From a virus, in the IMG/VR virus record IMGVR_UViG_3300021957_000067, positions 1 to 46,813 of that record: DNA of 46,813 nucleotides; one strand, written 5' to 3'. This document shows positions 1 to 46,813 of the stretch, piece after piece (position 1 is the stretch's first letter; the number at the start of each line of letters is the position of its first letter). The translations under genes and the position numbers were made by a program. Under the pieces are notes generated by a model. The model was not told the origin of the DNA. It was given only the letters and a program-made list of their open reading frames with translations, and made no database searches.

Positions 1-341
1 TTGGGAGTGGATCAAAAAATATAGATGCTCCCTCAAGCGATCTCGTTAATAAATTAAAAGAGATCGCAAGTTATCCCACAGATCTTTTTAAGTCTGCTTC
101 AGATACACTTGCCAAAGGAATTGAAAAAATTCCGATTATCGGGGCAATAGTCGCTCCGCTCATAGCAACAAGGGAAGGGATGGATTTAGTAAACGATAGA
201 ATTGCAATGGCTAGAATTCTGAACGACCCCCGTTTGTTTTACGAATACTTTATACACAGAGAAACTATTATTGAAACCAATGAAAAGAGAGCTGTTGCTG
301 GATGGGAGCTTTTTTATATTAAGGTAATAGCTTGGAATTAA
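1..341 (+). CDS. Phage protein of unknown function, 5' truncated
   Basis: The reading frame is open from the left edge of the window (first full codon at base 3) to a TAA at 339-341, so only the C-terminal 112 residues are seen. A glycine/isoleucine-rich hydrophobic stretch near residue 45 (IPIIGAIVAPLIA) could be a membrane or buried segment. The protein ends in VIAWN, close to the IAWSY and YAWSY endings of the next two genes. Stop and next start are one base apart, so it is co-transcribed with them. The neighbours look like virion appendage proteins, so a virion role is likely, but I do not recognise the family. The start lies outside the window. Confidence 0.75.
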   Translation, partial: GSGSKNIDAPSSDLVNKLKEIASYPTDLFKSASDTLAKGIEKIPIIGAIVAPLIATREGMDLVNDRIAMARILNDPRLFYEYFIHRETIIETNEKRAVAGWELFYIKVIAWN

Positions 342-342
342 A

Positions 343-1119
343 ATGAAAATTAGTGATTTAGAACAAGTAAATAATGCAGGCGGATTTGACATAGAAAAAG
401 ATAAATTAATTATTGAATCAGATGGTGCCTGTCATTATATTTCAATGTCTGACATTTCAAAATCCTTAGACATTAGGAGAAGAGAATCGAATCGTACTGC
501 CTGGAGTTTTATTGATTTTGCTGATTCAGTGGAATCTTTGCCCGCAACAGATACAGAAACTGGAACGCCTATTGTTTATGGAGATAGAGGTTATAAGGTT
601 GGGGCTAATTCTTTAAAATCCATCACTTTCAAAATTGCAGGATTTGAGAATGAAGGAAAAGATCCTCCGACAGGAGCGAAAAGAGTAATGTTAATGGCTA
701 AAGTGCAAAATTTAGAACTCATCACTAGGTTTCGATCAGAGCAAATGAGTGTGTTTAGAGTGGGAGCGCAAGAGTCGGCTGTGTTATTTATGCTTGAAAA
801 TATACAAGATGTTATTTCACCTACAAAAATTATACCTCAAAATGGAGATTCGAATTTTGAAACATTTGGGGAAATGGCTTACGGCTCTAATAGTGGAGGA
901 GTGAAGGCTAAAAACTTTTATATTAATTTAAATTCTTCTAAAAGAGCGACCATATTAGGCCCAATCATGGGTAATCCAAATTTATTGCCCAGCTACAATA
1001 AAGAAACTGGTGAATATGTAAATCTTGATCCATTAGATCAGGTGACAGTGTTTTTGAGGAATTCAAATAATTCAGATGGTTATATAAATTCTATTCGAAC
1101 TATCGCTTGGAGCTACTAA
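343..1119 (+). CDS. Putative virion fibre/appendage protein
   Basis: 258 residues with no family I can name. The N-terminus has a pattern common at the start of phage fibre and baseplate proteins: a short 'D-x-L-I-I-E-S-D-G' strand pair followed by a region ending in a hydrophobic 'ISMSDI' segment. The gene at 1121 has an analogous N-terminus (DNDLVLF then IPFNIM). The C-terminus SIRTIAWSY matches the ending of its neighbours. The rest is beta-rich and polar with no signal peptide or membrane segment. ATG follows the previous stop by one base and there is no Shine-Dalgarno sequence. A structural role is inferred from these patterns and position only. Confidence 0.6.
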   Translation: MKISDLEQVNNAGGFDIEKDKLIIESDGACHYISMSDISKSLDIRRRESNRTAWSFIDFADSVESLPATDTETGTPIVYGDRGYKVGANSLKSITFKIAGFENEGKDPPTGAKRVMLMAKVQNLELITRFRSEQMSVFRVGAQESAVLFMLENIQDVISPTKIIPQNGDSNFETFGEMAYGSNSGGVKAKNFYINLNSSKRATILGPIMGNPNLLPSYNKETGEYVNLDPLDQVTVFLRNSNNSDGYINSIRTIAWSY

Positions 1120-1120
1120 T

Positions 1121-1753
1121 ATGAATGATCATAGAAATATTGACCAATTGCCCCCCTTGAGGAACTTTATTCCTGATAACGATTTAGTATTATTTAGAAG
1201 AGATTCCGACGGAAAGCTATGCACTATACCGTTTAACATTATGATGAACGGGGGGAAAGATTTTAATTTTAAGGGAGATTTATTTCAATGGAAAATCATG
1301 TCTCCGCCCATAGACATAAATCAAAGTGACTGGCAAGTTCCTGTCAGAGGAATTCAGCAAGACAGTAATTATTTTTATTTCGACATACAAGTCGCGGGAC
1401 TTATGCAAGGCCCAGAAGAAGTAATTCCAAATAATGCAACATATATTTTGTTTACCATGGAGCATGAAAATTTAGAAATTTCCGACCTTAGAGGAACAAT
1501 GAGTGATGCAGATTTAGATGACCCCACAAAATACGGCTGGACTAAGTTTGAAAAAAATAGAAAAAACTTCGTATTTGAAAATATGCAATATCCGGTTCAA
1601 AGAATTGTACCATTAGATACTGTGAATTGGCATGACTTTATTCCTAATGATAGACTTCATGCAAATATGAATAGAGAAAATCATGCAAGTTTTAGATGTC
1701 CCATTGCAAATAAAGATAATCAAAAAATATGGATTTACGCTTGGAGTTATTAA
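1121..1753 (+). CDS. Putative virion fibre/appendage protein, paralogue-like
   Basis: 210 residues. It starts one base after the preceding stop (TAA-T-ATG) without a visible ribosome binding site. The N-terminus (DNDLVLFRRDSDGKLCTIPF) is organised like that of the gene at 343, a form common in phage fibre proteins. The last residues IWIYAWSY again carry the shared Ala-Trp-Ser-Tyr ending. The middle parts of the two proteins are not obviously alike, so this may be a family with conserved ends and a variable centre. No enzyme motif, signal peptide or membrane segment is seen. Function is unproven. Confidence 0.6.
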   Translation: MNDHRNIDQLPPLRNFIPDNDLVLFRRDSDGKLCTIPFNIMMNGGKDFNFKGDLFQWKIMSPPIDINQSDWQVPVRGIQQDSNYFYFDIQVAGLMQGPEEVIPNNATYILFTMEHENLEISDLRGTMSDADLDDPTKYGWTKFEKNRKNFVFENMQYPVQRIVPLDTVNWHDFIPNDRLHANMNRENHASFRCPIANKDNQKIWIYAWSY

Positions 1754-1754
1754 C

Positions 1755-1907
1755 ATGCCTATACCAAAACCAAATAAAAAAGAAAAAAATAGCAACTTTA
1801 TGAGTCGTTGTATATCTGATCTCGAATCAAAAAAAGAGTTCAAAAATAATAAGCAACGCGCCGCAGTTTGCTATCAGCAAATTACTCGCAAGAATAAAAA
1901 GTCTTGA
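1755..1907 (+). CDS. Small basic protein with FMSRC-type motif
   Basis: A 50-residue, lysine-rich protein starting at ATG 1755, one base after the previous stop. It contains FMSRCISDLESKKEF followed by QRAAVCYQQ. The same spacing of Phe-Met-x-Arg-Cys and Arg-Ala-Ala-x-Cys appears in the protein at 14859-15350, and I recall this motif in many phage head-region proteins of unknown role. Its two cysteines are positioned like those of the longer relative. The stop codon TGA at 1905-1907 lies inside the -35 hexamer of the next gene's promoter. Function unknown; a virion role is possible. Confidence 0.7.
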   Translation: MPIPKPNKKEKNSNFMSRCISDLESKKEFKNNKQRAAVCYQQITRKNKKS

Positions 1908-1932
1908 CATTATAAGTTATATTTGAGATAAT
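1904..1932 (+). promoter_or_regulatory. Class A sigma-70-like promoter for the metallopeptidase gene
   Basis: TTGACA (1904-1909), 17 bases, then GATAAT (1927-1932). The ATG at 1939 is only 6 bases beyond the -10, so transcription should begin at or beside the start codon. The -35 contains the TGA stop of the upstream gene. Confidence 0.75.
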
Positions 1933-1938
1933 TCCAGT

Positions 1939-3357
1939 ATGAGATATTGGATATTATTTTTAATTAGTTATAGTTTATCTGCGAATACTTATGATCGAGT
2001 ATTTATTAGTGGAAATTCAAACAATCGTTGTGATATTGTATTTTTGCAGCCGAATAATGAATCGCCGACTTTGCCGCAAGATGTAGCTCAGATGTGGGAT
2101 GATACATGCGAATATTATCCTTTTTTTAATAGATACAAAAACTTTTTCAATGTTCATGTAATCAGCAGAGATGATCTAGTCATTGATCAAGACTGGAAAT
2201 CGGCATGGAGGAGGCGTGAATATTTCGAAATATCAGATAAAGACTTTAAGGATCGAGATTTGGGTATAACAATTCGTGATCTTGGCATAAATGCAGGGGC
2301 AGCAACAAGTTCTTTGCTTGAAGGGGGTAGATTAGCATGGATGACAAGTGTTTATCGTCATGTATTTGCTCATGAGATGGGGCACCTTCTAGCTAATTTA
2401 GCAGATACATACAAAAAATATGGAAAATATACTAATTGGTATCCAGCAAATGTAATCTTGCCTGATCATGCAGAAATATTTATTGGCCACGAACATTTAA
2501 ACCCAAAACCTCAGCAGGGCCTCGATCGATGGAAGCGTTGGCAAGGTTATACTGACCCTGTTTCGGGAATACATATTGGCGAACCCTATATGGATGTCGT
2601 AGAGCCTCACCCCTCCTACCCAAATTCAACTACCACAGTCAATTATTGGAGGCCATCAAGTCAGCCATCTCTAATGAATAATTTGAGCCAACCTTTTGAC
2701 GCTGTAGCTCGCGAACAAATGGTTTTATCTCTTCATAAATACATCGACCCACTAGACTCATATTCAGACAATAATTTATCAATCAATGACTTTGATATTT
2801 TAGAAGCAAATGTGGTGGATAAAGATGTGATCGATGTTTTATGGAGTGTTAATGGAGAACCCATTTCAAGTCAGCATTCACTTGTAATAAAAGATTTAAA
2901 TCTCACACAAGATACCAACATCACCTTGACCGCATGGGACAACACACTAAACGACGACTACGAAACCGATGATCGCGGAGGATGGGTGCGAACAAGTGAT
3001 TTTTTAACAACTTACTCAATTCATCCAAACGGCTTAGATGTAATTGTAGAAAGAGATGAAAGCAATAAACTCACACAAATTATTCATTACAATTATGTCA
3101 AAAATTCTGAAATTAAAAAATGGCATGATTTAATTCCTTATGCGGTTGCAAACTGGAAGCAGTCTAATTGGTTTGGAATCTTTGCTATATTTGAAGGCGA
3201 TTGGATTTATCACGAAAAATTAGCTTGGGTTTATGTTCATCAAGCTGAACAGGGTCTATGGTTATACCTTGAGGGTGAGGGGTGGCATTGGACGAGTAAA
3301 GAAATTTATCCATATATTTATTCTTTTGAAGATAATATATGGCGTTTAGTAAATTAA
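1939..3357 (+). CDS. Secreted M64-like zinc metallopeptidase with PVC-type C-terminal module
   Basis: 472 residues. The first 15 form a signal peptide (hydrophobic core, likely cleavage after SLSA). HEMGH at residues 145-149 followed by an Asp at 156 is a zinc-peptidase motif; the spacing (HExGH...LAD-x-Y) and the upstream 'RYKNFFNVHV' stretch resemble the IgA-peptidase M64 family. The last ~75 residues are rich in Trp and Tyr (W-I-Y-H, L-A-W-V-Y, G-W-H-W-T-S-K, YPYIYSF), a module I associate with secreted proteins of Verrucomicrobiota, Lentisphaerota and Planctomycetota. The gene has its own promoter and probably a leaderless start. Its stop overlaps that of the convergent gene at 3354. It could act on host surface protein or during exit. 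Peptidase call firm to fold level; substrate unknown. Confidence 0.75.
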   Translation: MRYWILFLISYSLSANTYDRVFISGNSNNRCDIVFLQPNNESPTLPQDVAQMWDDTCEYYPFFNRYKNFFNVHVISRDDLVIDQDWKSAWRRREYFEISDKDFKDRDLGITIRDLGINAGAATSSLLEGGRLAWMTSVYRHVFAHEMGHLLANLADTYKKYGKYTNWYPANVILPDHAEIFIGHEHLNPKPQQGLDRWKRWQGYTDPVSGIHIGEPYMDVVEPHPSYPNSTTTVNYWRPSSQPSLMNNLSQPFDAVAREQMVLSLHKYIDPLDSYSDNNLSINDFDILEANVVDKDVIDVLWSVNGEPISSQHSLVIKDLNLTQDTNITLTAWDNTLNDDYETDDRGGWVRTSDFLTTYSIHPNGLDVIVERDESNKLTQIIHYNYVKNSEIKKWHDLIPYAVANWKQSNWFGIFAIFEGDWIYHEKLAWVYVHQAEQGLWLYLEGEGWHWTSKEIYPYIYSFEDNIWRLVN

Positions 3358-3545
3358 CTTTTTTTACTTTTTATTCTTTTGATTTCGTCTGGTAAAATTT
3401 TTATAACTTTATCTGTTTTATTCTCCATCATTAATTCTGCTGGGGTGGAGCCATTTAATCTTGCATTTTCTGTTTTTAACCAGCAGGTTGATTGATAAGA
3501 ATTTAAGTTTTTGCTTAAAGTTTCAAGGATTGATTTTTGTGACAT
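3354..3545 (-). CDS. Small DUF2384/MbcA-ParS-type antitoxin domain protein
   Basis: 63 residues. The central part (Trp-Leu-x-Thr-x-Asn...Leu-x-Gly-x-x-Pro-x-Glu-Leu-Met...Asp-Lys-Val) fits the toxin-binding domain at the C-terminus of Xre/MbcA/ParS antitoxins. There is no DNA-binding half and no toxin (RES or similar) beside it, so a toxin-antitoxin pair is not supported here. It may inhibit a host toxin or regulate something else. A class B motif (3551-3559) sits 5 bases before ATG. Its stop overlaps the metallopeptidase stop (shared TTAA). Domain call moderate, role unknown. Confidence 0.6.
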   Translation of the reverse strand: MSQKSILETLSKNLNSYQSTCWLKTENARLNGSTPAELMMENKTDKVIKILPDEIKRIKSKKS

Positions 3546-3550
3546 ATACT

Positions 3551-3559
3551 ATATTACAC
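3551..3559 (-). promoter_or_regulatory. Class B GTGTAATAT start-proximal motif
   Basis: Minus strand GTGTAATAT, 5 bases before the ATG at 3545; no clear -35 upstream and no Shine-Dalgarno sequence. One of about a dozen near-identical sites in the window. Confidence 0.6.
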
Positions 3560-3583
3560 TTTTTTTACATTTTATAAATTTTA

Positions 3584-4171
3584 TTATATAATTATGAATT
3601 GTATAAACTCTTGATTTACGTAGTCTTCGAGAACTATAGACTTTCCTGTTTGCGGCTCGAAGATATACCAACCATTATTTGTAAAAATAAGATTTAACAT
3701 ATGGAGGCCTCCTTTAGGTATGCCTCCAAACGAGAATTTTTGCTCCACAATAACAAGTGCAACTGCAGGCTCTTGCTCTGCGTCACTTTTGTAATGAGAT
3801 ACAGAAAAAAGCGACTTATAAAGTAGAGCAAAATTATCACAATCTAAATTTTCTTTTTGATCTATTGCCATAACTCCATTATTAAATTTAAGATCATAGA
3901 ACCAGCTATTGAATTTTTTCATGTCATAGTAATCCACTTCCATGTATGACCCATCTAGTAATAAAAAATTAATATCTTTTTTTACTTTTAATTGAGAGTA
4001 ATTGAAGCCCTTTTGATGTCCAAAGTGAAATGCAAAGTCATTTTGGTAAAAAATTTTACTAGCTTTAGTCGTCGGCTGGGGAACGCTTGATATGTCACCC
4101 TGATCACTGCCGCAAGAAATAATCAAAAACAGAAATATAGCTTGAAATATGAGAAATAGTTTTTTATACAT
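3584..4171 (-). CDS. Lipoprotein with papain/transglutaminase-like active-site layout
   Basis: 195 residues. A signal peptide ends in a lipobox (I-I-S-C20), so the mature protein should be lipid-anchored. The C-terminal half has LDCDNFA (Cys111), GLHMLNL (His157) and FEPQTG (Glu172, Gln174). This Cys-His-Glu/Gln order is typical of transglutaminase-like or papain-fold cysteine enzymes. A proline/threonine linker follows the lipid site. No partner enzyme is adjacent. A role in peptidoglycan or surface modification, or in superinfection exclusion, is possible but inferred. It is divergent from the 4207 gene, with a class B motif before each. The fold assignment rests on three motifs only. Confidence 0.6.
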   Translation of the reverse strand: MYKKLFLIFQAIFLFLIISCGSDQGDISSVPQPTTKASKIFYQNDFAFHFGHQKGFNYSQLKVKKDINFLLLDGSYMEVDYYDMKKFNSWFYDLKFNNGVMAIDQKENLDCDNFALLYKSLFSVSHYKSDAEQEPAVALVIVEQKFSFGGIPKGGLHMLNLIFTNNGWYIFEPQTGKSIVLEDYVNQEFIQFIII

Positions 4172-4176
4172 ATATT

Positions 4177-4185
4177 ATATTACAC
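4177..4185 (-). promoter_or_regulatory. Class B GTGTAATAT motif
   Basis: Exact GTGTAATAT on the minus strand, 5 bases before the lipoprotein ATG at 4171. It lies back to back with the plus-strand site at 4193-4201 in a 35-base intergenic space. Confidence 0.6.
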
Positions 4186-4192
4186 ATATAAA

Positions 4193-4201
4193 GTGTATAC
4201 C
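4193..4201 (+). promoter_or_regulatory. Class B GTGTATACC motif
   Basis: GTGTATACC, 5 bases before the ATG at 4207. Diverges from the minus-strand site at 4177-4185. No Shine-Dalgarno sequence follows. Confidence 0.55.
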
Positions 4202-4206
4202 ATAGT

Positions 4207-4641
4207 ATGGGTCCAATATTAAATACCATCATGGGGGCGGGAATAAAGCTTGTCTGCAACCTCATTAATGCATGGCTTGAGCAAAAAAGACAAGACCAAT
4301 TGGCTCTTGCGGCAAGAGATGAGAAAATGCTAGACGCATTAATTAGAAGTCAGACAGAAAATGCAAAAGATCCATTTGTTCAAGCTACAAGAAGAGTATT
4401 GTTTATGAGTATTACTTTTACAATGTGTTTCTTAATGATTTATTATGCAATGAACCCTGATATTACATACAATCTAATTGTTCCAAAAGGAGATAACGCG
4501 AAATGGGGGTTTTTTAGTTGGGTCTTTGGGGGAAAAGACTGGGAAATTGTAGAAATGACTGGCGGATTAATGCTTGCGTCTTTTATGGATTTATGTTTTA
4601 TGGTTGTAGGGTTTTACGCAATCCCAAGCAAGCGTCGATGA
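4207..4641 (+). CDS. Small membrane protein, putative holin
   Basis: 144 residues. A mildly hydrophobic N-terminal helix (residues 1-22) is followed by a charged stretch with 'RRQ/KRQ'-like basic residues, then two clear membrane helices (about 65-86 and 121-139) and a basic tail SKRR. The first gene of a three-gene overlapping set, it is followed by a lipoprotein with a C-terminal membrane helix that looks like a spanin. Size, topology and this neighbour suggest a holin, but no family is recognised and no endolysin was found nearby. The gene starts 5 bases after a class B motif, consistent with late expression. Confidence 0.55.
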   Translation: MGPILNTIMGAGIKLVCNLINAWLEQKRQDQLALAARDEKMLDALIRSQTENAKDPFVQATRRVLFMSITFTMCFLMIYYAMNPDITYNLIVPKGDNAKWGFFSWVFGGKDWEIVEMTGGLMLASFMDLCFMVVGFYAIPSKRR

Positions 4642-4865
4642 GATTTTTATTATTTATATTTCTGTTTTTTTCATCATGTTCGAAAAAATTTTTACAGGAA
4701 AACGGAAAATATAAAAATATTGATTCTAATACAACAGATTATAATGTACTATCTATCGTAAATGATGCGCAAAACTATGATTATATTGGGCCATGGGTTT
4801 GGTTTGGTATAATTATTGGTGGTGTGATTTTGTTATCGTTTACATCTTTAATTTTTAAAAAATGA
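4638..4865 (+). CDS. Small lipoprotein with C-terminal membrane helix, putative u-spanin
   Basis: 75 residues from ATG 4638, overlapping the previous stop by 4 bases (ATGA). The N-terminus is a lipoprotein signal ending in F-S-S-C14. The C-terminus (about 49-73) is a membrane helix with a short Lys-Lys tail. An outer-membrane lipid anchor plus an inner-membrane helix in one short protein is the layout of unimolecular spanins such as T1 gp11. The linker between them is only about 35 residues, short for crossing the periplasm, so this is a candidate only. It sits directly after a putative holin and overlaps the next gene by 4 bases. Confidence 0.6.
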   Translation: MRFLLFIFLFFSSCSKKFLQENGKYKNIDSNTTDYNVLSIVNDAQNYDYIGPWVWFGIIIGGVILLSFTSLIFKK

Positions 4866-5452
4866 ATAACGAACTTGATATTATAAGCGTGCTTACTGGT
4901 GTTATTTCTGCGATAACAGCGGTAGTTGGAATGTGGGCGAAACTCAAATATGATGAGAAAAAAAGCAAAGAGTTTAATTATGATCCTAGGTCTCACAGTA
5001 ATGTTGTTTCTGCGTTAAATTTTATAATGAAAGAAACTGAAGCGGACAGAGTGTATGTCCTGGAGTTTCATAATGGAGAGCATTATTTTTCTGGAAGAAG
5101 TCAGCAGAAATTAAGTTGCACATACGAAACTATGAGCGAGGGAATTAGTTCTGAATGTCATAGTATGCAAAACATAAGAATTTCAAATTTTCACGGAATG
5201 GTTCAAAAAATAGCAGAAGAGGAAACGTTTGAGTGTGAAGACTTGGAGCAATATAATGAAGATATAGGCTTTAAGTCATTTTTACAAGACAAGGGCGTAA
5301 AAAGTATTTTCTCTCGACCAATAAAAACTTTAAATGGAAAAATATTAGGAGTTATATGTCTTGAGTACGTTAAGGAAAAAAGATTATGGAGTCCTGATGC
5401 AGAGGAATTTACAAAGAAACAAGCTAGAGTTATAAGTGGTTATTTGATATAA
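4862..5452 (+). CDS. Membrane-anchored GAF-domain protein
   Basis: 196 residues, start overlapping the previous stop by 4 bases. An N-terminal membrane helix (about residues 8-27) precedes a cytoplasmic domain with features of GAF sensor domains: 'RVYVLEFHNG', a central variable part, then 'KSIFSRPI', a Gly-turn 'NGKILGVICLEYV' and a final helix. GAF domains bind small ligands or act as dimeric scaffolds; no output domain is attached. In this position it might tune lysis timing or sense cell state, but that is speculation. The GAF call rests on the sheet-and-turn pattern. Confidence 0.6.
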   Translation: MNNELDIISVLTGVISAITAVVGMWAKLKYDEKKSKEFNYDPRSHSNVVSALNFIMKETEADRVYVLEFHNGEHYFSGRSQQKLSCTYETMSEGISSECHSMQNIRISNFHGMVQKIAEEETFECEDLEQYNEDIGFKSFLQDKGVKSIFSRPIKTLNGKILGVICLEYVKEKRLWSPDAEEFTKKQARVISGYLI

Positions 5453-5471
5453 TTATTTTTTAAGCTATAAT
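5444..5471 (+). promoter_or_regulatory. Class A promoter before the zinc-ribbon gene
   Basis: TTGATA (5444-5449), 16 bases, TATAAT (5466-5471). The ATG at 5480 follows the -10 by 8 bases, so the transcript would be leaderless or nearly so. The -35 lies in the end of the GAF gene. Confidence 0.65.
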
Positions 5472-5479
5472 AAAATATT

Positions 5480-5839
5480 ATGGCTTTTTCTTATTGTCCT
5501 CATTGTGGCTTCAAAAATATGTACTCTTTACAGGCCCCCAAATTTTGTGGTGGTTGCGGAGAGGGTCTAAGCATATTATCTGCGGCGAAACACAAATCAA
5601 GTGTTACAAAAAAAACGTCCACGAGAAAAACAAGATCTCGTGAAATTGAAATTGACGATCCAGATGGATCTGATGTTTATGAGGTTCCTCATATCACGAA
5701 GTTATCTTACAGTATCGAGCAAGATAAAAATTCTTATAATTTAAAAGATCTCATTCCTTTAGAGGAATTTGAGGATATGGACAAAGAAAAACCTGCACCA
5801 AAGAGAAATAAAAAACGTGGGCGACCAAGAAAATCCTGA
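5480..5839 (+). CDS. Zinc-ribbon protein with C-terminal AT-hook
   Basis: 119 residues. Two CxxC pairs (Cys6/Cys9 and Cys23/Cys26) form a zinc ribbon at the N-terminus. The centre is polar and probably disordered, with clusters of Thr, Arg and Asp. The last residues contain RGRPRK, the core of an AT-hook for minor-groove DNA binding. It is followed at once by the sigma-like factor, whose GTG start lies inside this gene (23-base overlap). A role in transcription or DNA organisation is plausible. No homologous named phage protein is recognised. Confidence 0.65.
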   Translation: MAFSYCPHCGFKNMYSLQAPKFCGGCGEGLSILSAAKHKSSVTKKTSTRKTRSREIEIDDPDGSDVYEVPHITKLSYSIEQDKNSYNLKDLIPLEEFEDMDKEKPAPKRNKKRGRPRKS

Positions 5840-6560
5840 ATTTAGTTACGAGGATAAATCGAAAGAAATTGATTTAGAAATTAAAAAGCGAAGGGGAAAA
5901 TGGTTTTTAGACTCTTTAGCTTGGTTTGATTTTGAAGATGTTGAGCAAATAATTAAAGCTCACATTTATAAAAAATGGCACCAATGGGATCAAAGTAGGT
6001 CTTTAAAGCCATGGGTTAATAAAATTATCACAAACCAAATGAAAAATATTTTGCGTAATAATTATAGTAATTTTGTAAGACCGTGCCTGAACTGTCCATT
6101 TAATCAATCTTGCGCAACAAAAGATGGAGGGGAGTCTTCGCTATGCGGTTTTACTAAAAGCGGATTGCAGGATTCTACTTGCCCGTTATACGCAAAATGG
6201 GAGAGAACAAAGAAGCCTGCGTATGGCATAAAAATGGCATTAGCTTTAGAGAATCATAGCCACGAAGTCTATGCAATGCAAGATCAAAATTTTGATATCA
6301 TTGAGTCTCAAAAGAAGTTAAACGAACATATGAAAAAGGAATTATCTTCTAAGCAATATCAGGTTTATGAATTATTGTTTGTACAGCATATGGATGAAGA
6401 AGATGTTGCAAGAAAAATGGGATACAAGACCAGCGAAAAAGGAAGAAAAGCTGGATACAAACAAATTAAAAATCTTAAAAAAATATTCAAACAAAAAGCT
6501 CAAGATATATTGAAGACTGAAGATATTATAGCCGTAAGATCTGTACCACCATGGAGTTAA
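5817..6560 (+). CDS. Sigma-70-like factor with cysteine cluster
   Basis: 247 residues from GTG 5817; an upstream TTG (5769) lies deeper in the preceding gene and has poor spacing to a ribosome site. Residues 40-80 resemble sigma region 2 (D-x-E-Q...W-x-x-W-D-x-S-R-S-L-x-P-W-V-x-x-I-x-x-N...R-N-N-Y). A cysteine-rich insert follows (Cys90, 93, 99, 110, 122), probably zinc binding. The C-terminal part (about 190-235) looks like a region 4 helix-turn-helix. It could direct host RNA polymerase to phage promoters, and the class B motifs would be natural targets; that link is inference. Alternative: another DNA-binding regulator with sigma-like helices. Confidence 0.6.
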   Translation: MGDQENPEFSYEDKSKEIDLEIKKRRGKWFLDSLAWFDFEDVEQIIKAHIYKKWHQWDQSRSLKPWVNKIITNQMKNILRNNYSNFVRPCLNCPFNQSCATKDGGESSLCGFTKSGLQDSTCPLYAKWERTKKPAYGIKMALALENHSHEVYAMQDQNFDIIESQKKLNEHMKKELSSKQYQVYELLFVQHMDEEDVARKMGYKTSEKGRKAGYKQIKNLKKIFKQKAQDILKTEDIIAVRSVPPWS

Positions 6561-7603
6561 GTAAAGAACAGAAAGAAATTATCCGCGAGAATGCGCGAGA
6601 TATATCTGATCTAACCGAATTAACTAGATTGGTATTTCCTGATGCAGAAAAGATTGATGGTCGCAGTAAGCAAGGTAGAGCTGTAAGGGAATTTTTATTG
6701 AACAATAAAATTGAATATGAAACAAAACATATTTACCCAAAAGACGATATTGATTTAACCGAGGAACAGAAAGATTTTATTGAGCAATCTATATCTGATG
6801 GAATGACTTGTTCTCAGATAGCTTCTGTATTGTTTCCAGAATCAAGAATAACTAATACATCAAAAGAATATCAAGCAGTTTTTGGTTATGTGGATTCGAG
6901 CGAAGAAATTAAAACTCCTGCATCTGAAGACGCAATAAACAAAAGATATTCTCCGCCAAAAGCTACAAGCAAAATTATTAAAAAAATAAATGATTATGCA
7001 CAAACTAGTATCAACGAAGATAAGTTGAGCATGTCAGAAAGAAAAGGTATTGAATCTTTGGGGGGATTTCTTGCATCTCCGAGATTTATTCAGGTTATTA
7101 ATACTTATGACGCTCAAGCGGATCGAGATCTGTTTGAGGCAGAGTTTGTTCGCGCAACATGGGACAAGCCTGACCTTACAAGCGACGAGATTAATTTATA
7201 TATTAATGTTTGTATGGATTACATACATTTAAAGAATATTCAAAGCGCTATCAATAAATTAAATAGAATGTTTGATGAAGCAGAAGATCAACAAGATCTA
7301 ACTGTTCGCTTAGCGGAACTACTTAAAACAAAAAGTGAAGAATATAATCAATGCGAAAAACGTATGGAGTCGTTGATTCAAAAATTACAGGGGGATAGGT
7401 CAAAAAGAATAAATACAAAACAGCAACAAAACGCAAATATACTGGCGTTAGTGCAACTCTTTCAGGAAGAAGAAGAAAGGGGTGTTATGCTTAAAATCGC
7501 AGCACTGCAAAAGCAAGCCGCCAAAGAAGAAGCTGATAGACTTGAGTCTATGCCAGACTGGAAGGCTAGAGTATTAGGAATTTCAAAAGAAGATGTCATG
7601 TAA
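6551..7603 (+). CDS. Tandem HTH-like/coiled-coil protein, possible small terminase
   Basis: 350 residues, overlapping the previous gene by 10 bases. The N-terminus holds two related units: 'LSKEQKEIIRENARD...LVFPDAEKIDG' and 'LTEEQKDFIEQSISDG...VLFPESRITN', each like a helix-turn-helix with a shared 'FP(D/E)' turn. The C-terminal half is helical and probably coiled coil. DNA binding plus oligomerisation, and location two genes before the large terminase, fit a small terminase subunit. No sequence signature proves it. It overlaps the following nuclease gene by 11 bases. Confidence 0.45.
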   Translation: MELSKEQKEIIRENARDISDLTELTRLVFPDAEKIDGRSKQGRAVREFLLNNKIEYETKHIYPKDDIDLTEEQKDFIEQSISDGMTCSQIASVLFPESRITNTSKEYQAVFGYVDSSEEIKTPASEDAINKRYSPPKATSKIIKKINDYAQTSINEDKLSMSERKGIESLGGFLASPRFIQVINTYDAQADRDLFEAEFVRATWDKPDLTSDEINLYINVCMDYIHLKNIQSAINKLNRMFDEAEDQQDLTVRLAELLKTKSEEYNQCEKRMESLIQKLQGDRSKRINTKQQQNANILALVQLFQEEEERGVMLKIAALQKQAAKEEADRLESMPDWKARVLGISKEDVM

Positions 7604-8516
7604 TATATGTAAAGTATGCTCTGAAGGATTTGAAAGCGAGAAAAAGCTGCATATGCATTTGCGCTCACATAAAATTACTCTTGCAGAATATTATATAAAA
7701 TATTATCCTCGATATAATTTGTATACTAATGAATTATTACCTTTTAAGAATAAAGATCAGTATTTTTCAAAAGACTTTTCGACAAGAGATCAATTATTAA
7801 AATGGTGTGATGAACAGCCATCAGAAATTGTAAAGCCATATATATTAAAATTATTAAAAAATAGAGTTGCGCAAAAACAATTAAAGTTTGGCCCATCGCA
7901 TTTAGAATTAGCTGTAAATGAAATGCCTACGATTGATTTGTATCAAAAACATTTTGGTTCATATACATATGCCTGCGAAGAAGCTGGAGTGAAACCCATG
8001 TTTAATTCGCGATTACCTGCCGAATGGAAAAACAAAGTAGATGATGATATAAAAATATTTATTGATACCCGCGAACAACAGCCTTTAAATTTTAAAAATT
8101 CAGAATCTCTTAAATTAGATTTCGGCGATTATGCAGTGGGCAAAGAGCATTATGATTATACATATGTTGACCGAAAAGGTGAGCAGGATTTCAAATCAAC
8201 ATTAAGTAAAAATAATCTTAGCAGATTCACTTACGAATTAGAGAGAACAAAAGACTTTGATAGTTACCTTTTTATCGTAACAGAAGGTAGTATATCTAGT
8301 ATAGAAAAACACAATAGATGGGCACCCCATATGTCCAACATGAAATATATTTACCATAATATGAGAGTCTTGGCTCATCAATTTCACGGAAGTTGCCAGT
8401 TTATTTTTACAGGAAGCAGGGAAGAGTCTGAGAGTATAATTCCAAAAATTCTTACATTAGGTAAAAAACTTTGGAATGTGGATTTACAATATTACATCGA
8501 TAACGAATTAATATAA
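7593..8516 (+). CDS. C2H2 zinc-finger/ERCC4-type nuclease
   Basis: 307 residues. Cys6, Cys9, His22 and His26 give a classical C2H2 zinc finger (C-x2-C-x12-H-x3-H). From about residue 150 there is an ERCC4/XPF-type nuclease domain: I-D-T-R-E-Q-Q-P, then F-G-D-Y-A-V, then V-D-R-K-G-E-Q-D-F, matching the metal-binding D-GD-xRKxxxD arrangement. The intact motif suggests an active structure-selective or DNA-end nuclease. Its overlap with genes on both sides, one base with the large terminase (TAATG), suggests a role in packaging, recombination or resolving branched DNA before packaging. No partner is visible. Confidence 0.7.
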   Translation: MSCNICKVCSEGFESEKKLHMHLRSHKITLAEYYIKYYPRYNLYTNELLPFKNKDQYFSKDFSTRDQLLKWCDEQPSEIVKPYILKLLKNRVAQKQLKFGPSHLELAVNEMPTIDLYQKHFGSYTYACEEAGVKPMFNSRLPAEWKNKVDDDIKIFIDTREQQPLNFKNSESLKLDFGDYAVGKEHYDYTYVDRKGEQDFKSTLSKNNLSRFTYELERTKDFDSYLFIVTEGSISSIEKHNRWAPHMSNMKYIYHNMRVLAHQFHGSCQFIFTGSREESESIIPKILTLGKKLWNVDLQYYIDNELI

Positions 8517-10387
8517 TGGCTTGGGAAACAGGAAATCAATTATCTAGAAGCTCAGAACAAAGCTTTAACGAGCAACTTGAACAAGTTAAAGGCTTTATTG
8601 AGGAAAAGGAAGCTAAAATCTTATTGTATAAATTCTTGCGAGAAAATATTACATTTACAGCTGACCTTGTTAGTGGAGTTCAATTGTTTCCATTTCAACA
8701 CATGGCAATTAAGGCTATGTTTGAGACAGATTACTTTATGGGGGTTTGGTCTCGAGGAATGAGTAAGTCATTTACTACTGCTATTTATGCATATCTTGAT
8801 GCGATAATGAATCAGGGGGTAGAGATCGGTATTCTCTCCAAATCATTTCGTCAGGCAAAAATGATTTTTAAAAAAATAGAGGATATCGCCTCAAAGCCAG
8901 GCGCCGCTTATCTCGCTCAGTGCATTACTCATAAATCAAAAAGTAATGACGAATGGTTGCTGGAAATCGGAAGTAGTAGAATTCGAGCATTACCTCTTGG
9001 TGACGGTGAGAAACTTCGTGGTTTTCGATTTCATAGAATTATTATTGACGAGTTTGCGCTGATGCCTGAACGTATTTATAATGAGGTTATTATTCCTTTC
9101 CTTAGTGTTGTTGAAAATCCAACTCAGAGAGAATCTTTATATAATTTAGAATCAACTTTAATTGATAAGGGTGAAATGTCTGAAGATGATAGGCATATTT
9201 GGAGGAACAATAAATTAATCGCTCTTAGCTCTGCAAGTTATAAGTTTGAATATATGTATAAAGCTTATGAGCAATTTGAAGACTTGATTAGATCTGGAAG
9301 CACAAAACAAAGTGAAGCTCATCGAGTAATTATGCAATTTAGTTATGATTGCGCGCCGAAGCAATTATACGATCAAAATCTTTTGGATCAGGCAAAATCA
9401 ACAATGAGTCAAAGCCAGTTTGATCGAGAGTTTGGATCTATATTTACAGATGATAGTAGTGGATATTTTAAAACATCAAAAATGGCATCTTGTACATTGA
9501 AAGATGGAGAGAATCCGCACATAGAAGTATGTGGAGAAGTTGGTGCAAAATATATTCTTGCATTCGACCCGAGTTGGGCAGAAAGTGAAAGCAGTGATGA
9601 TTTCGCGATGATGGTTCTAAAGCTAAGCGACGAAAAGAAAGTCGGAACAGTTGTTCATAGCTACGCTTTAAGTGGAACTAATTTAAAACAACATATATTT
9701 TATTTTTATTATTTGCTTACTCATTTTAATATTGTCAGTATTGTTGGCGACTATAATGGAGGAGTGCAATTTATTAATGCTTGTAATGAAAGTAGTTTGT
9801 TTAAGAAAAATAAATTAAATATAAAATGCTTAACTACAAACTTTGATGATCTAGAACATTATCAAGACAAATTAATAGAAGGAAAGAAAGAATATAACCT
9901 TGAAGATAAAACGATTTGTTATTTGCGAAAACCAACCAGTCAATGGATTCGATTAGCAAATGAATTATTGCAAGCAAATTTTGATCACCACAGAATCTAC
10001 TTCGCGAGTCGCGCTATTGATGATGCATATAATGAACAAAGAAATAAAAAAATACCAATACAAGATATTAAATTTCTGCGAACATCTCAAAGTTTAGAAA
10101 GACAAACAAATGCCGCGAAAATGATTGACTTTGTAGAACATCAATTTGATATGATGAATTTAATTAAAACGCAATGCTCTCTCATACAAATATCTACTTC
10201 CGCAGGAGGAACGCAAACTTTTGATTTACCTCCATCTTTAAAAAGACAGACCGGGCCAGAAAAAGCAAGAAAAGACTCTTATTCTGCATTAGTGCTTGGA
10301 AACTGGATGATTAAACTTTATTATGATATGATGAATGCAAAAGTTCAAAATGTAGATTATACTTTTACTCCCATGTTTATAAACTAA
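8516..10387 (+). CDS. terL: Terminase large subunit
   Basis: 623 residues. The ATPase half has a phage-type Walker A, W-S-R-G-M-S-K-S (78-85), and Walker B, I-I-I-D-E (175-179). An 'LSKSFRQAKMIFKKI' motor helix and 'KLRGFRFHRI' follow the usual order for T4-like large terminases. The nuclease half begins at 'ILAFDPSW' near residue 345 with an acidic site, and later 'GDYNGG'. Together they pump DNA into the prohead and cut the concatemer. Start ATG overlaps the previous TAA by one base. The length is normal. Confidence 0.92.
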   Translation: MAWETGNQLSRSSEQSFNEQLEQVKGFIEEKEAKILLYKFLRENITFTADLVSGVQLFPFQHMAIKAMFETDYFMGVWSRGMSKSFTTAIYAYLDAIMNQGVEIGILSKSFRQAKMIFKKIEDIASKPGAAYLAQCITHKSKSNDEWLLEIGSSRIRALPLGDGEKLRGFRFHRIIIDEFALMPERIYNEVIIPFLSVVENPTQRESLYNLESTLIDKGEMSEDDRHIWRNNKLIALSSASYKFEYMYKAYEQFEDLIRSGSTKQSEAHRVIMQFSYDCAPKQLYDQNLLDQAKSTMSQSQFDREFGSIFTDDSSGYFKTSKMASCTLKDGENPHIEVCGEVGAKYILAFDPSWAESESSDDFAMMVLKLSDEKKVGTVVHSYALSGTNLKQHIFYFYYLLTHFNIVSIVGDYNGGVQFINACNESSLFKKNKLNIKCLTTNFDDLEHYQDKLIEGKKEYNLEDKTICYLRKPTSQWIRLANELLQANFDHHRIYFASRAIDDAYNEQRNKKIPIQDIKFLRTSQSLERQTNAAKMIDFVEHQFDMMNLIKTQCSLIQISTSAGGTQTFDLPPSLKRQTGPEKARKDSYSALVLGNWMIKLYYDMMNAKVQNVDYTFTPMFIN

Positions 10388-10396
10388 GTGTAACTT
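10388..10396 (+). promoter_or_regulatory. Class B GTGTAACTT motif
   Basis: GTGTAACTT begins directly after the terminase stop and ends 8 bases before the protease ATG at 10405. A weaker match at the 3' half than the other sites; no Shine-Dalgarno sequence. Confidence 0.45.
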
Positions 10397-10404
10397 TTAC
10401 ATAA

Positions 10405-12015
10405 ATGTCTAAACAATACAAATATACAACAACTTTCGATAGTGTGGTTTTTGCTTCGAGCGATCTTGAGGAATCAAATATTAGCAAAGCTTCCCTTGAA
10501 GCTCTCCGGCCATTAATTCCATCAAGCATTGACCTAGACCGAAATATCGACTTACTTGGCGTAGCATTTAATGCGGCCGTAGTTAATAAATTTAATAAAA
10601 ATGGAGATGGCATAGATAGTGAAGCTGCTGTTAAAATAAAAGATTATTTTGTCCATAAACCAACAAATATTGAGCATGATCGCGATAAAATTGTGGGACA
10701 TATTGTTTCTGCCGGATTTTCGAAATACGATAACTCGTCAGAATTAATGTCTGACGACGAAGCTTTAATTGAAGAAAACGCATACAATATTGCTCTTGCT
10801 GCAGTTGTTTATAAAACAGCAAGTAAAGAATTTGCAGATCTCGTGGTGAATTCTACAGATGAAGATAGCGATTATTATGCAACTGTATCTGCGAGTTGGG
10901 AAGTTGGATTTAATGACTATGTTGTAGCTGTCGGGGGAGACGACCTTCATGAATCCACAATTATTTCTGACCCTCAAGAAATTAAAGCATATTCACCTTA
11001 TTTAAAATCTTTAGGAGGAAAGGGAACCCTTCAGGACGGAAGAAAAGTAAACAGATTAATTGTTGGAGAGATTTACCCGCTAGGGATTGGGTTTACCTCT
11101 AACCCTGCTGCAGATGTAAAAGGGTTAATCGCTCAAAAGAATGAACCCCAAGAAATTAAGCGCAGCAAAAACGAACCTATTGACAGCTTAATAACAAAAA
11201 GTAAAAAAACTTCCCATTCCTCTCAAGAAAATGTACTAAACAAAGAACCTAATAACAATATTATGGACAAAGACACAATCATAAATGAATTCCGAGCAGC
11301 TTTAGATGAAAAGCTTGGCAAGCAAGATTTCTCTGAAGAAAGCGTCGCTAGCATCTCTAAGGTGTTTATCGAGGCTATTCGCGAGAAAGGCGAACAATAT
11401 GTAGCTGACCTTGACAAAGCTAAAGCTGAAAAAGAAGAAGCTGTTCAGGCTCAAAATTCTCTTCAAGAGAAAATGGGGCAAGTAGAGCAGCAATTAGAAT
11501 CAACAAGAGAAAAACTTGCAGCTCTCGAAGAAGAGAACGCCGCTCGTGAAGCAGAAGTTCGTTTCAACTCCCGTATGGAAGCCTTGAGCGAAGTTTATGA
11601 ACTTGATGAAGAAGATTCTAAGATCTTAGCTTCTGAGCTCGCAGGTCTTGACGAAAGTGAAGAAAGTTTCGCTGGTTATCAAGAAAAACTTGCTAAAGTT
11701 TGGAAACACAAAAATAAAGATTTTATCGCTGCTGAACAAAAAGCATTTGAGGATCGCGTGGCTCAAGAAGTTGAGAAACGTCTAACTGAAACAGCTCAAG
11801 CTTCAGAAGCAACAACAGAGGAAACCGAAGAAATTGAAGTTTCTGAGGCATCTGAAACTCAAGAAGAGTCAACCGATGAAGTTGAAGAAGCTCTTGACTC
11901 TCTTGAAGTTGAAGAGGCTGCAGTAGTAAACAACAACGAAAGTTCCTCTGAAGGAGTTTCTCTTCGTGAGCGTTTCGCAAAAACCTTTAAAAACTCTGTT
12001 AAAATTTCATACTAA
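10405..12015 (+). CDS. Prohead protease fused to scaffold-like domain
   Basis: 536 residues. The first ~230 look like a phage prohead serine protease: a strand containing 'IDLLGVAFNAAVVNKF', 'NIEHDRDKIVGHI' with candidate His91, and 'YYATVSASWEVG' with candidate Ser162/164. A linker (230-286) leads to a glutamate/lysine-rich coiled coil from Met287 (base 11263) and a very acidic tail rich in Glu, Thr and Ser, typical of scaffolding proteins that are digested during maturation. This resembles lambda C/Nu3, where the scaffold is also made from an internal start, but no Shine-Dalgarno sequence precedes Met287. It lies just before the decoration and capsid genes. Protease family assignment is by motif and context. 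Confidence 0.75.
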   Translation: MSKQYKYTTTFDSVVFASSDLEESNISKASLEALRPLIPSSIDLDRNIDLLGVAFNAAVVNKFNKNGDGIDSEAAVKIKDYFVHKPTNIEHDRDKIVGHIVSAGFSKYDNSSELMSDDEALIEENAYNIALAAVVYKTASKEFADLVVNSTDEDSDYYATVSASWEVGFNDYVVAVGGDDLHESTIISDPQEIKAYSPYLKSLGGKGTLQDGRKVNRLIVGEIYPLGIGFTSNPAADVKGLIAQKNEPQEIKRSKNEPIDSLITKSKKTSHSSQENVLNKEPNNNIMDKDTIINEFRAALDEKLGKQDFSEESVASISKVFIEAIREKGEQYVADLDKAKAEKEEAVQAQNSLQEKMGQVEQQLESTREKLAALEEENAAREAEVRFNSRMEALSEVYELDEEDSKILASELAGLDESEESFAGYQEKLAKVWKHKNKDFIAAEQKAFEDRVAQEVEKRLTETAQASEATTEETEEIEVSEASETQEESTDEVEEALDSLEVEEAAVVNNNESSSEGVSLRERFAKTFKNSVKISY

Positions 12016-12032
12016 TATAGGAGAAAAAAATT

Positions 12033-12656
12033 ATGGCAAAAAGAATACTACCATACCGAGACTACAGTGAGCATGACGTTGTTAACTTGTTCTCTCTTGA
12101 CTCTGGCGCTTATACTATCGCTAACGCGAAGTCTGACGCTGCTGCAGGAGGAGCATTTGACTCTGGCGTTGTTGTTCAAGTAAGTGCGGGAGCCCTACCC
12201 GGTGACACACCATCAAATCTAGCTGTTGCAGGTGATCTCAGAGATTACCTCGGCGCTACTCTTGACGGTGCTCACATCGGATTCAACGCATACCCGAATA
12301 ACGGTATGACCGTTGCCCCCGCTGATGGCACTGGAGCTACCTTGGGAATCACACTTCGTGAAACCTTAGCGTACGACGAAAACGGAGAGAAATTGCTTTA
12401 TTACAAGCAAAAATTGGATGAAGCTCAAGCAGTTCTTCCTGGTCAAACAGTTCCTGTTTTGACTAAGGGAATCGTTCTTCTTGCCGCTTCCGCTTTCTCT
12501 GCTGCACCAGCTTTAGGAGATGATCTTGAGGTTGATGTTGGAAATGCAGGACAGCTTATTACGGCTGTAGGTGGAACCGTTGTTGGAAAAGTTATTGCAA
12601 CTGGAGCTGACACAAGCGATTCTTCTGTGAAATATCTCTGCAAAGTTAGCTTCTAA
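12033..12656 (+). CDS. Putative head decoration protein
   Basis: 207 residues, rich in Ala, Gly, Val and Asp, with few Cys and no membrane segment. It lies between the protease-scaffold and the major capsid gene, the usual place for a capsid decoration protein. The C-terminal half (from about residue 140) has 'VLPGQTVPVLTKGIVLL', a beta-tulip-like start, and a small beta domain. It has one of the few strong ribosome sites in the window: AGGAG 9 bases before ATG. That, and a codon pattern richer in GC than its neighbours, suggest high expression. Family not recognised with certainty. Confidence 0.65.
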   Translation: MAKRILPYRDYSEHDVVNLFSLDSGAYTIANAKSDAAAGGAFDSGVVVQVSAGALPGDTPSNLAVAGDLRDYLGATLDGAHIGFNAYPNNGMTVAPADGTGATLGITLRETLAYDENGEKLLYYKQKLDEAQAVLPGQTVPVLTKGIVLLAASAFSAAPALGDDLEVDVGNAGQLITAVGGTVVGKVIATGADTSDSSVKYLCKVSF

Positions 12657-12673
12657 GAAAGGAAATTAAAAAA

Positions 12674-13798
12674 ATGAAAATTACTTTAGAAAGAACACCC
12701 GAGCAAGTCGAGCTTATCAAAGCTATGGCTTCTAAAAATCGTGATGTCGCTTACGAAGCTCAAACTGCATTGGCTGAATTTATTGGCCCAGTTTTAGCAG
12801 AAGTTGTTAACGCAGCTCCTACTGTCAGCAATATGTTTACAAGTCTTCAGTTCAATAGCGATGAAAGCCCAAGTATTCCCTTGGACCTTTATCACGACAT
12901 TACTGATGAGGATTACATTCAAGTGTGGAGTCAATCAGTTCCTGGAGGACTTCCCACAAATCAAGTTGCTCCTTCGCAGAGCGAGCTTAAGTTCACAACT
13001 TATACTCTCGACAGCGCATTGAGCTTTGATAAGCGTTATGCTTCTCGCTCAAGACTTGATGTTGTTAGTAAGACATTTACCCGCATGGCTCAAGAAGTAC
13101 TCCTTAAACAGGAAAAAACTTCTGCAACTATGATTATGACCGCATTGGCAAATGCAAGCACAAATTCTGAGCAGCACGTTATTCGTTCCGCTCAAGCTGG
13201 ACGCTTCTTGCTTTCCGATCTTAACAAGTTGTTTACCAAAGCTAAAAGAATCAATACTGCCTGGAACGGTGGAACTCCTGCTGATCGCCGTGGACGCGGA
13301 ATCACAGATCTTCTTGTTTCACCTGAAATCGTAGAAGAAATTCGTGGATTAGCTTATAACCCAATCAATACTAAAGGCGATAATACAGATATTGCTGGAA
13401 CAGATAGTATGCGTGACGCTATTTTTAATAGTGCGGGCATTCCTGAGTTCTACGGCGTATCTATTCAAGAATACAATGAAATGGGTCAAGGTCAAAAGTG
13501 GAATGACACTTTTGGTGTTGCAGCCGGTGCCACAACATTCGCTGACAATTACGCTGTTCAAGCTAACGCCGGAGCTGCGCAAGCAATTCTTGGCACAGAA
13601 GAAATTCTTGTAGGTGTTGATCTTAGTCGCGAGTCTATGATTCGTGCGGTAGCAACCGATTCCGAGTCCGGAGACGAGTTTAGTCTCGTAGCCGACGATC
13701 AATTTGTAACACGTCAATCGAAGATTGGTTACTACGGTTCCCTTGAGGAAGGCCGTATGATCATCGACGATCGAGTTTTACTTGGTCTTATCGTTTAA
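12674..13798 (+). CDS. Major capsid protein
   Basis: 374 residues, soluble, no signal or membrane segment. Position after protease-scaffold and decoration genes, with a good ribosome site (AAAGGA) and a strong terminator directly behind, marks it as the major head subunit. The sequence fits an HK97-fold capsid: an N-terminal helical arm, an 'F...TYTLDSALSFDKRYASRSRLD' E-loop-like region, a long spine-helix candidate near 125-150, and a C-terminal 'GYYGSLEEGRMIIDDRVLLG' strand. Codon use is more GC-rich than flanking genes, as in highly expressed genes. Identity is from context plus fold-like pattern rather than a diagnostic motif. Confidence 0.8.
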   Translation: MKITLERTPEQVELIKAMASKNRDVAYEAQTALAEFIGPVLAEVVNAAPTVSNMFTSLQFNSDESPSIPLDLYHDITDEDYIQVWSQSVPGGLPTNQVAPSQSELKFTTYTLDSALSFDKRYASRSRLDVVSKTFTRMAQEVLLKQEKTSATMIMTALANASTNSEQHVIRSAQAGRFLLSDLNKLFTKAKRINTAWNGGTPADRRGRGITDLLVSPEIVEEIRGLAYNPINTKGDNTDIAGTDSMRDAIFNSAGIPEFYGVSIQEYNEMGQGQKWNDTFGVAAGATTFADNYAVQANAGAAQAILGTEEILVGVDLSRESMIRAVATDSESGDEFSLVADDQFVTRQSKIGYYGSLEEGRMIIDDRVLLGLIV

Positions 13799-13822
13799 TT
13801 TTAATTAAATTAACGTTTTATA

Positions 13823-13862
13823 AAGGTCCACCTCAGGAAACTGGGGTGGATTTTTTATTTTA
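13823..13862 (+). terminator. Intrinsic terminator after the capsid gene
   Basis: A 10-bp hairpin at 13827-13850 (arms TCCACCTCAG and CTGGGGTGGA, GAAA tetraloop), followed by TTTTTTATTTTAT. The clearest forward terminator in the window; it ends the capsid transcript. Confidence 0.92.
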
Positions 13863-13880
13863 TCATTTTACTATATATTA

Positions 13881-13889
13881 GTGTATAAA
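13881..13889 (+). promoter_or_regulatory. Class B-like GTGTATAAA with a normal leader
   Basis: GTGTATAAA after the capsid terminator, 24 bases before ATG 13914. Unlike the other sites there is room for a leader carrying AAGGAAAAAGG, a possible ribosome site. Restarts transcription for the head/neck genes. Confidence 0.5.
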
Positions 13890-13913
13890 CTTACAAGGAA
13901 AAAGGTATAAATT

Positions 13914-14321
13914 ATGGCAAAGAAAAAAACAACGACGAGCAAGTCTACTTCTTCAACAAAAAAGAAGATTAAACTTGAGGAACTTCAGCAAACTAATGGA
14001 AAAACTTATGAGGATCAAGTCTCAAAAGCAAGAGAGCTAGAAGAAATTTTAGGTATTCCTAAAATTAATCCTTTTAAAACAAATGACAAGAGGGTTTTTA
14101 ATGAAATGATTAAAGATATGAATCTAACTGATCTCCAATCTTTTGCGGTAAAGGTGGGAGTTTTTCCATCTGGAAATAAAACTGTATTAAAAAACAAAAT
14201 TAAAAGAGCTTTTGATTCTAGTCTGCACGGCAAAGGAAGCGTGCAAATAATGGGCGATCCAATTAAGCTAGATCCAAACGATCCTCAACATAAAAAAGTA
14301 ATCGATTATTTAAATAATTAA
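13914..14321 (+). CDS. SAP-like domain head-region protein
   Basis: 135 residues. A Lys/Thr/Ser-rich N-terminus (about 25 residues) is followed by a helical part. 'DLQSFAVKVGVFPSGNKTVLKNKIKRAF' positions (residues about 77-104) resemble a SAP motif, a small helix-turn-helix that binds nucleic acid. First gene after the capsid terminator, with its own promoter-like site and ribosome site; the next ATG follows its stop by one base. Likely a virion or packaging accessory protein. SAP call by pattern only. Confidence 0.55.
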   Translation: MAKKKTTTSKSTSSTKKKIKLEELQQTNGKTYEDQVSKARELEEILGIPKINPFKTNDKRVFNEMIKDMNLTDLQSFAVKVGVFPSGNKTVLKNKIKRAFDSSLHGKGSVQIMGDPIKLDPNDPQHKKVIDYLNN

Positions 14322-14322
14322 A

Positions 14323-14841
14323 ATGGCTCACGACTTATTTCCAGATACTAATTTAGGCAAACTGGCTGTAAATATATACGACCAGGAGATCGGGTTTCAT
14401 GAACATGGAGAAATCCGAAATAAAGAAATTGGTTTAATATCTGGATGGTTGGAGGGTCATTTAGGAGAGTTAAATAATTTAATCTTCACTTCTTTTAGTG
14501 GAGATAGTCCGTCCGGACTACAGCTTGAAGAGCAATCAATACTCAGGGAAATGTATATCTCTGAATATAATAGAAAAGCACATCGAAGAGTATTGCGTGG
14601 CATAGATGGAAGCGATGGAAGTCCAGACTTTCAGGTTATACGAGAGGGAGACTCTATGATACAAAGATCAAACAAAAATATTACTGCAAAAAGTTATCTG
14701 GATGCCTATCAGAAATCTCAAGAAAGAATTAAAGATTTGGTCTATGCTTACAATCTATATATCGCTAGGCCAAATCAAGTGGTTGGAAAGGATTCGCCTA
14801 ATCAGGATGACAGTTCTAGTCTGGACAATTACTATAATTAA
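14323..14841 (+). CDS. Putative head-tail connector/neck protein
   Basis: 172 residues with mostly helical pattern. The N-terminal part 'EIGLISGWLEGHLGELNNLI' and 'EEQSILREMYISEYNRKAHRRVL' is a layout I recall in adaptor or connector-type genes beside phage capsid genes, but I cannot name the family. The C-terminus is polar and Asp/Ser-rich. It starts one base after the previous gene and is followed by a class B motif. The connector role is inferred from location and size. Confidence 0.5.
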   Translation: MAHDLFPDTNLGKLAVNIYDQEIGFHEHGEIRNKEIGLISGWLEGHLGELNNLIFTSFSGDSPSGLQLEEQSILREMYISEYNRKAHRRVLRGIDGSDGSPDFQVIREGDSMIQRSNKNITAKSYLDAYQKSQERIKDLVYAYNLYIARPNQVVGKDSPNQDDSSSLDNYYN

Positions 14842-14844
14842 TTA

Positions 14845-14853
14845 GTGTATATA
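14845..14853 (+). promoter_or_regulatory. Class B GTGTATATA motif
   Basis: GTGTATATA, 5 bases before ATG 14859 and 4 bases after the previous stop codon. No Shine-Dalgarno sequence. Confidence 0.55.
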
Positions 14854-14858
14854 ATAAT

Positions 14859-15350
14859 ATGAGTGATACATCAAATTCAAATAAGATCATTAAATCTGAA
14901 TTATTTCATTTATGGAAGAAGGCCAGGCTTATGTATGACATGGTTAAAGATGATACTGAGCTAGAGGGATGGGTTAAAAACAGTATTAATGAGGCTTATG
15001 ATAATATAAATAAAGCTTTACAGTATATGGAATATAATGAAATATTCCCAGATAAAAAAGATGACTCTGTGATAGACGAAAAAAGCAAAAACAATTATCT
15101 AAGCAATGAAGACAAGAGGTATCCAACTCCCGCAGCTCAAGAAACTGGAGACCAGTTTATGACAAGATGTATTTTAGATGCAAACATGAAAAAGAGATAT
15201 CCTGTGCAAGGAGATCGATTTGCTGCATGCATGTCTATTTACAATGACAAAAAAGAAGAGTCTTCAAATAATCCCGGAGAAAAATTTGAAGACCCAATGC
15301 AAGTAAAAGATCCAGAATTGCCCGATCCTGTTAAGCCTTTGCTTCCATAA
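14859..15350 (+). CDS. Head-region protein with FMTRC motif
   Basis: 163 residues. The N-terminal half has 'ELEGWVKNSINEAYDNINKAL', a helical pair reminiscent of a short domain in many marine phage structural proteins ('E-x-W-V-x-x-K-I-x-x-A'). The C-terminal half holds FMTRCILDANMKKRY then RFAACMSIYN, the same Cys-containing motif as the small gene at 1755. The tail is Pro/Asp-rich. Its 3' end overlaps the convergent clp gene by 20 bases. Virion association is probable but unproven. Confidence 0.6.
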   Translation: MSDTSNSNKIIKSELFHLWKKARLMYDMVKDDTELEGWVKNSINEAYDNINKALQYMEYNEIFPDKKDDSVIDEKSKNNYLSNEDKRYPTPAAQETGDQFMTRCILDANMKKRYPVQGDRFAACMSIYNDKKEESSNNPGEKFEDPMQVKDPELPDPVKPLLP

Positions 15351-17802
15351 TATTAAAAACAATCTTATCCTTTACTAAAGAAAATTTTATTTCTTGATTT
15401 TCTTGAACTTCTTTTGATAGAAGTAATTTAGAAAGTTCGTTTTCGATATTTTTCTGTATTAATCTTTTCAGTGGTCTAGCTCCCATTTTTTCTTCAACAG
15501 CAAGACTCGCCAGAAAACGACAGGCCTTTGGGGTTACAGAGAGTTTTATTTTTTTGCCGACAAGCTTGTTTGCAAGTTCGGCTATTTCTAATTTAGTGAT
15601 TTTAACCAAATCTTCTTCGCCGAAATCTTTAAATAGAATAATTTCATTCAGGCGATTTAAAAACTCAGGTCTAAAGAATTTTTTAAGTTCAAGCTTTAGT
15701 TTGTCCATAGCTTCTGTCGGGCTAGATGAGCCTCCAAATCCAATTGATGGTTTTGCTACTTGCTCGCTACCAATATTTCCTGTTAAAATAATTGTGCAAT
15801 TAGAAAAATTAATCTTTCTTCCAGAGTTATCTGTCACAAATCCTTCTTCTAGTATTTGTAATAAAATATTTAGTACTTCTGGGTGAGCTTTTTCGACTTC
15901 ATCAAACAACACAACGCTATATGGATTGCGTCGAACTTTTTCGGTAAGCTCTCCGCCTTCTTCATATCCAACATATCCAGGCGAAGCTCCGATCAATCTA
16001 CTGGCGGAAATCTTCTCTGAAAATTCACTCATGTCGAGTTGGATCAATTTATCTTTACTTCCATATATAAATTCAGCGATACATTTTGCGGTATATGTCT
16101 TACCTGTGCCACTTGCTCCAACAAGAAGAAAGCTTCCGACAGGTTTATTGCTATCTTGCAATCCAGATTTAGATCTTAATATGCATTCCGAAATTTCTTG
16201 AAGAGCTTCTGATTGACCAACGACTTTCTGTTTTAATTTTTTAAATAATCCTAATAATTTTTCAGAGTCTTTTTTGGAAACATCAGATACTGGAACACCT
16301 GTTCGAGAAGATATGACTTCATATATATCTTTCTTTTTTACGGAAATTTTATTTTTTAAAGTTTTCTTCGCCCACTCTGATATAATTTGATCATATTCTT
16401 CGAGTAATTCTAACTGCTGGTCTTCAATGGCAAGCGACTCTATGCCGCTCGCAATCATTTTACTTTCTTTTAGAGCCAGTTCTTCTAATTTTTGCTCAAT
16501 ATCTTTGGCTGCTTGAGGCCGTTCAATATTTTGAATTTTTACTTTTGATCCAGCTTGATCTAATATATCTATAGCTTTATCGGGAAACTGCTTGTCAAGA
16601 ACATATCTTGCGGTAAGATCGATAACAAGATCCAATACTTCATCAGGATAATATATACTATGAAATTCTTCATATTTATGTTTTATTCCTTGTATGATTT
16701 GTCGAGCTTGTTCTTTTGTGGGTTCAATTACTTTTACTGCTTGAAAGCGTCGATCTAATGCTCCGTCTTTAAGTATAGATTTTTTATATTCTTCTTGAGT
16801 TGTTGCGCCAATACATTTTAGCTCGCCTCTGGCCAATAATGGTTTTAATAGATTTGCAGCATCCATGCTTCCTTCTGCGCTACCTGCGCCTACTAGAGTA
16901 TGGATTTCGTCGACAAATAGTATTATATCTTTATTTTTCTTAGCTTCTTCTATGATCCCCTTTAATCTTTCTTCAAACTGCCCTCTATATTTAGTTCCTG
17001 CGATAAGAGAGCCAAGGTCAAGCGAGTATATAATCTTTGAAAGCAAGAAGTCGGAACATTCTCCTTTAACTATGTTTTGGGCAAGACCTTCTACAATCGC
17101 AGTTTTTCCAACTCCAGGCTCTCCCAATAGTACGGGATTATTTTTTGTTCTGCGACATAAAATTTCACATACATCATATATTTCTTTTTCTTTTCCAATG
17201 ATATTATCAAATTTACCCTGTACAGCTAGTGCATTTAAATTGGTGGCAAACTTTTCAAGATTTTGCATTTTTGTTTCTTTAGCTGAAGTTGGTTGTTGAA
17301 AAAGTTTTGGTTTTTTCTTTGTTGGAGATTTATGCTCTTTTGATAAATGTAGATATTCTCTTACTTCTGAAATGATATCATTTTCTGTGGCATTAAAAGA
17401 TTCAAAGTAATCTGGAATATTAGATTCTTCGTATTTTAATAATGCAAGTAAAATATGTTCTATGCCTACATATTCATGCCCAAGTTTGTCCGCGATTGAA
17501 GCGGAAACCTTTAGTACAAGATGAAAGTGTTCGTCATATATAGGATCAATATCGTCTGGAATAAAAGAGTGAGTTTCTTCGCTTGATAATGTAAAAAAAG
17601 AATCTTCTACTTTTTCCTTTAATGATTCTTGATCAATTTGTAATAAAAATAGTATTTCTGTTAAAATTCCAGCATTTAAGTTGACCATGCCAAAGAATAG
17701 GTGGTCTAGTGTCACATATTCATTGCCATACTTTTTGGCGGCTTTTTTCGCTTCAGTAATTGCTTGTTGCGCTCTCGGCGTAAAATTAGGTTTTGGAGTC
17801 AT
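15331..17802 (-). CDS. clpA: ClpA/ClpC-type AAA+ unfoldase with ClpP-binding loop
   Basis: About 823 residues. An N-domain (two Clp repeats, about 1-150) and linker precede two AAA modules: GEPGVGKT (229-236) with ILFVDE (296-301), and GASGTGKT (564-571) with VVLFDE. The middle region is short, unlike ClpB, so this is a ClpA/ClpC type that feeds a protease rather than a disaggregase. The tripeptide IGF (689-691), at the place of the ClpA 'IGL' loop, should dock host ClpP. No clpP or clpS is in the window. Residue numbers count from ATG 17808. ATG 17802 is preferred because it lies 7 bases after a class B motif, against 1 base for 17808. Confidence 0.92.
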   Translation of the reverse strand: MTPKPNFTPRAQQAITEAKKAAKKYGNEYVTLDHLFFGMVNLNAGILTEILFLLQIDQESLKEKVEDSFFTLSSEETHSFIPDDIDPIYDEHFHLVLKVSASIADKLGHEYVGIEHILLALLKYEESNIPDYFESFNATENDIISEVREYLHLSKEHKSPTKKKPKLFQQPTSAKETKMQNLEKFATNLNALAVQGKFDNIIGKEKEIYDVCEILCRRTKNNPVLLGEPGVGKTAIVEGLAQNIVKGECSDFLLSKIIYSLDLGSLIAGTKYRGQFEERLKGIIEEAKKNKDIILFVDEIHTLVGAGSAEGSMDAANLLKPLLARGELKCIGATTQEEYKKSILKDGALDRRFQAVKVIEPTKEQARQIIQGIKHKYEEFHSIYYPDEVLDLVIDLTARYVLDKQFPDKAIDILDQAGSKVKIQNIERPQAAKDIEQKLEELALKESKMIASGIESLAIEDQQLELLEEYDQIISEWAKKTLKNKISVKKKDIYEVISSRTGVPVSDVSKKDSEKLLGLFKKLKQKVVGQSEALQEISECILRSKSGLQDSNKPVGSFLLVGASGTGKTYTAKCIAEFIYGSKDKLIQLDMSEFSEKISASRLIGASPGYVGYEEGGELTEKVRRNPYSVVLFDEVEKAHPEVLNILLQILEEGFVTDNSGRKINFSNCTIILTGNIGSEQVAKPSIGFGGSSSPTEAMDKLKLELKKFFRPEFLNRLNEIILFKDFGEEDLVKITKLEIAELANKLVGKKIKLSVTPKACRFLASLAVEEKMGARPLKRLIQKNIENELSKLLLSKEVQENQEIKFSLVKDKIVFNIMEAKA

Positions 17803-17809
17803 CTTCATT

Positions 17810-17818
17810 GATTTACAC
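17810..17818 (-). promoter_or_regulatory. Class B GTGTAAATC motif before clp
   Basis: Minus strand GTGTAAATC, 7 bases before ATG 17802 (1 base before ATG 17808). The spacing supports the downstream start. Confidence 0.5.
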
Positions 17819-17824
17819 TCTAAA

Positions 17825-20386
17825 TTATTTAACGTCTGACATTTTCATGTAGATCTTTTCATCCATAATATTTAATGAGTCTAGAAAAACTATATCTTCT
17901 CCTTTCCTGCCATATGCAACAATTATGCTTTTTTTAACGGGAGTTTTATTTTTTGCCTCAAAATACTTGTCATAAAAATTACCTCTTCTTGAGTTTAAAA
18001 GCATGGCATCGTATTTGCCGAACTCGTCTGTAATAGAAAGTTTCATGTATTTATTTCCATTACGGGATGTTCTTTTGATGCAATCTTCTACTACTCCAAT
18101 GAATTTTCCTTTGTCATCTGCCTCCATTATTCTTAAATCTCTAGAGTCTTTTAATGAATTGTAGCTATCAATAAAACAGCTTTTCAAGTTAGAACTATGG
18201 CTGTAGCCAAGTAATTCTGTTTCAAAATACCAGTTCGCAAAGCTTTCGTATTGTTTATTTTTGTCATAAATTGATTTATATATATCATATTTTTTCTTGA
18301 ATGTTTTAAATCTAGATTCTTTCATTAGGGGTTTTCCGTCATCTCCAACCAGATCTCCCTTTTTTGCATCTGCTATGCAGTTTAAGAGTTTGAATTCATA
18401 TTTTTCCCCCAAAAGAATAAAATTTCTTTTTTCTCTATCGGTTAATAAATTAAATGCTTGAGCTTCCAATACCATCAATGATCTATTAGAACCTTTACTT
18501 TCTAATGCTCCTGCTTGAATTAAAGCGCTAAGAACACCAATATTTAATCCAGCCTGCTTCGCGGCCAAAAAGATATCGTATTTTGTTGGAGTTTGGCTTG
18601 ACCTGAAATCTCTAAGGGATTGCAAGGACTTCTCACTTACCCCTTTGATACTATTTAATCCAAATCTAATATCTTTTCCTTCAATCGAAAAATCCATTCC
18701 GGATTTAGCAAGATCAGGGGATAAAAGCTTTATGCCAAAGAAAGATAATTCCTTAGAGACCTTCGCTATTTCTTCCTGTGGTGCAGGTTCGTATTTGGTC
18801 ATTTTGAGCAAAGATAGAAAGAACTGTTGAGGGTATTTAAACTTTAGATATGTCGTCCACGCCGCAAGTACAGAATAACTAATCGAGTGAGATTTATTAA
18901 ACGAATAGTTTGCACTATCCTCCGCGACTCCCCAAAGTATATCTCCAATTTCTGGCGAAAGTTTATTTTCTTTTATTTTATCTTCGATTTTAGCTTTCCA
19001 AGCAGGCATTTGATCTACTTTTTTCTTTCCAACGATCCTTCTTAATTGTTCTGCTTCGTCAAGTGTAAAGCCAACCTTAACAGCCATCTGCATTAACTGC
19101 TCTTGATACAATGGAATTCCTCCCGTATAATCTAATACATCAGTAAAGAATTCATGAATTACTTGAGCTTCTTGCGTTTCTATATATGTTGCGTAATCAC
19201 CAAGAAATTCTAAAGCTCCAGGTCTTCCAATAGCCACAACAGCGCTTAACTCCTCTAGATTGCCAGGCTTGACTTTCTTGCAAACCCTGAAGTTTGTATC
19301 AGACTCTAATTGAAATAGTCCATGAGGCGCATTCAAGGATTGCAGGGGCTTATAAATTTTATCATCATTAAGATCAATATCTGCGCAATCAATACCTATG
19401 CTCTTGCAGACATCATAAATAACACTCAAAGTCCTCAATCCAAGAATATCAAACTTAACCATGAGCTCTGAAACCCAATTCATATCGTACCCAGTAACTA
19501 ACGCTCCATCATTTGATGTTTGAATAGGGCAAATGTCCGTCATTTTATCGAAAGATATAGCTATGCCGCTAGGATGAACTCCTGTGTTTTTGTTTAGCCC
19601 CTCTAGTTTTAAAGCTATATTAAAAACTTCTGCATTGTTTGCGGACCAATCGACAAACTTTTCGCTTTCTTCCAATGCTGTTTTAAGGGGTACTACAACC
19701 CCGAATTTTTTAGGAATAGTATTACTGATTTCATTTACCTCTTGCTCAGAAAACTCTCCAACAATCTTACCACATTCTTTTATGCAAAGTTTTCCGCTTA
19801 ATGTATTTAAGGTTAGTATCTTCGCAGTTCTTCCTGGATGCTTTTTATCGATATAATCGATCACTTCGGCGCGTCTTTCGTAGGCGATGTCGTTATCCAC
19901 ATCTGCAAGCAAGCTTCCATCAAGATAAGTTATGCCATTTTTTTCTATCTTTCTCGCACGGCTTTTTGATACAAATCTCTCAAAGAATAAATTATACTTA
20001 ACAGGGTCAACATTTGTTACTCCAATTAAATACAAAACAAGAGATCCTGCCGCAGATCCTCTGCCTGGACCAGTAGGAATATCATTTTCGTGGCAATAAT
20101 TTAATATATCCCAATTTAATAAAATATAATCTATAAATCCAAGTTCATCTAAAATAGATAATTCTGATTTTGCTCTTTCAAAGTATTCTTTCTTATTGTC
20201 GAATTTATCGATTCCTCTATCGTATACTCCTTTATGACATAATTTTCTAAGAAAGTCGAAGTTGGATATATCTGGAGATGCCTCAAGCATCTTATAATAC
20301 TTATTTTCAATTTTAATATTTGGAAGACGAACTCCTGCAGGAACACAGTCTTCGTAATTTGTAAAGTTATTTGTAAATTCGCTCAT
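17825..20386 (-). CDS. dnaE: DNA polymerase III alpha-type catalytic subunit lacking PHP domain
   Basis: 853 residues; the cellular alpha subunit is about 1,160 because it begins with a PHP domain that is absent here. Motifs run in the correct order: GPGRGSAAGSL (palm), ADVDND with Asp167 and Asp169, VKFDILGLRTL with Asp318 (the three catalytic aspartates; numbering from ATG 20401), YQEQLMQMA, FNKSHSISYS, helix-hairpin-helix-like 'AGLNIG', and a C-terminal OB-fold (about 745-850). Catalysis should be intact. ATG 20386 overlaps the exonuclease stop as ATGA and has GGGA upstream, so it is preferred to 20401. This is the replicase; clamp contact would be near the C-terminus. Confidence 0.93.
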   Translation of the reverse strand: MSEFTNNFTNYEDCVPAGVRLPNIKIENKYYKMLEASPDISNFDFLRKLCHKGVYDRGIDKFDNKKEYFERAKSELSILDELGFIDYILLNWDILNYCHENDIPTGPGRGSAAGSLVLYLIGVTNVDPVKYNLFFERFVSKSRARKIEKNGITYLDGSLLADVDNDIAYERRAEVIDYIDKKHPGRTAKILTLNTLSGKLCIKECGKIVGEFSEQEVNEISNTIPKKFGVVVPLKTALEESEKFVDWSANNAEVFNIALKLEGLNKNTGVHPSGIAISFDKMTDICPIQTSNDGALVTGYDMNWVSELMVKFDILGLRTLSVIYDVCKSIGIDCADIDLNDDKIYKPLQSLNAPHGLFQLESDTNFRVCKKVKPGNLEELSAVVAIGRPGALEFLGDYATYIETQEAQVIHEFFTDVLDYTGGIPLYQEQLMQMAVKVGFTLDEAEQLRRIVGKKKVDQMPAWKAKIEDKIKENKLSPEIGDILWGVAEDSANYSFNKSHSISYSVLAAWTTYLKFKYPQQFFLSLLKMTKYEPAPQEEIAKVSKELSFFGIKLLSPDLAKSGMDFSIEGKDIRFGLNSIKGVSEKSLQSLRDFRSSQTPTKYDIFLAAKQAGLNIGVLSALIQAGALESKGSNRSLMVLEAQAFNLLTDREKRNFILLGEKYEFKLLNCIADAKKGDLVGDDGKPLMKESRFKTFKKKYDIYKSIYDKNKQYESFANWYFETELLGYSHSSNLKSCFIDSYNSLKDSRDLRIMEADDKGKFIGVVEDCIKRTSRNGNKYMKLSITDEFGKYDAMLLNSRRGNFYDKYFEAKNKTPVKKSIIVAYGRKGEDIVFLDSLNIMDEKIYMKMSDVK

Positions 20387-21027
20387 ATTTCTATTTCCCA
20401 TATCATTTTTTTAAACACCTCAAAGTTAACATTAATATCATACAATGCATCATGTAGCTTTTTATCGTCAAATTCTACATCAAAATCCTTGCAGCACTGC
20501 TTGAGATTGCAGCTTAAACCTCGCTCAATAAGATGGTTTAACCTATATTGCCAAGCAAGAAAGTCGTCATCTTTATCCAAACGAATTCTTTTCTTTAGCG
20601 CCTTAGCTAAGCATAATGTATCTACGAGATTTTCTGTATAACTAAAATCTGATTCCGCGTTTTTATCAACTAGTTTTCTGTGGAGATTGTGCATGTAAAC
20701 ATCAAAACCTAATAGATTGTGTCCAACCTTAATATAACTATCATCGTACAAATACTTCTCGAAATGCTCCAAGGCCGCTTTTGGGCAAGATGCTTTCTTT
20801 TTGTATTTGGCCTCTGTGAAACCTGTGATTTTTGCGGCATCAGGAGATACATTCAGTGTTTCCCATTTTAGCCAATAATCTTTTTGTTCTACGATTTTAT
20901 TGTTTTCTATCACTAGAAACGCTAATTGCCAAGGCTTATTATGAGAAACAAGATTTAAATTGCATGTCTCATAATCGAACAGTAGGTATTTTTGATTTTT
21001 CTTAAATCTAAGCAGTGATTCTTTCAT
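20383..21027 (-). CDS. dnaQ: DnaQ-like 3'-5' proofreading exonuclease
   Basis: 214 residues from ATG 21027, which has GGAAGG 6 bases upstream; the longer frame to 21069 would lie inside the preceding gene. All three DEDDh motifs are present: FDYET (Asp18, Glu20), VGHNLLGFD (Asp109) and LHDALYD (His192, Asp197). It should remove mismatched 3' ends for the polymerase encoded next, with which it overlaps by 4 bases. Its 5' end overlaps the PHP-like gene by 20 bases. In Gram-positive PolC the exonuclease is inserted inside the PHP domain; here it is a separate gene between PHP and polymerase genes. Confidence 0.9.
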   Translation of the reverse strand: MKESLLRFKKNQKYLLFDYETCNLNLVSHNKPWQLAFLVIENNKIVEQKDYWLKWETLNVSPDAAKITGFTEAKYKKKASCPKAALEHFEKYLYDDSYIKVGHNLLGFDVYMHNLHRKLVDKNAESDFSYTENLVDTLCLAKALKKRIRLDKDDDFLAWQYRLNHLIERGLSCNLKQCCKDFDVEFDDKKLHDALYDINVNFEVFKKMIWEIEI

Positions 21028-21781
21028 TTTTTTCCTTCCAGCTTTGAAAGCAAAACTCATTGCTTCCAAAATGATCTAAATTTGGTTTACTTAATGTTTT
21101 ATTTCCGAAAGTTCTTCCTGTAATGCACTTGTAAGTTTGAAGTGCGGATACATCTTGTTTATTTTTATAGTATATACTTTTTGTATATTCTGTTTTATTT
21201 GTATTTTTCGAGGCATATTCTTTTACTTTTCCTTCAATAAATTTGTCGAAAGGTAAGCCATTGTCTTCAATAAAGAAAACTGGATCGCAAAAACTAAAGC
21301 TTGGTGTGCAATTAGAAAATTTCATTAAATTATTATATATAAAGCTATCATAAAATGGAATAGCTAAAATAAGATGTTTCTTTTTCCAGTGTTTTTTAAG
21401 CGTTTTTTCATCTACGCAGTTATGATTTTTTGTAAATGCTTCGCTATATATATTATTTAGCAATTTGCATCCAACAGAATCTCTTGCGAAAATGATTATT
21501 TTATGCGCGCTATTAGTAGGTTCCTCTTTTGGATCAATTCCTGCATTTTCTCTCATGTCAATTCTAAGCCCGAAAACGAGCTTTAAATTTAATTTATCTG
21601 CATTTTTCTTTGCTTGAAGGAAACCTGTGAGGGAATCTTCTACAAGGACAACTTCTTTTAGGTTATTTTCTACGGCAATACTAAAAATACTATCTGATCC
21701 ACCTTCTTTATGTGTAATTGGATCATCCAGCGTCAATATACTTTTGCCGATAGAGTAGTGGCTTTTAAATAATGGTAACAT
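21008..21781 (-). CDS. Degenerate PHP domain of DNA polymerase III alpha, free-standing
   Basis: 257 residues from ATG 21781. The order of blocks follows the front of DnaE: an 'LFKSHYSIGKSIL' strand where PHP domains have HxHSxYS, 'EVVLVEDSLTGFLQAKKNA' where they have TDHG, 'LKLVFGLRI' where they have IxGCE, then 'HKIIIFARDSVGCKLLNNI'. The metal-binding His/Asp residues are mostly replaced, so it is probably a structural or exonuclease-binding module, not an active phosphoesterase. ATG 21781 lies 7 bases after a -10 hexamer; ATG 21805 would lie upstream of the -10 and cannot be used from that promoter. First gene of the PHP-exo-pol operon. Confidence 0.7.
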   Translation of the reverse strand: MLPLFKSHYSIGKSILTLDDPITHKEGGSDSIFSIAVENNLKEVVLVEDSLTGFLQAKKNADKLNLKLVFGLRIDMRENAGIDPKEEPTNSAHKIIIFARDSVGCKLLNNIYSEAFTKNHNCVDEKTLKKHWKKKHLILAIPFYDSFIYNNLMKFSNCTPSFSFCDPVFFIEDNGLPFDKFIEGKVKEYASKNTNKTEYTKSIYYKNKQDVSALQTYKCITGRTFGNKTLSKPNLDHFGSNEFCFQSWKEKNERITA

Positions 21782-21788
21782 GCCAACT

Positions 21789-21817
21789 ATTTTATCAAAA
21801 AACATTCATGATGTCAA
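21789..21817 (-). promoter_or_regulatory. Class A promoter for the PHP-exo-pol operon
   Basis: Minus strand TTGACA (21812-21817), 17 bases, TAAAAT (21789-21794). The -10 ends 7 bases before ATG 21781: leaderless or nearly so. Divergent from the nrdA promoter. Confidence 0.8.
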
Positions 21818-21850
21818 GCAGCAAAAGTTGTTCACAGACAGAAAATCGCA

Positions 21851-21879
21851 TTGACATCTCACCCCTAAAATGTTAATAT
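21851..21879 (+). promoter_or_regulatory. Class A promoter for nrdA
   Basis: TTGACA (21851-21856), 17 bases, TAATAT (21874-21879); ATG at 21892, 12 bases on. The -35 is 33 bases from the divergent polymerase -35, so a shared regulator could act on both. Confidence 0.82.
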
Positions 21880-21891
21880 GTTAAACACAAT

Positions 21892-24309
21892 ATGGATATA
21901 AAAGTAAAAAAAAGAAATGGTCGTCTTCAAGACTTTAGAGTCGAGAAAATAAATACTAATGTAGAGCGAGCTTGCGAAGGCGTTGCAGATGTTTCTGTGA
22001 GCGAAATTGTTCTCGATGCTCAGCTTCAGTTATTTGATAAAATTACCACCCGAGAAATCGATACCGCACTTATATTAAGCGCTCGTGAAAAGATAGAGAA
22101 GGAACCTAATTATAGTTCCGCCGCGGCTCGATTACTATTAAATACAGTATATAAAGAGGTATTCAAAGAAGGCGTTGATAGTGACGCATTCAAACTTCAG
22201 TATCGTAAGAGCTTTATTCAGGGCATTAAAAAACTCGTTAAAAGCGGCAGACTTAACGAGCGAATGCTAGAGTATGATCTAGGCAAGCTTTCTGAGGCAA
22301 TTCGTATTCGTCGCGACAATTCTTTTAAATATCTTGGGATTCAAATTTTAACAGACAGATACTTTATTCGTGAAGATGATAAAATCATGGAGGCTCCGCA
22401 AAGTTTTTGGATGCGTGTTGCCATGGGTCTTGCGCTAAATGAAGAAAATAAAGAAGAGTGGGCTATCAAGTATTATGATATGTTTAGCCAATTTTTATAT
22501 ACTTCTTCAACTCCCACATTGTTTAATAGTGGAACAGCTCGTTCTCAATTGAGCAGTTGTTACCTTAATACTTTTGATGATAGTATTGATGGTATTTTTG
22601 ATGGCGCTTGGCAAGAAGCTAGAAAAAGTAAATATGCAGGCGGATTAGGTCTTGATGTTACTCCATTTCGTTCCACAGGTTCACACATTGAGGGTACAAA
22701 TGGTATCTCTAGCGGACTTGTTCCGTGGCTAAAGATTTATAACGACCTTTTGGTAGCAGTAAATCAGGGTGGAAAACGTCCAGGAGCAGGATGCGCATAT
22801 CTTGAGCCTTGGCACTTAGACTTTGAGGACTTTCTTAATCTTCGAAGAAACACTGGAGATGATCGTTTGCGTTGTCACGATATGAATACTGCGTCGTGGG
22901 TGCCTGATGAATTTATGCGTCGCGTTCAAAATGAAGATGCTTGGTATTTCTTTGATCCTAGAGAAGCTAATCTGCATGATTGTTTCGGTGTAGAATTTGA
23001 TAAAAAATACAATGAGCTTTGCGATAAAGCAGAAGAGGGTTTAATTAAGAATTATAGAGTAACTCCCGCAAAAGAATTATGGAAAAAGATGCTCAAGGTA
23101 TTATTTGAGACCTCGCATCCATGGAACACATTTAAAGATCCATGCAATATTCGTTATACCAACCAGCACGAAGGCGTAGTTCATAGCAGTAATCTTTGTA
23201 CAGAAATCACTCTTCATACAAAAGCATCTGAATATACAAAAGGAGAAAAAACTAAAGTTGGAGAAACTGCGGTTTGTAATCTTGGTTCTGTTAATTTATT
23301 GAATCATTTAAAAGATGATAATACTTTAGATTATGATAAATTAGAAAATACAATACATACTGCTATTAGGGCTTTAGATAGTGTTGTTGATCTTAATTTT
23401 TATCCAACTAAAGAGGCAGAAAATAGTAATTTAAAACATCGTCCTATTGGTTTGGGTATGATGGCATTGCATGATGTATGTCATAGAATGAATATTAATA
23501 TTGATAGTGATGAAGCTGTAGAGTTTAATGATAAGTTATTCGAATTTTATTCTTATCACTCAATCCTAGCAAGCTCTCAACTAGCAAAAGAAAAGGGCAA
23601 ATACGATACATTTGAGGGCTCTCTATGGAGTCAGGATAAACTACCTATGGATTCATATGCTGATTTAATGAAATACAAAGGTAAAAGCGCGAATAACTCT
23701 TCTTCTTTAGATTGGAGCGTGGTTAGAAATAGCATTGCTGAAAATGGAATGAGAAATAGTAATGTCATGGCTATCGCCCCAACTGCTACGATTGGATATA
23801 TTAACGGAGTTGAGCAGAGTATAGAGCCTAATTTCTCTGTGCTTTTTGTTTATGAAAACAAGAGCGGTAACTTCTTTATTACCAATCAACATTTTATTGA
23901 TGACATGAAGAATGCAGGGCTTTGGAATAGTGAAATAGCCCAGCTTGTGAAAAGCGTTGATGGAGATTTGTCTTTATTAAATGGAGATATTCCTGCCGAA
24001 TTAAAAGAAAAATATAAAACGGCATTTGATCGTGATATGTTTAAATTGATTGAATGTAATGCTGCTCGTCAAAAATGGATAGATCAAGCAGTTAGTTTTA
24101 ATTTGTATAATAAATCTACTTCACTGAAATATTTAAATGATGTTTATATGGCTTGCTGGGAGGCAGGATTAAAAACAACTTATTACCTGCGAAATCGTGC
24201 AGCTTCTAAGGTGGAGAAATCTCATACGAGCGATAGTAAATCTGCCGAAGCTACAGCTTGCAGTATTGAGGCTATGAAAAATGGTGGCACCTGCGAAAGT
24301 TGTCAGTAA
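21892..24309 (+). CDS. nrdA: Class I ribonucleotide reductase large subunit
   Basis: 805 residues, usual length. An N-terminal ATP-cone (about 1-90) suggests allosteric overall activity control. Catalytic residues are present: Cys223 and Cys462 as the redox pair, and Asn434-x-Cys436-x-Glu438 as the active-site radical set (NLCTE). The Tyr-Tyr dyad lies in LKTTYYLRN, and the C-terminus ends in C-E-S-C-Q for re-reduction by thioredoxin or glutaredoxin. It converts ribonucleoside diphosphates to deoxy forms for phage DNA synthesis. It has its own promoter and is followed by nrdB with a second promoter. Confidence 0.96.
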   Translation: MDIKVKKRNGRLQDFRVEKINTNVERACEGVADVSVSEIVLDAQLQLFDKITTREIDTALILSAREKIEKEPNYSSAAARLLLNTVYKEVFKEGVDSDAFKLQYRKSFIQGIKKLVKSGRLNERMLEYDLGKLSEAIRIRRDNSFKYLGIQILTDRYFIREDDKIMEAPQSFWMRVAMGLALNEENKEEWAIKYYDMFSQFLYTSSTPTLFNSGTARSQLSSCYLNTFDDSIDGIFDGAWQEARKSKYAGGLGLDVTPFRSTGSHIEGTNGISSGLVPWLKIYNDLLVAVNQGGKRPGAGCAYLEPWHLDFEDFLNLRRNTGDDRLRCHDMNTASWVPDEFMRRVQNEDAWYFFDPREANLHDCFGVEFDKKYNELCDKAEEGLIKNYRVTPAKELWKKMLKVLFETSHPWNTFKDPCNIRYTNQHEGVVHSSNLCTEITLHTKASEYTKGEKTKVGETAVCNLGSVNLLNHLKDDNTLDYDKLENTIHTAIRALDSVVDLNFYPTKEAENSNLKHRPIGLGMMALHDVCHRMNINIDSDEAVEFNDKLFEFYSYHSILASSQLAKEKGKYDTFEGSLWSQDKLPMDSYADLMKYKGKSANNSSSLDWSVVRNSIAENGMRNSNVMAIAPTATIGYINGVEQSIEPNFSVLFVYENKSGNFFITNQHFIDDMKNAGLWNSEIAQLVKSVDGDLSLLNGDIPAELKEKYKTAFDRDMFKLIECNAARQKWIDQAVSFNLYNKSTSLKYLNDVYMACWEAGLKTTYYLRNRAASKVEKSHTSDSKSAEATACSIEAMKNGGTCESCQ

Positions 24310-24327
24310 TTTTGATCTAATTTAATG

Positions 24328-24356
24328 TTGACTTCGTTATAATAATTTGATACTAT
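24328..24356 (+). promoter_or_regulatory. Class A promoter for nrdB
   Basis: TTGACT (24328-24333), 17 bases, TACTAT (24351-24356); ATG 24365 is 8 bases beyond. Lies in the 55-base nrdA-nrdB gap, so nrdB can be made separately. Confidence 0.75.
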
Positions 24357-24364
24357 AAACTTAT

Positions 24365-25378
24365 ATGAATGATAAAACAGGAGAACTTCTCACACAAAAC
24401 ATAGCTGGTGTAAACCGAATCTTACCTCATAAACATAAATATGCATGGGACTTATTTTTAAAAAGTTGTGCAAATAACTGGATGCCTACTGAAATAAGTA
24501 TGCAAAATGATATTAAACAATGGAAAAATGATGAAATTACAGAAGATGAAAAATTACTTGTTAAACGCTGTCTTGGGTTTTTTGCTGGATCTGAGTCTTT
24601 GGTTGGTAATAATCTTTTGCTTAGTGCCTTTAGATTTATTACGGACGCTGAGTGCCGCCAATACATCCTTCGTCAAGCGTTTGAAGAAAGTCTTCACAAC
24701 CTTACGGTAGTATATGTTTGCGATAGCTTAGACCTTGATATTGAAGAGGTATTCGCTGCATACGAAACGGTTCCAAGTATTAAAGCCAAAGATGACTTCT
24801 TAATGGAAATCACTAATGATATTAGCCGTCAAGATTTTTCTACAGAAACTGTAGAAGGTAAACAGGAATTATTAAGGAACTTTCTTACTTATTGGATTGT
24901 ATGCGAAGGTACATTTTTCTTTAGTGGGTTTGCAATGCTTCTTGCTCTTGGTAGACAAAATAAACTTCAAGGAATTTCTGATCAAATTAAATATACTCTT
25001 CGCGATGAAAGTTCTCATATTGCATTTGGTACATATCTAATTAATACTTTAATCGAGCAAAATCCTGAGATCTGGACAGAAGAAATACAACAGGAATTTG
25101 TTGAGCATATGAAAAAGGCTGTTGAGCTCGAAATAGCTTACGCACACGATGTTCTTCCTACAGGTATACTTGGGTTAAATGCAGATATGTTTGTAGAATA
25201 TATGCACTATATTGGCAATCGAAGGCTAGAAGGTATTGGTTTAGATTATCGTTTTCCTAGCGATAAAAATCCTTTTCCTTGGCTTAGTGAGGTTGTTGAT
25301 GTTCAAGCAATGGGCAATTTCTTTGAACGAAGAGTTAGAGAATACCAGCAAAGCGGTTCTCTTGAAGATGATTTTTAA
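24365..25378 (+). CDS. nrdB: Ribonucleotide reductase small subunit, class Ic-like (no radical Tyr)
   Basis: 337 residues. Six metal ligands can be read: Glu77 (GSESLV), Glu108 and His111 (EESLH), Glu181 (CEGTFF), Glu215 and His218 (DESSH). The first is Glu, not the usual Asp, and the residue four after His111, normally the radical Tyr, is Val115. That combination matches the class Ic group (Chlamydia type, Mn/Fe centre) rather than class Ia. Surrounding sequence (FEES-L-H...YVCDSL, VPSIKAKDDF) also resembles that group. The C-terminus (SLEDDF) should dock NrdA. A hairpin terminator follows. Confidence 0.93.
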   Translation: MNDKTGELLTQNIAGVNRILPHKHKYAWDLFLKSCANNWMPTEISMQNDIKQWKNDEITEDEKLLVKRCLGFFAGSESLVGNNLLLSAFRFITDAECRQYILRQAFEESLHNLTVVYVCDSLDLDIEEVFAAYETVPSIKAKDDFLMEITNDISRQDFSTETVEGKQELLRNFLTYWIVCEGTFFFSGFAMLLALGRQNKLQGISDQIKYTLRDESSHIAFGTYLINTLIEQNPEIWTEEIQQEFVEHMKKAVELEIAYAHDVLPTGILGLNADMFVEYMHYIGNRRLEGIGLDYRFPSDKNPFPWLSEVVDVQAMGNFFERRVREYQQSGSLEDDF

Positions 25379-25396
25379 TTTTATTATTTGGTAATT

Positions 25397-25425
25397 AAAG
25401 AAGCCTCCTTCGGGAGGCTTTTTTA
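25397..25425 (+). terminator. Intrinsic terminator between nrdB and DUF1501
   Basis: An 8-bp stem, AAGCCTCC/GGAGGCTT (25401-25408 and 25413-25420), with TTCG loop, then TTTT on the plus strand. A-rich bases on the left could let it also serve the convergent minus-strand gene, whose stop codon lies in the T run. Confidence 0.9.
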
Positions 25426-26721
25426 TGCAATAATATCAAACAAAGGTTCGCCTTTATGTGCGATAGTAAAAGGTCTGCCAGAAGGAGAATATTGAACATC
25501 ATTAATAGATAAACCAAGAACATAAGCTATTGTAGCATTTAAGTCTTCTGGTTTTACTGCTTTACCTTCTGTGGGATTTCTTCCTTGGTCATCGACTTGA
25601 CCAAAAGAAAATCCGCCCTTAACTCCGCCTCCGGCAAGAAAAGCGCTAAAGCAATACGGCCAATGATCTCTTCCGTTTCTGCCATTTATTTTTGGAGTTC
25701 TGCCGAATTCCGATGTTAAAACAACTAAAGTTTCATTGAGTAACCCTCTTCGCTCTAGATCAATAAGTAGGCCACTTAAAGCTTGGTCAATATCCGCACA
25801 ATTTGTAGCAACTCTTTCGAAGTTATTATCATGCGTATCCCATCCACCTCTAGACACTTCTACATATCTCACTTTATTTTCTATTAATCTTCTAGCTAAT
25901 AAGCATCCCTGTCCAAAATTAGTATTACCATATAATTCGTTCATGGATTCTGGTTCTTTACTAATATCAAAAGCATATAAATCTTGACTATTCATTAATT
26001 TAATTGCATCTTTATATAAATCTCCATAAGCTCTTACTTTTTTATGAGGATATGATTTTGAGAAATCTGAATTTAATGCATTAACCATTGACATTCTGCT
26101 ACCAAAATGCTCTTGATCAATATAAGGTGCAAGTTTACTATTTGCAAGTCCATTTCTTGCGTTGCTTATTGGCAGCGCTCCATATTTAGACTCTAAAAAA
26201 CCTGCTCCTCCGCCGCCTCCACCGATTTTTACATTCATTGGTATAGTATTATTTATTGCACCAGAAAGTTTAGATACCCAGCTTCCAAATGTGGGATGAA
26301 CGATTGTTCCTCTTTTAAGATAACTTGTTTGCATAAGGTAGCTCGCTTGCATGTGAGCGCCTTGACTGGTACTCATTGTTTTAATAATTGAAGCGTGATG
26401 CATTAACCTTGCAGTTTTTGGTAAATTCTCAGATAGAATAATTCCGTCTGCGCTTGTAGATATTGATTTTAAATCACCTTGAATTTCTGGGGCATCTGGC
26501 CTAGGAGCAAATGTATCTATATGAGACATTGCTCCAGACATATTTAAATAAATTACGTGCCTTGCTTTCGCAATCCTAGCTCCAGGTTGTAACGCTTTAA
26601 CATCATTATGAATATAACTTCCAGCCATAGGCATAAGGCCTACTCCAAGACAGGCTTTTGCTGCATGAGCAATAAACTCGCGCCTGCCAAGTTCATCTAT
26701 ATTTTTGAGATTCGTGTTCAT
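25423..26721 (-). CDS. Tat-exported DUF1501 (alkaline-phosphatase/sulfatase-fold) protein
   Basis: 432 residues. The N-terminus GRREFIAHAAKACLGVG is a twin-arginine-type signal. The body fits DUF1501: HVIYLNMSGAMSHIDTFAPRP, then LVVLTSEFGRTPKINGRNGR, DHWPYCFSAFLAGGGVKGG. This family belongs to the alkaline phosphatase/sulfatase superfamily and is very abundant in Planctomycetota, Verrucomicrobiota and Lentisphaerota, usually beside DUF1553/DUF1549 genes; none is here. Its biochemical role is not established. It looks full length, so not a decaying fragment. A phage copy is unexpected and probably host-derived. A class B motif precedes the start. Confidence 0.85.
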   Translation of the reverse strand: MNTNLKNIDELGRREFIAHAAKACLGVGLMPMAGSYIHNDVKALQPGARIAKARHVIYLNMSGAMSHIDTFAPRPDAPEIQGDLKSISTSADGIILSENLPKTARLMHHASIIKTMSTSQGAHMQASYLMQTSYLKRGTIVHPTFGSWVSKLSGAINNTIPMNVKIGGGGGGAGFLESKYGALPISNARNGLANSKLAPYIDQEHFGSRMSMVNALNSDFSKSYPHKKVRAYGDLYKDAIKLMNSQDLYAFDISKEPESMNELYGNTNFGQGCLLARRLIENKVRYVEVSRGGWDTHDNNFERVATNCADIDQALSGLLIDLERRGLLNETLVVLTSEFGRTPKINGRNGRDHWPYCFSAFLAGGGVKGGFSFGQVDDQGRNPTEGKAVKPEDLNATIAYVLGLSINDVQYSPSGRPFTIAHKGEPLFDIIA

Positions 26722-26727
26722 ATAATG

Positions 26728-26736
26728 ATATTACAC
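26728..26736 (-). promoter_or_regulatory. Class B GTGTAATAT motif
   Basis: Exact GTGTAATAT on the minus strand, 6 bases before the DUF1501 ATG at 26721. Confidence 0.6.
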
Positions 26737-26751
26737 TTTTAGCAAGTTATT

Positions 26752-26786
26752 CAAAAACAAAAAAGCCGCCCCATTTCTGAGGCGGC
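26752..26786 (-). terminator. Intrinsic terminator after the outer-membrane barrel gene
   Basis: Minus strand: a 9-bp stem (GCCGCCTCA with TGGGGCGGC, GAAA loop; 26765-26786) followed by TTTTTTGTTTTTG. It separates the barrel gene from DUF1501. Confidence 0.92.
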
Positions 26787-26812
26787 GAGTGTGATTGACT
26801 ATAACTACTATA

Positions 26813-27466
26813 TTAAAACGAAGCAGTCAGAGACGCTCCAATTAAAAAATCATCTTCAATTAACGAAGAATCTACGAAGTCCCCATTAACAGAAAGAGTC
26901 AAACCCTTTTGAAGTTCTTTTGATAAACCTAGCCCAATAGAATAGTAATCTAGATTATCTACAGATCGGGTGTCAGTATTACCTACAGAACCATTGATTG
27001 ATAAAGTCGCAAACTTTAAGTCTAAATCATGAGATACATTAAGCTCAAATGTATACAAATCTTCATCTACATTTCTTGCGGCCGAAATAGAGGGCGATAA
27101 AAATGTATCAATGGATACCGCGATTACTGCATCAAGTTCACTTGCTCCTCCGAGAGACTCCGCGTGCTCAAGTCCGCCATACACGGTTAACATGGAACCC
27201 ATTTTCTTGGCTAGCCCGCCAGAGATGATGTATGCATCTTCTAGGTTTTCATTGCCGTGCGCCGTCTGAACGTTTGTGCTCGCAGTAAGTCCCTGAATCT
27301 CTGTGGAATAGGAAGCTCCTGCTTGAAATGAATCTTTTGATAGAAGCGAACCTCTTCGAAAGAAATCTGAGCCATAACCCAGGGATAGAGAGCCTGTTGC
27401 TGCGAAAGCTGCGTTGATAAGAAATACCGCTGAAAGCGCGGCTACTGTTAGTATTTTTGTTTTCAT
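26813..27466 (-). CDS. Outer-membrane beta-barrel protein
   Basis: 217 residues. A clear signal peptide (MKTKILTVAALSAVF..., cleavage after AFA) precedes a chain of alternating-polarity strands with glycine-rich turns, and the last residue is Phe, as expected for BAM-inserted barrels. About 8-10 strands fit. No virion motif is seen, so it probably goes to the host outer membrane: receptor blocking, superinfection exclusion or permeability are options. It has a strong class A promoter with a 16-base gap before ATG, and its own terminator, so it is independently expressed. Family not named. Confidence 0.75.
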   Translation of the reverse strand: MKTKILTVAALSAVFLINAAFAATGSLSLGYGSDFFRRGSLLSKDSFQAGASYSTEIQGLTASTNVQTAHGNENLEDAYIISGGLAKKMGSMLTVYGGLEHAESLGGASELDAVIAVSIDTFLSPSISAARNVDEDLYTFELNVSHDLDLKFATLSINGSVGNTDTRSVDNLDYYSIGLGLSKELQKGLTLSVNGDFVDSSLIEDDFLIGASLTASF

Positions 27467-27482
27467 AATTTTAAAACTGTAG

Positions 27483-27511
27483 ATAATAACTTATTATTAT
27501 ATAAATGTCAA
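27483..27511 (-). promoter_or_regulatory. Class A promoter for the barrel gene
   Basis: Minus strand TTGACA (27506-27511), 17 bases, TATTAT (27483-27488); ATG 27466 is 16 bases on. The -35 contains the TGA stop of the hsp20 gene. Confidence 0.8.
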
Positions 27512-27912
27512 GTTATTTTTATTCTGCTTTTTGTTTTTTCTTTTTTGCGAGGAATTTTTATTTTTAATATACCATTGTCCATTGTGGCAGATATGTTTTT
27601 TTCATCAACTTCTGTATGCATTTTAAATGAGTTTTTAAATCCATCATTAAATATTTGTTGTTGGATATATGAAGGTTTATCTTTTTCTTCTTGTGGTTCG
27701 TGAGATACCTTTAACAGATTACCTTGAAAATCAATTTGAATTTTATCTTTTGGTATTCCTGGAGCCTGTAGATGAATTTCTATGCTTTCATCATTAGATA
27801 TAATATTAGAAGGAGCTGGAAGCTCATCATATGAATCGAAGGATAATAATTCAGAGAATAAACTATCAAGCGTGCTTTGTTTGTTGTGATTGTTTTTAAA
27901 ATAGAATGACAT
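27508..27912 (-). CDS. Hsp20/alpha-crystallin small heat-shock protein
   Basis: 134 residues from ATG 27912, which follows AAAGGA by 6 bases; a longer frame to 27960 has no such site. The alpha-crystallin domain spans about 40-125: 'SIEIHLQAPGIPKDKIQIDFQGNLLKV' opens it and 'ISATMDNGILKIKIP', the A-x-x-x-N-G-I-L-x-I-x-x-P signature, closes it. A basic tail follows. It holds unfolded proteins in an ATP-independent way. Phage small heat-shock proteins are known, especially in marine phages. With ClpA and the J-domain protein it forms a proteostasis set. Confidence 0.9.
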   Translation of the reverse strand: MSFYFKNNHNKQSTLDSLFSELLSFDSYDELPAPSNIISNDESIEIHLQAPGIPKDKIQIDFQGNLLKVSHEPQEEKDKPSYIQQQIFNDGFKNSFKMHTEVDEKNISATMDNGILKIKIPRKKEKTKSRIKIT

Positions 27913-27968
27913 ATTGTTTCCTTTGGTTGAGATTAAAATTAATCTATAATTTGCAAACAATGTGCCAA

Positions 27969-28565
27969 TTAATTTTTAAACAAAAAAGGTCTCCATTCAG
28001 GGCGGCAATTTTGAAAGGCATGAAAGAAAGGATACGGATTTGAAGGGCCTAGCTCTTCGCCTTTATAATTTTTATATGGATAAATCGCGGCTTTCTTGCA
28101 GTTGCACGGTTGACATGTTAGCGTGACATTATGACTCTCTTTTGTGCCACCTTTACTTTTTGGGTAGATATGTTCAATCGTCATATCTTTCATATCAAAT
28201 TTATCTCCACATATTTGACATCTTCCTTTATATCTTTTATATAAATATCTTAAATTTGGTTTTTGTTTTGTTTGATATACCCATTTAGATGTTGTTAATA
28301 ATATTGTTGGTACAGGATATAATTTATTAGAAGAAGTTAAGAAGGGTTGATGTTCATAATATGTTGCGCGTTGAGGATTTATCCATTCTTCCCAATTTAA
28401 AGGTTCCCCTGATTGAGATAAACATTTTACAGATTGATCTTTTCTAGATATAGAGCCGCAAGATATAAGCTTTCTTATACCTTCTTTGGCAGTTGTTATA
28501 TTAATTGGGGTCCAAAAATGAGATAGTATTAAAACAACTCTATCTTTACTATCTATTGAATACAA
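27969..28565 (-). CDS. HNH endonuclease
   Basis: 198 residues from a TTG start (28565); no ATG lies before the conserved N-terminus. Two halves: an N-terminal part 'VLILSHFWTPINITTAKEGI' as in stand-alone HNH proteins, then the nuclease with C-Q-I-C, TIEHIYPKSKGG and C-Q-P-C, giving a zinc-bound HNH fold with its catalytic His in IEH. The gene follows the duplicated fibre pair by 18 bases. It could be a homing-type or DNA-processing nuclease; no intron or intein is evident nearby. Confidence 0.85.
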   Translation of the reverse strand: MYSIDSKDRVVLILSHFWTPINITTAKEGIRKLISCGSISRKDQSVKCLSQSGEPLNWEEWINPQRATYYEHQPFLTSSNKLYPVPTILLTTSKWVYQTKQKPNLRYLYKRYKGRCQICGDKFDMKDMTIEHIYPKSKGGTKESHNVTLTCQPCNCKKAAIYPYKNYKGEELGPSNPYPFFHAFQNCRPEWRPFLFKN

Positions 28566-28583
28566 GGCAAACTAATTTGTTTA

Positions 28584-28820
28584 TCATTCAAAGCTTACAG
28601 CTTCAGTCCACTCTTCTCCCGAAAGAATTTCTAGAATTTGAGAGTGATTCAATGATTCTTTATTAGCCAAAAAAGAAGGTTTCGTTCCTTCATATTTAAC
28701 AAAGGTTTCATCCCCTGCTACATTGTATCTTAGTGTATCTGCTGATGTCTCAAGCACATCGTCAAAGTTGACGGTAGAAACATCTTCAGCGTTTATTATA
28801 ACATATTGTCTATCGCTCAT
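28584..28820 (-). CDS. Small fibre-associated protein, copy 2
   Basis: 78 residues, nearly identical through residue 67 to the protein at 29665-29910. No enzyme motif. It contains 'VLETSADTLRYNVAGDETFV' and 'KPSF' blocks and ends in 'ILSGEEWT'. Relatives that I recall occur next to fibre genes in marine phages. Each copy lies directly downstream of a LamG-fibre gene, so it may be a chaperone, adaptor or a fibre component. Only the C-terminal tail differs between copies. Confidence 0.65.
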   Translation of the reverse strand: MSDRQYVIINAEDVSTVNFDDVLETSADTLRYNVAGDETFVKYEGTKPSFLANKESLNHSQILEILSGEEWTEAVSFE

Positions 28821-28828
28821 AATTATTA
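28646..28828 (-). repeat. Direct repeat copy of the small fibre-associated gene
   Basis: About 183 bases repeated at 29736-29918 with only scattered mismatches, offset 1,090 bases. Covers most of the 78-residue gene and its upstream AATAATTATG start region. Confidence 0.85.
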
Positions 28829-28838
28829 TTATTAAGGG

Positions 28839-29672
28839 TTAGGAAGGAACATCAGAGGAGAAGGTAGGTCCGTTAGTGAGTGTACCGTCGTTACCTCCGC
28901 TACCTTGGTCTGTTATAGTAGTGCCGCTACCTGAGTTATTATCTCCCATACGCCACCAACCAACAGGATTAAGTGACGATATATCTACTGGCTCACCAAG
29001 CGACCCTGATGATGCTCCACCTCGTAATGTGGAAATGTCAGATGCAGATAGAACGGAATCAAAGTAAGAAACCTCATCAATTAAACCTGCAAAGTAATAA
29101 CTAGAATTCCACTGCCCAACTAATACATCAGCAGTATTACTAGTATTAGAATTACTTGGATTAGTAAAACTTTGTGCTACTCCATTAATATAAATTACGA
29201 GGCTGTTGTTAGTATTACTCTGCGAAGCTGCAATATGATACCATGTACCAGTACTTAAAGTGGTGGTGGTGTTTGTAAAAATTGAACCATTATAATAAAT
29301 CACTTTGTTTCCATCGAGCATTATTCTAAAAGTAACATTAGAAGCATTTACATCTTTAGCAATTAAATTTCTATAACCACCAAAACTACTAGCTTTTAAC
29401 CAAAGGGAAATAGTATGCTCTCCTGAGTTAAAATCAGTATTGTGTGGAATATTGAAACCGTCATCACTGCCATCAAATTCTACGCTGTATGTGTTATTAA
29501 AACCAGCAGGAGCGTCATTAGCAAATCTCTTCCAGGCAGAACCGTTGTATATAACTAGATCTCCTGCATTAGTGGATCCCTCCGCTTTTAAATAAAACTT
29601 TCCTGCGGTTACAGCGTTATTAGAAACTAACGCAGCTTGTTCTGCGTCGTTTATTATTGTTATTTTACTCAT
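28839..29672 (-). CDS. LamG/concanavalin-fold fibre protein, copy 2
   Basis: 277 residues. An N-terminal ~60-residue segment (KFYLKAEGSTNAGDLVIYNGSAWKR positions about 26-50) is of the kind found at fibre bases. From about residue 60, 'TYSVEFDGSDDGFNIP', 'TISLWLKA', 'GTWYHIAASQS', 'YINGVAQ' and 'FAGLIDEVSYF' form a LamG_3 lectin-like domain. The C-terminus 'NPVGWWRMGDN' to 'TLTNGPTF' is shared with the other copy. Likely a receptor-binding or decoration protein recognising glycans. Its start overlaps the small gene's end by 8 bases. Confidence 0.8.
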   Translation of the reverse strand: MSKITIINDAEQAALVSNNAVTAGKFYLKAEGSTNAGDLVIYNGSAWKRFANDAPAGFNNTYSVEFDGSDDGFNIPHNTDFNSGEHTISLWLKASSFGGYRNLIAKDVNASNVTFRIMLDGNKVIYYNGSIFTNTTTTLSTGTWYHIAASQSNTNNSLVIYINGVAQSFTNPSNSNTSNTADVLVGQWNSSYYFAGLIDEVSYFDSVLSASDISTLRGGASSGSLGEPVDISSLNPVGWWRMGDNNSGSGTTITDQGSGGNDGTLTNGPTFSSDVPS

Positions 29673-29910
29673 TGCTTGAAAGGTTTTCTGTATTTGTCCA
29701 TTCGTCGCTCGAGAGAATTTCGAGGATTTGAGAATGATTCAATGATTCTTTATTGGCCAAAAAAGAAGGTTTTGTTCCTTCATATTTAACAAAGGTTTTA
29801 TCCCCTGCTACATTGTATCTTAGTGTATCTGCGGAAGTCTCAAGCACGTCATCAAAGTTGACGGTGGAAACATCAGCAGCGTTTATTATAACATATTGTC
29901 TATCGCTCAT
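29665..29910 (-). CDS. Small fibre-associated protein, copy 1
   Basis: 81 residues, copy of the 28584-28820 gene with a few substitutions and a different C-terminal tail (after EEWT/DEWT). It lies 5 bases after the upstream LamG gene and overlaps the next LamG gene by 8 bases, so gene order is LamG-small-LamG-small. The strong conservation against diverged LamG partners suggests a common interaction, for instance with the virion or as a folding helper. Function unknown. Confidence 0.65.
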   Translation of the reverse strand: MSDRQYVIINAADVSTVNFDDVLETSADTLRYNVAGDKTFVKYEGTKPSFLANKESLNHSQILEILSSDEWTNTENLSSNE

Positions 29911-29918
29911 AATTATTA
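29736..29918 (-). repeat. Direct repeat copy of the small fibre-associated gene
   Basis: Partner of 28646-28828, same strand, offset 1,090 bases. Marks a tandem duplication of a two-gene unit. Confidence 0.85.
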
Positions 29919-30719
29919 AGAAGGTACGTCGGTTGAGAAGGTTGGGCCATTAGTAAGTGTGCCGTTGTTACCAGCACTACCTTGATCCGTGATAGTAGAG
30001 CCTGTGCCTCCATCATTGTCTCCCATTCTCCACCAACCTATTGGATTTAATGAGGATATGTCTGTTGGTACTCCTGAGTTGTACATATCTGTTACATCGG
30101 AGGCTGAAAGACCTGAGTTAAAAATAGCTACTTCATCAATTAAACCTTTCCAACGAGGCTGTGCTCGATTCGCAGGATACCCACCAATGCAAGTACTTGA
30201 GTTTGTAGCAGCTGCGTACGAGCTTGTAACATTATTAGAAGTGTTTTGTGATCCATTAATATATGTCTTTAGAACACCTGAAGTACGCTCAACAACAAGG
30301 TGATACCATGTATTAGTGGATAAAGAACCCCCACCATACAAAGCACCATTCCATACTTGAAGCCCCGCAGTTCCCACAAATACTTGCCAACTACTAGCTG
30401 CACTATTGTAATTACCTAAAACGCCACAGTATGTTCCATTGAAACCATTAATAGCATTTACCCACATACTTAGACCAAACTCTCCAGTACCAAAATTAAA
30501 ATCGGTGGAAGGAGCAGCTGATAACTCTACATAATCATTCGTACCGTCAAAGTTTACGCTGTAAGTATTAGTAAAGCTAGCAGGCGCATTATCTGAAGCG
30601 ATTTCTGTCCAAGCAGTGCCGGTCCACACAACGATTTTATCACTTGATGTTTCAAAGTACGCGTCTCCCGCTGCCATTCCTGATGTTGGTCTATTTGCTA
30701 TTGTGTCTATTGTTGACAT
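29916..30719 (-). CDS. LamG/concanavalin-fold fibre protein, copy 1
   Basis: 267 residues. An N-terminal fibre-base segment (AGDAYFETSSDKIVVWTGTA) leads to a LamG_3 domain: 'TYSVNFDGTNDYVELS', 'GLSMWVNA', 'TWYHLVVERT', 'YINGSQ', 'WKGLIDEVAIF'. The last ~45 residues (LNPIGWWRMGDN...GTLTNGPTF) are nearly the same as in copy 2, while the lectin loops differ. First gene of the duplicated array; it begins without a clear ribosome site or promoter. Probably binds a host surface sugar. Confidence 0.8.
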   Translation of the reverse strand: MSTIDTIANRPTSGMAAGDAYFETSSDKIVVWTGTAWTEIASDNAPASFTNTYSVNFDGTNDYVELSAAPSTDFNFGTGEFGLSMWVNAINGFNGTYCGVLGNYNSAASSWQVFVGTAGLQVWNGALYGGGSLSTNTWYHLVVERTSGVLKTYINGSQNTSNNVTSSYAAATNSSTCIGGYPANRAQPRWKGLIDEVAIFNSGLSASDVTDMYNSGVPTDISSLNPIGWWRMGDNDGGTGSTITDQGSAGNNGTLTNGPTFSTDVPS

Positions 30720-30774
30720 GATTATTACTTGTTGTTAGTAATGTTTTATTAAAACTTTGTGCACCTGCCATGAC

Positions 30775-31938
30775 TTATTTTTTTTCGTGATGCCCGCCTT
30801 CAGCAGGTTTTTTGTGAGTATAACCTTTTTCTTTTAATGCTAGATGATCTTTGTATGTTTTTGCTTCAACACCTTTTCCTGTTTTTGGATCATACATCAT
30901 GTGGGGTTCAAAATCTTTTTCTTCGTCTGCAGATTGAGCTTTTTTCCAAGCTTTTTTACTTGGGCGATCTTTGCTGCCTGGTTTTGCTGGCTTGTAATTT
31001 TTACCCATGCGTTTTTTCTTTTCGCGGATATTGTCCCACAGGCCAGCTTCTGATTCGTCCTCTGATTCAACTTCTTCACCTTTCGTCATCTTTGTGACGC
31101 TTTTTTTACTCCACATTTTGCAACTCCAATATCTGGCTTTTGTTTTTGGCCCTGGATTTGCGCAATTATGGCGAGCTCTAAAATTCTTGCGGCGACCTGG
31201 ATCATCGCGCTTAATCTCCATATTTGGGTCGCCAAAGTTTACTTTAACAACATTTCCTTTTTCGTTTTTAACATAAACAGAAAACTTTTTAGGTCCACCT
31301 GGAGTGCGAAATGGCTTGTTTAATTTTTTACCTTTATTAGCTTCTGCAGCCCAGCTTTCTTCGTCAACATACTCTTCAAAGCCAAGTTTATCCACATCAA
31401 TAAATATTGTGCTCCACATTTCATCTGTAAATTCTGGATCTTCTTGAAGTTGATAATTATGAATATCTAATTTTGCAGCAATAAAGTCTTCTTCGGTAAA
31501 GAGATTCATTTCATCTCTAATTCCATCATCAATCATAACTGCCGCAGAAGCTTTTGCTACATCTTGATCTGCTTTTCTGTAGCTATCTTTTACTTTTCCG
31601 CCGCGAACCATTTTAAGGAACATATTAACTCTAGCCATTGCCCACTGACCCCTGCTTTTGCCAGGTCTGTGGCTTGAGGAAAATGCTCCTGCACCACGTC
31701 TATATATTTTTTTGAGCTGAGATAAAGTAACTTTTTTGCTAGATTTTGAGTTATGCTCTTTCACTTTCATCTTGAGCGACTCAAGCACGCGATCAGAAAA
31801 AGTAATTTCACTTCCTTTTTCGGCAGCACTACCTGGCTTGTTTTTACTTGAACCCTTTTTTTGCTCGGATTTTTTCGCTGGAGTTTGAGCCGAACTTTTC
31901 GGTCCGGGACGTTTTGCAGAATTTGATTCGTTTTCCAT
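30775..31938 (-). CDS. Basic phage protein with DUF5872-like domains
   Basis: 387 residues, strongly basic. After a Lys/Ser/Pro-rich disordered N-terminus (1-45), 'VTLSQLKKIYRRGAGAFSSS' and 'RGQWAMARVNMFLKMVRGG' form a domain common in marine phages. The middle 'RKNFRARHNCANPGPKTKA' with 'RYWSCKMW' holds two Cys and many basic residues. The C-terminus has 'LWDNIREKKKRMGKNYKPA' and 'KPGSKDRPSKKAWKKA', another recurrent phage segment. These modules suggest a nucleic-acid-binding or virion-internal protein, but no function is known to me. A class B motif precedes ATG. Confidence 0.6.
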   Translation of the reverse strand: MENESNSAKRPGPKSSAQTPAKKSEQKKGSSKNKPGSAAEKGSEITFSDRVLESLKMKVKEHNSKSSKKVTLSQLKKIYRRGAGAFSSSHRPGKSRGQWAMARVNMFLKMVRGGKVKDSYRKADQDVAKASAAVMIDDGIRDEMNLFTEEDFIAAKLDIHNYQLQEDPEFTDEMWSTIFIDVDKLGFEEYVDEESWAAEANKGKKLNKPFRTPGGPKKFSVYVKNEKGNVVKVNFGDPNMEIKRDDPGRRKNFRARHNCANPGPKTKARYWSCKMWSKKSVTKMTKGEEVESEDESEAGLWDNIREKKKRMGKNYKPAKPGSKDRPSKKAWKKAQSADEEKDFEPHMMYDPKTGKGVEAKTYKDHLALKEKGYTHKKPAEGGHHEKK

Positions 31939-31944
31939 AGCTAT

Positions 31945-31953
31945 TTATTACAC
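31945..31953 (-). promoter_or_regulatory. Class B GTGTAATAA motif
   Basis: Minus strand GTGTAATAA, 6 bases before ATG 31938. The TAA at 31948-31950 is also the stop of the GDP-fucose synthase gene, so stop and promoter motif are fused. Confidence 0.55.
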
Positions 31954-32904
31954 AAATTTTTGTTTATTTTCTAAGTACCATTTGTATGTTTTTCCTAACC
32001 CTTCTTTTAATGTATGTTTTGGTACGCACCCCATGCTAATCATTCGACTATTGTTCATTTTTTTTCGGTAAGTGCCATCAGGCTTTGAGCTGTCGAAAAC
32101 AATCTCGCCAGTATAGCCGACGACATCTTGTATTATATTTGTTAATTCAAGAATAGAGACTTCATCTTCAGATCCGCAATTAAGGTGAGAGATTCCTTGT
32201 TCGTATACGTCGATTGCATCGACAGATTCTAGACAACGTGTCGACATTTCTGCCAAATCATCGACATATAAAAATTCCCGCAACGGTTTCCCTGAACCCC
32301 AAACTTCAATCGTTTTCGCGCCATTTTCTTTCGCTTCATGAACTTTTCTAATTAGCGCAGGAAGAACATGCGAACTTTTTAGATCAAAGTTATCTCGCGG
32401 CCCATACATATTGCAAGGCATAATTGAATAAAAATTTCTATCATATTGCTCATAATAACTTTCACATAATTTAATTGCTGCTATTTTTGCAATTGCATAT
32501 GGTTCATTTGTTTTTTCTAATACTCCAGTTAATAAACTTTCTTCTACAATTGGTATATCTGCGTCTTTAGGGTAAATACATGAACTGCCTAAATTGATTA
32601 ATTTTTGTACATTAAGCTTGTGGGAGGAATGTATAATGTTGCTTGCTATTTGTAAATTTTCATATATAAAGTCTGCGCGATATGTGTTATTGGCAAGAAT
32701 GCCTCCAACTTTTGCAGCGCAGATAATAACTGCATCAGGTCTTTCGCGGCAGAAAAAAGACTCTACATCTTTTTGTTTCGTTAGGTCAAGTTGCCTGCGA
32801 GTTTTTGTTAATAAATTTTTATAACCATTTTTAGTTAAATGTTTAAGAACGGCTGAGCCGACCATTCCATTATGGCCTGCTACAAAAATTTTCTTTTCTT
32901 TCAT
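31948..32904 (-). CDS. fcl: GDP-L-fucose synthase
   Basis: 318 residues, an extended short-chain dehydrogenase: nucleotide loop G-H-N-G-M-V-G-S (10-17), active-site SSCIYP and Tyr-x-x-x-Lys in YAIAK, and substrate segment 'PCNMYGPRDNF'. It epimerises and reduces GDP-4-keto-6-deoxymannose with NADPH to GDP-L-fucose. It follows the Gmd gene with a 4-base overlap, completing the two-step route from GDP-mannose. Product fucose could decorate host lipopolysaccharide or virion parts; no fucosyltransferase is in the window. Confidence 0.93.
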   Translation of the reverse strand: MKEKKIFVAGHNGMVGSAVLKHLTKNGYKNLLTKTRRQLDLTKQKDVESFFCRERPDAVIICAAKVGGILANNTYRADFIYENLQIASNIIHSSHKLNVQKLINLGSSCIYPKDADIPIVEESLLTGVLEKTNEPYAIAKIAAIKLCESYYEQYDRNFYSIMPCNMYGPRDNFDLKSSHVLPALIRKVHEAKENGAKTIEVWGSGKPLREFLYVDDLAEMSTRCLESVDAIDVYEQGISHLNCGSEDEVSILELTNIIQDVVGYTGEIVFDSSKPDGTYRKKMNNSRMISMGCVPKHTLKEGLGKTYKWYLENKQKFV

Positions 32905-33932
32905 CTACTTAATTGCATATAATCATTTTGATACATCTTGCGAACTAGGCCTTGAAAATCAGTTTTTCGCGTCCATCCCATTTCATTTTCTGCAAGACTA
33001 CAATCTCCACACAATTCGTGAACTTCTGCAGGTCGATAAAATTTTGGATCAACTTCAAAAATCAACTCTCCATCTAAGGTGTGATATTTTTCATTATCTT
33101 CTGATCCAGAGGATGTAAAATCAATATTTGCATATTCAAGTGTTTTATTTAAAAATTCTCTTACTGTATGCATTTCGCCACTACCCAAGACATAATTCTT
33201 GGGTGTTTTTTGGTTTAGCATTAACCAAACCCCTTCCATAAAATCCTCTGCATCACTCCAATCTCTTTTCGCTTCAAGATTGCCAAGTTTTAAAACTGGA
33301 ATTGGTTTTTTATTTTCGATTGCGAGCTTAATTCTTGCAACGGAGTTGCTAATTTTTCGAGTTACGAAATCTAAACCTCTTCGAGATCCTTCGTGATTAA
33401 AAAGCCAACCTTGAACTGCATATAAATTATATGATTCCCTGTAAACTCTGACTAAGTGTCTCGCTCCACATTTAGCTGCGCCATATGGACTCTGAGGTCT
33501 AAGGGGGTGTTTTTCATCTTGAGGGCTGTAAATTACATCTCCAAATTCTTCAGAGGATCCAGCGTTATAAAATCTACAGTTTGGAGCAAATCTTCGAATT
33601 GATTCGAGAATATGAAGCACTGCATCTGCATCTGTGTCCCATGTTTGAATCGGGTAATCCCAGCTTCCTGCAACAAAAGACTGAGCTGCAAAATTGATAA
33701 AATAATCAGGTTGCAGATCGATTACTACATCACGCATACTATGCGCATCATTTAGGTCCATGTTGATCAGCTTAAACCTCGGTTCGTTTTCTAAGTGCAA
33801 AATATTCTCGTGGTTTTTAACACTTAATCTTCGAACGGCTCCATATATTTCATAGTCCGTATGCTTTAATAAATAGTCAACCATGTGACTGCCGTCTTGT
33901 CCGGTTACTCCTGTTACTATAATTTTTTTCAT
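32901..33932 (-). CDS. gmd: GDP-mannose 4,6-dehydratase
   Basis: 343 residues, full length. The NADP loop reads TGVTGQDGSH (7-16); catalytic residues lie in GSSEEFG (Ser-Glu) and YGAAK (Tyr-x-x-x-Lys), with the family segment NHEGSRRG and 'VLGSGEMHTVREF'. It dehydrates GDP-mannose to the 4-keto-6-deoxy intermediate used by the next enzyme. It overlaps both neighbours by 4 bases (Nudix upstream, Fcl downstream). Marine phages are known to carry this pair. Confidence 0.95.
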   Translation of the reverse strand: MKKIIVTGVTGQDGSHMVDYLLKHTDYEIYGAVRRLSVKNHENILHLENEPRFKLINMDLNDAHSMRDVVIDLQPDYFINFAAQSFVAGSWDYPIQTWDTDADAVLHILESIRRFAPNCRFYNAGSSEEFGDVIYSPQDEKHPLRPQSPYGAAKCGARHLVRVYRESYNLYAVQGWLFNHEGSRRGLDFVTRKISNSVARIKLAIENKKPIPVLKLGNLEAKRDWSDAEDFMEGVWLMLNQKTPKNYVLGSGEMHTVREFLNKTLEYANIDFTSSGSEDNEKYHTLDGELIFEVDPKFYRPAEVHELCGDCSLAENEMGWTRKTDFQGLVRKMYQNDYMQLSR

Positions 33933-34330
33933 TTTAACATTAAAATTGATTTTTTTGTTTGTTTTGTTATTGGATTTGGGAGTGTGTTGTTATCTATACG
34001 AAAGAACCCCCACTCATCATGTTCTAACGCATCTTTTGCTTTTTCACTCGGATATATGAGTGATTCAATTTCTGTATAAAAAACTTGAAAATAATTTCCA
34101 TCTTCCATCTCAAAAGTTGTCAGTGGTTTTATTTCTGTGAAAAGTTTAATATCTGTCTCTTCAAAAAATTCTCTTTTAACCGCTTCAAGCGGAGTTTCTC
34201 CTGGGTCTATCATACCACAAGGCATTGACCAATAGCCATTTAAGCTTTGGCAATCTTTAGACCTTCTGCCTAGTAGGGCTAGGTTTCCAAATTTAACAAT
34301 TATTCCTGTTGCCGTTATTGTTTTAACCAT
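33929..34330 (-). CDS. Nudix hydrolase
   Basis: 133 residues. The Nudix box is complete in its metal-binding part: G-M-I-D-P-G-E...K-R-E-F-F-E-E-T (residues about 39-60). Nudix enzymes cleave X-diphosphates. Its 4-base overlap with gmd, and the Nudix GDP-mannose hydrolase (gmm) found in many gmd-fcl clusters, suggest a GDP-sugar substrate; yet the box here is canonical, unlike that of Gmm, so nucleotide clean-up or capped RNA are also possible. Overlaps the RecB-like gene by 8 bases. Confidence 0.88.
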   Translation of the reverse strand: MVKTITATGIIVKFGNLALLGRRSKDCQSLNGYWSMPCGMIDPGETPLEAVKREFFEETDIKLFTEIKPLTTFEMEDGNYFQVFYTEIESLIYPSEKAKDALEHDEWGFFRIDNNTLPNPITKQTKKSILMLK

Positions 34331-35402
34331 CTAAAAAGTCATCTAATTTCTGTTTATTTTGCCAGTGGGGACATCCATCGTATTTCATTTTAATAATTTT
34401 ATCACCTTCTTCAACTTCAAGTTCGTGTTTATTTTCAATAAACGCTGTTTTTTTTAGATTCCCAGAAGAATCTTTTAGGGCCCAATATTCTCGAGGCTTT
34501 CTAAATGGACAAATGAATGCGACTATTGGTTCTCCATTTTTATCTAAAACGGGTTGCCCTCGAGACATTTTATAGCCATCTTTTCCACACGCAAGAGGGC
34601 CGCCAAAAGTTCCGTCTTTAGGGTAATCTTGTTTTGCGGCAAGGTTGCTTTTTGCAGATTCTTCATCAAAATTGTCAAGGTAGTTTTGGAATTGTGTTAA
34701 TTGATACTCAAAACCTTCCAATTCTTCATCGCTAATTTTGTCCATTTTTAATCGACCCTTACCTGTGCTTCCTAAAAGGTCTGTTTCGAGGTCGAAGCGT
34801 AAAAATAAAAATTCACTTTGAGGTTCTGTTTCTGGCATTAAATGTTTTACTGCTAGGCAATATATCAGATTTTGTAAATTGTCTGTTATTTCTTTTCCTT
34901 TAAATACGGATTTACTGCTTTTAAAGTCTCGAATGATTACTGAATTGTCTTTGTATACGAATAGCTTGTCGATATATCCGCGAATTGCGTATTTTATTCC
35001 TAGTTCAGGCTTGTCAATTTCTAGATCAAAAAAGCGTTCTGATTCTGCCAGTGCAGGTTTTTCGTTTTCATCCCCAAAAAAATCACATCGTAATCCATTA
35101 ACAATCATTTCGTCAATCAAATCAAGGTTTTCTTGATCGTTGACATTAAGTTCTTCGGCTTCTTTTTTGACTTGAGATGCAACAACTTTAGTGTTCCAGA
35201 TTGTTCCGTCTTTTATTATTTTATTATATTCGCGTTTGTGTTTGTCTCCGAGGAGCTCGAATACATTGTGGCAAATTGTTCCCCTACTTGATCCATCGTT
35301 TCCTGAGTCAGGAAGTTTTAATTTATAATTGCACCAATAAGTCCAGCTACATGTTTGTGCAGTTTTAATTCTACTTGCCGAAAGCTTTGTTAGTTCACTC
35401 AT
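34323..35402 (-). CDS. RecB/Cas4-like PD-(D/E)XK nuclease with possible Fe-S cluster
   Basis: 359 residues. Nuclease motifs: SRGTICHNVFE (His), 'GYIDKLF' (Asp) and 'IIRDFKSSK' (Asp-x-Lys), then 'NLQNLIYCLA' (Gln-Tyr motif). Cys18 near the N-terminus and three late Cys (ACGKDG, ICPFRK, GCPHW) follow the 1+3 layout of iron-sulfur nucleases of the AddB/Cas4/Dna2 group. It is placed in the replication operon after primase and probably trims DNA ends for recombination. No Cas1/Cas2 and no CRISPR are present, so it is not a CRISPR gene. Confidence 0.82.
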   Translation of the reverse strand: MSELTKLSASRIKTAQTCSWTYWCNYKLKLPDSGNDGSSRGTICHNVFELLGDKHKREYNKIIKDGTIWNTKVVASQVKKEAEELNVNDQENLDLIDEMIVNGLRCDFFGDENEKPALAESERFFDLEIDKPELGIKYAIRGYIDKLFVYKDNSVIIRDFKSSKSVFKGKEITDNLQNLIYCLAVKHLMPETEPQSEFLFLRFDLETDLLGSTGKGRLKMDKISDEELEGFEYQLTQFQNYLDNFDEESAKSNLAAKQDYPKDGTFGGPLACGKDGYKMSRGQPVLDKNGEPIVAFICPFRKPREYWALKDSSGNLKKTAFIENKHELEVEEGDKIIKMKYDGCPHWQNKQKLDDFLDG

Positions 35403-36429
35403 TGTTTATGATTTTTTTGTTTTTTAATAAAGTCTTTGGCAATGATTTATGTATTTGATTTATTTTTTCTAATATAAAAGATTGTTGTGTTTTTGTATCA
35501 AGTGATGATAGTTTATTTTGCCACTTATTAAAGTGTTCATCATTCATATCTCCAAAATCTTTTGCAGTAGGTAAGCATATGCAAATTTTTTCTGGATCAT
35601 AGTAGTTTAATAATTTTAAATAATTTTTAATACTAGCTTCTAATCCTCTATTTCTGTCAGAATTAATATCATTATTTAAAGATAAAACTATTTGATTTAC
35701 ATTTAATGATAATGTTGAGCATATTAATTTTGTTGATACATCTAATCCAAAAGTTACGAGAACATTATTATATCCGTGCTCATGTAGGTTTAATAAATCG
35801 CCTATGCTTTCTACAAAAATAACCTGTCCCGATTCATTGATTGCATCGCGAGTCTTCTCGTTTACATATAATGGATAAATCCAACCTTTCTTTCTGCCAA
35901 CATGCTTCCATTTCGGACGATCTCCCGATACATACATATCTCTTCCGGAGAATCCATGAATTTGATTGTATTCGTTATAAATTGGAAAAACAAATCTATT
36001 GTTTAATTTGCCACTTGTTGCGTAACCACATTTCAAATGTTGCAAAGTTTCCGTTGAAATACCTTTGTCATTGTAAAATTTATAATGAGGTAGTAGCCTT
36101 TCGAGGCAATTTTCTGGGTATATTTCTTCCATTTCTAGTTTTTCTGAGGATGTTACTTTATTATAATTAGATCCGAGATTATCTTCTTCTATATATTGTT
36201 TTACGGAATTAGGGTCATTAGTTCCAAGTGTTATTTCTACAAGCCTTTTAAATGGAGAGAAAGAGCTGTCTTGAACGTGGTCTTTCCAAACTCCTGTATT
36301 TTTGTAAATTTGAATAGCCGTTTTATTGTCACCGTTTCGGAATAAAGCATTTGTTTGCCAATATGATCCGCGGTCAGCTAGTTTATACCCTAATTGCAAA
36401 AGAGAGTCTTTAATTTTTTCAGGGTTCAT
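35395..36429 (-). CDS. DnaG-like primase with TOPRIM domain
   Basis: 344 residues. The core has 'RFVFPIYNEYNQIHGFSGRD' and then the TOPRIM: 'VIFVESIGDLLNLHEHGY' (catalytic Glu), 'NVLVTFGLDVS', 'IVLSLNNDINSDRNRG' (Asn-Asn-Asp where many have DxD) and 'ICLPTAKDFGDM'. An N-terminal zinc finger is not seen. It should make RNA primers at the fork with the helicase encoded just upstream (one-base TAATG overlap). The replaced aspartate is worth noting; some phage primases differ here as well. Confidence 0.82.
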   Translation of the reverse strand: MNPEKIKDSLLQLGYKLADRGSYWQTNALFRNGDNKTAIQIYKNTGVWKDHVQDSSFSPFKRLVEITLGTNDPNSVKQYIEEDNLGSNYNKVTSSEKLEMEEIYPENCLERLLPHYKFYNDKGISTETLQHLKCGYATSGKLNNRFVFPIYNEYNQIHGFSGRDMYVSGDRPKWKHVGRKKGWIYPLYVNEKTRDAINESGQVIFVESIGDLLNLHEHGYNNVLVTFGLDVSTKLICSTLSLNVNQIVLSLNNDINSDRNRGLEASIKNYLKLLNYYDPEKICICLPTAKDFGDMNDEHFNKWQNKLSSLDTKTQQSFILEKINQIHKSLPKTLLKNKKIINNE

Positions 36430-37943
36430 TATAGATTCGGCACCTCTTCCCCTAGCTCCATTAATGCTCCGACTCCAGCGGACTGCATGTGGTCTATCAT
36501 ATCTTGGAGGTCACCTCTTTCTTCTAGAGAGAAGTTTTCCATATGAAGATTAATGTAATTCTTTTTCTTGCTTCCGTCTGGCATTTCTACTGGCTGAAGC
36601 GCCCTGTGAACTTCTTTCCCCAGCCATCTATACTTTAGGCATATTAATTTATGAGTTCCAAAGTTTTCTGGCTCTTCTTGAATTTCATCCATAGTTTTTT
36701 GCCTCAATAAAAATAAGTGAGAACAAAACTGGGTTATTTGGTCTGATAGAGACACTATACTTTCATCGTCAATAACGTTATCTGCGCTTCTATTATTGGT
36801 GATACCCAACCTGTTACTTTGTACGCTTGTAAGCATTGCAACTGTAGGTTTTCCATTGAAGCATAATTCTTTTTGTATTAATTGTTTGAATTTATCAACC
36901 ATTCTGCCGACCGTTTCCCAGCTACTTGCCCCGCCCTGCCTTTCATATGTAGTTTTAATATAGTCAAAACTAAAGAGCATTGAGTTGCCCCTTCCAACTT
37001 CAGAGTAATAAAACCTGCGAATAATATTAAGCATGCTGTCTATACTGTGGCCAGCTACGTTATAGTAGTAGAATTTAAAATCTTTTACTTTAGCCCATGT
37101 GCTTCTGACTTTAGCTATTACTTCATCTCCAGCTTGTCTCCATCTGCCTGTTTCAAGCAAGTGCATGGGTACGCCTGACAAAGCCGAGCATTGTCTTATT
37201 ATTAATTCTTCTTTACTCATTTCTCCATTGTCAAAGTGTAAAATTGGAACATTACTATTAAGCGCTGAAACTTTTGTGCAGAAGTCCATGCAAAACTGAG
37301 TTTTTCCCACTCCAGCTCTAGCTACTACAACAGTAATATTTCCAGGTCTAAATAAAGATCCATATAATTCGTTTACTCTTTGGTGCGGTCCCATCAATCC
37401 AAATTCATCAATAGGATTATTACCTCTTTCTTCAATAAAGTCTTCCATGTCGTCAAATAAATTTTCAGGTTTATTCGACCCAATTTCGTAAAGATTTATT
37501 TTGTCGTTATATATTTTATCTGCTTCACTTACTATATCGTCAAAGGTTGCTCCGGGGGACATATTTTTCATATTCTTTGCAACTTCTACGGATGCATTAT
37601 GTATCTCCCTTCTGACCGTAATTTTCTTTAGTTCTTGCGCGGCTTTTAATACCCCCTCTTTTGAGATTTGTCGCATAGATAATGCTTTAATATAATCTGC
37701 GATGTTAATATTATCCTCGAATGAAATATTAAGAGCTTGCACTCTTTGTGTTAATATAACTTCATCAAGGGCGTCCCCTCCTTCTAAAGCATGCCTTAGG
37801 ATAGAGAAGATTGTTTTATTTACGATTGTGTTCTTGTCGTAAAAATCGTCTTGATCAATAAACGCCGCTATTAGCGGATAGCTTTCTGGGTATTTTATTA
37901 AACCCGCAATTAAGTGTTGTTCTAGTTCGTGTGAATATACCAT
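36429..37943 (-). CDS. dnaB: Replicative DNA helicase, DnaB type
   Basis: 504 residues. An N-terminal helical domain (about 1-130) is followed by a RecA-like motor: Walker A 'VVARAGVGKTQF', 'ILHFDNGEMSKEEL' (H1a), a Walker-B-like 'SMLFSFDYIKT', 'TVAMLTSVQSNR' (H3), and an arginine-finger region near 'LICLKYRWLGKE'. It unwinds DNA at the fork. First gene of an overlapping operon (helicase, primase, nuclease, Nudix, gmd, fcl) with a class A promoter 6 bases before ATG. DnaB-type, with the phage-like Walker B variation. Confidence 0.93.
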   Translation of the reverse strand: MVYSHELEQHLIAGLIKYPESYPLIAAFIDQDDFYDKNTIVNKTIFSILRHALEGGDALDEVILTQRVQALNISFEDNINIADYIKALSMRQISKEGVLKAAQELKKITVRREIHNASVEVAKNMKNMSPGATFDDIVSEADKIYNDKINLYEIGSNKPENLFDDMEDFIEERGNNPIDEFGLMGPHQRVNELYGSLFRPGNITVVVARAGVGKTQFCMDFCTKVSALNSNVPILHFDNGEMSKEELIIRQCSALSGVPMHLLETGRWRQAGDEVIAKVRSTWAKVKDFKFYYYNVAGHSIDSMLNIIRRFYYSEVGRGNSMLFSFDYIKTTYERQGGASSWETVGRMVDKFKQLIQKELCFNGKPTVAMLTSVQSNRLGITNNRSADNVIDDESIVSLSDQITQFCSHLFLLRQKTMDEIQEEPENFGTHKLICLKYRWLGKEVHRALQPVEMPDGSKKKNYINLHMENFSLEERGDLQDMIDHMQSAGVGALMELGEEVPNL

Positions 37944-37949
37944 TCTTAC

Positions 37950-37978
37950 ATGGTATCACAGAAAACTTAAAAAGTCAA
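37950..37978 (-). promoter_or_regulatory. Class A promoter for the dnaB operon
   Basis: Minus strand TTGACT (37973-37978), 17 bases, TACCAT (37950-37955), 6 bases before ATG 37943. The -35 contains the TGA stop of the upstream gene. Confidence 0.75.
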
Positions 37979-38256
37979 GGGGTTTCTTCGTCGCCGAACT
38001 CAGGCGGTAAATTTAATTCTATTTCTTGAGCAGAAACCTGCTCTAAATATTGCTCTAAAGCTTTTCTTAAACCCATTTCTACTATTGGGGAATTAGCTTT
38101 TGTTATAATTGAAGGAAGTCCATCTTGGTTTACGAAAGATAGTATAAAACCGCTATCTCCTGAATTAGATCCTGTGAACTCAAATAGTTGACTAAGAATA
38201 CTTTCTGGCAAATTAAATCTCGATAAATTTTCTGGATCAATAAAGTCGTCACTCAT
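37975..38256 (-). CDS. Small acidic protein of unknown function
   Basis: 93 residues, acidic. The segment 'DFIDPENLSRFNLPESIL', then a hydrophobic stretch 'GFILSFVNQDGLPSIITKAN' and 'MGLRKALEQYL', looks like a compact conserved domain that I recall beside phage helicase or recombinase genes, without a known function. It sits between the nuclease gene and dnaB with its own class B motif 7 bases before ATG, so it is transcribed apart from them. Its stop lies in the dnaB -35. Confidence 0.7.
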   Translation of the reverse strand: MSDDFIDPENLSRFNLPESILSQLFEFTGSNSGDSGFILSFVNQDGLPSIITKANSPIVEMGLRKALEQYLEQVSAQEIELNLPPEFGDEETP

Positions 38257-38263
38257 ATAATAT

Positions 38264-38272
38264 ATATTACAC
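38264..38272 (-). promoter_or_regulatory. Class B GTGTAATAT motif
   Basis: Exact GTGTAATAT on the minus strand, 7 bases before ATG 38256. Confidence 0.58.
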
Positions 38273-38275
38273 TAA

Positions 38276-38686
38276 CTACAAAATAACACCAAAACTTTCG
38301 AAAAGTTTCTCATTCACTTCGTCCCCGTCATATATTTCAACTAATTGTATATCATTTAATTCACAAAATTTCAATTTATCTCTATCTCTTTTTAATTGAT
38401 TAAGGTAGTTGATTTTATTTTTGCCATGAAAGAATGGAACATATTTTGTATGTTGTTTTCCTTGCACTTCAACTGCTATTTTTTTATTAGCATTATAAAA
38501 GTCGAGAGATAGTTTGGTTCCTGCGACAGGAAACTCTTCAAATACAATATGATTGCTCCAGTACTTTTTTAAGAATTGTTTTGCATTAAATTGTATTTTG
38601 CTTCTACTTGACCCGTCCCAGTCTATCAAATGCTTTTTTGCTTTCTTAACAGTGCGGACTGCGCCTGTTAAAGTTTTAAAGCGCAT
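38276..38686 (-). CDS. PD-(D/E)XK nuclease, possible resolvase
   Basis: 136 residues. 'LSLDFYNANKKIAVEVQGKQH' positions (about 65-85) give the Asp then Glu-x-Gln-x-x-x-His arrangement of a Vsr/DUF559-type PD-(D/E)XK fold, with a basic N-terminus for DNA binding. It overlaps the recA-like gene by 11 bases, so the three genes 40107-38276 form one operon. A role as Holliday-junction or end-processing nuclease is reasonable but not shown. Confidence 0.72.
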   Translation of the reverse strand: MRFKTLTGAVRTVKKAKKHLIDWDGSSRSKIQFNAKQFLKKYWSNHIVFEEFPVAGTKLSLDFYNANKKIAVEVQGKQHTKYVPFFHGKNKINYLNQLKRDRDKLKFCELNDIQLVEIYDGDEVNEKLFESFGVIL

Positions 38687-39782
38687 TAGTTAAATTCTTG
38701 AAGTCTTCGTAAAGAAAGTCTGCAAGAGCTTCGTTTTCTTCTAGGTAATCTATAAGTCTTTGCTCTCCCTGAAATTTTTCATTAATCTCTAGGTCTTTGT
38801 CTTTTAATTCAGTTATTAAACCTTCTGATACGGATATCCAGGCTCCTTTTTTATCTATTAAATTAAAAAGATATAGCATGTCAAGAATTTCCCTGGCCCG
38901 CCAGACTGACTTTCCATTTTTTTGCCCATATTTAATAGGGTATCTTACTGTGGATCCCGTTTTTTCATTTACGCTTTTTCTAAAGCGAATCTTGCAGTAA
39001 TGTCCAATCGGTTCACCTTTCTCATCTAGTTTTGTTGCGGTTGGGTTTTTGAAAATTAAATCAGAACTATATCTTTCTTCAAATTCTAAAATAAAATTTG
39101 CATAGTGCTTGATTGCATTTCCTCCTGCTTGTTTAACTTTTGGACCTCCTCTGCTTGCGTAAGGATTCGTTGCTACTTCAACACGAACTTGACTCGTTAA
39201 AATCATTGTGTGTCCCATTTTTGTAATTGGTAAAACCATCTTCTTCAAGAAGACAGATGTAATTAGTGCTCCTCCTGCTACCTGTTCGCTTTCTGCAAAT
39301 GGTTTATCAATATCGCCTACTCTACAAAGCGCATCAACGCTATCAATGATAAACATATACCTCTTATCATTGTCATTATTAAAAACAAGTTCACGCACTA
39401 ATTCAAACACCTTTTCAAAAATGTTGCAGTCAAAGCAAAAGAATTTTTCTGGATCAGTATCAATGCCAGATCTTTCGATCATTTCGGGGCTAAATCTTCC
39501 TTCGCTTTTGATGTATATAATCATACCTTTTTTACCGAAGTGTTTTTGGAAATTTCTAGCAAATGCCATAGCACAGCTTGTCTTGCCCCCTTCATTAATT
39601 CCTGTAAATCTATGAGCGCCACCAGGAAGTCCTCCACCTAAAGCTATGTCAAGATTAAGGCTGCCGCTAGGAATTTTATATTCTTCTGATTCGCAGAAGT
39701 TGTAGTGATACTTTTGGTTGTCTTTGTCACTAAGAAATTTTGCGATTTGATCTGTAGTTTGTATGTCTTTTGTTTTACTCAT
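38676..39782 (-). CDS. recA: RecA/UvsX-like recombinase
   Basis: 368 residues. Core motifs: 'PSGSLNLDIALGGGLPGGA', Walker A G-I-N-E-G-G-K-T (61-68), 'IYIKSEGRFSPEMI', Walker B 'YMFIIDSVDAL', 'TMILTSQVRV' (L1/L2-side strand), 'GGNAIKHYANF'. It forms filaments on single-stranded DNA for strand exchange. The Walker A differs from the cellular GPESSGKT, as in phage versions. It is in an operon with the small gene 39775-40107 and the nuclease at 38276. Confidence 0.93.
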   Translation of the reverse strand: MSKTKDIQTTDQIAKFLSDKDNQKYHYNFCESEEYKIPSGSLNLDIALGGGLPGGAHRFTGINEGGKTSCAMAFARNFQKHFGKKGMIIYIKSEGRFSPEMIERSGIDTDPEKFFCFDCNIFEKVFELVRELVFNNDNDKRYMFIIDSVDALCRVGDIDKPFAESEQVAGGALITSVFLKKMVLPITKMGHTMILTSQVRVEVATNPYASRGGPKVKQAGGNAIKHYANFILEFEERYSSDLIFKNPTATKLDEKGEPIGHYCKIRFRKSVNEKTGSTVRYPIKYGQKNGKSVWRAREILDMLYLFNLIDKKGAWISVSEGLITELKDKDLEINEKFQGEQRLIDYLEENEALADFLYEDFKNLTNAL

Positions 39783-40107
39783 CTAAGAATTGTCGTATTG
39801 TTTTTGGTTTTTTCGAGATTAATTTATCTTTTCCAGATTTTTCTCCAAGAGGTATTTCTACTTTTTCTGGAATTTTATAATTAAACTCAAGGTATAATTT
39901 TTTTAAAGTATTTAATCCATACTCAGATCTTAATATCGCTAGCGATGAAACCTTGGGTAGATTTATTCTTTGCCAGAAATCCTCATTAGGGAAAATTGAC
40001 ATTAAGTCATTTAGTAATTTCATTTCTCGAGCCCAGAACATTCTCTTCTGGGTTTTCGGTTCAATTACGAATTTTTTAATAAGGTCGCGCTTGTTTAACT
40101 TTTTCAC
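39775..40107 (-). CDS. Small basic replication-region protein of unknown function
   Basis: 110 residues from a GTG start, which lies 6 bases after a -10 hexamer. Helical and basic: 'LIKKFVIEPKTQKRMFWAREMKLL', 'LRSEYGLNTLKKLYLEFNYKIP'. It overlaps recA by 8 bases and heads its operon. Position suggests a helicase loader, recombination mediator or single-strand-DNA factor, but no motif confirms this. Not recognised. Confidence 0.65.
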   Translation of the reverse strand: MKKLNKRDLIKKFVIEPKTQKRMFWAREMKLLNDLMSIFPNEDFWQRINLPKVSSLAILRSEYGLNTLKKLYLEFNYKIPEKVEIPLGEKSGKDKLISKKPKTIRQFLDE

Positions 40108-40113
40108 ACAAGC

Positions 40114-40142
40114 ACTATAGCATATCTAGAGTTTAAAGTCAA
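40114..40142 (-). promoter_or_regulatory. Class A promoter for the recA operon
   Basis: Minus strand TTGACT (40137-40142), 17 bases, TATAGT (40114-40119), 6 bases before GTG 40107. The -35 contains the TGA stop of the membrane-protein gene. Confidence 0.75.
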
Positions 40143-42148
40143 GAAATATATTTATATATTGGTTTTGATTTATTGTAATCTCTATTACTTAATTGTGGGT
40201 CGATTAAGGATTTTACCATTGATTGAAAAATATTGTTTTTTATACTTTCGTCATTAGATGTATCTTTATTGATTTCTTCTGATATTTCTATTAATTTAAA
40301 TATGTCTACATTTGTGAAAGTGGACGGTCTTGTGAACACGTGCGAACCTCCTTTGGCGCAAGGTATTGTAAGGGAATGTTTACCATTAGGTAATGATTCT
40401 TTTGTTATAATTAACCTTGAAGACTTTTTAATATTTATATTTTCTTCTAATAATTGATTTTTTTGAGAAATGAGATCTGATATTTTAGCTTCTAATTCTT
40501 TGTTTGGCTTTTCATTTTTGATAGTATTAAGAGATTCTATTTCTTTTTTTAAATTATCTTCAGAATTTATTAATGATTTATTTTTGGATTCTAGCGCTTG
40601 CACTTGAGCTTTAATTTTCTTAAATTCTTCAAGGTTGATGCATATTTCTGATTTTAATTCTGCAATTGTTTCTTTATGTTTATTGTGGTCGCCTAATACA
40701 GCCTTTATCTCTTTCGCGCTTTTGATTGTTTCTTCGGCGCGATCTAATAATTTGTTTTTCTTTATTTTTATTTCTTTTATCTCATCTTCTGCGTTTTCTT
40801 TTTGAGCGATTAATTGTTCAATTTCCGCAGATATAGCAGAGGTATCTTCTTGCTTGAGTAATTCTTTTTGAGATTCCAGTTTTAACTTGCGAAGAACTTC
40901 CTTGTTTTCGGATATTTCTTCTTGGTATTTTTGGACTTGATTCTCTTGTAGTTCAATAATCTTCTTTTCTTGCTCTATATCTTTTTTGCGCTCTTCAATA
41001 TCTAACTGTTCTTTTTCCAATATCTTCTGTTGAGCTTCAAGCTCAGCGATTTTCTCGAATGCTATAGCTTCGTCTTGCATGGCTTTGGGAAATTTTTTGC
41101 TTAAACTTATATGAGCGGCCAATACAAGTAATACGGCAAGAGGGTCGAATACAAAAATCAATATAATTATTACAATTCTTACTGCTTTACCCATATCGAA
41201 TTCCATGCCTGTGAAATCTGCGATAAGTTCTGCAACATATTTCACTGGTCCAACTTCTGCCTCTAATTGTCTTGATCCATCATCGAGATCAAATTTTTGC
41301 CTTTCCAGGTCGTCGATGCGATTTAATGCATCTGAGATATTTTTATTTAATTCTTCAATTTTTAATTCTACATTTTCAGGTTTTTCAAATCCTATTGTTT
41401 GATAGTCCTGTATTCTTTTTCTTATTTCAGATACAAGATTTGAGGTTTCGTTTCTATATTTAGAAATTCTATTTTCTATTTCTTTTTTCTTTGAACTTAA
41501 TTCTTCTCTCTCTGAGGCTTGGTCTGATATTTTTTGTTCCACCTCTTTCTTTTTGTTAGAGAATAATCCGCCTGATTTATTTTTGACCGCATTTAGTTCT
41601 TCGTTTAATTGATTGATTCTTGCTTGAATTGGTTGAAGCATTTTATTGTCAAGATCTATGTCTTTTTCTAACTGCTCTGTTAATTGCGAAATTTTCTTTT
41701 GTTCTAGTTCTATATTTTCAGAACTTTTATCTGATAGATTTTGATTTTTTTCTTTATTTTGGGATATTAAATCTTTTTGTCTTTGTATGTATTCGTTTTC
41801 TCTTTCAATTTTAGTTTCAACTTGTTCAACTAAAGCTTGAGATTTTATACTATTTTGTTCGTGTTCAATATGAGACTTTGATAAAAAGCCGAAAATCCCC
41901 ATACTTGTAATTCCCATTAATACAACAATCGCAGAGAATAAATAAATTTTTAAAGTTGTTGGCGCCGACTTCCAGTTTTTGTGAAGCCAGATTGCTGCAA
42001 CAATTTTTCCAACTTCTAGGGCTGCACCCATGGCGATTACAGCTTCAATTGAACCTGGGAAGATTGTGGCGAGTCCTATTATACTAAAATAAGCAGCGAT
42101 TACAGAAATACTTAACGCTGAAAGCAATGTGAAAATAGCAAAAATCAT
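40139..42148 (-). CDS. Large coiled-coil membrane protein
   Basis: 669 residues. Two or three membrane helices at the N-terminus (about 1-35, 65-90) include 'YFSIIGLATIFPGS' and 'MGAALEVGKIVAAIWLHKNW', a segment I recall in marine myovirus proteins of unknown function. A long coiled coil (about 95-300) follows, another membrane helix (about 325-350), and a second coiled coil to about 600. The C-terminus has 'LPNGKHSLTIPCAKGGSHVF'. It could be an inner-membrane scaffold, for example for host-cell takeover or exclusion. Overlaps the upstream gene by 4 bases. Confidence 0.7.
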   Translation of the reverse strand: MIFAIFTLLSALSISVIAAYFSIIGLATIFPGSIEAVIAMGAALEVGKIVAAIWLHKNWKSAPTTLKIYLFSAIVVLMGITSMGIFGFLSKSHIEHEQNSIKSQALVEQVETKIERENEYIQRQKDLISQNKEKNQNLSDKSSENIELEQKKISQLTEQLEKDIDLDNKMLQPIQARINQLNEELNAVKNKSGGLFSNKKKEVEQKISDQASEREELSSKKKEIENRISKYRNETSNLVSEIRKRIQDYQTIGFEKPENVELKIEELNKNISDALNRIDDLERQKFDLDDGSRQLEAEVGPVKYVAELIADFTGMEFDMGKAVRIVIIILIFVFDPLAVLLVLAAHISLSKKFPKAMQDEAIAFEKIAELEAQQKILEKEQLDIEERKKDIEQEKKIIELQENQVQKYQEEISENKEVLRKLKLESQKELLKQEDTSAISAEIEQLIAQKENAEDEIKEIKIKKNKLLDRAEETIKSAKEIKAVLGDHNKHKETIAELKSEICINLEEFKKIKAQVQALESKNKSLINSEDNLKKEIESLNTIKNEKPNKELEAKISDLISQKNQLLEENINIKKSSRLIITKESLPNGKHSLTIPCAKGGSHVFTRPSTFTNVDIFKLIEISEEINKDTSNDESIKNNIFQSMVKSLIDPQLSNRDYNKSKPIYKYIS

Positions 42149-42384
42149 GATATTTTATAGTTTGAATTTGGTGGTTGTTTTTTATTTGTAAGATCTATTG
42201 TTGAGATGTCTTCTCTATTTGAGTTTGCATAATATCCTTGATTATCGTTTGGATAATAGGTTCTATCTCCTTTTTGAGCACTTGAGCCTACTTCTTGTTG
42301 AGATGGGTAGTCAAAATTTGAAGGAGATGCGTCTCTATTATCGTTAGGATATCTAAAATTAGGATTTGAAGTGTGTTGACTCAT
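42145..42384 (-). CDS. Small low-complexity Asn/Ser/Tyr-rich protein
   Basis: 79 residues, polar, disordered, with repeats of the type Y-P-N-D-N (twice) and Y-P/Y-A-N-S-N variants. No hydrophobic core. Start follows a class B motif by 6 bases; the end overlaps the coiled-coil membrane protein start by 4 bases (ATGA). It may be a partner or leader of that protein. Coding status is supported by the overlap and motif; function unknown. Confidence 0.6.
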   Translation of the reverse strand: MSQHTSNPNFRYPNDNRDASPSNFDYPSQQEVGSSAQKGDRTYYPNDNQGYYANSNREDISTIDLTNKKQPPNSNYKIS

Positions 42385-42390
42385 AAATTA

Positions 42391-42399
42391 TAATTACAC
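42391..42399 (-). promoter_or_regulatory. Class B GTGTAATTA motif
   Basis: Minus strand GTGTAATTA, 6 bases before ATG 42384, directly after the stop of the 42401 gene. Confidence 0.52.
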
Positions 42400-42400
42400 T

Positions 42401-42580
42401 TTAAATATCTGATACTTCGGACATTTTTACTGTTATCAGTTGCCCGTTATCTAGCTCAATTACTGCGAATACGGCTCCATCATCCGCGCCACCCATCTCT
42501 TCATATTCATTTAAAATTGTTCCACCGATTTCCCCTTTTTCAGTGGATATTTTACATCTTTTTCTTTTTTCTTCAGACAT
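42401..42580 (-). CDS. Small acidic protein, 59 residues
   Basis: An open frame from ATG 42580 to TAA 42401-42403. It begins MSEEKRKRCKISTEKGEIGG and contains an acidic segment 'EYEEMGGADDGAVFAVIELD' and ends in 'VKMSEVSDI'. It has a class B motif 5 bases before ATG and one directly behind its stop, so it fits the operon pattern and is likely real. The small beta-like pattern 'GAVFAVIELDNGQLITVKM' looks like a compact domain. Not recognised. Confidence 0.7.
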   Translation of the reverse strand: MSEEKRKRCKISTEKGEIGGTILNEYEEMGGADDGAVFAVIELDNGQLITVKMSEVSDI

Positions 42581-42585
42581 ACTTA

Positions 42586-42594
42586 TATATACAC
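42586..42594 (-). promoter_or_regulatory. Class B GTGTATATA motif
   Basis: Minus strand GTGTATATA, 5 bases before ATG 42580. Divergent from the portal's site at 42661-42669. Confidence 0.55.
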
Positions 42595-42660
42595 GTTTTA
42601 AATAAAACCAAAAGTTATAAAGTTAACTTTTAACTTTTAATAGACTTTACTTTGACTTTT

Positions 42661-42669
42661 GTGTACCAT
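42661..42669 (+). promoter_or_regulatory. Class B GTGTACCAT motif before the portal gene
   Basis: GTGTACCAT, 5 bases before ATG 42675; no Shine-Dalgarno sequence. A TTTACT-N17-TAATAG alternative overlaps it but would put the -10 against the ATG. Confidence 0.5.
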
Positions 42670-42674
42670 AATAG

Positions 42675-44657
42675 ATGAGTAAGAGGAAATATGTCAAGAA
42701 GTCTAATTATTGGAATCAGTTCGACAAGGAAAAGGTTGAAGGCTTAAATGCTTTTATTGATAATCCTTTAATTTCGCCAAGTTCTTCTGGAGAACCTTAT
42801 TATATGGAGTCTTCTGCGGCATATAAAAGAAATTCTTCTAAGTCAGATGATTTTGGATCGCGTAGAAACTCTATTCATAAATCAGATAAAAAGCATAGGT
42901 TTTCTAATATATCTGGAGGAATGCTTCCTTATACTTATAGTAGTGACGGGGTTGATGTTAGGGAGGCTATAGAGTTATGCCAAAAGGCATACGCCAACGT
43001 TTCTGTTTTTAGGAACGCTATAGATGTTATGTCTGAGTTTGCCAATTCTAATATTTATTTGGAGGGAGGAACTCAAAATTCTAGAGATTTTGTTTATAAA
43101 TGGTTTGAGCGAATTAACCTTTGGAATCTAAAAGATCAATACTTTAGGGAGTATTATAGAAGCGGAAATATATTTTTATATAGAGTAGATGGTAAGTTTT
43201 CAAAATCTGACTTTGATAAATTAACTAAAATTTATGGATCAACAATTTCTCTCGAGCCTAATAAGTTACCTGTTAAATACATTTTGCTTAATCCATACGA
43301 TATCGTTGCTAATAGATCTTCATCTTTTGAGAGCGGAGTTTACGAGAAAATATTAAGCGAGTATGATATAGAAAGGCTTAAATCGCCAAAAACAGAATAT
43401 GATGAACAAGTCTTTGAGGCTTTAAGTCCAGAAATTAAAGACGCAATTAATAAGGGATCTTATAACTCTGATGGCTTGAAGGTTAAATTAGATCCAGGTC
43501 AACTTGTATACTCTTTTTACAAGAAACAGGATTATGAGCCTTTTGCTATTCCTTTTGGTTACCCAGTGCTTGATGATATTAATTTCAAGTTGGAATTAAA
43601 ACAGATAGATCAAGCTATATGTAGAACTATCGAAAATGTAATTTTATTAATAACTATGGGTGCAGAGCCAGACAAGGGGGGAATTAACCCCAAGAACATG
43701 GAGGCTATGCAAAACTTGTTTAAAAATGAAAGCGTAGGCAGAGTCCTTGTTAGCGATCATACTACAAAAGCTCAATTTATTATCCCAGATATTGGCAAAG
43801 TTGTTGGACCCTCTAAGTATGAAGTTATAAATAATGATATAAAGGAGGGTTTACAGAATGTTATAGTTGGAGACGAGAGGTATAGTAATACCCAAGTGAA
43901 GGCGAAAATATTTCTTGAGAGATTAGAAGAGTCTAGGAATGCATTTATTTACGATTTTCTTCAGCCTCAAGTAAAGATGATTTGCCAGAATTTAGGTTTC
44001 AGGAAATATCCTACAGTAAGGTTCGAACAAACTGACATTAAGGACGAAGTTCAACTCCAAAGAGTTGCGACAAGGTTAATGGAATTAGGAATAATTACTC
44101 CAGAGCAAGGAATGCACGTTTTAGAAAAAGGCTCTTATCCGAAGCCAGAAGAAATGCCTTCCGCACAAAAGCAATATATCAAGCAAAGAAAAGAGGGTAT
44201 GTATAATCCGATTGTGGGTGGAGTACCTATGATTGAACCAGAATTAGAAGGGGAGGTGGGTAAGGAGTCTCCACAGCAAGAAGTGGGAAGACCCGTAGGT
44301 TCTTCTGGGATTCCTCAAGAAAATTCTACATCAAAACAATTATATTCAAGAAAAGATTTACAAGGAGTAATATACTCTACAGAATCTTTAAGAAATAATG
44401 GGTATAAATTAATGCGCAAGAAACTCGGTAAAACAAAGCTTAAGGGTTCTGAGAAGAATATGATTGATGAGTTATGCGAATCTATTGTAGTTTCATCTTT
44501 AGAGGCTGAATGGGAAGAGCGGCTTAGTTTGTGCATTAGTGATCCAAATAAAATTGAGTCATTAGGAGTTAACGCAGAGATTCAGAATTTATCTACTGAT
44601 CACGAATTAGATTTATACTCTGCAGCAATCTTATACCACAGTAACGAGAGGAAGTAA
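42675..44657 (+). CDS. Portal protein
   Basis: 660 residues. Features of T4 gp20-like portals: a helical start 'AIELCQKAYANVSVFRNAIDVMSEFANS', the wing 'WFERINLWNLKDQYFREYYRSGNIFLYRV', 'YILLNPYDIV', 'DINFKLELKQIDQAICRTIEN', and the crown 'LQNVIVGDERYSNTQVKAKIFLERLEESRNAF'. The tail (530-660) is polar. It forms the dodecameric ring through which the terminase pumps DNA. It is about 32 kb from the terminase, protease and capsid genes, unusual for this set. The class B motif before it fits late expression. Confidence 0.88.
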   Translation: MSKRKYVKKSNYWNQFDKEKVEGLNAFIDNPLISPSSSGEPYYMESSAAYKRNSSKSDDFGSRRNSIHKSDKKHRFSNISGGMLPYTYSSDGVDVREAIELCQKAYANVSVFRNAIDVMSEFANSNIYLEGGTQNSRDFVYKWFERINLWNLKDQYFREYYRSGNIFLYRVDGKFSKSDFDKLTKIYGSTISLEPNKLPVKYILLNPYDIVANRSSSFESGVYEKILSEYDIERLKSPKTEYDEQVFEALSPEIKDAINKGSYNSDGLKVKLDPGQLVYSFYKKQDYEPFAIPFGYPVLDDINFKLELKQIDQAICRTIENVILLITMGAEPDKGGINPKNMEAMQNLFKNESVGRVLVSDHTTKAQFIIPDIGKVVGPSKYEVINNDIKEGLQNVIVGDERYSNTQVKAKIFLERLEESRNAFIYDFLQPQVKMICQNLGFRKYPTVRFEQTDIKDEVQLQRVATRLMELGIITPEQGMHVLEKGSYPKPEEMPSAQKQYIKQRKEGMYNPIVGGVPMIEPELEGEVGKESPQQEVGRPVGSSGIPQENSTSKQLYSRKDLQGVIYSTESLRNNGYKLMRKKLGKTKLKGSEKNMIDELCESIVVSSLEAEWEERLSLCISDPNKIESLGVNAEIQNLSTDHELDLYSAAILYHSNERK

Positions 44658-44660
44658 GAA

Positions 44661-45476
44661 ATGGGCGCTTTCGAAACTTTCGTTAATGCTAACCTCGGGA
44701 TTAGAAAACCTCTAATCACTGATACTGGCCCTCCTTCAGGTAGTCAAAAAGCCGCAGGTATTATTGGTTCTGAATACTTAGATTCCGATACAAACTACCT
44801 ATACGAAAGAACAGGAGAAAGTAATAATGAATTCGATTGGGTTTTTACTAGAAAACTTGGTGATTCTTTGATTGATTTTTCATCGGGAATATCAGAGGAT
44901 TTTTCTAGTGACTTATCTATTATTTCGGGCAATTTAAATTCTACGGGACAAAATTTAGAAAACCAAATTAATCAACTTTCAGAAAACTTAGGTTCATCTC
45001 AAACCGGAATTAGTATTTCTGATCAAATTTTACAAATATCAGGAGATCTTGATGCATTATCAAGTCAAACTATATCTTCTAGGGTTGATGTTTTTTCTGG
45101 GGATGAGAATATTTCTATAAGGTATGAAGACCTTGGGTCCACAAGCGTTTTTGATGGAGCTCCAAATGTATTAGTTACGCTTAATAGTAAATCAACTACC
45201 CCGCCAGTATCATATTATTCTTACATGCCTTATGGTATTAGCTCTACAGGTTTCCATGTTTCTTTTTCTTCGGCTATAGAAGAGCAGGATTTATTTTTAG
45301 ATGTAATGGCTAAAGGCGATATTCTAAGCGAAGAAACTGCCTATGCTGAAATCCTTAATTCTCAAGAAATTCTATCAAGAACTGGAGATCCAGAAGGTTC
45401 TGTATTTTTTGGACAAGAAGACGATAATATTTATATCTTTGATGGAACTATCTGGCATATTTTTGAATCAAGTTAA
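44661..45476 (+). CDS. Fibre-like structural protein
   Basis: 271 residues, 3 bases after the portal with a ribosome site GAGGAAG. N-terminus 'MGAFETFVNANLGIRKPLIT' resembles baseplate-attachment segments of marine phage fibres. A Ser/Gly/Asn-rich region (about 70-145) with regular Leu/Ile spacing is likely a coiled coil or beta-helical shaft. The C-terminal part ends in 'FGQEDDNIYIFDGTIWHIF', a strand pair common to phage 'text-book' tip domains. Likely a tail or head fibre. It overlaps the next minus-strand gene by 9 bases. Confidence 0.65.
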   Translation: MGAFETFVNANLGIRKPLITDTGPPSGSQKAAGIIGSEYLDSDTNYLYERTGESNNEFDWVFTRKLGDSLIDFSSGISEDFSSDLSIISGNLNSTGQNLENQINQLSENLGSSQTGISISDQILQISGDLDALSSQTISSRVDVFSGDENISIRYEDLGSTSVFDGAPNVLVTLNSKSTTPPVSYYSYMPYGISSTGFHVSFSSAIEEQDLFLDVMAKGDILSEETAYAEILNSQEILSRTGDPEGSVFFGQEDDNIYIFDGTIWHIFESS

Positions 45477-45659
45477 ACTATCGTAATCTGCCTTACTGCA
45501 GAACTTAGTTAATTTAGTTCCGTCTTCATCGACAGCTTTTAATGCGTATCTAATGGAGAGGCTACCTGACTTCGTTACTTTTTCGTAAGCATGCTTTGTT
45601 ACAGTAGATTCTTCTACAAGAACTTTCTTTTTCTTTTTTACATTATAAAATTCGATCAT
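45468..45659 (-). CDS. Small basic protein of the phage 'YNVKKKKKV' type
   Basis: 63 residues, basic at the N-terminus (IEFYNVKKKKKVLVEES) and with a terminal 'ALKAVDEDGTKLTKFCSK' segment. Short proteins with this plan (basic beta-hairpin start, small conserved end) are widespread in marine phages; function unknown. Overlaps the convergent fibre gene by 9 bases and starts 6 bases after the J-domain gene, so the two minus-strand genes share a transcript. Confidence 0.6.
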   Translation of the reverse strand: MIEFYNVKKKKKVLVEESTVTKHAYEKVTKSGSLSIRYALKAVDEDGTKLTKFCSKADYDSLT

Positions 45660-45665
45660 AGTAAA

Positions 45666-46352
45666 TTATTTTAAAGGTTTTAGGTTTTTTGTCAATAATT
45701 CAAAGATTTGTTTTTTTAGATTATCATCTCCCTTTCCCCATTTGTACATTATATCATTTTTGATTTGTTGAATTTGTTTGTTCATTTTTTGGATTTCTTG
45801 GCGTAATTGTTTTATGAATTCAGGTGATATTTTTTTGATTTTAACATTTAATTCTAGGGCTACTTGTAAAACTTTTCTAAAATTTCCATCTTGTTTTCCT
45901 TCTATAGCTTGATTGTATAGTTCAACATTTTCTTCTAATTCTTCTTCTGTTAAACTTTTATTTAAATCTGGATGTGTTTTTTTTACTATCTCCCTAAAGA
46001 CTTCATTAATTTCTTTGTTTGAAATTATATTTGTTTTTTTATTATTTTCTTCGGGGACTGAGCAGAATGGATTTTCTATATTTTTATTTTTGCAATATTC
46101 TAGCATTTTACTTATAAATTCATGGCGTATGTGTTGAAAGTCTTCCATAAGTTCTTCGTGCTCCATATTTAAATATAACGCTTTATGCCTTAGTTTTTGA
46201 AATTGTTTTTTTAATCTCTTTTGCGCTTCAGGCTTTGAGTGTCTTGAGGGAAGATTTTCTTTTGCGTATTTTTTATTATCAGGTTCGTACTTTCCTAGGG
46301 GGTGTTTTTCTGGTTTTGAAAATATGCTATCAAATAAATCTTTTCTATTCAT
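45666..46352 (-). CDS. J-domain-like protein
   Basis: 228 residues. A helix-loop-helix with the HPD tripeptide (His127-Pro128-Asp129) in 'EINEVFREIVKKTHPDLNKS' and a following helix that ends in 'GNFRKVLQVALEL' fit a J-domain, which stimulates Hsp70 (DnaK). The domain is internal, with a basic helical N-terminus and coiled-coil C-terminus (about 175-228), unlike DnaJ, which has it first. It may recruit host DnaK to a phage process such as head assembly or replication. A class B motif sits 5 bases before ATG. Confidence 0.72.
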   Translation of the reverse strand: MNRKDLFDSIFSKPEKHPLGKYEPDNKKYAKENLPSRHSKPEAQKRLKKQFQKLRHKALYLNMEHEELMEDFQHIRHEFISKMLEYCKNKNIENPFCSVPEENNKKTNIISNKEINEVFREIVKKTHPDLNKSLTEEELEENVELYNQAIEGKQDGNFRKVLQVALELNVKIKKISPEFIKQLRQEIQKMNKQIQQIKNDIMYKWGKGDDNLKKQIFELLTKNLKPLK

Positions 46353-46357
46353 ATGTT

Positions 46358-46366
46358 ATTTTACAC
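46358..46366 (-). promoter_or_regulatory. Class B GTGTAAAAT motif
   Basis: Minus strand GTGTAAAAT, 5 bases before ATG 46352 and directly after the T run of the preceding terminator. Confidence 0.52.
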
Positions 46367-46392
46367 AAAAAAGGCGACCCCGAAGGGTCGCC
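46367..46392 (-). terminator. Intrinsic terminator after the fibre gene
   Basis: Minus strand: an 8-bp stem (GGCGACCC/GGGTCGCC; 46373-46392), TTCG loop, then TTTTTT (46367-46372). The T run abuts the next gene's class B motif. Confidence 0.92.
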
Positions 46393-46422
46393 AAAGATAA
46401 TAAATATCTTTCTCGGTGAGGT

Positions 46423-46813
46423 TTACCCAATAGAAGCAATCAACTCTACGCTGTAGTTTCCATTCGGAGTTTGATCTGCGAATGCTACAGTAGCAGCTGT
46501 TGTGCTAATTGTGGAAACCATGCAAGCGATAATTGGATCGTTTGCATTTGAGCTTTTGAGCTGAGCAACAACAACTGGAGTTGTTGCGAATGTGCGCCCA
46601 AAGCTGATTGAACCAGAAGTGTCAACTCCAGAAGTCAAGGTTGTGCTAATAGCAACTACATCATTAGATTCAATGTTTGCGTGAAGGCTGGAGATGTCAA
46701 CGCTGAGGTCAGACTCATTTTTAACGTCTACAGCTTGAAGGCTGGAAACATCAACACTGAGGTCAGACTCATTTTTAACGTCTACAGCTTGAAGGCTGGA
46801 GATGTCTGTATCT
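46423..46813 (-). CDS. Tail-fibre protein, C-terminal part (5' end outside window)
   Basis: The frame is open from the right edge of the window to its stop at 46423-46425, giving 130 C-terminal residues. It starts with 18-residue repeats 'DISSLQAVDVKNESDLSV' (two copies and a partial third), a heptad-like shaft pattern. The end, 'SGSISFGRTFATTPVVVAQL' to 'NYSVELIASIG', is a compact beta domain of the type found at the tips of phage fibres (H-type-lectin-like). Probably recognises the host surface. The terminator follows its stop. An ATG at 46638 is internal and not needed as a start. Confidence 0.75.
   Translation of the reverse strand, partial: DTDISSLQAVDVKNESDLSVDVSSLQAVDVKNESDLSVDISSLHANIESNDVVAISTTLTSGVDTSGSISFGRTFATTPVVVAQLKSSNANDPIIACMVSTISTTAATVAFADQTPNGNYSVELIASIG
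46699..46806 (-). repeat. 54-bp tandem repeat in the fibre gene
   Basis: Two 54-base units (46753-46806 and 46699-46752), differing at a few bases, each coding one 18-residue shaft repeat; a partial third unit follows. More copies probably lie beyond the right edge. Confidence 0.9.

Follow-up and report, generated by a model that had tools for sequence, protein, structure and literature searches.

The PHP domain is nearly universal among C-family DNA polymerases (PMC3919608), and it has long been asked whether in the bacterial replicase it serves as a second proofreader, has a structural role or docks the exonuclease. In Escherichia coli, it forms the N-terminus of the DNA polymerase III (Pol III) alpha subunit, DnaE1, of which residues 1-270 constitute a well-behaved fragment that suffices for binding of the exonuclease epsilon (DnaQ), while in the complex of Pol III, clamp and exonuclease the latter lies against the PHP domain, similar to the position of the exonuclease domain in PolC (PMC3642679). 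The domain furthermore stabilises the polymerase, as PHP mutations destabilise the E. coli enzyme, and the loss of metal binding by PHP tracks with the presence of a separate exonuclease, epsilon (PMC3666897).

In the viral DNA analysed here (IMG/VR record IMGVR_UViG_3300021957_000067; the window comprises all 46,813 nucleotides), three open reading frames on the minus strand match, in number, order and strand, the description in an earlier note, which had read them as a PHP domain with replaced HxH and TDH residues, an exonuclease with all DEDDh residues and a polymerase core with three catalytic aspartates but without PHP. The first gene (21008..21781; 257 amino acids) encodes a DnaE-type PHP domain as a free protein, identified by profiles and the AF2-predicted fold, in which the metal site has been lost; the first ATG of its reading frame lies at 21805 (21008-21805), while the conserved start is that at 21781. 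It is followed by a gene with a conserved ATG for a DEDDh 3′-5′ exonuclease of the DnaQ/RNase T superfamily (20383..21027; 214 amino acids), and by a gene for a DnaE-type Pol III alpha core without PHP (17825..20401; 858 amino acids), in which a second in-frame ATG at 20386 provides an alternative start. The PHP and exonuclease genes overlap by 20 bases (21008..21027, minus strand). With a core start at 20386, the exonuclease and core genes overlap by the 4 bases noted earlier (20383..20386, minus strand; ATGA), compared with 19 bases for a start at 20401; an ATG at -4 for the core is found in 60/139 relatives. The co-translation proposed on the basis of these overlaps fits this genome, but many relatives have other genes in between, so that tight overlap is not required. 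Directly downstream of the core on the same strand, a Clp-type AAA+ ATPase is encoded (15331..17808), which is an immediate neighbour on that strand in 109/120 distinct loci and belongs to the conserved cassette, with a putative role in replication. Primase and DnaB genes are located upstream on the same strand in approximately 70% of the relatives' loci.

The PHP protein matches the Pfam PHP profile just under its curated cut-off (7.8e-5) and the phrog_405 DnaE profile (3.8e-10), and corresponds to positions 12-250 of the 1146 in the DnaE1 profile (NCBIfam PRK05673). Its AF2 model (pLDDT 87.9) finds the E. coli Pol III alpha subunit as its best match among solved structures (Foldseek; TM 0.74; E 6.6e-13), and the chain is thus predicted to have the PHP fold of Pol III alpha; the fold, on which the earlier assignment depended, is upheld. 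The loss of metal ligands extends beyond the HxH and TDH residues, with 0/9 canonical ligands (HHDHEH[C/H]DH) retained in 139 sequences, where two of the ligand columns may be off by one residue and motif I lies outside the hhalign coverage. The phage PHP thus lacks the ligand set of an active metal-dependent PHP nuclease. The replacements (K6, K13, E48, D49, R73, K94, F143, Y144, S202 and Y204), many of which are lysine or arginine, are themselves conserved, and the ligand columns are more conserved than randomly drawn ones (0.90 vs 0.58; 0/20,000 random sets as high), which argues that the site has been rebuilt rather than decayed. In E. coli, where PHP has the same fold, metal ligands have also been lost, some of them to arginine (R10 and R203; PMC3666897).

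The exonuclease (RNase_T; 3.3e-13) has a DnaQ-like fold by AF2 and Foldseek and carries the catalytic residues D18, E20, D109, H192 and D197, with the DEDDh set intact in 139/140 sequences and a single D to E change in the remaining one. Among the profiles, the PolC exonuclease domain scores best (NCBIfam; 3.5e-14, against 8.7e-8 for DnaQ). While E. coli epsilon has a C-terminal tail for binding PHP, no such tail is present in the 214 amino acid phage chain, which in the AF2 model ends at its last helix, and the contact with PHP must therefore differ from that in E. coli. The protein carries its own conserved N-terminal LLR motif.

The core comprises palm, thumb, fingers and HhH regions and a possible C-terminal OB-like region (DNA_pol3_alpha, 6.5e-62; finger, 1.7e-33; HHH_6, 3.9e-15; a weak OB-like profile match at 756-803), and the profile search detected no PHP domain in this chain. 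The catalytic residues D167, D169 and D318 are intact in 135/135 sequences. By sequence it is a DnaE (8e-98 vs 1e-5 to PolC), which rules out a PolC origin. It aligns to DnaE1 positions 286-1026 of 1146 (PRK05673) and therefore, unlike E. coli alpha, is without the extreme C-terminal domain, which binds tau in E. coli. The PHP and core genes jointly span a DnaE-type Pol III alpha that has been divided between PHP and palm. No conserved candidate for a clamp-binding motif is found at the usual place after HhH, and QEQLM at 433, which is the core's only invariant match to the motif, is part of the finger domain. In ten relatives of 116-211 kb, exactly one match to PF07733 was found per genome, with no matches to PolA or PolB (PF00136) and no beta clamp detected, while a search for a T4-type clamp was uninformative, its control likewise giving no match. 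RNase_T has one match in 8/10 of these relatives, adjoining the core. With one C-family core and no PolA, PolB or beta clamp detected, the three-gene enzyme is probably the sole replicase of the ten large relatives.

A large, uncultivated phage group builds a bacterial-type replicase from three genes, in a layout that is constant in the 139 relatives examined. The php, exo and core genes are separate, on one strand and in the same order in 139/139 distinct viral loci, and the full set is present wherever a core gene has 4 kb or more of sequence upstream (243/243 loci) or a php gene has 6 kb or more downstream (256/256 loci), counts in which repeat fetches of one contig are included. The sequence collection contains over 580 PHP candidates. 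Two relatives were found in Flavobacteriales MAGs. Unrelated genes are often interposed between php and exo or between exo and core, including IMPDH-like, cupin/oxygenase-like, HNH and coiled-coil genes, as named from reading their sequences rather than from profile searches. Insert-interrupted polymerase genes do occur in other phages, such as KLEB27-3, where two alpha genes are separated by an HNH gene, and a single dnaE gene could be split here by assembly error, frameshift, intron or intein. This can, however, hardly be credited, as the same three genes recur across the 139 distinct loci, ruling out assembly error, frameshift or intein; moreover, the genes are divided at the limits of domains, the junctions showed no intein or intron sequence, the catalytic residues are conserved and, in every case in which dS is computable, dN is much lower. 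Fused versions, which in other assemblies might have betrayed such an error, number 0 among the 139 loci, and the whole unrelated genes lying between in many relatives rule out fusion by programmed frameshift as a general mechanism.

We consider it likely, with a probability of roughly 0.7, that the three proteins together form a DnaE-like proofreading replicase in pieces, in which the inactivated PHP docks the proofreader. The free PHP chain would fold by itself, bind the core at the position of the usual fused domain and hold the DEDDh exonuclease beside the exiting primer strand, serving as a structural adaptor rather than a nuclease, while the core would carry out DNA synthesis and the exonuclease would edit. 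The basic residues at the old metal site probably stabilise the cleft through salt bridges with invariant acids (E48 and D145), or may alternatively be part of a new docking surface. The docking platform proposed in the earlier note is partly supported and, in our analysis, the best supported of the readings. Docking would need a surface of the exonuclease other than the tail that serves this purpose in E. coli.

The separate gene, the invariant residues with which the former metal cleft has been rebuilt and the genes frequently lying between php and exo or core would also be expected if PHP had left the replicase for another role, such as replication regulation or host protein binding, leaving exonuclease and core as the polymerase. 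This is unlikely, as php was always present and linked, its product retains the fold of the Pol III alpha PHP domain, and a core without any PHP would be unusual (PMC3666897, PMC3919608). It is more improbable still that exonuclease and PHP each bind the core independently by their own surface, with PHP only stabilising it. The missing epsilon tail and the LLR motif of the exonuclease are consistent with such an arrangement, as is the stabilising role of PHP in E. coli (PMC3666897), but the E. coli exonuclease lies against PHP (PMC3642679) and it is precisely in this family, where the exonuclease is invariably present, that the metal site is gone. Within the docking reading, a bolder proposal is possible though doubtful: PHP may be a free, essential adaptor that has a rebuilt lysine/arginine cleft instead of the metals and binds the tail-less, PolC-like exonuclease by a contact new to Pol III, possibly remodelled by the downstream Clp ATPase. 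As PHP, proofreader and polymerase are three proteins and the metal site is gone, the roles can be probed separately by adding or omitting single proteins. With this locus, the few phage groups using C-family polymerases are joined by another that is widespread and uncultivated.

Among the known systems, E. coli alpha-epsilon shares with the phage a DnaE-type core with the same catalytic aspartates and a separate DEDDh exonuclease, but PHP, the N-terminal part of the same chain in E. coli and in DnaE-type alpha generally, is encoded by its own gene in 139/139 phage loci. In PolC of Gram-positive bacteria, PHP, exonuclease and polymerase occur in a similar order, but in one chain with an N-terminal OB domain and the exonuclease inserted within PHP; the phage has three genes with the exonuclease after PHP, a difference in split point and order already recognized in the earlier note. 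In the Bacteroidetes, a DEDDh exonuclease is likewise genetically tied to DnaE1 (PMC3919608), but in one chain ordered exonuclease-PHP-polymerase, compared with separate genes ordered PHP-exonuclease-polymerase in the phage.

The split itself is less unprecedented than first supposed, since Pol III alpha is already divided in jumbo phages (PMC7824862) and in phages Weasels2 and Terapin. In jumbo phage group 2.2 the C-family catalytic subunit is also encoded by separate genes, but these are far apart, accompanied by a family B polymerase and cut inside the catalytic region (NTP-binding versus Mg/template-binding part), whereas the phage catalytic core is in one gene and ten relatives gave no PF00136 match. 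In Rhodococcus phage Weasels2 (gp101/gp102) and Gordonia phage Terapin (gp65/gp67), a free PHP gene likewise precedes a DnaE core and the cut is at nearly the same place, but their PHP metal residues look intact, no exonuclease gene lies between and RNase_T has no match in either genome; being free does not, therefore, in itself explain ligand loss. Weasels2 and the fused polymerase of Faust form a group in the tree (100/99), indicating that the Weasels2 split is independent. A strict trade-off between a live PHP and an exonuclease is unsupported, as RNase_T genes are present in both Faust and Finn, of which at least Faust has a PHP that appears intact. The sister group of the phage core is left unplaced in the polymerase tree, in which HyRo and NC1 form long branches, and tblastn searches with PHP and exonuclease gave no matches in named phages. 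No report of the three-gene layout was found in the literature searched, and what is new relative to these systems is a free PHP that lacks its metal site and is separated from the core by an exonuclease gene.

Three genes in a row on the minus strand of the window, a virus record of 46,813 bases, encode a 257-aa PHP protein (php; 21008-21781), a 214-aa exonuclease (exo; 20383-21027) and an 858-aa DnaE-type polymerase core (core; 17825-20401). An upstream ATG is also present for php at 21805, while the conserved start is the residue at 21781. The php and exo genes overlap by 20 bases, and exo and core by 19 bases from the core ATG at 20401 or by 4 bases from the second ATG at 20386, the start required by the 4-base overlap of the earlier note. 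Pfam matches were found for the core (DNA_pol3_alpha: 6.5e-62; finger domain: 1.7e-33; HHH_6: 3.9e-15), the exonuclease (RNase_T: 3.3e-13) and, slightly under the cut-off, the PHP protein (PHP: 7.8e-5). PHROGs and NCBIfam are consistent with these assignments, and place php at positions 12-250 and core at positions 286-1026 of the 1146 in DnaE1. Together, php and core thus span a single DnaE that is divided at the PHP/palm boundary and lacks the C-terminal domain.

This three-gene layout is real, widespread and well conserved. An IMG/VR scan with the core identified 154 relatives, 80 of which were kept, while alignment-based scans confirmed at least 476 core, 581 PHP and 496 exonuclease relatives. 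Among fetched loci holding all three genes, the order php-exo-core on one strand is observed in 139/139 distinct loci, none of which contains a fused reading frame, confirming the division into separate genes and excluding an assembly error or frameshift as its cause. The full gene set is furthermore present in all 243 core loci that extend 4 kb or more upstream and in all 256 php loci that extend 6 kb or more downstream; both counts include contigs fetched more than once. Overlap is possible from at least one ATG in 98/139 loci for exo/core and in 69/139 for php/exo. Unrelated genes occupy up to 2.3 kb between php and exo and up to 1.1 kb between exo and core in many loci, so that tight translational coupling is not required for the split. 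In several relatives, the gene between php and exo reads as IMPDH/GMP-reductase-like (L034: 6398-7372; L045: 6048-7001; L039: 6114-7082).

The catalytic parts retain the residues ascribed to them in the earlier note. DEDDh is kept across 140 exonuclease sequences, with a single D to E exception, and the exonuclease model (pLDDT 94.1) structurally matches DnaQ/epsilon and RNase T, while its profile match is closer to the PolC exonuclease domain (3.5e-14) than to DnaQ (8.7e-8). The chain stops at the last helix, and as such lacks an epsilon-like tail. The core is a DnaE (8e-98) rather than a PolC (1e-5), and D167, D169 and D318, which correspond to D401, D403 and D555 of E. coli, show no variation across 135 sequences. 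The phage cores form a single clade on a long stem (100/100) in a maximum-likelihood tree, with no sister resolved.

The AlphaFold2 model of the PHP protein, built from 47 family sequences (mean pLDDT 87.9; pTM 0.86), has Pol III alpha PHP domains as its top solved-structure matches, including 2hnh from E. coli (E 6.6e-13; TM 0.74, normalised to the length of the query), and comparing its profile with those of five phage DnaE PHP domains gave a probability of 96.7 (E 4e-10). Active PHP domains are called by nine metal ligands, HHDHEH[C/H]DH (PMC12926913). The corresponding positions in the window are L4, K6, K13, D49 (or S50), R73, K94, F143 (or Y144), S202 and Y204, the first three placed by MAFFT alignment and manual reading, as motif I lies outside the hhalign coverage. 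No canonical ligand occurs at any of the nine mapped positions in 139 PHP sequences, bearing out the reported replacement of the metal-binding residues. The replacements are themselves conserved: K6 in 132/139, K or R at 13 in 138/139, and K94, F143, Y144 and S or T at 202 in 139/139. Mean conservation is 0.90 at the ligand positions versus 0.58 over all PHP columns, a value reached by 0/20,000 random sets of nine columns; with the alternative ligand mapping, a fraction of 0.0003 reached the observed conservation. Such conservation would not be expected of a decaying domain. The dead site of the E. coli PHP domain likewise holds arginines, R10 and R203 (PMC3666897).

Epsilon binding in E. coli needs no more of alpha than its first 270 residues, and the exonuclease domain is located between PHP and clamp (PMC3642679). 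Metal-less PHP domains come from lineages with a separate epsilon, and PHP mutations destabilise the polymerase (PMC3666897). The phage parts, whose conservation and active sites are directly observed, look like this E. coli arrangement taken apart into a free dead PHP, a free live exonuclease and a core. By this resemblance, the three proteins may come together as a single replicase, where PHP would serve as the dock and the exonuclease would perform editing. The docking platform proposed in the earlier note is thus a plausible reading, and the best available, while the missing epsilon tail means that the putative docking contact would have to be new.

In ten relatives of 116-211 kb, PF07733 matched once in each and RNase_T once, adjoining core, in 8/10; PolA, PolB and beta clamp gave no match in these ten, where controls worked, but the records may be fragments, which limits the weight of this absence. 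In ~70% of loci, genes for DnaB and primase are located upstream in the same orientation. The gene at 15331-17808 (-) encodes a ClpA/B/C-type ATPase carrying two Walker A motifs as well as a ClpP-loop-like IGF motif, and its counterpart directly follows core in 109/120 distinct loci, but is missing from the L072-L081/L089 clade. A dedicated unfoldase adjoining a replicase is unusual. Class I ribonucleotide reductase genes (21892-25378, plus strand) are found near the replicase in only ~1/5 of compared loci, at varying positions and strands (e.g. L002, L005, L018 and L021), suggesting that they have moved. The minus strand also encodes a full-length DUF1501 protein (25423-26721; 1.2e-105) without a good PHROG match, an Hsp20/alpha-crystallin small heat-shock protein (27508-27960; 1.9e-16), and epimerase, GDP-mannose dehydratase and NUDIX proteins in a row (31948-34330), possibly a nucleotide-sugar module. 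The DUF1501 family is known from cells rather than from phages. Two relatives occur within Flavobacteriales MAG contigs, with a second copy in one of those MAGs, faintly hinting at a flavobacterial host. The Flavobacteriaceae MAG G011 (L379/L135, L377, L375) has two contigs with a phage-type core besides its own 1461-aa DnaE, so that this bin includes two or more phages of this kind.

No published description of the three-gene layout was found in the searchable literature, outside which most subscription papers fall. The unfamiliarity claimed in the earlier note thus holds, within that literature, for this layout but not for the split of Pol III alpha itself, which has precedents. The PHP/core cut is found in Rhodococcus phage Weasels2 (gp101/gp102) and Gordonia phage Terapin (gp65/gp67), whose PHPs appear intact by eye; neither has an exonuclease gene between PHP and core, nor an RNase_T match in its genome. 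Weasels2 groups with the fused enzyme of phage Faust in the tree, and its split is therefore independent. In jumbo group 2.2 phages, a published split Pol III alpha is cut inside the catalytic region and occurs alongside PolB (PMC7824862), while in Bacteroidetes the DnaE1 that carries a fused exonuclease is arranged as exo-PHP-pol (PMC3919608).
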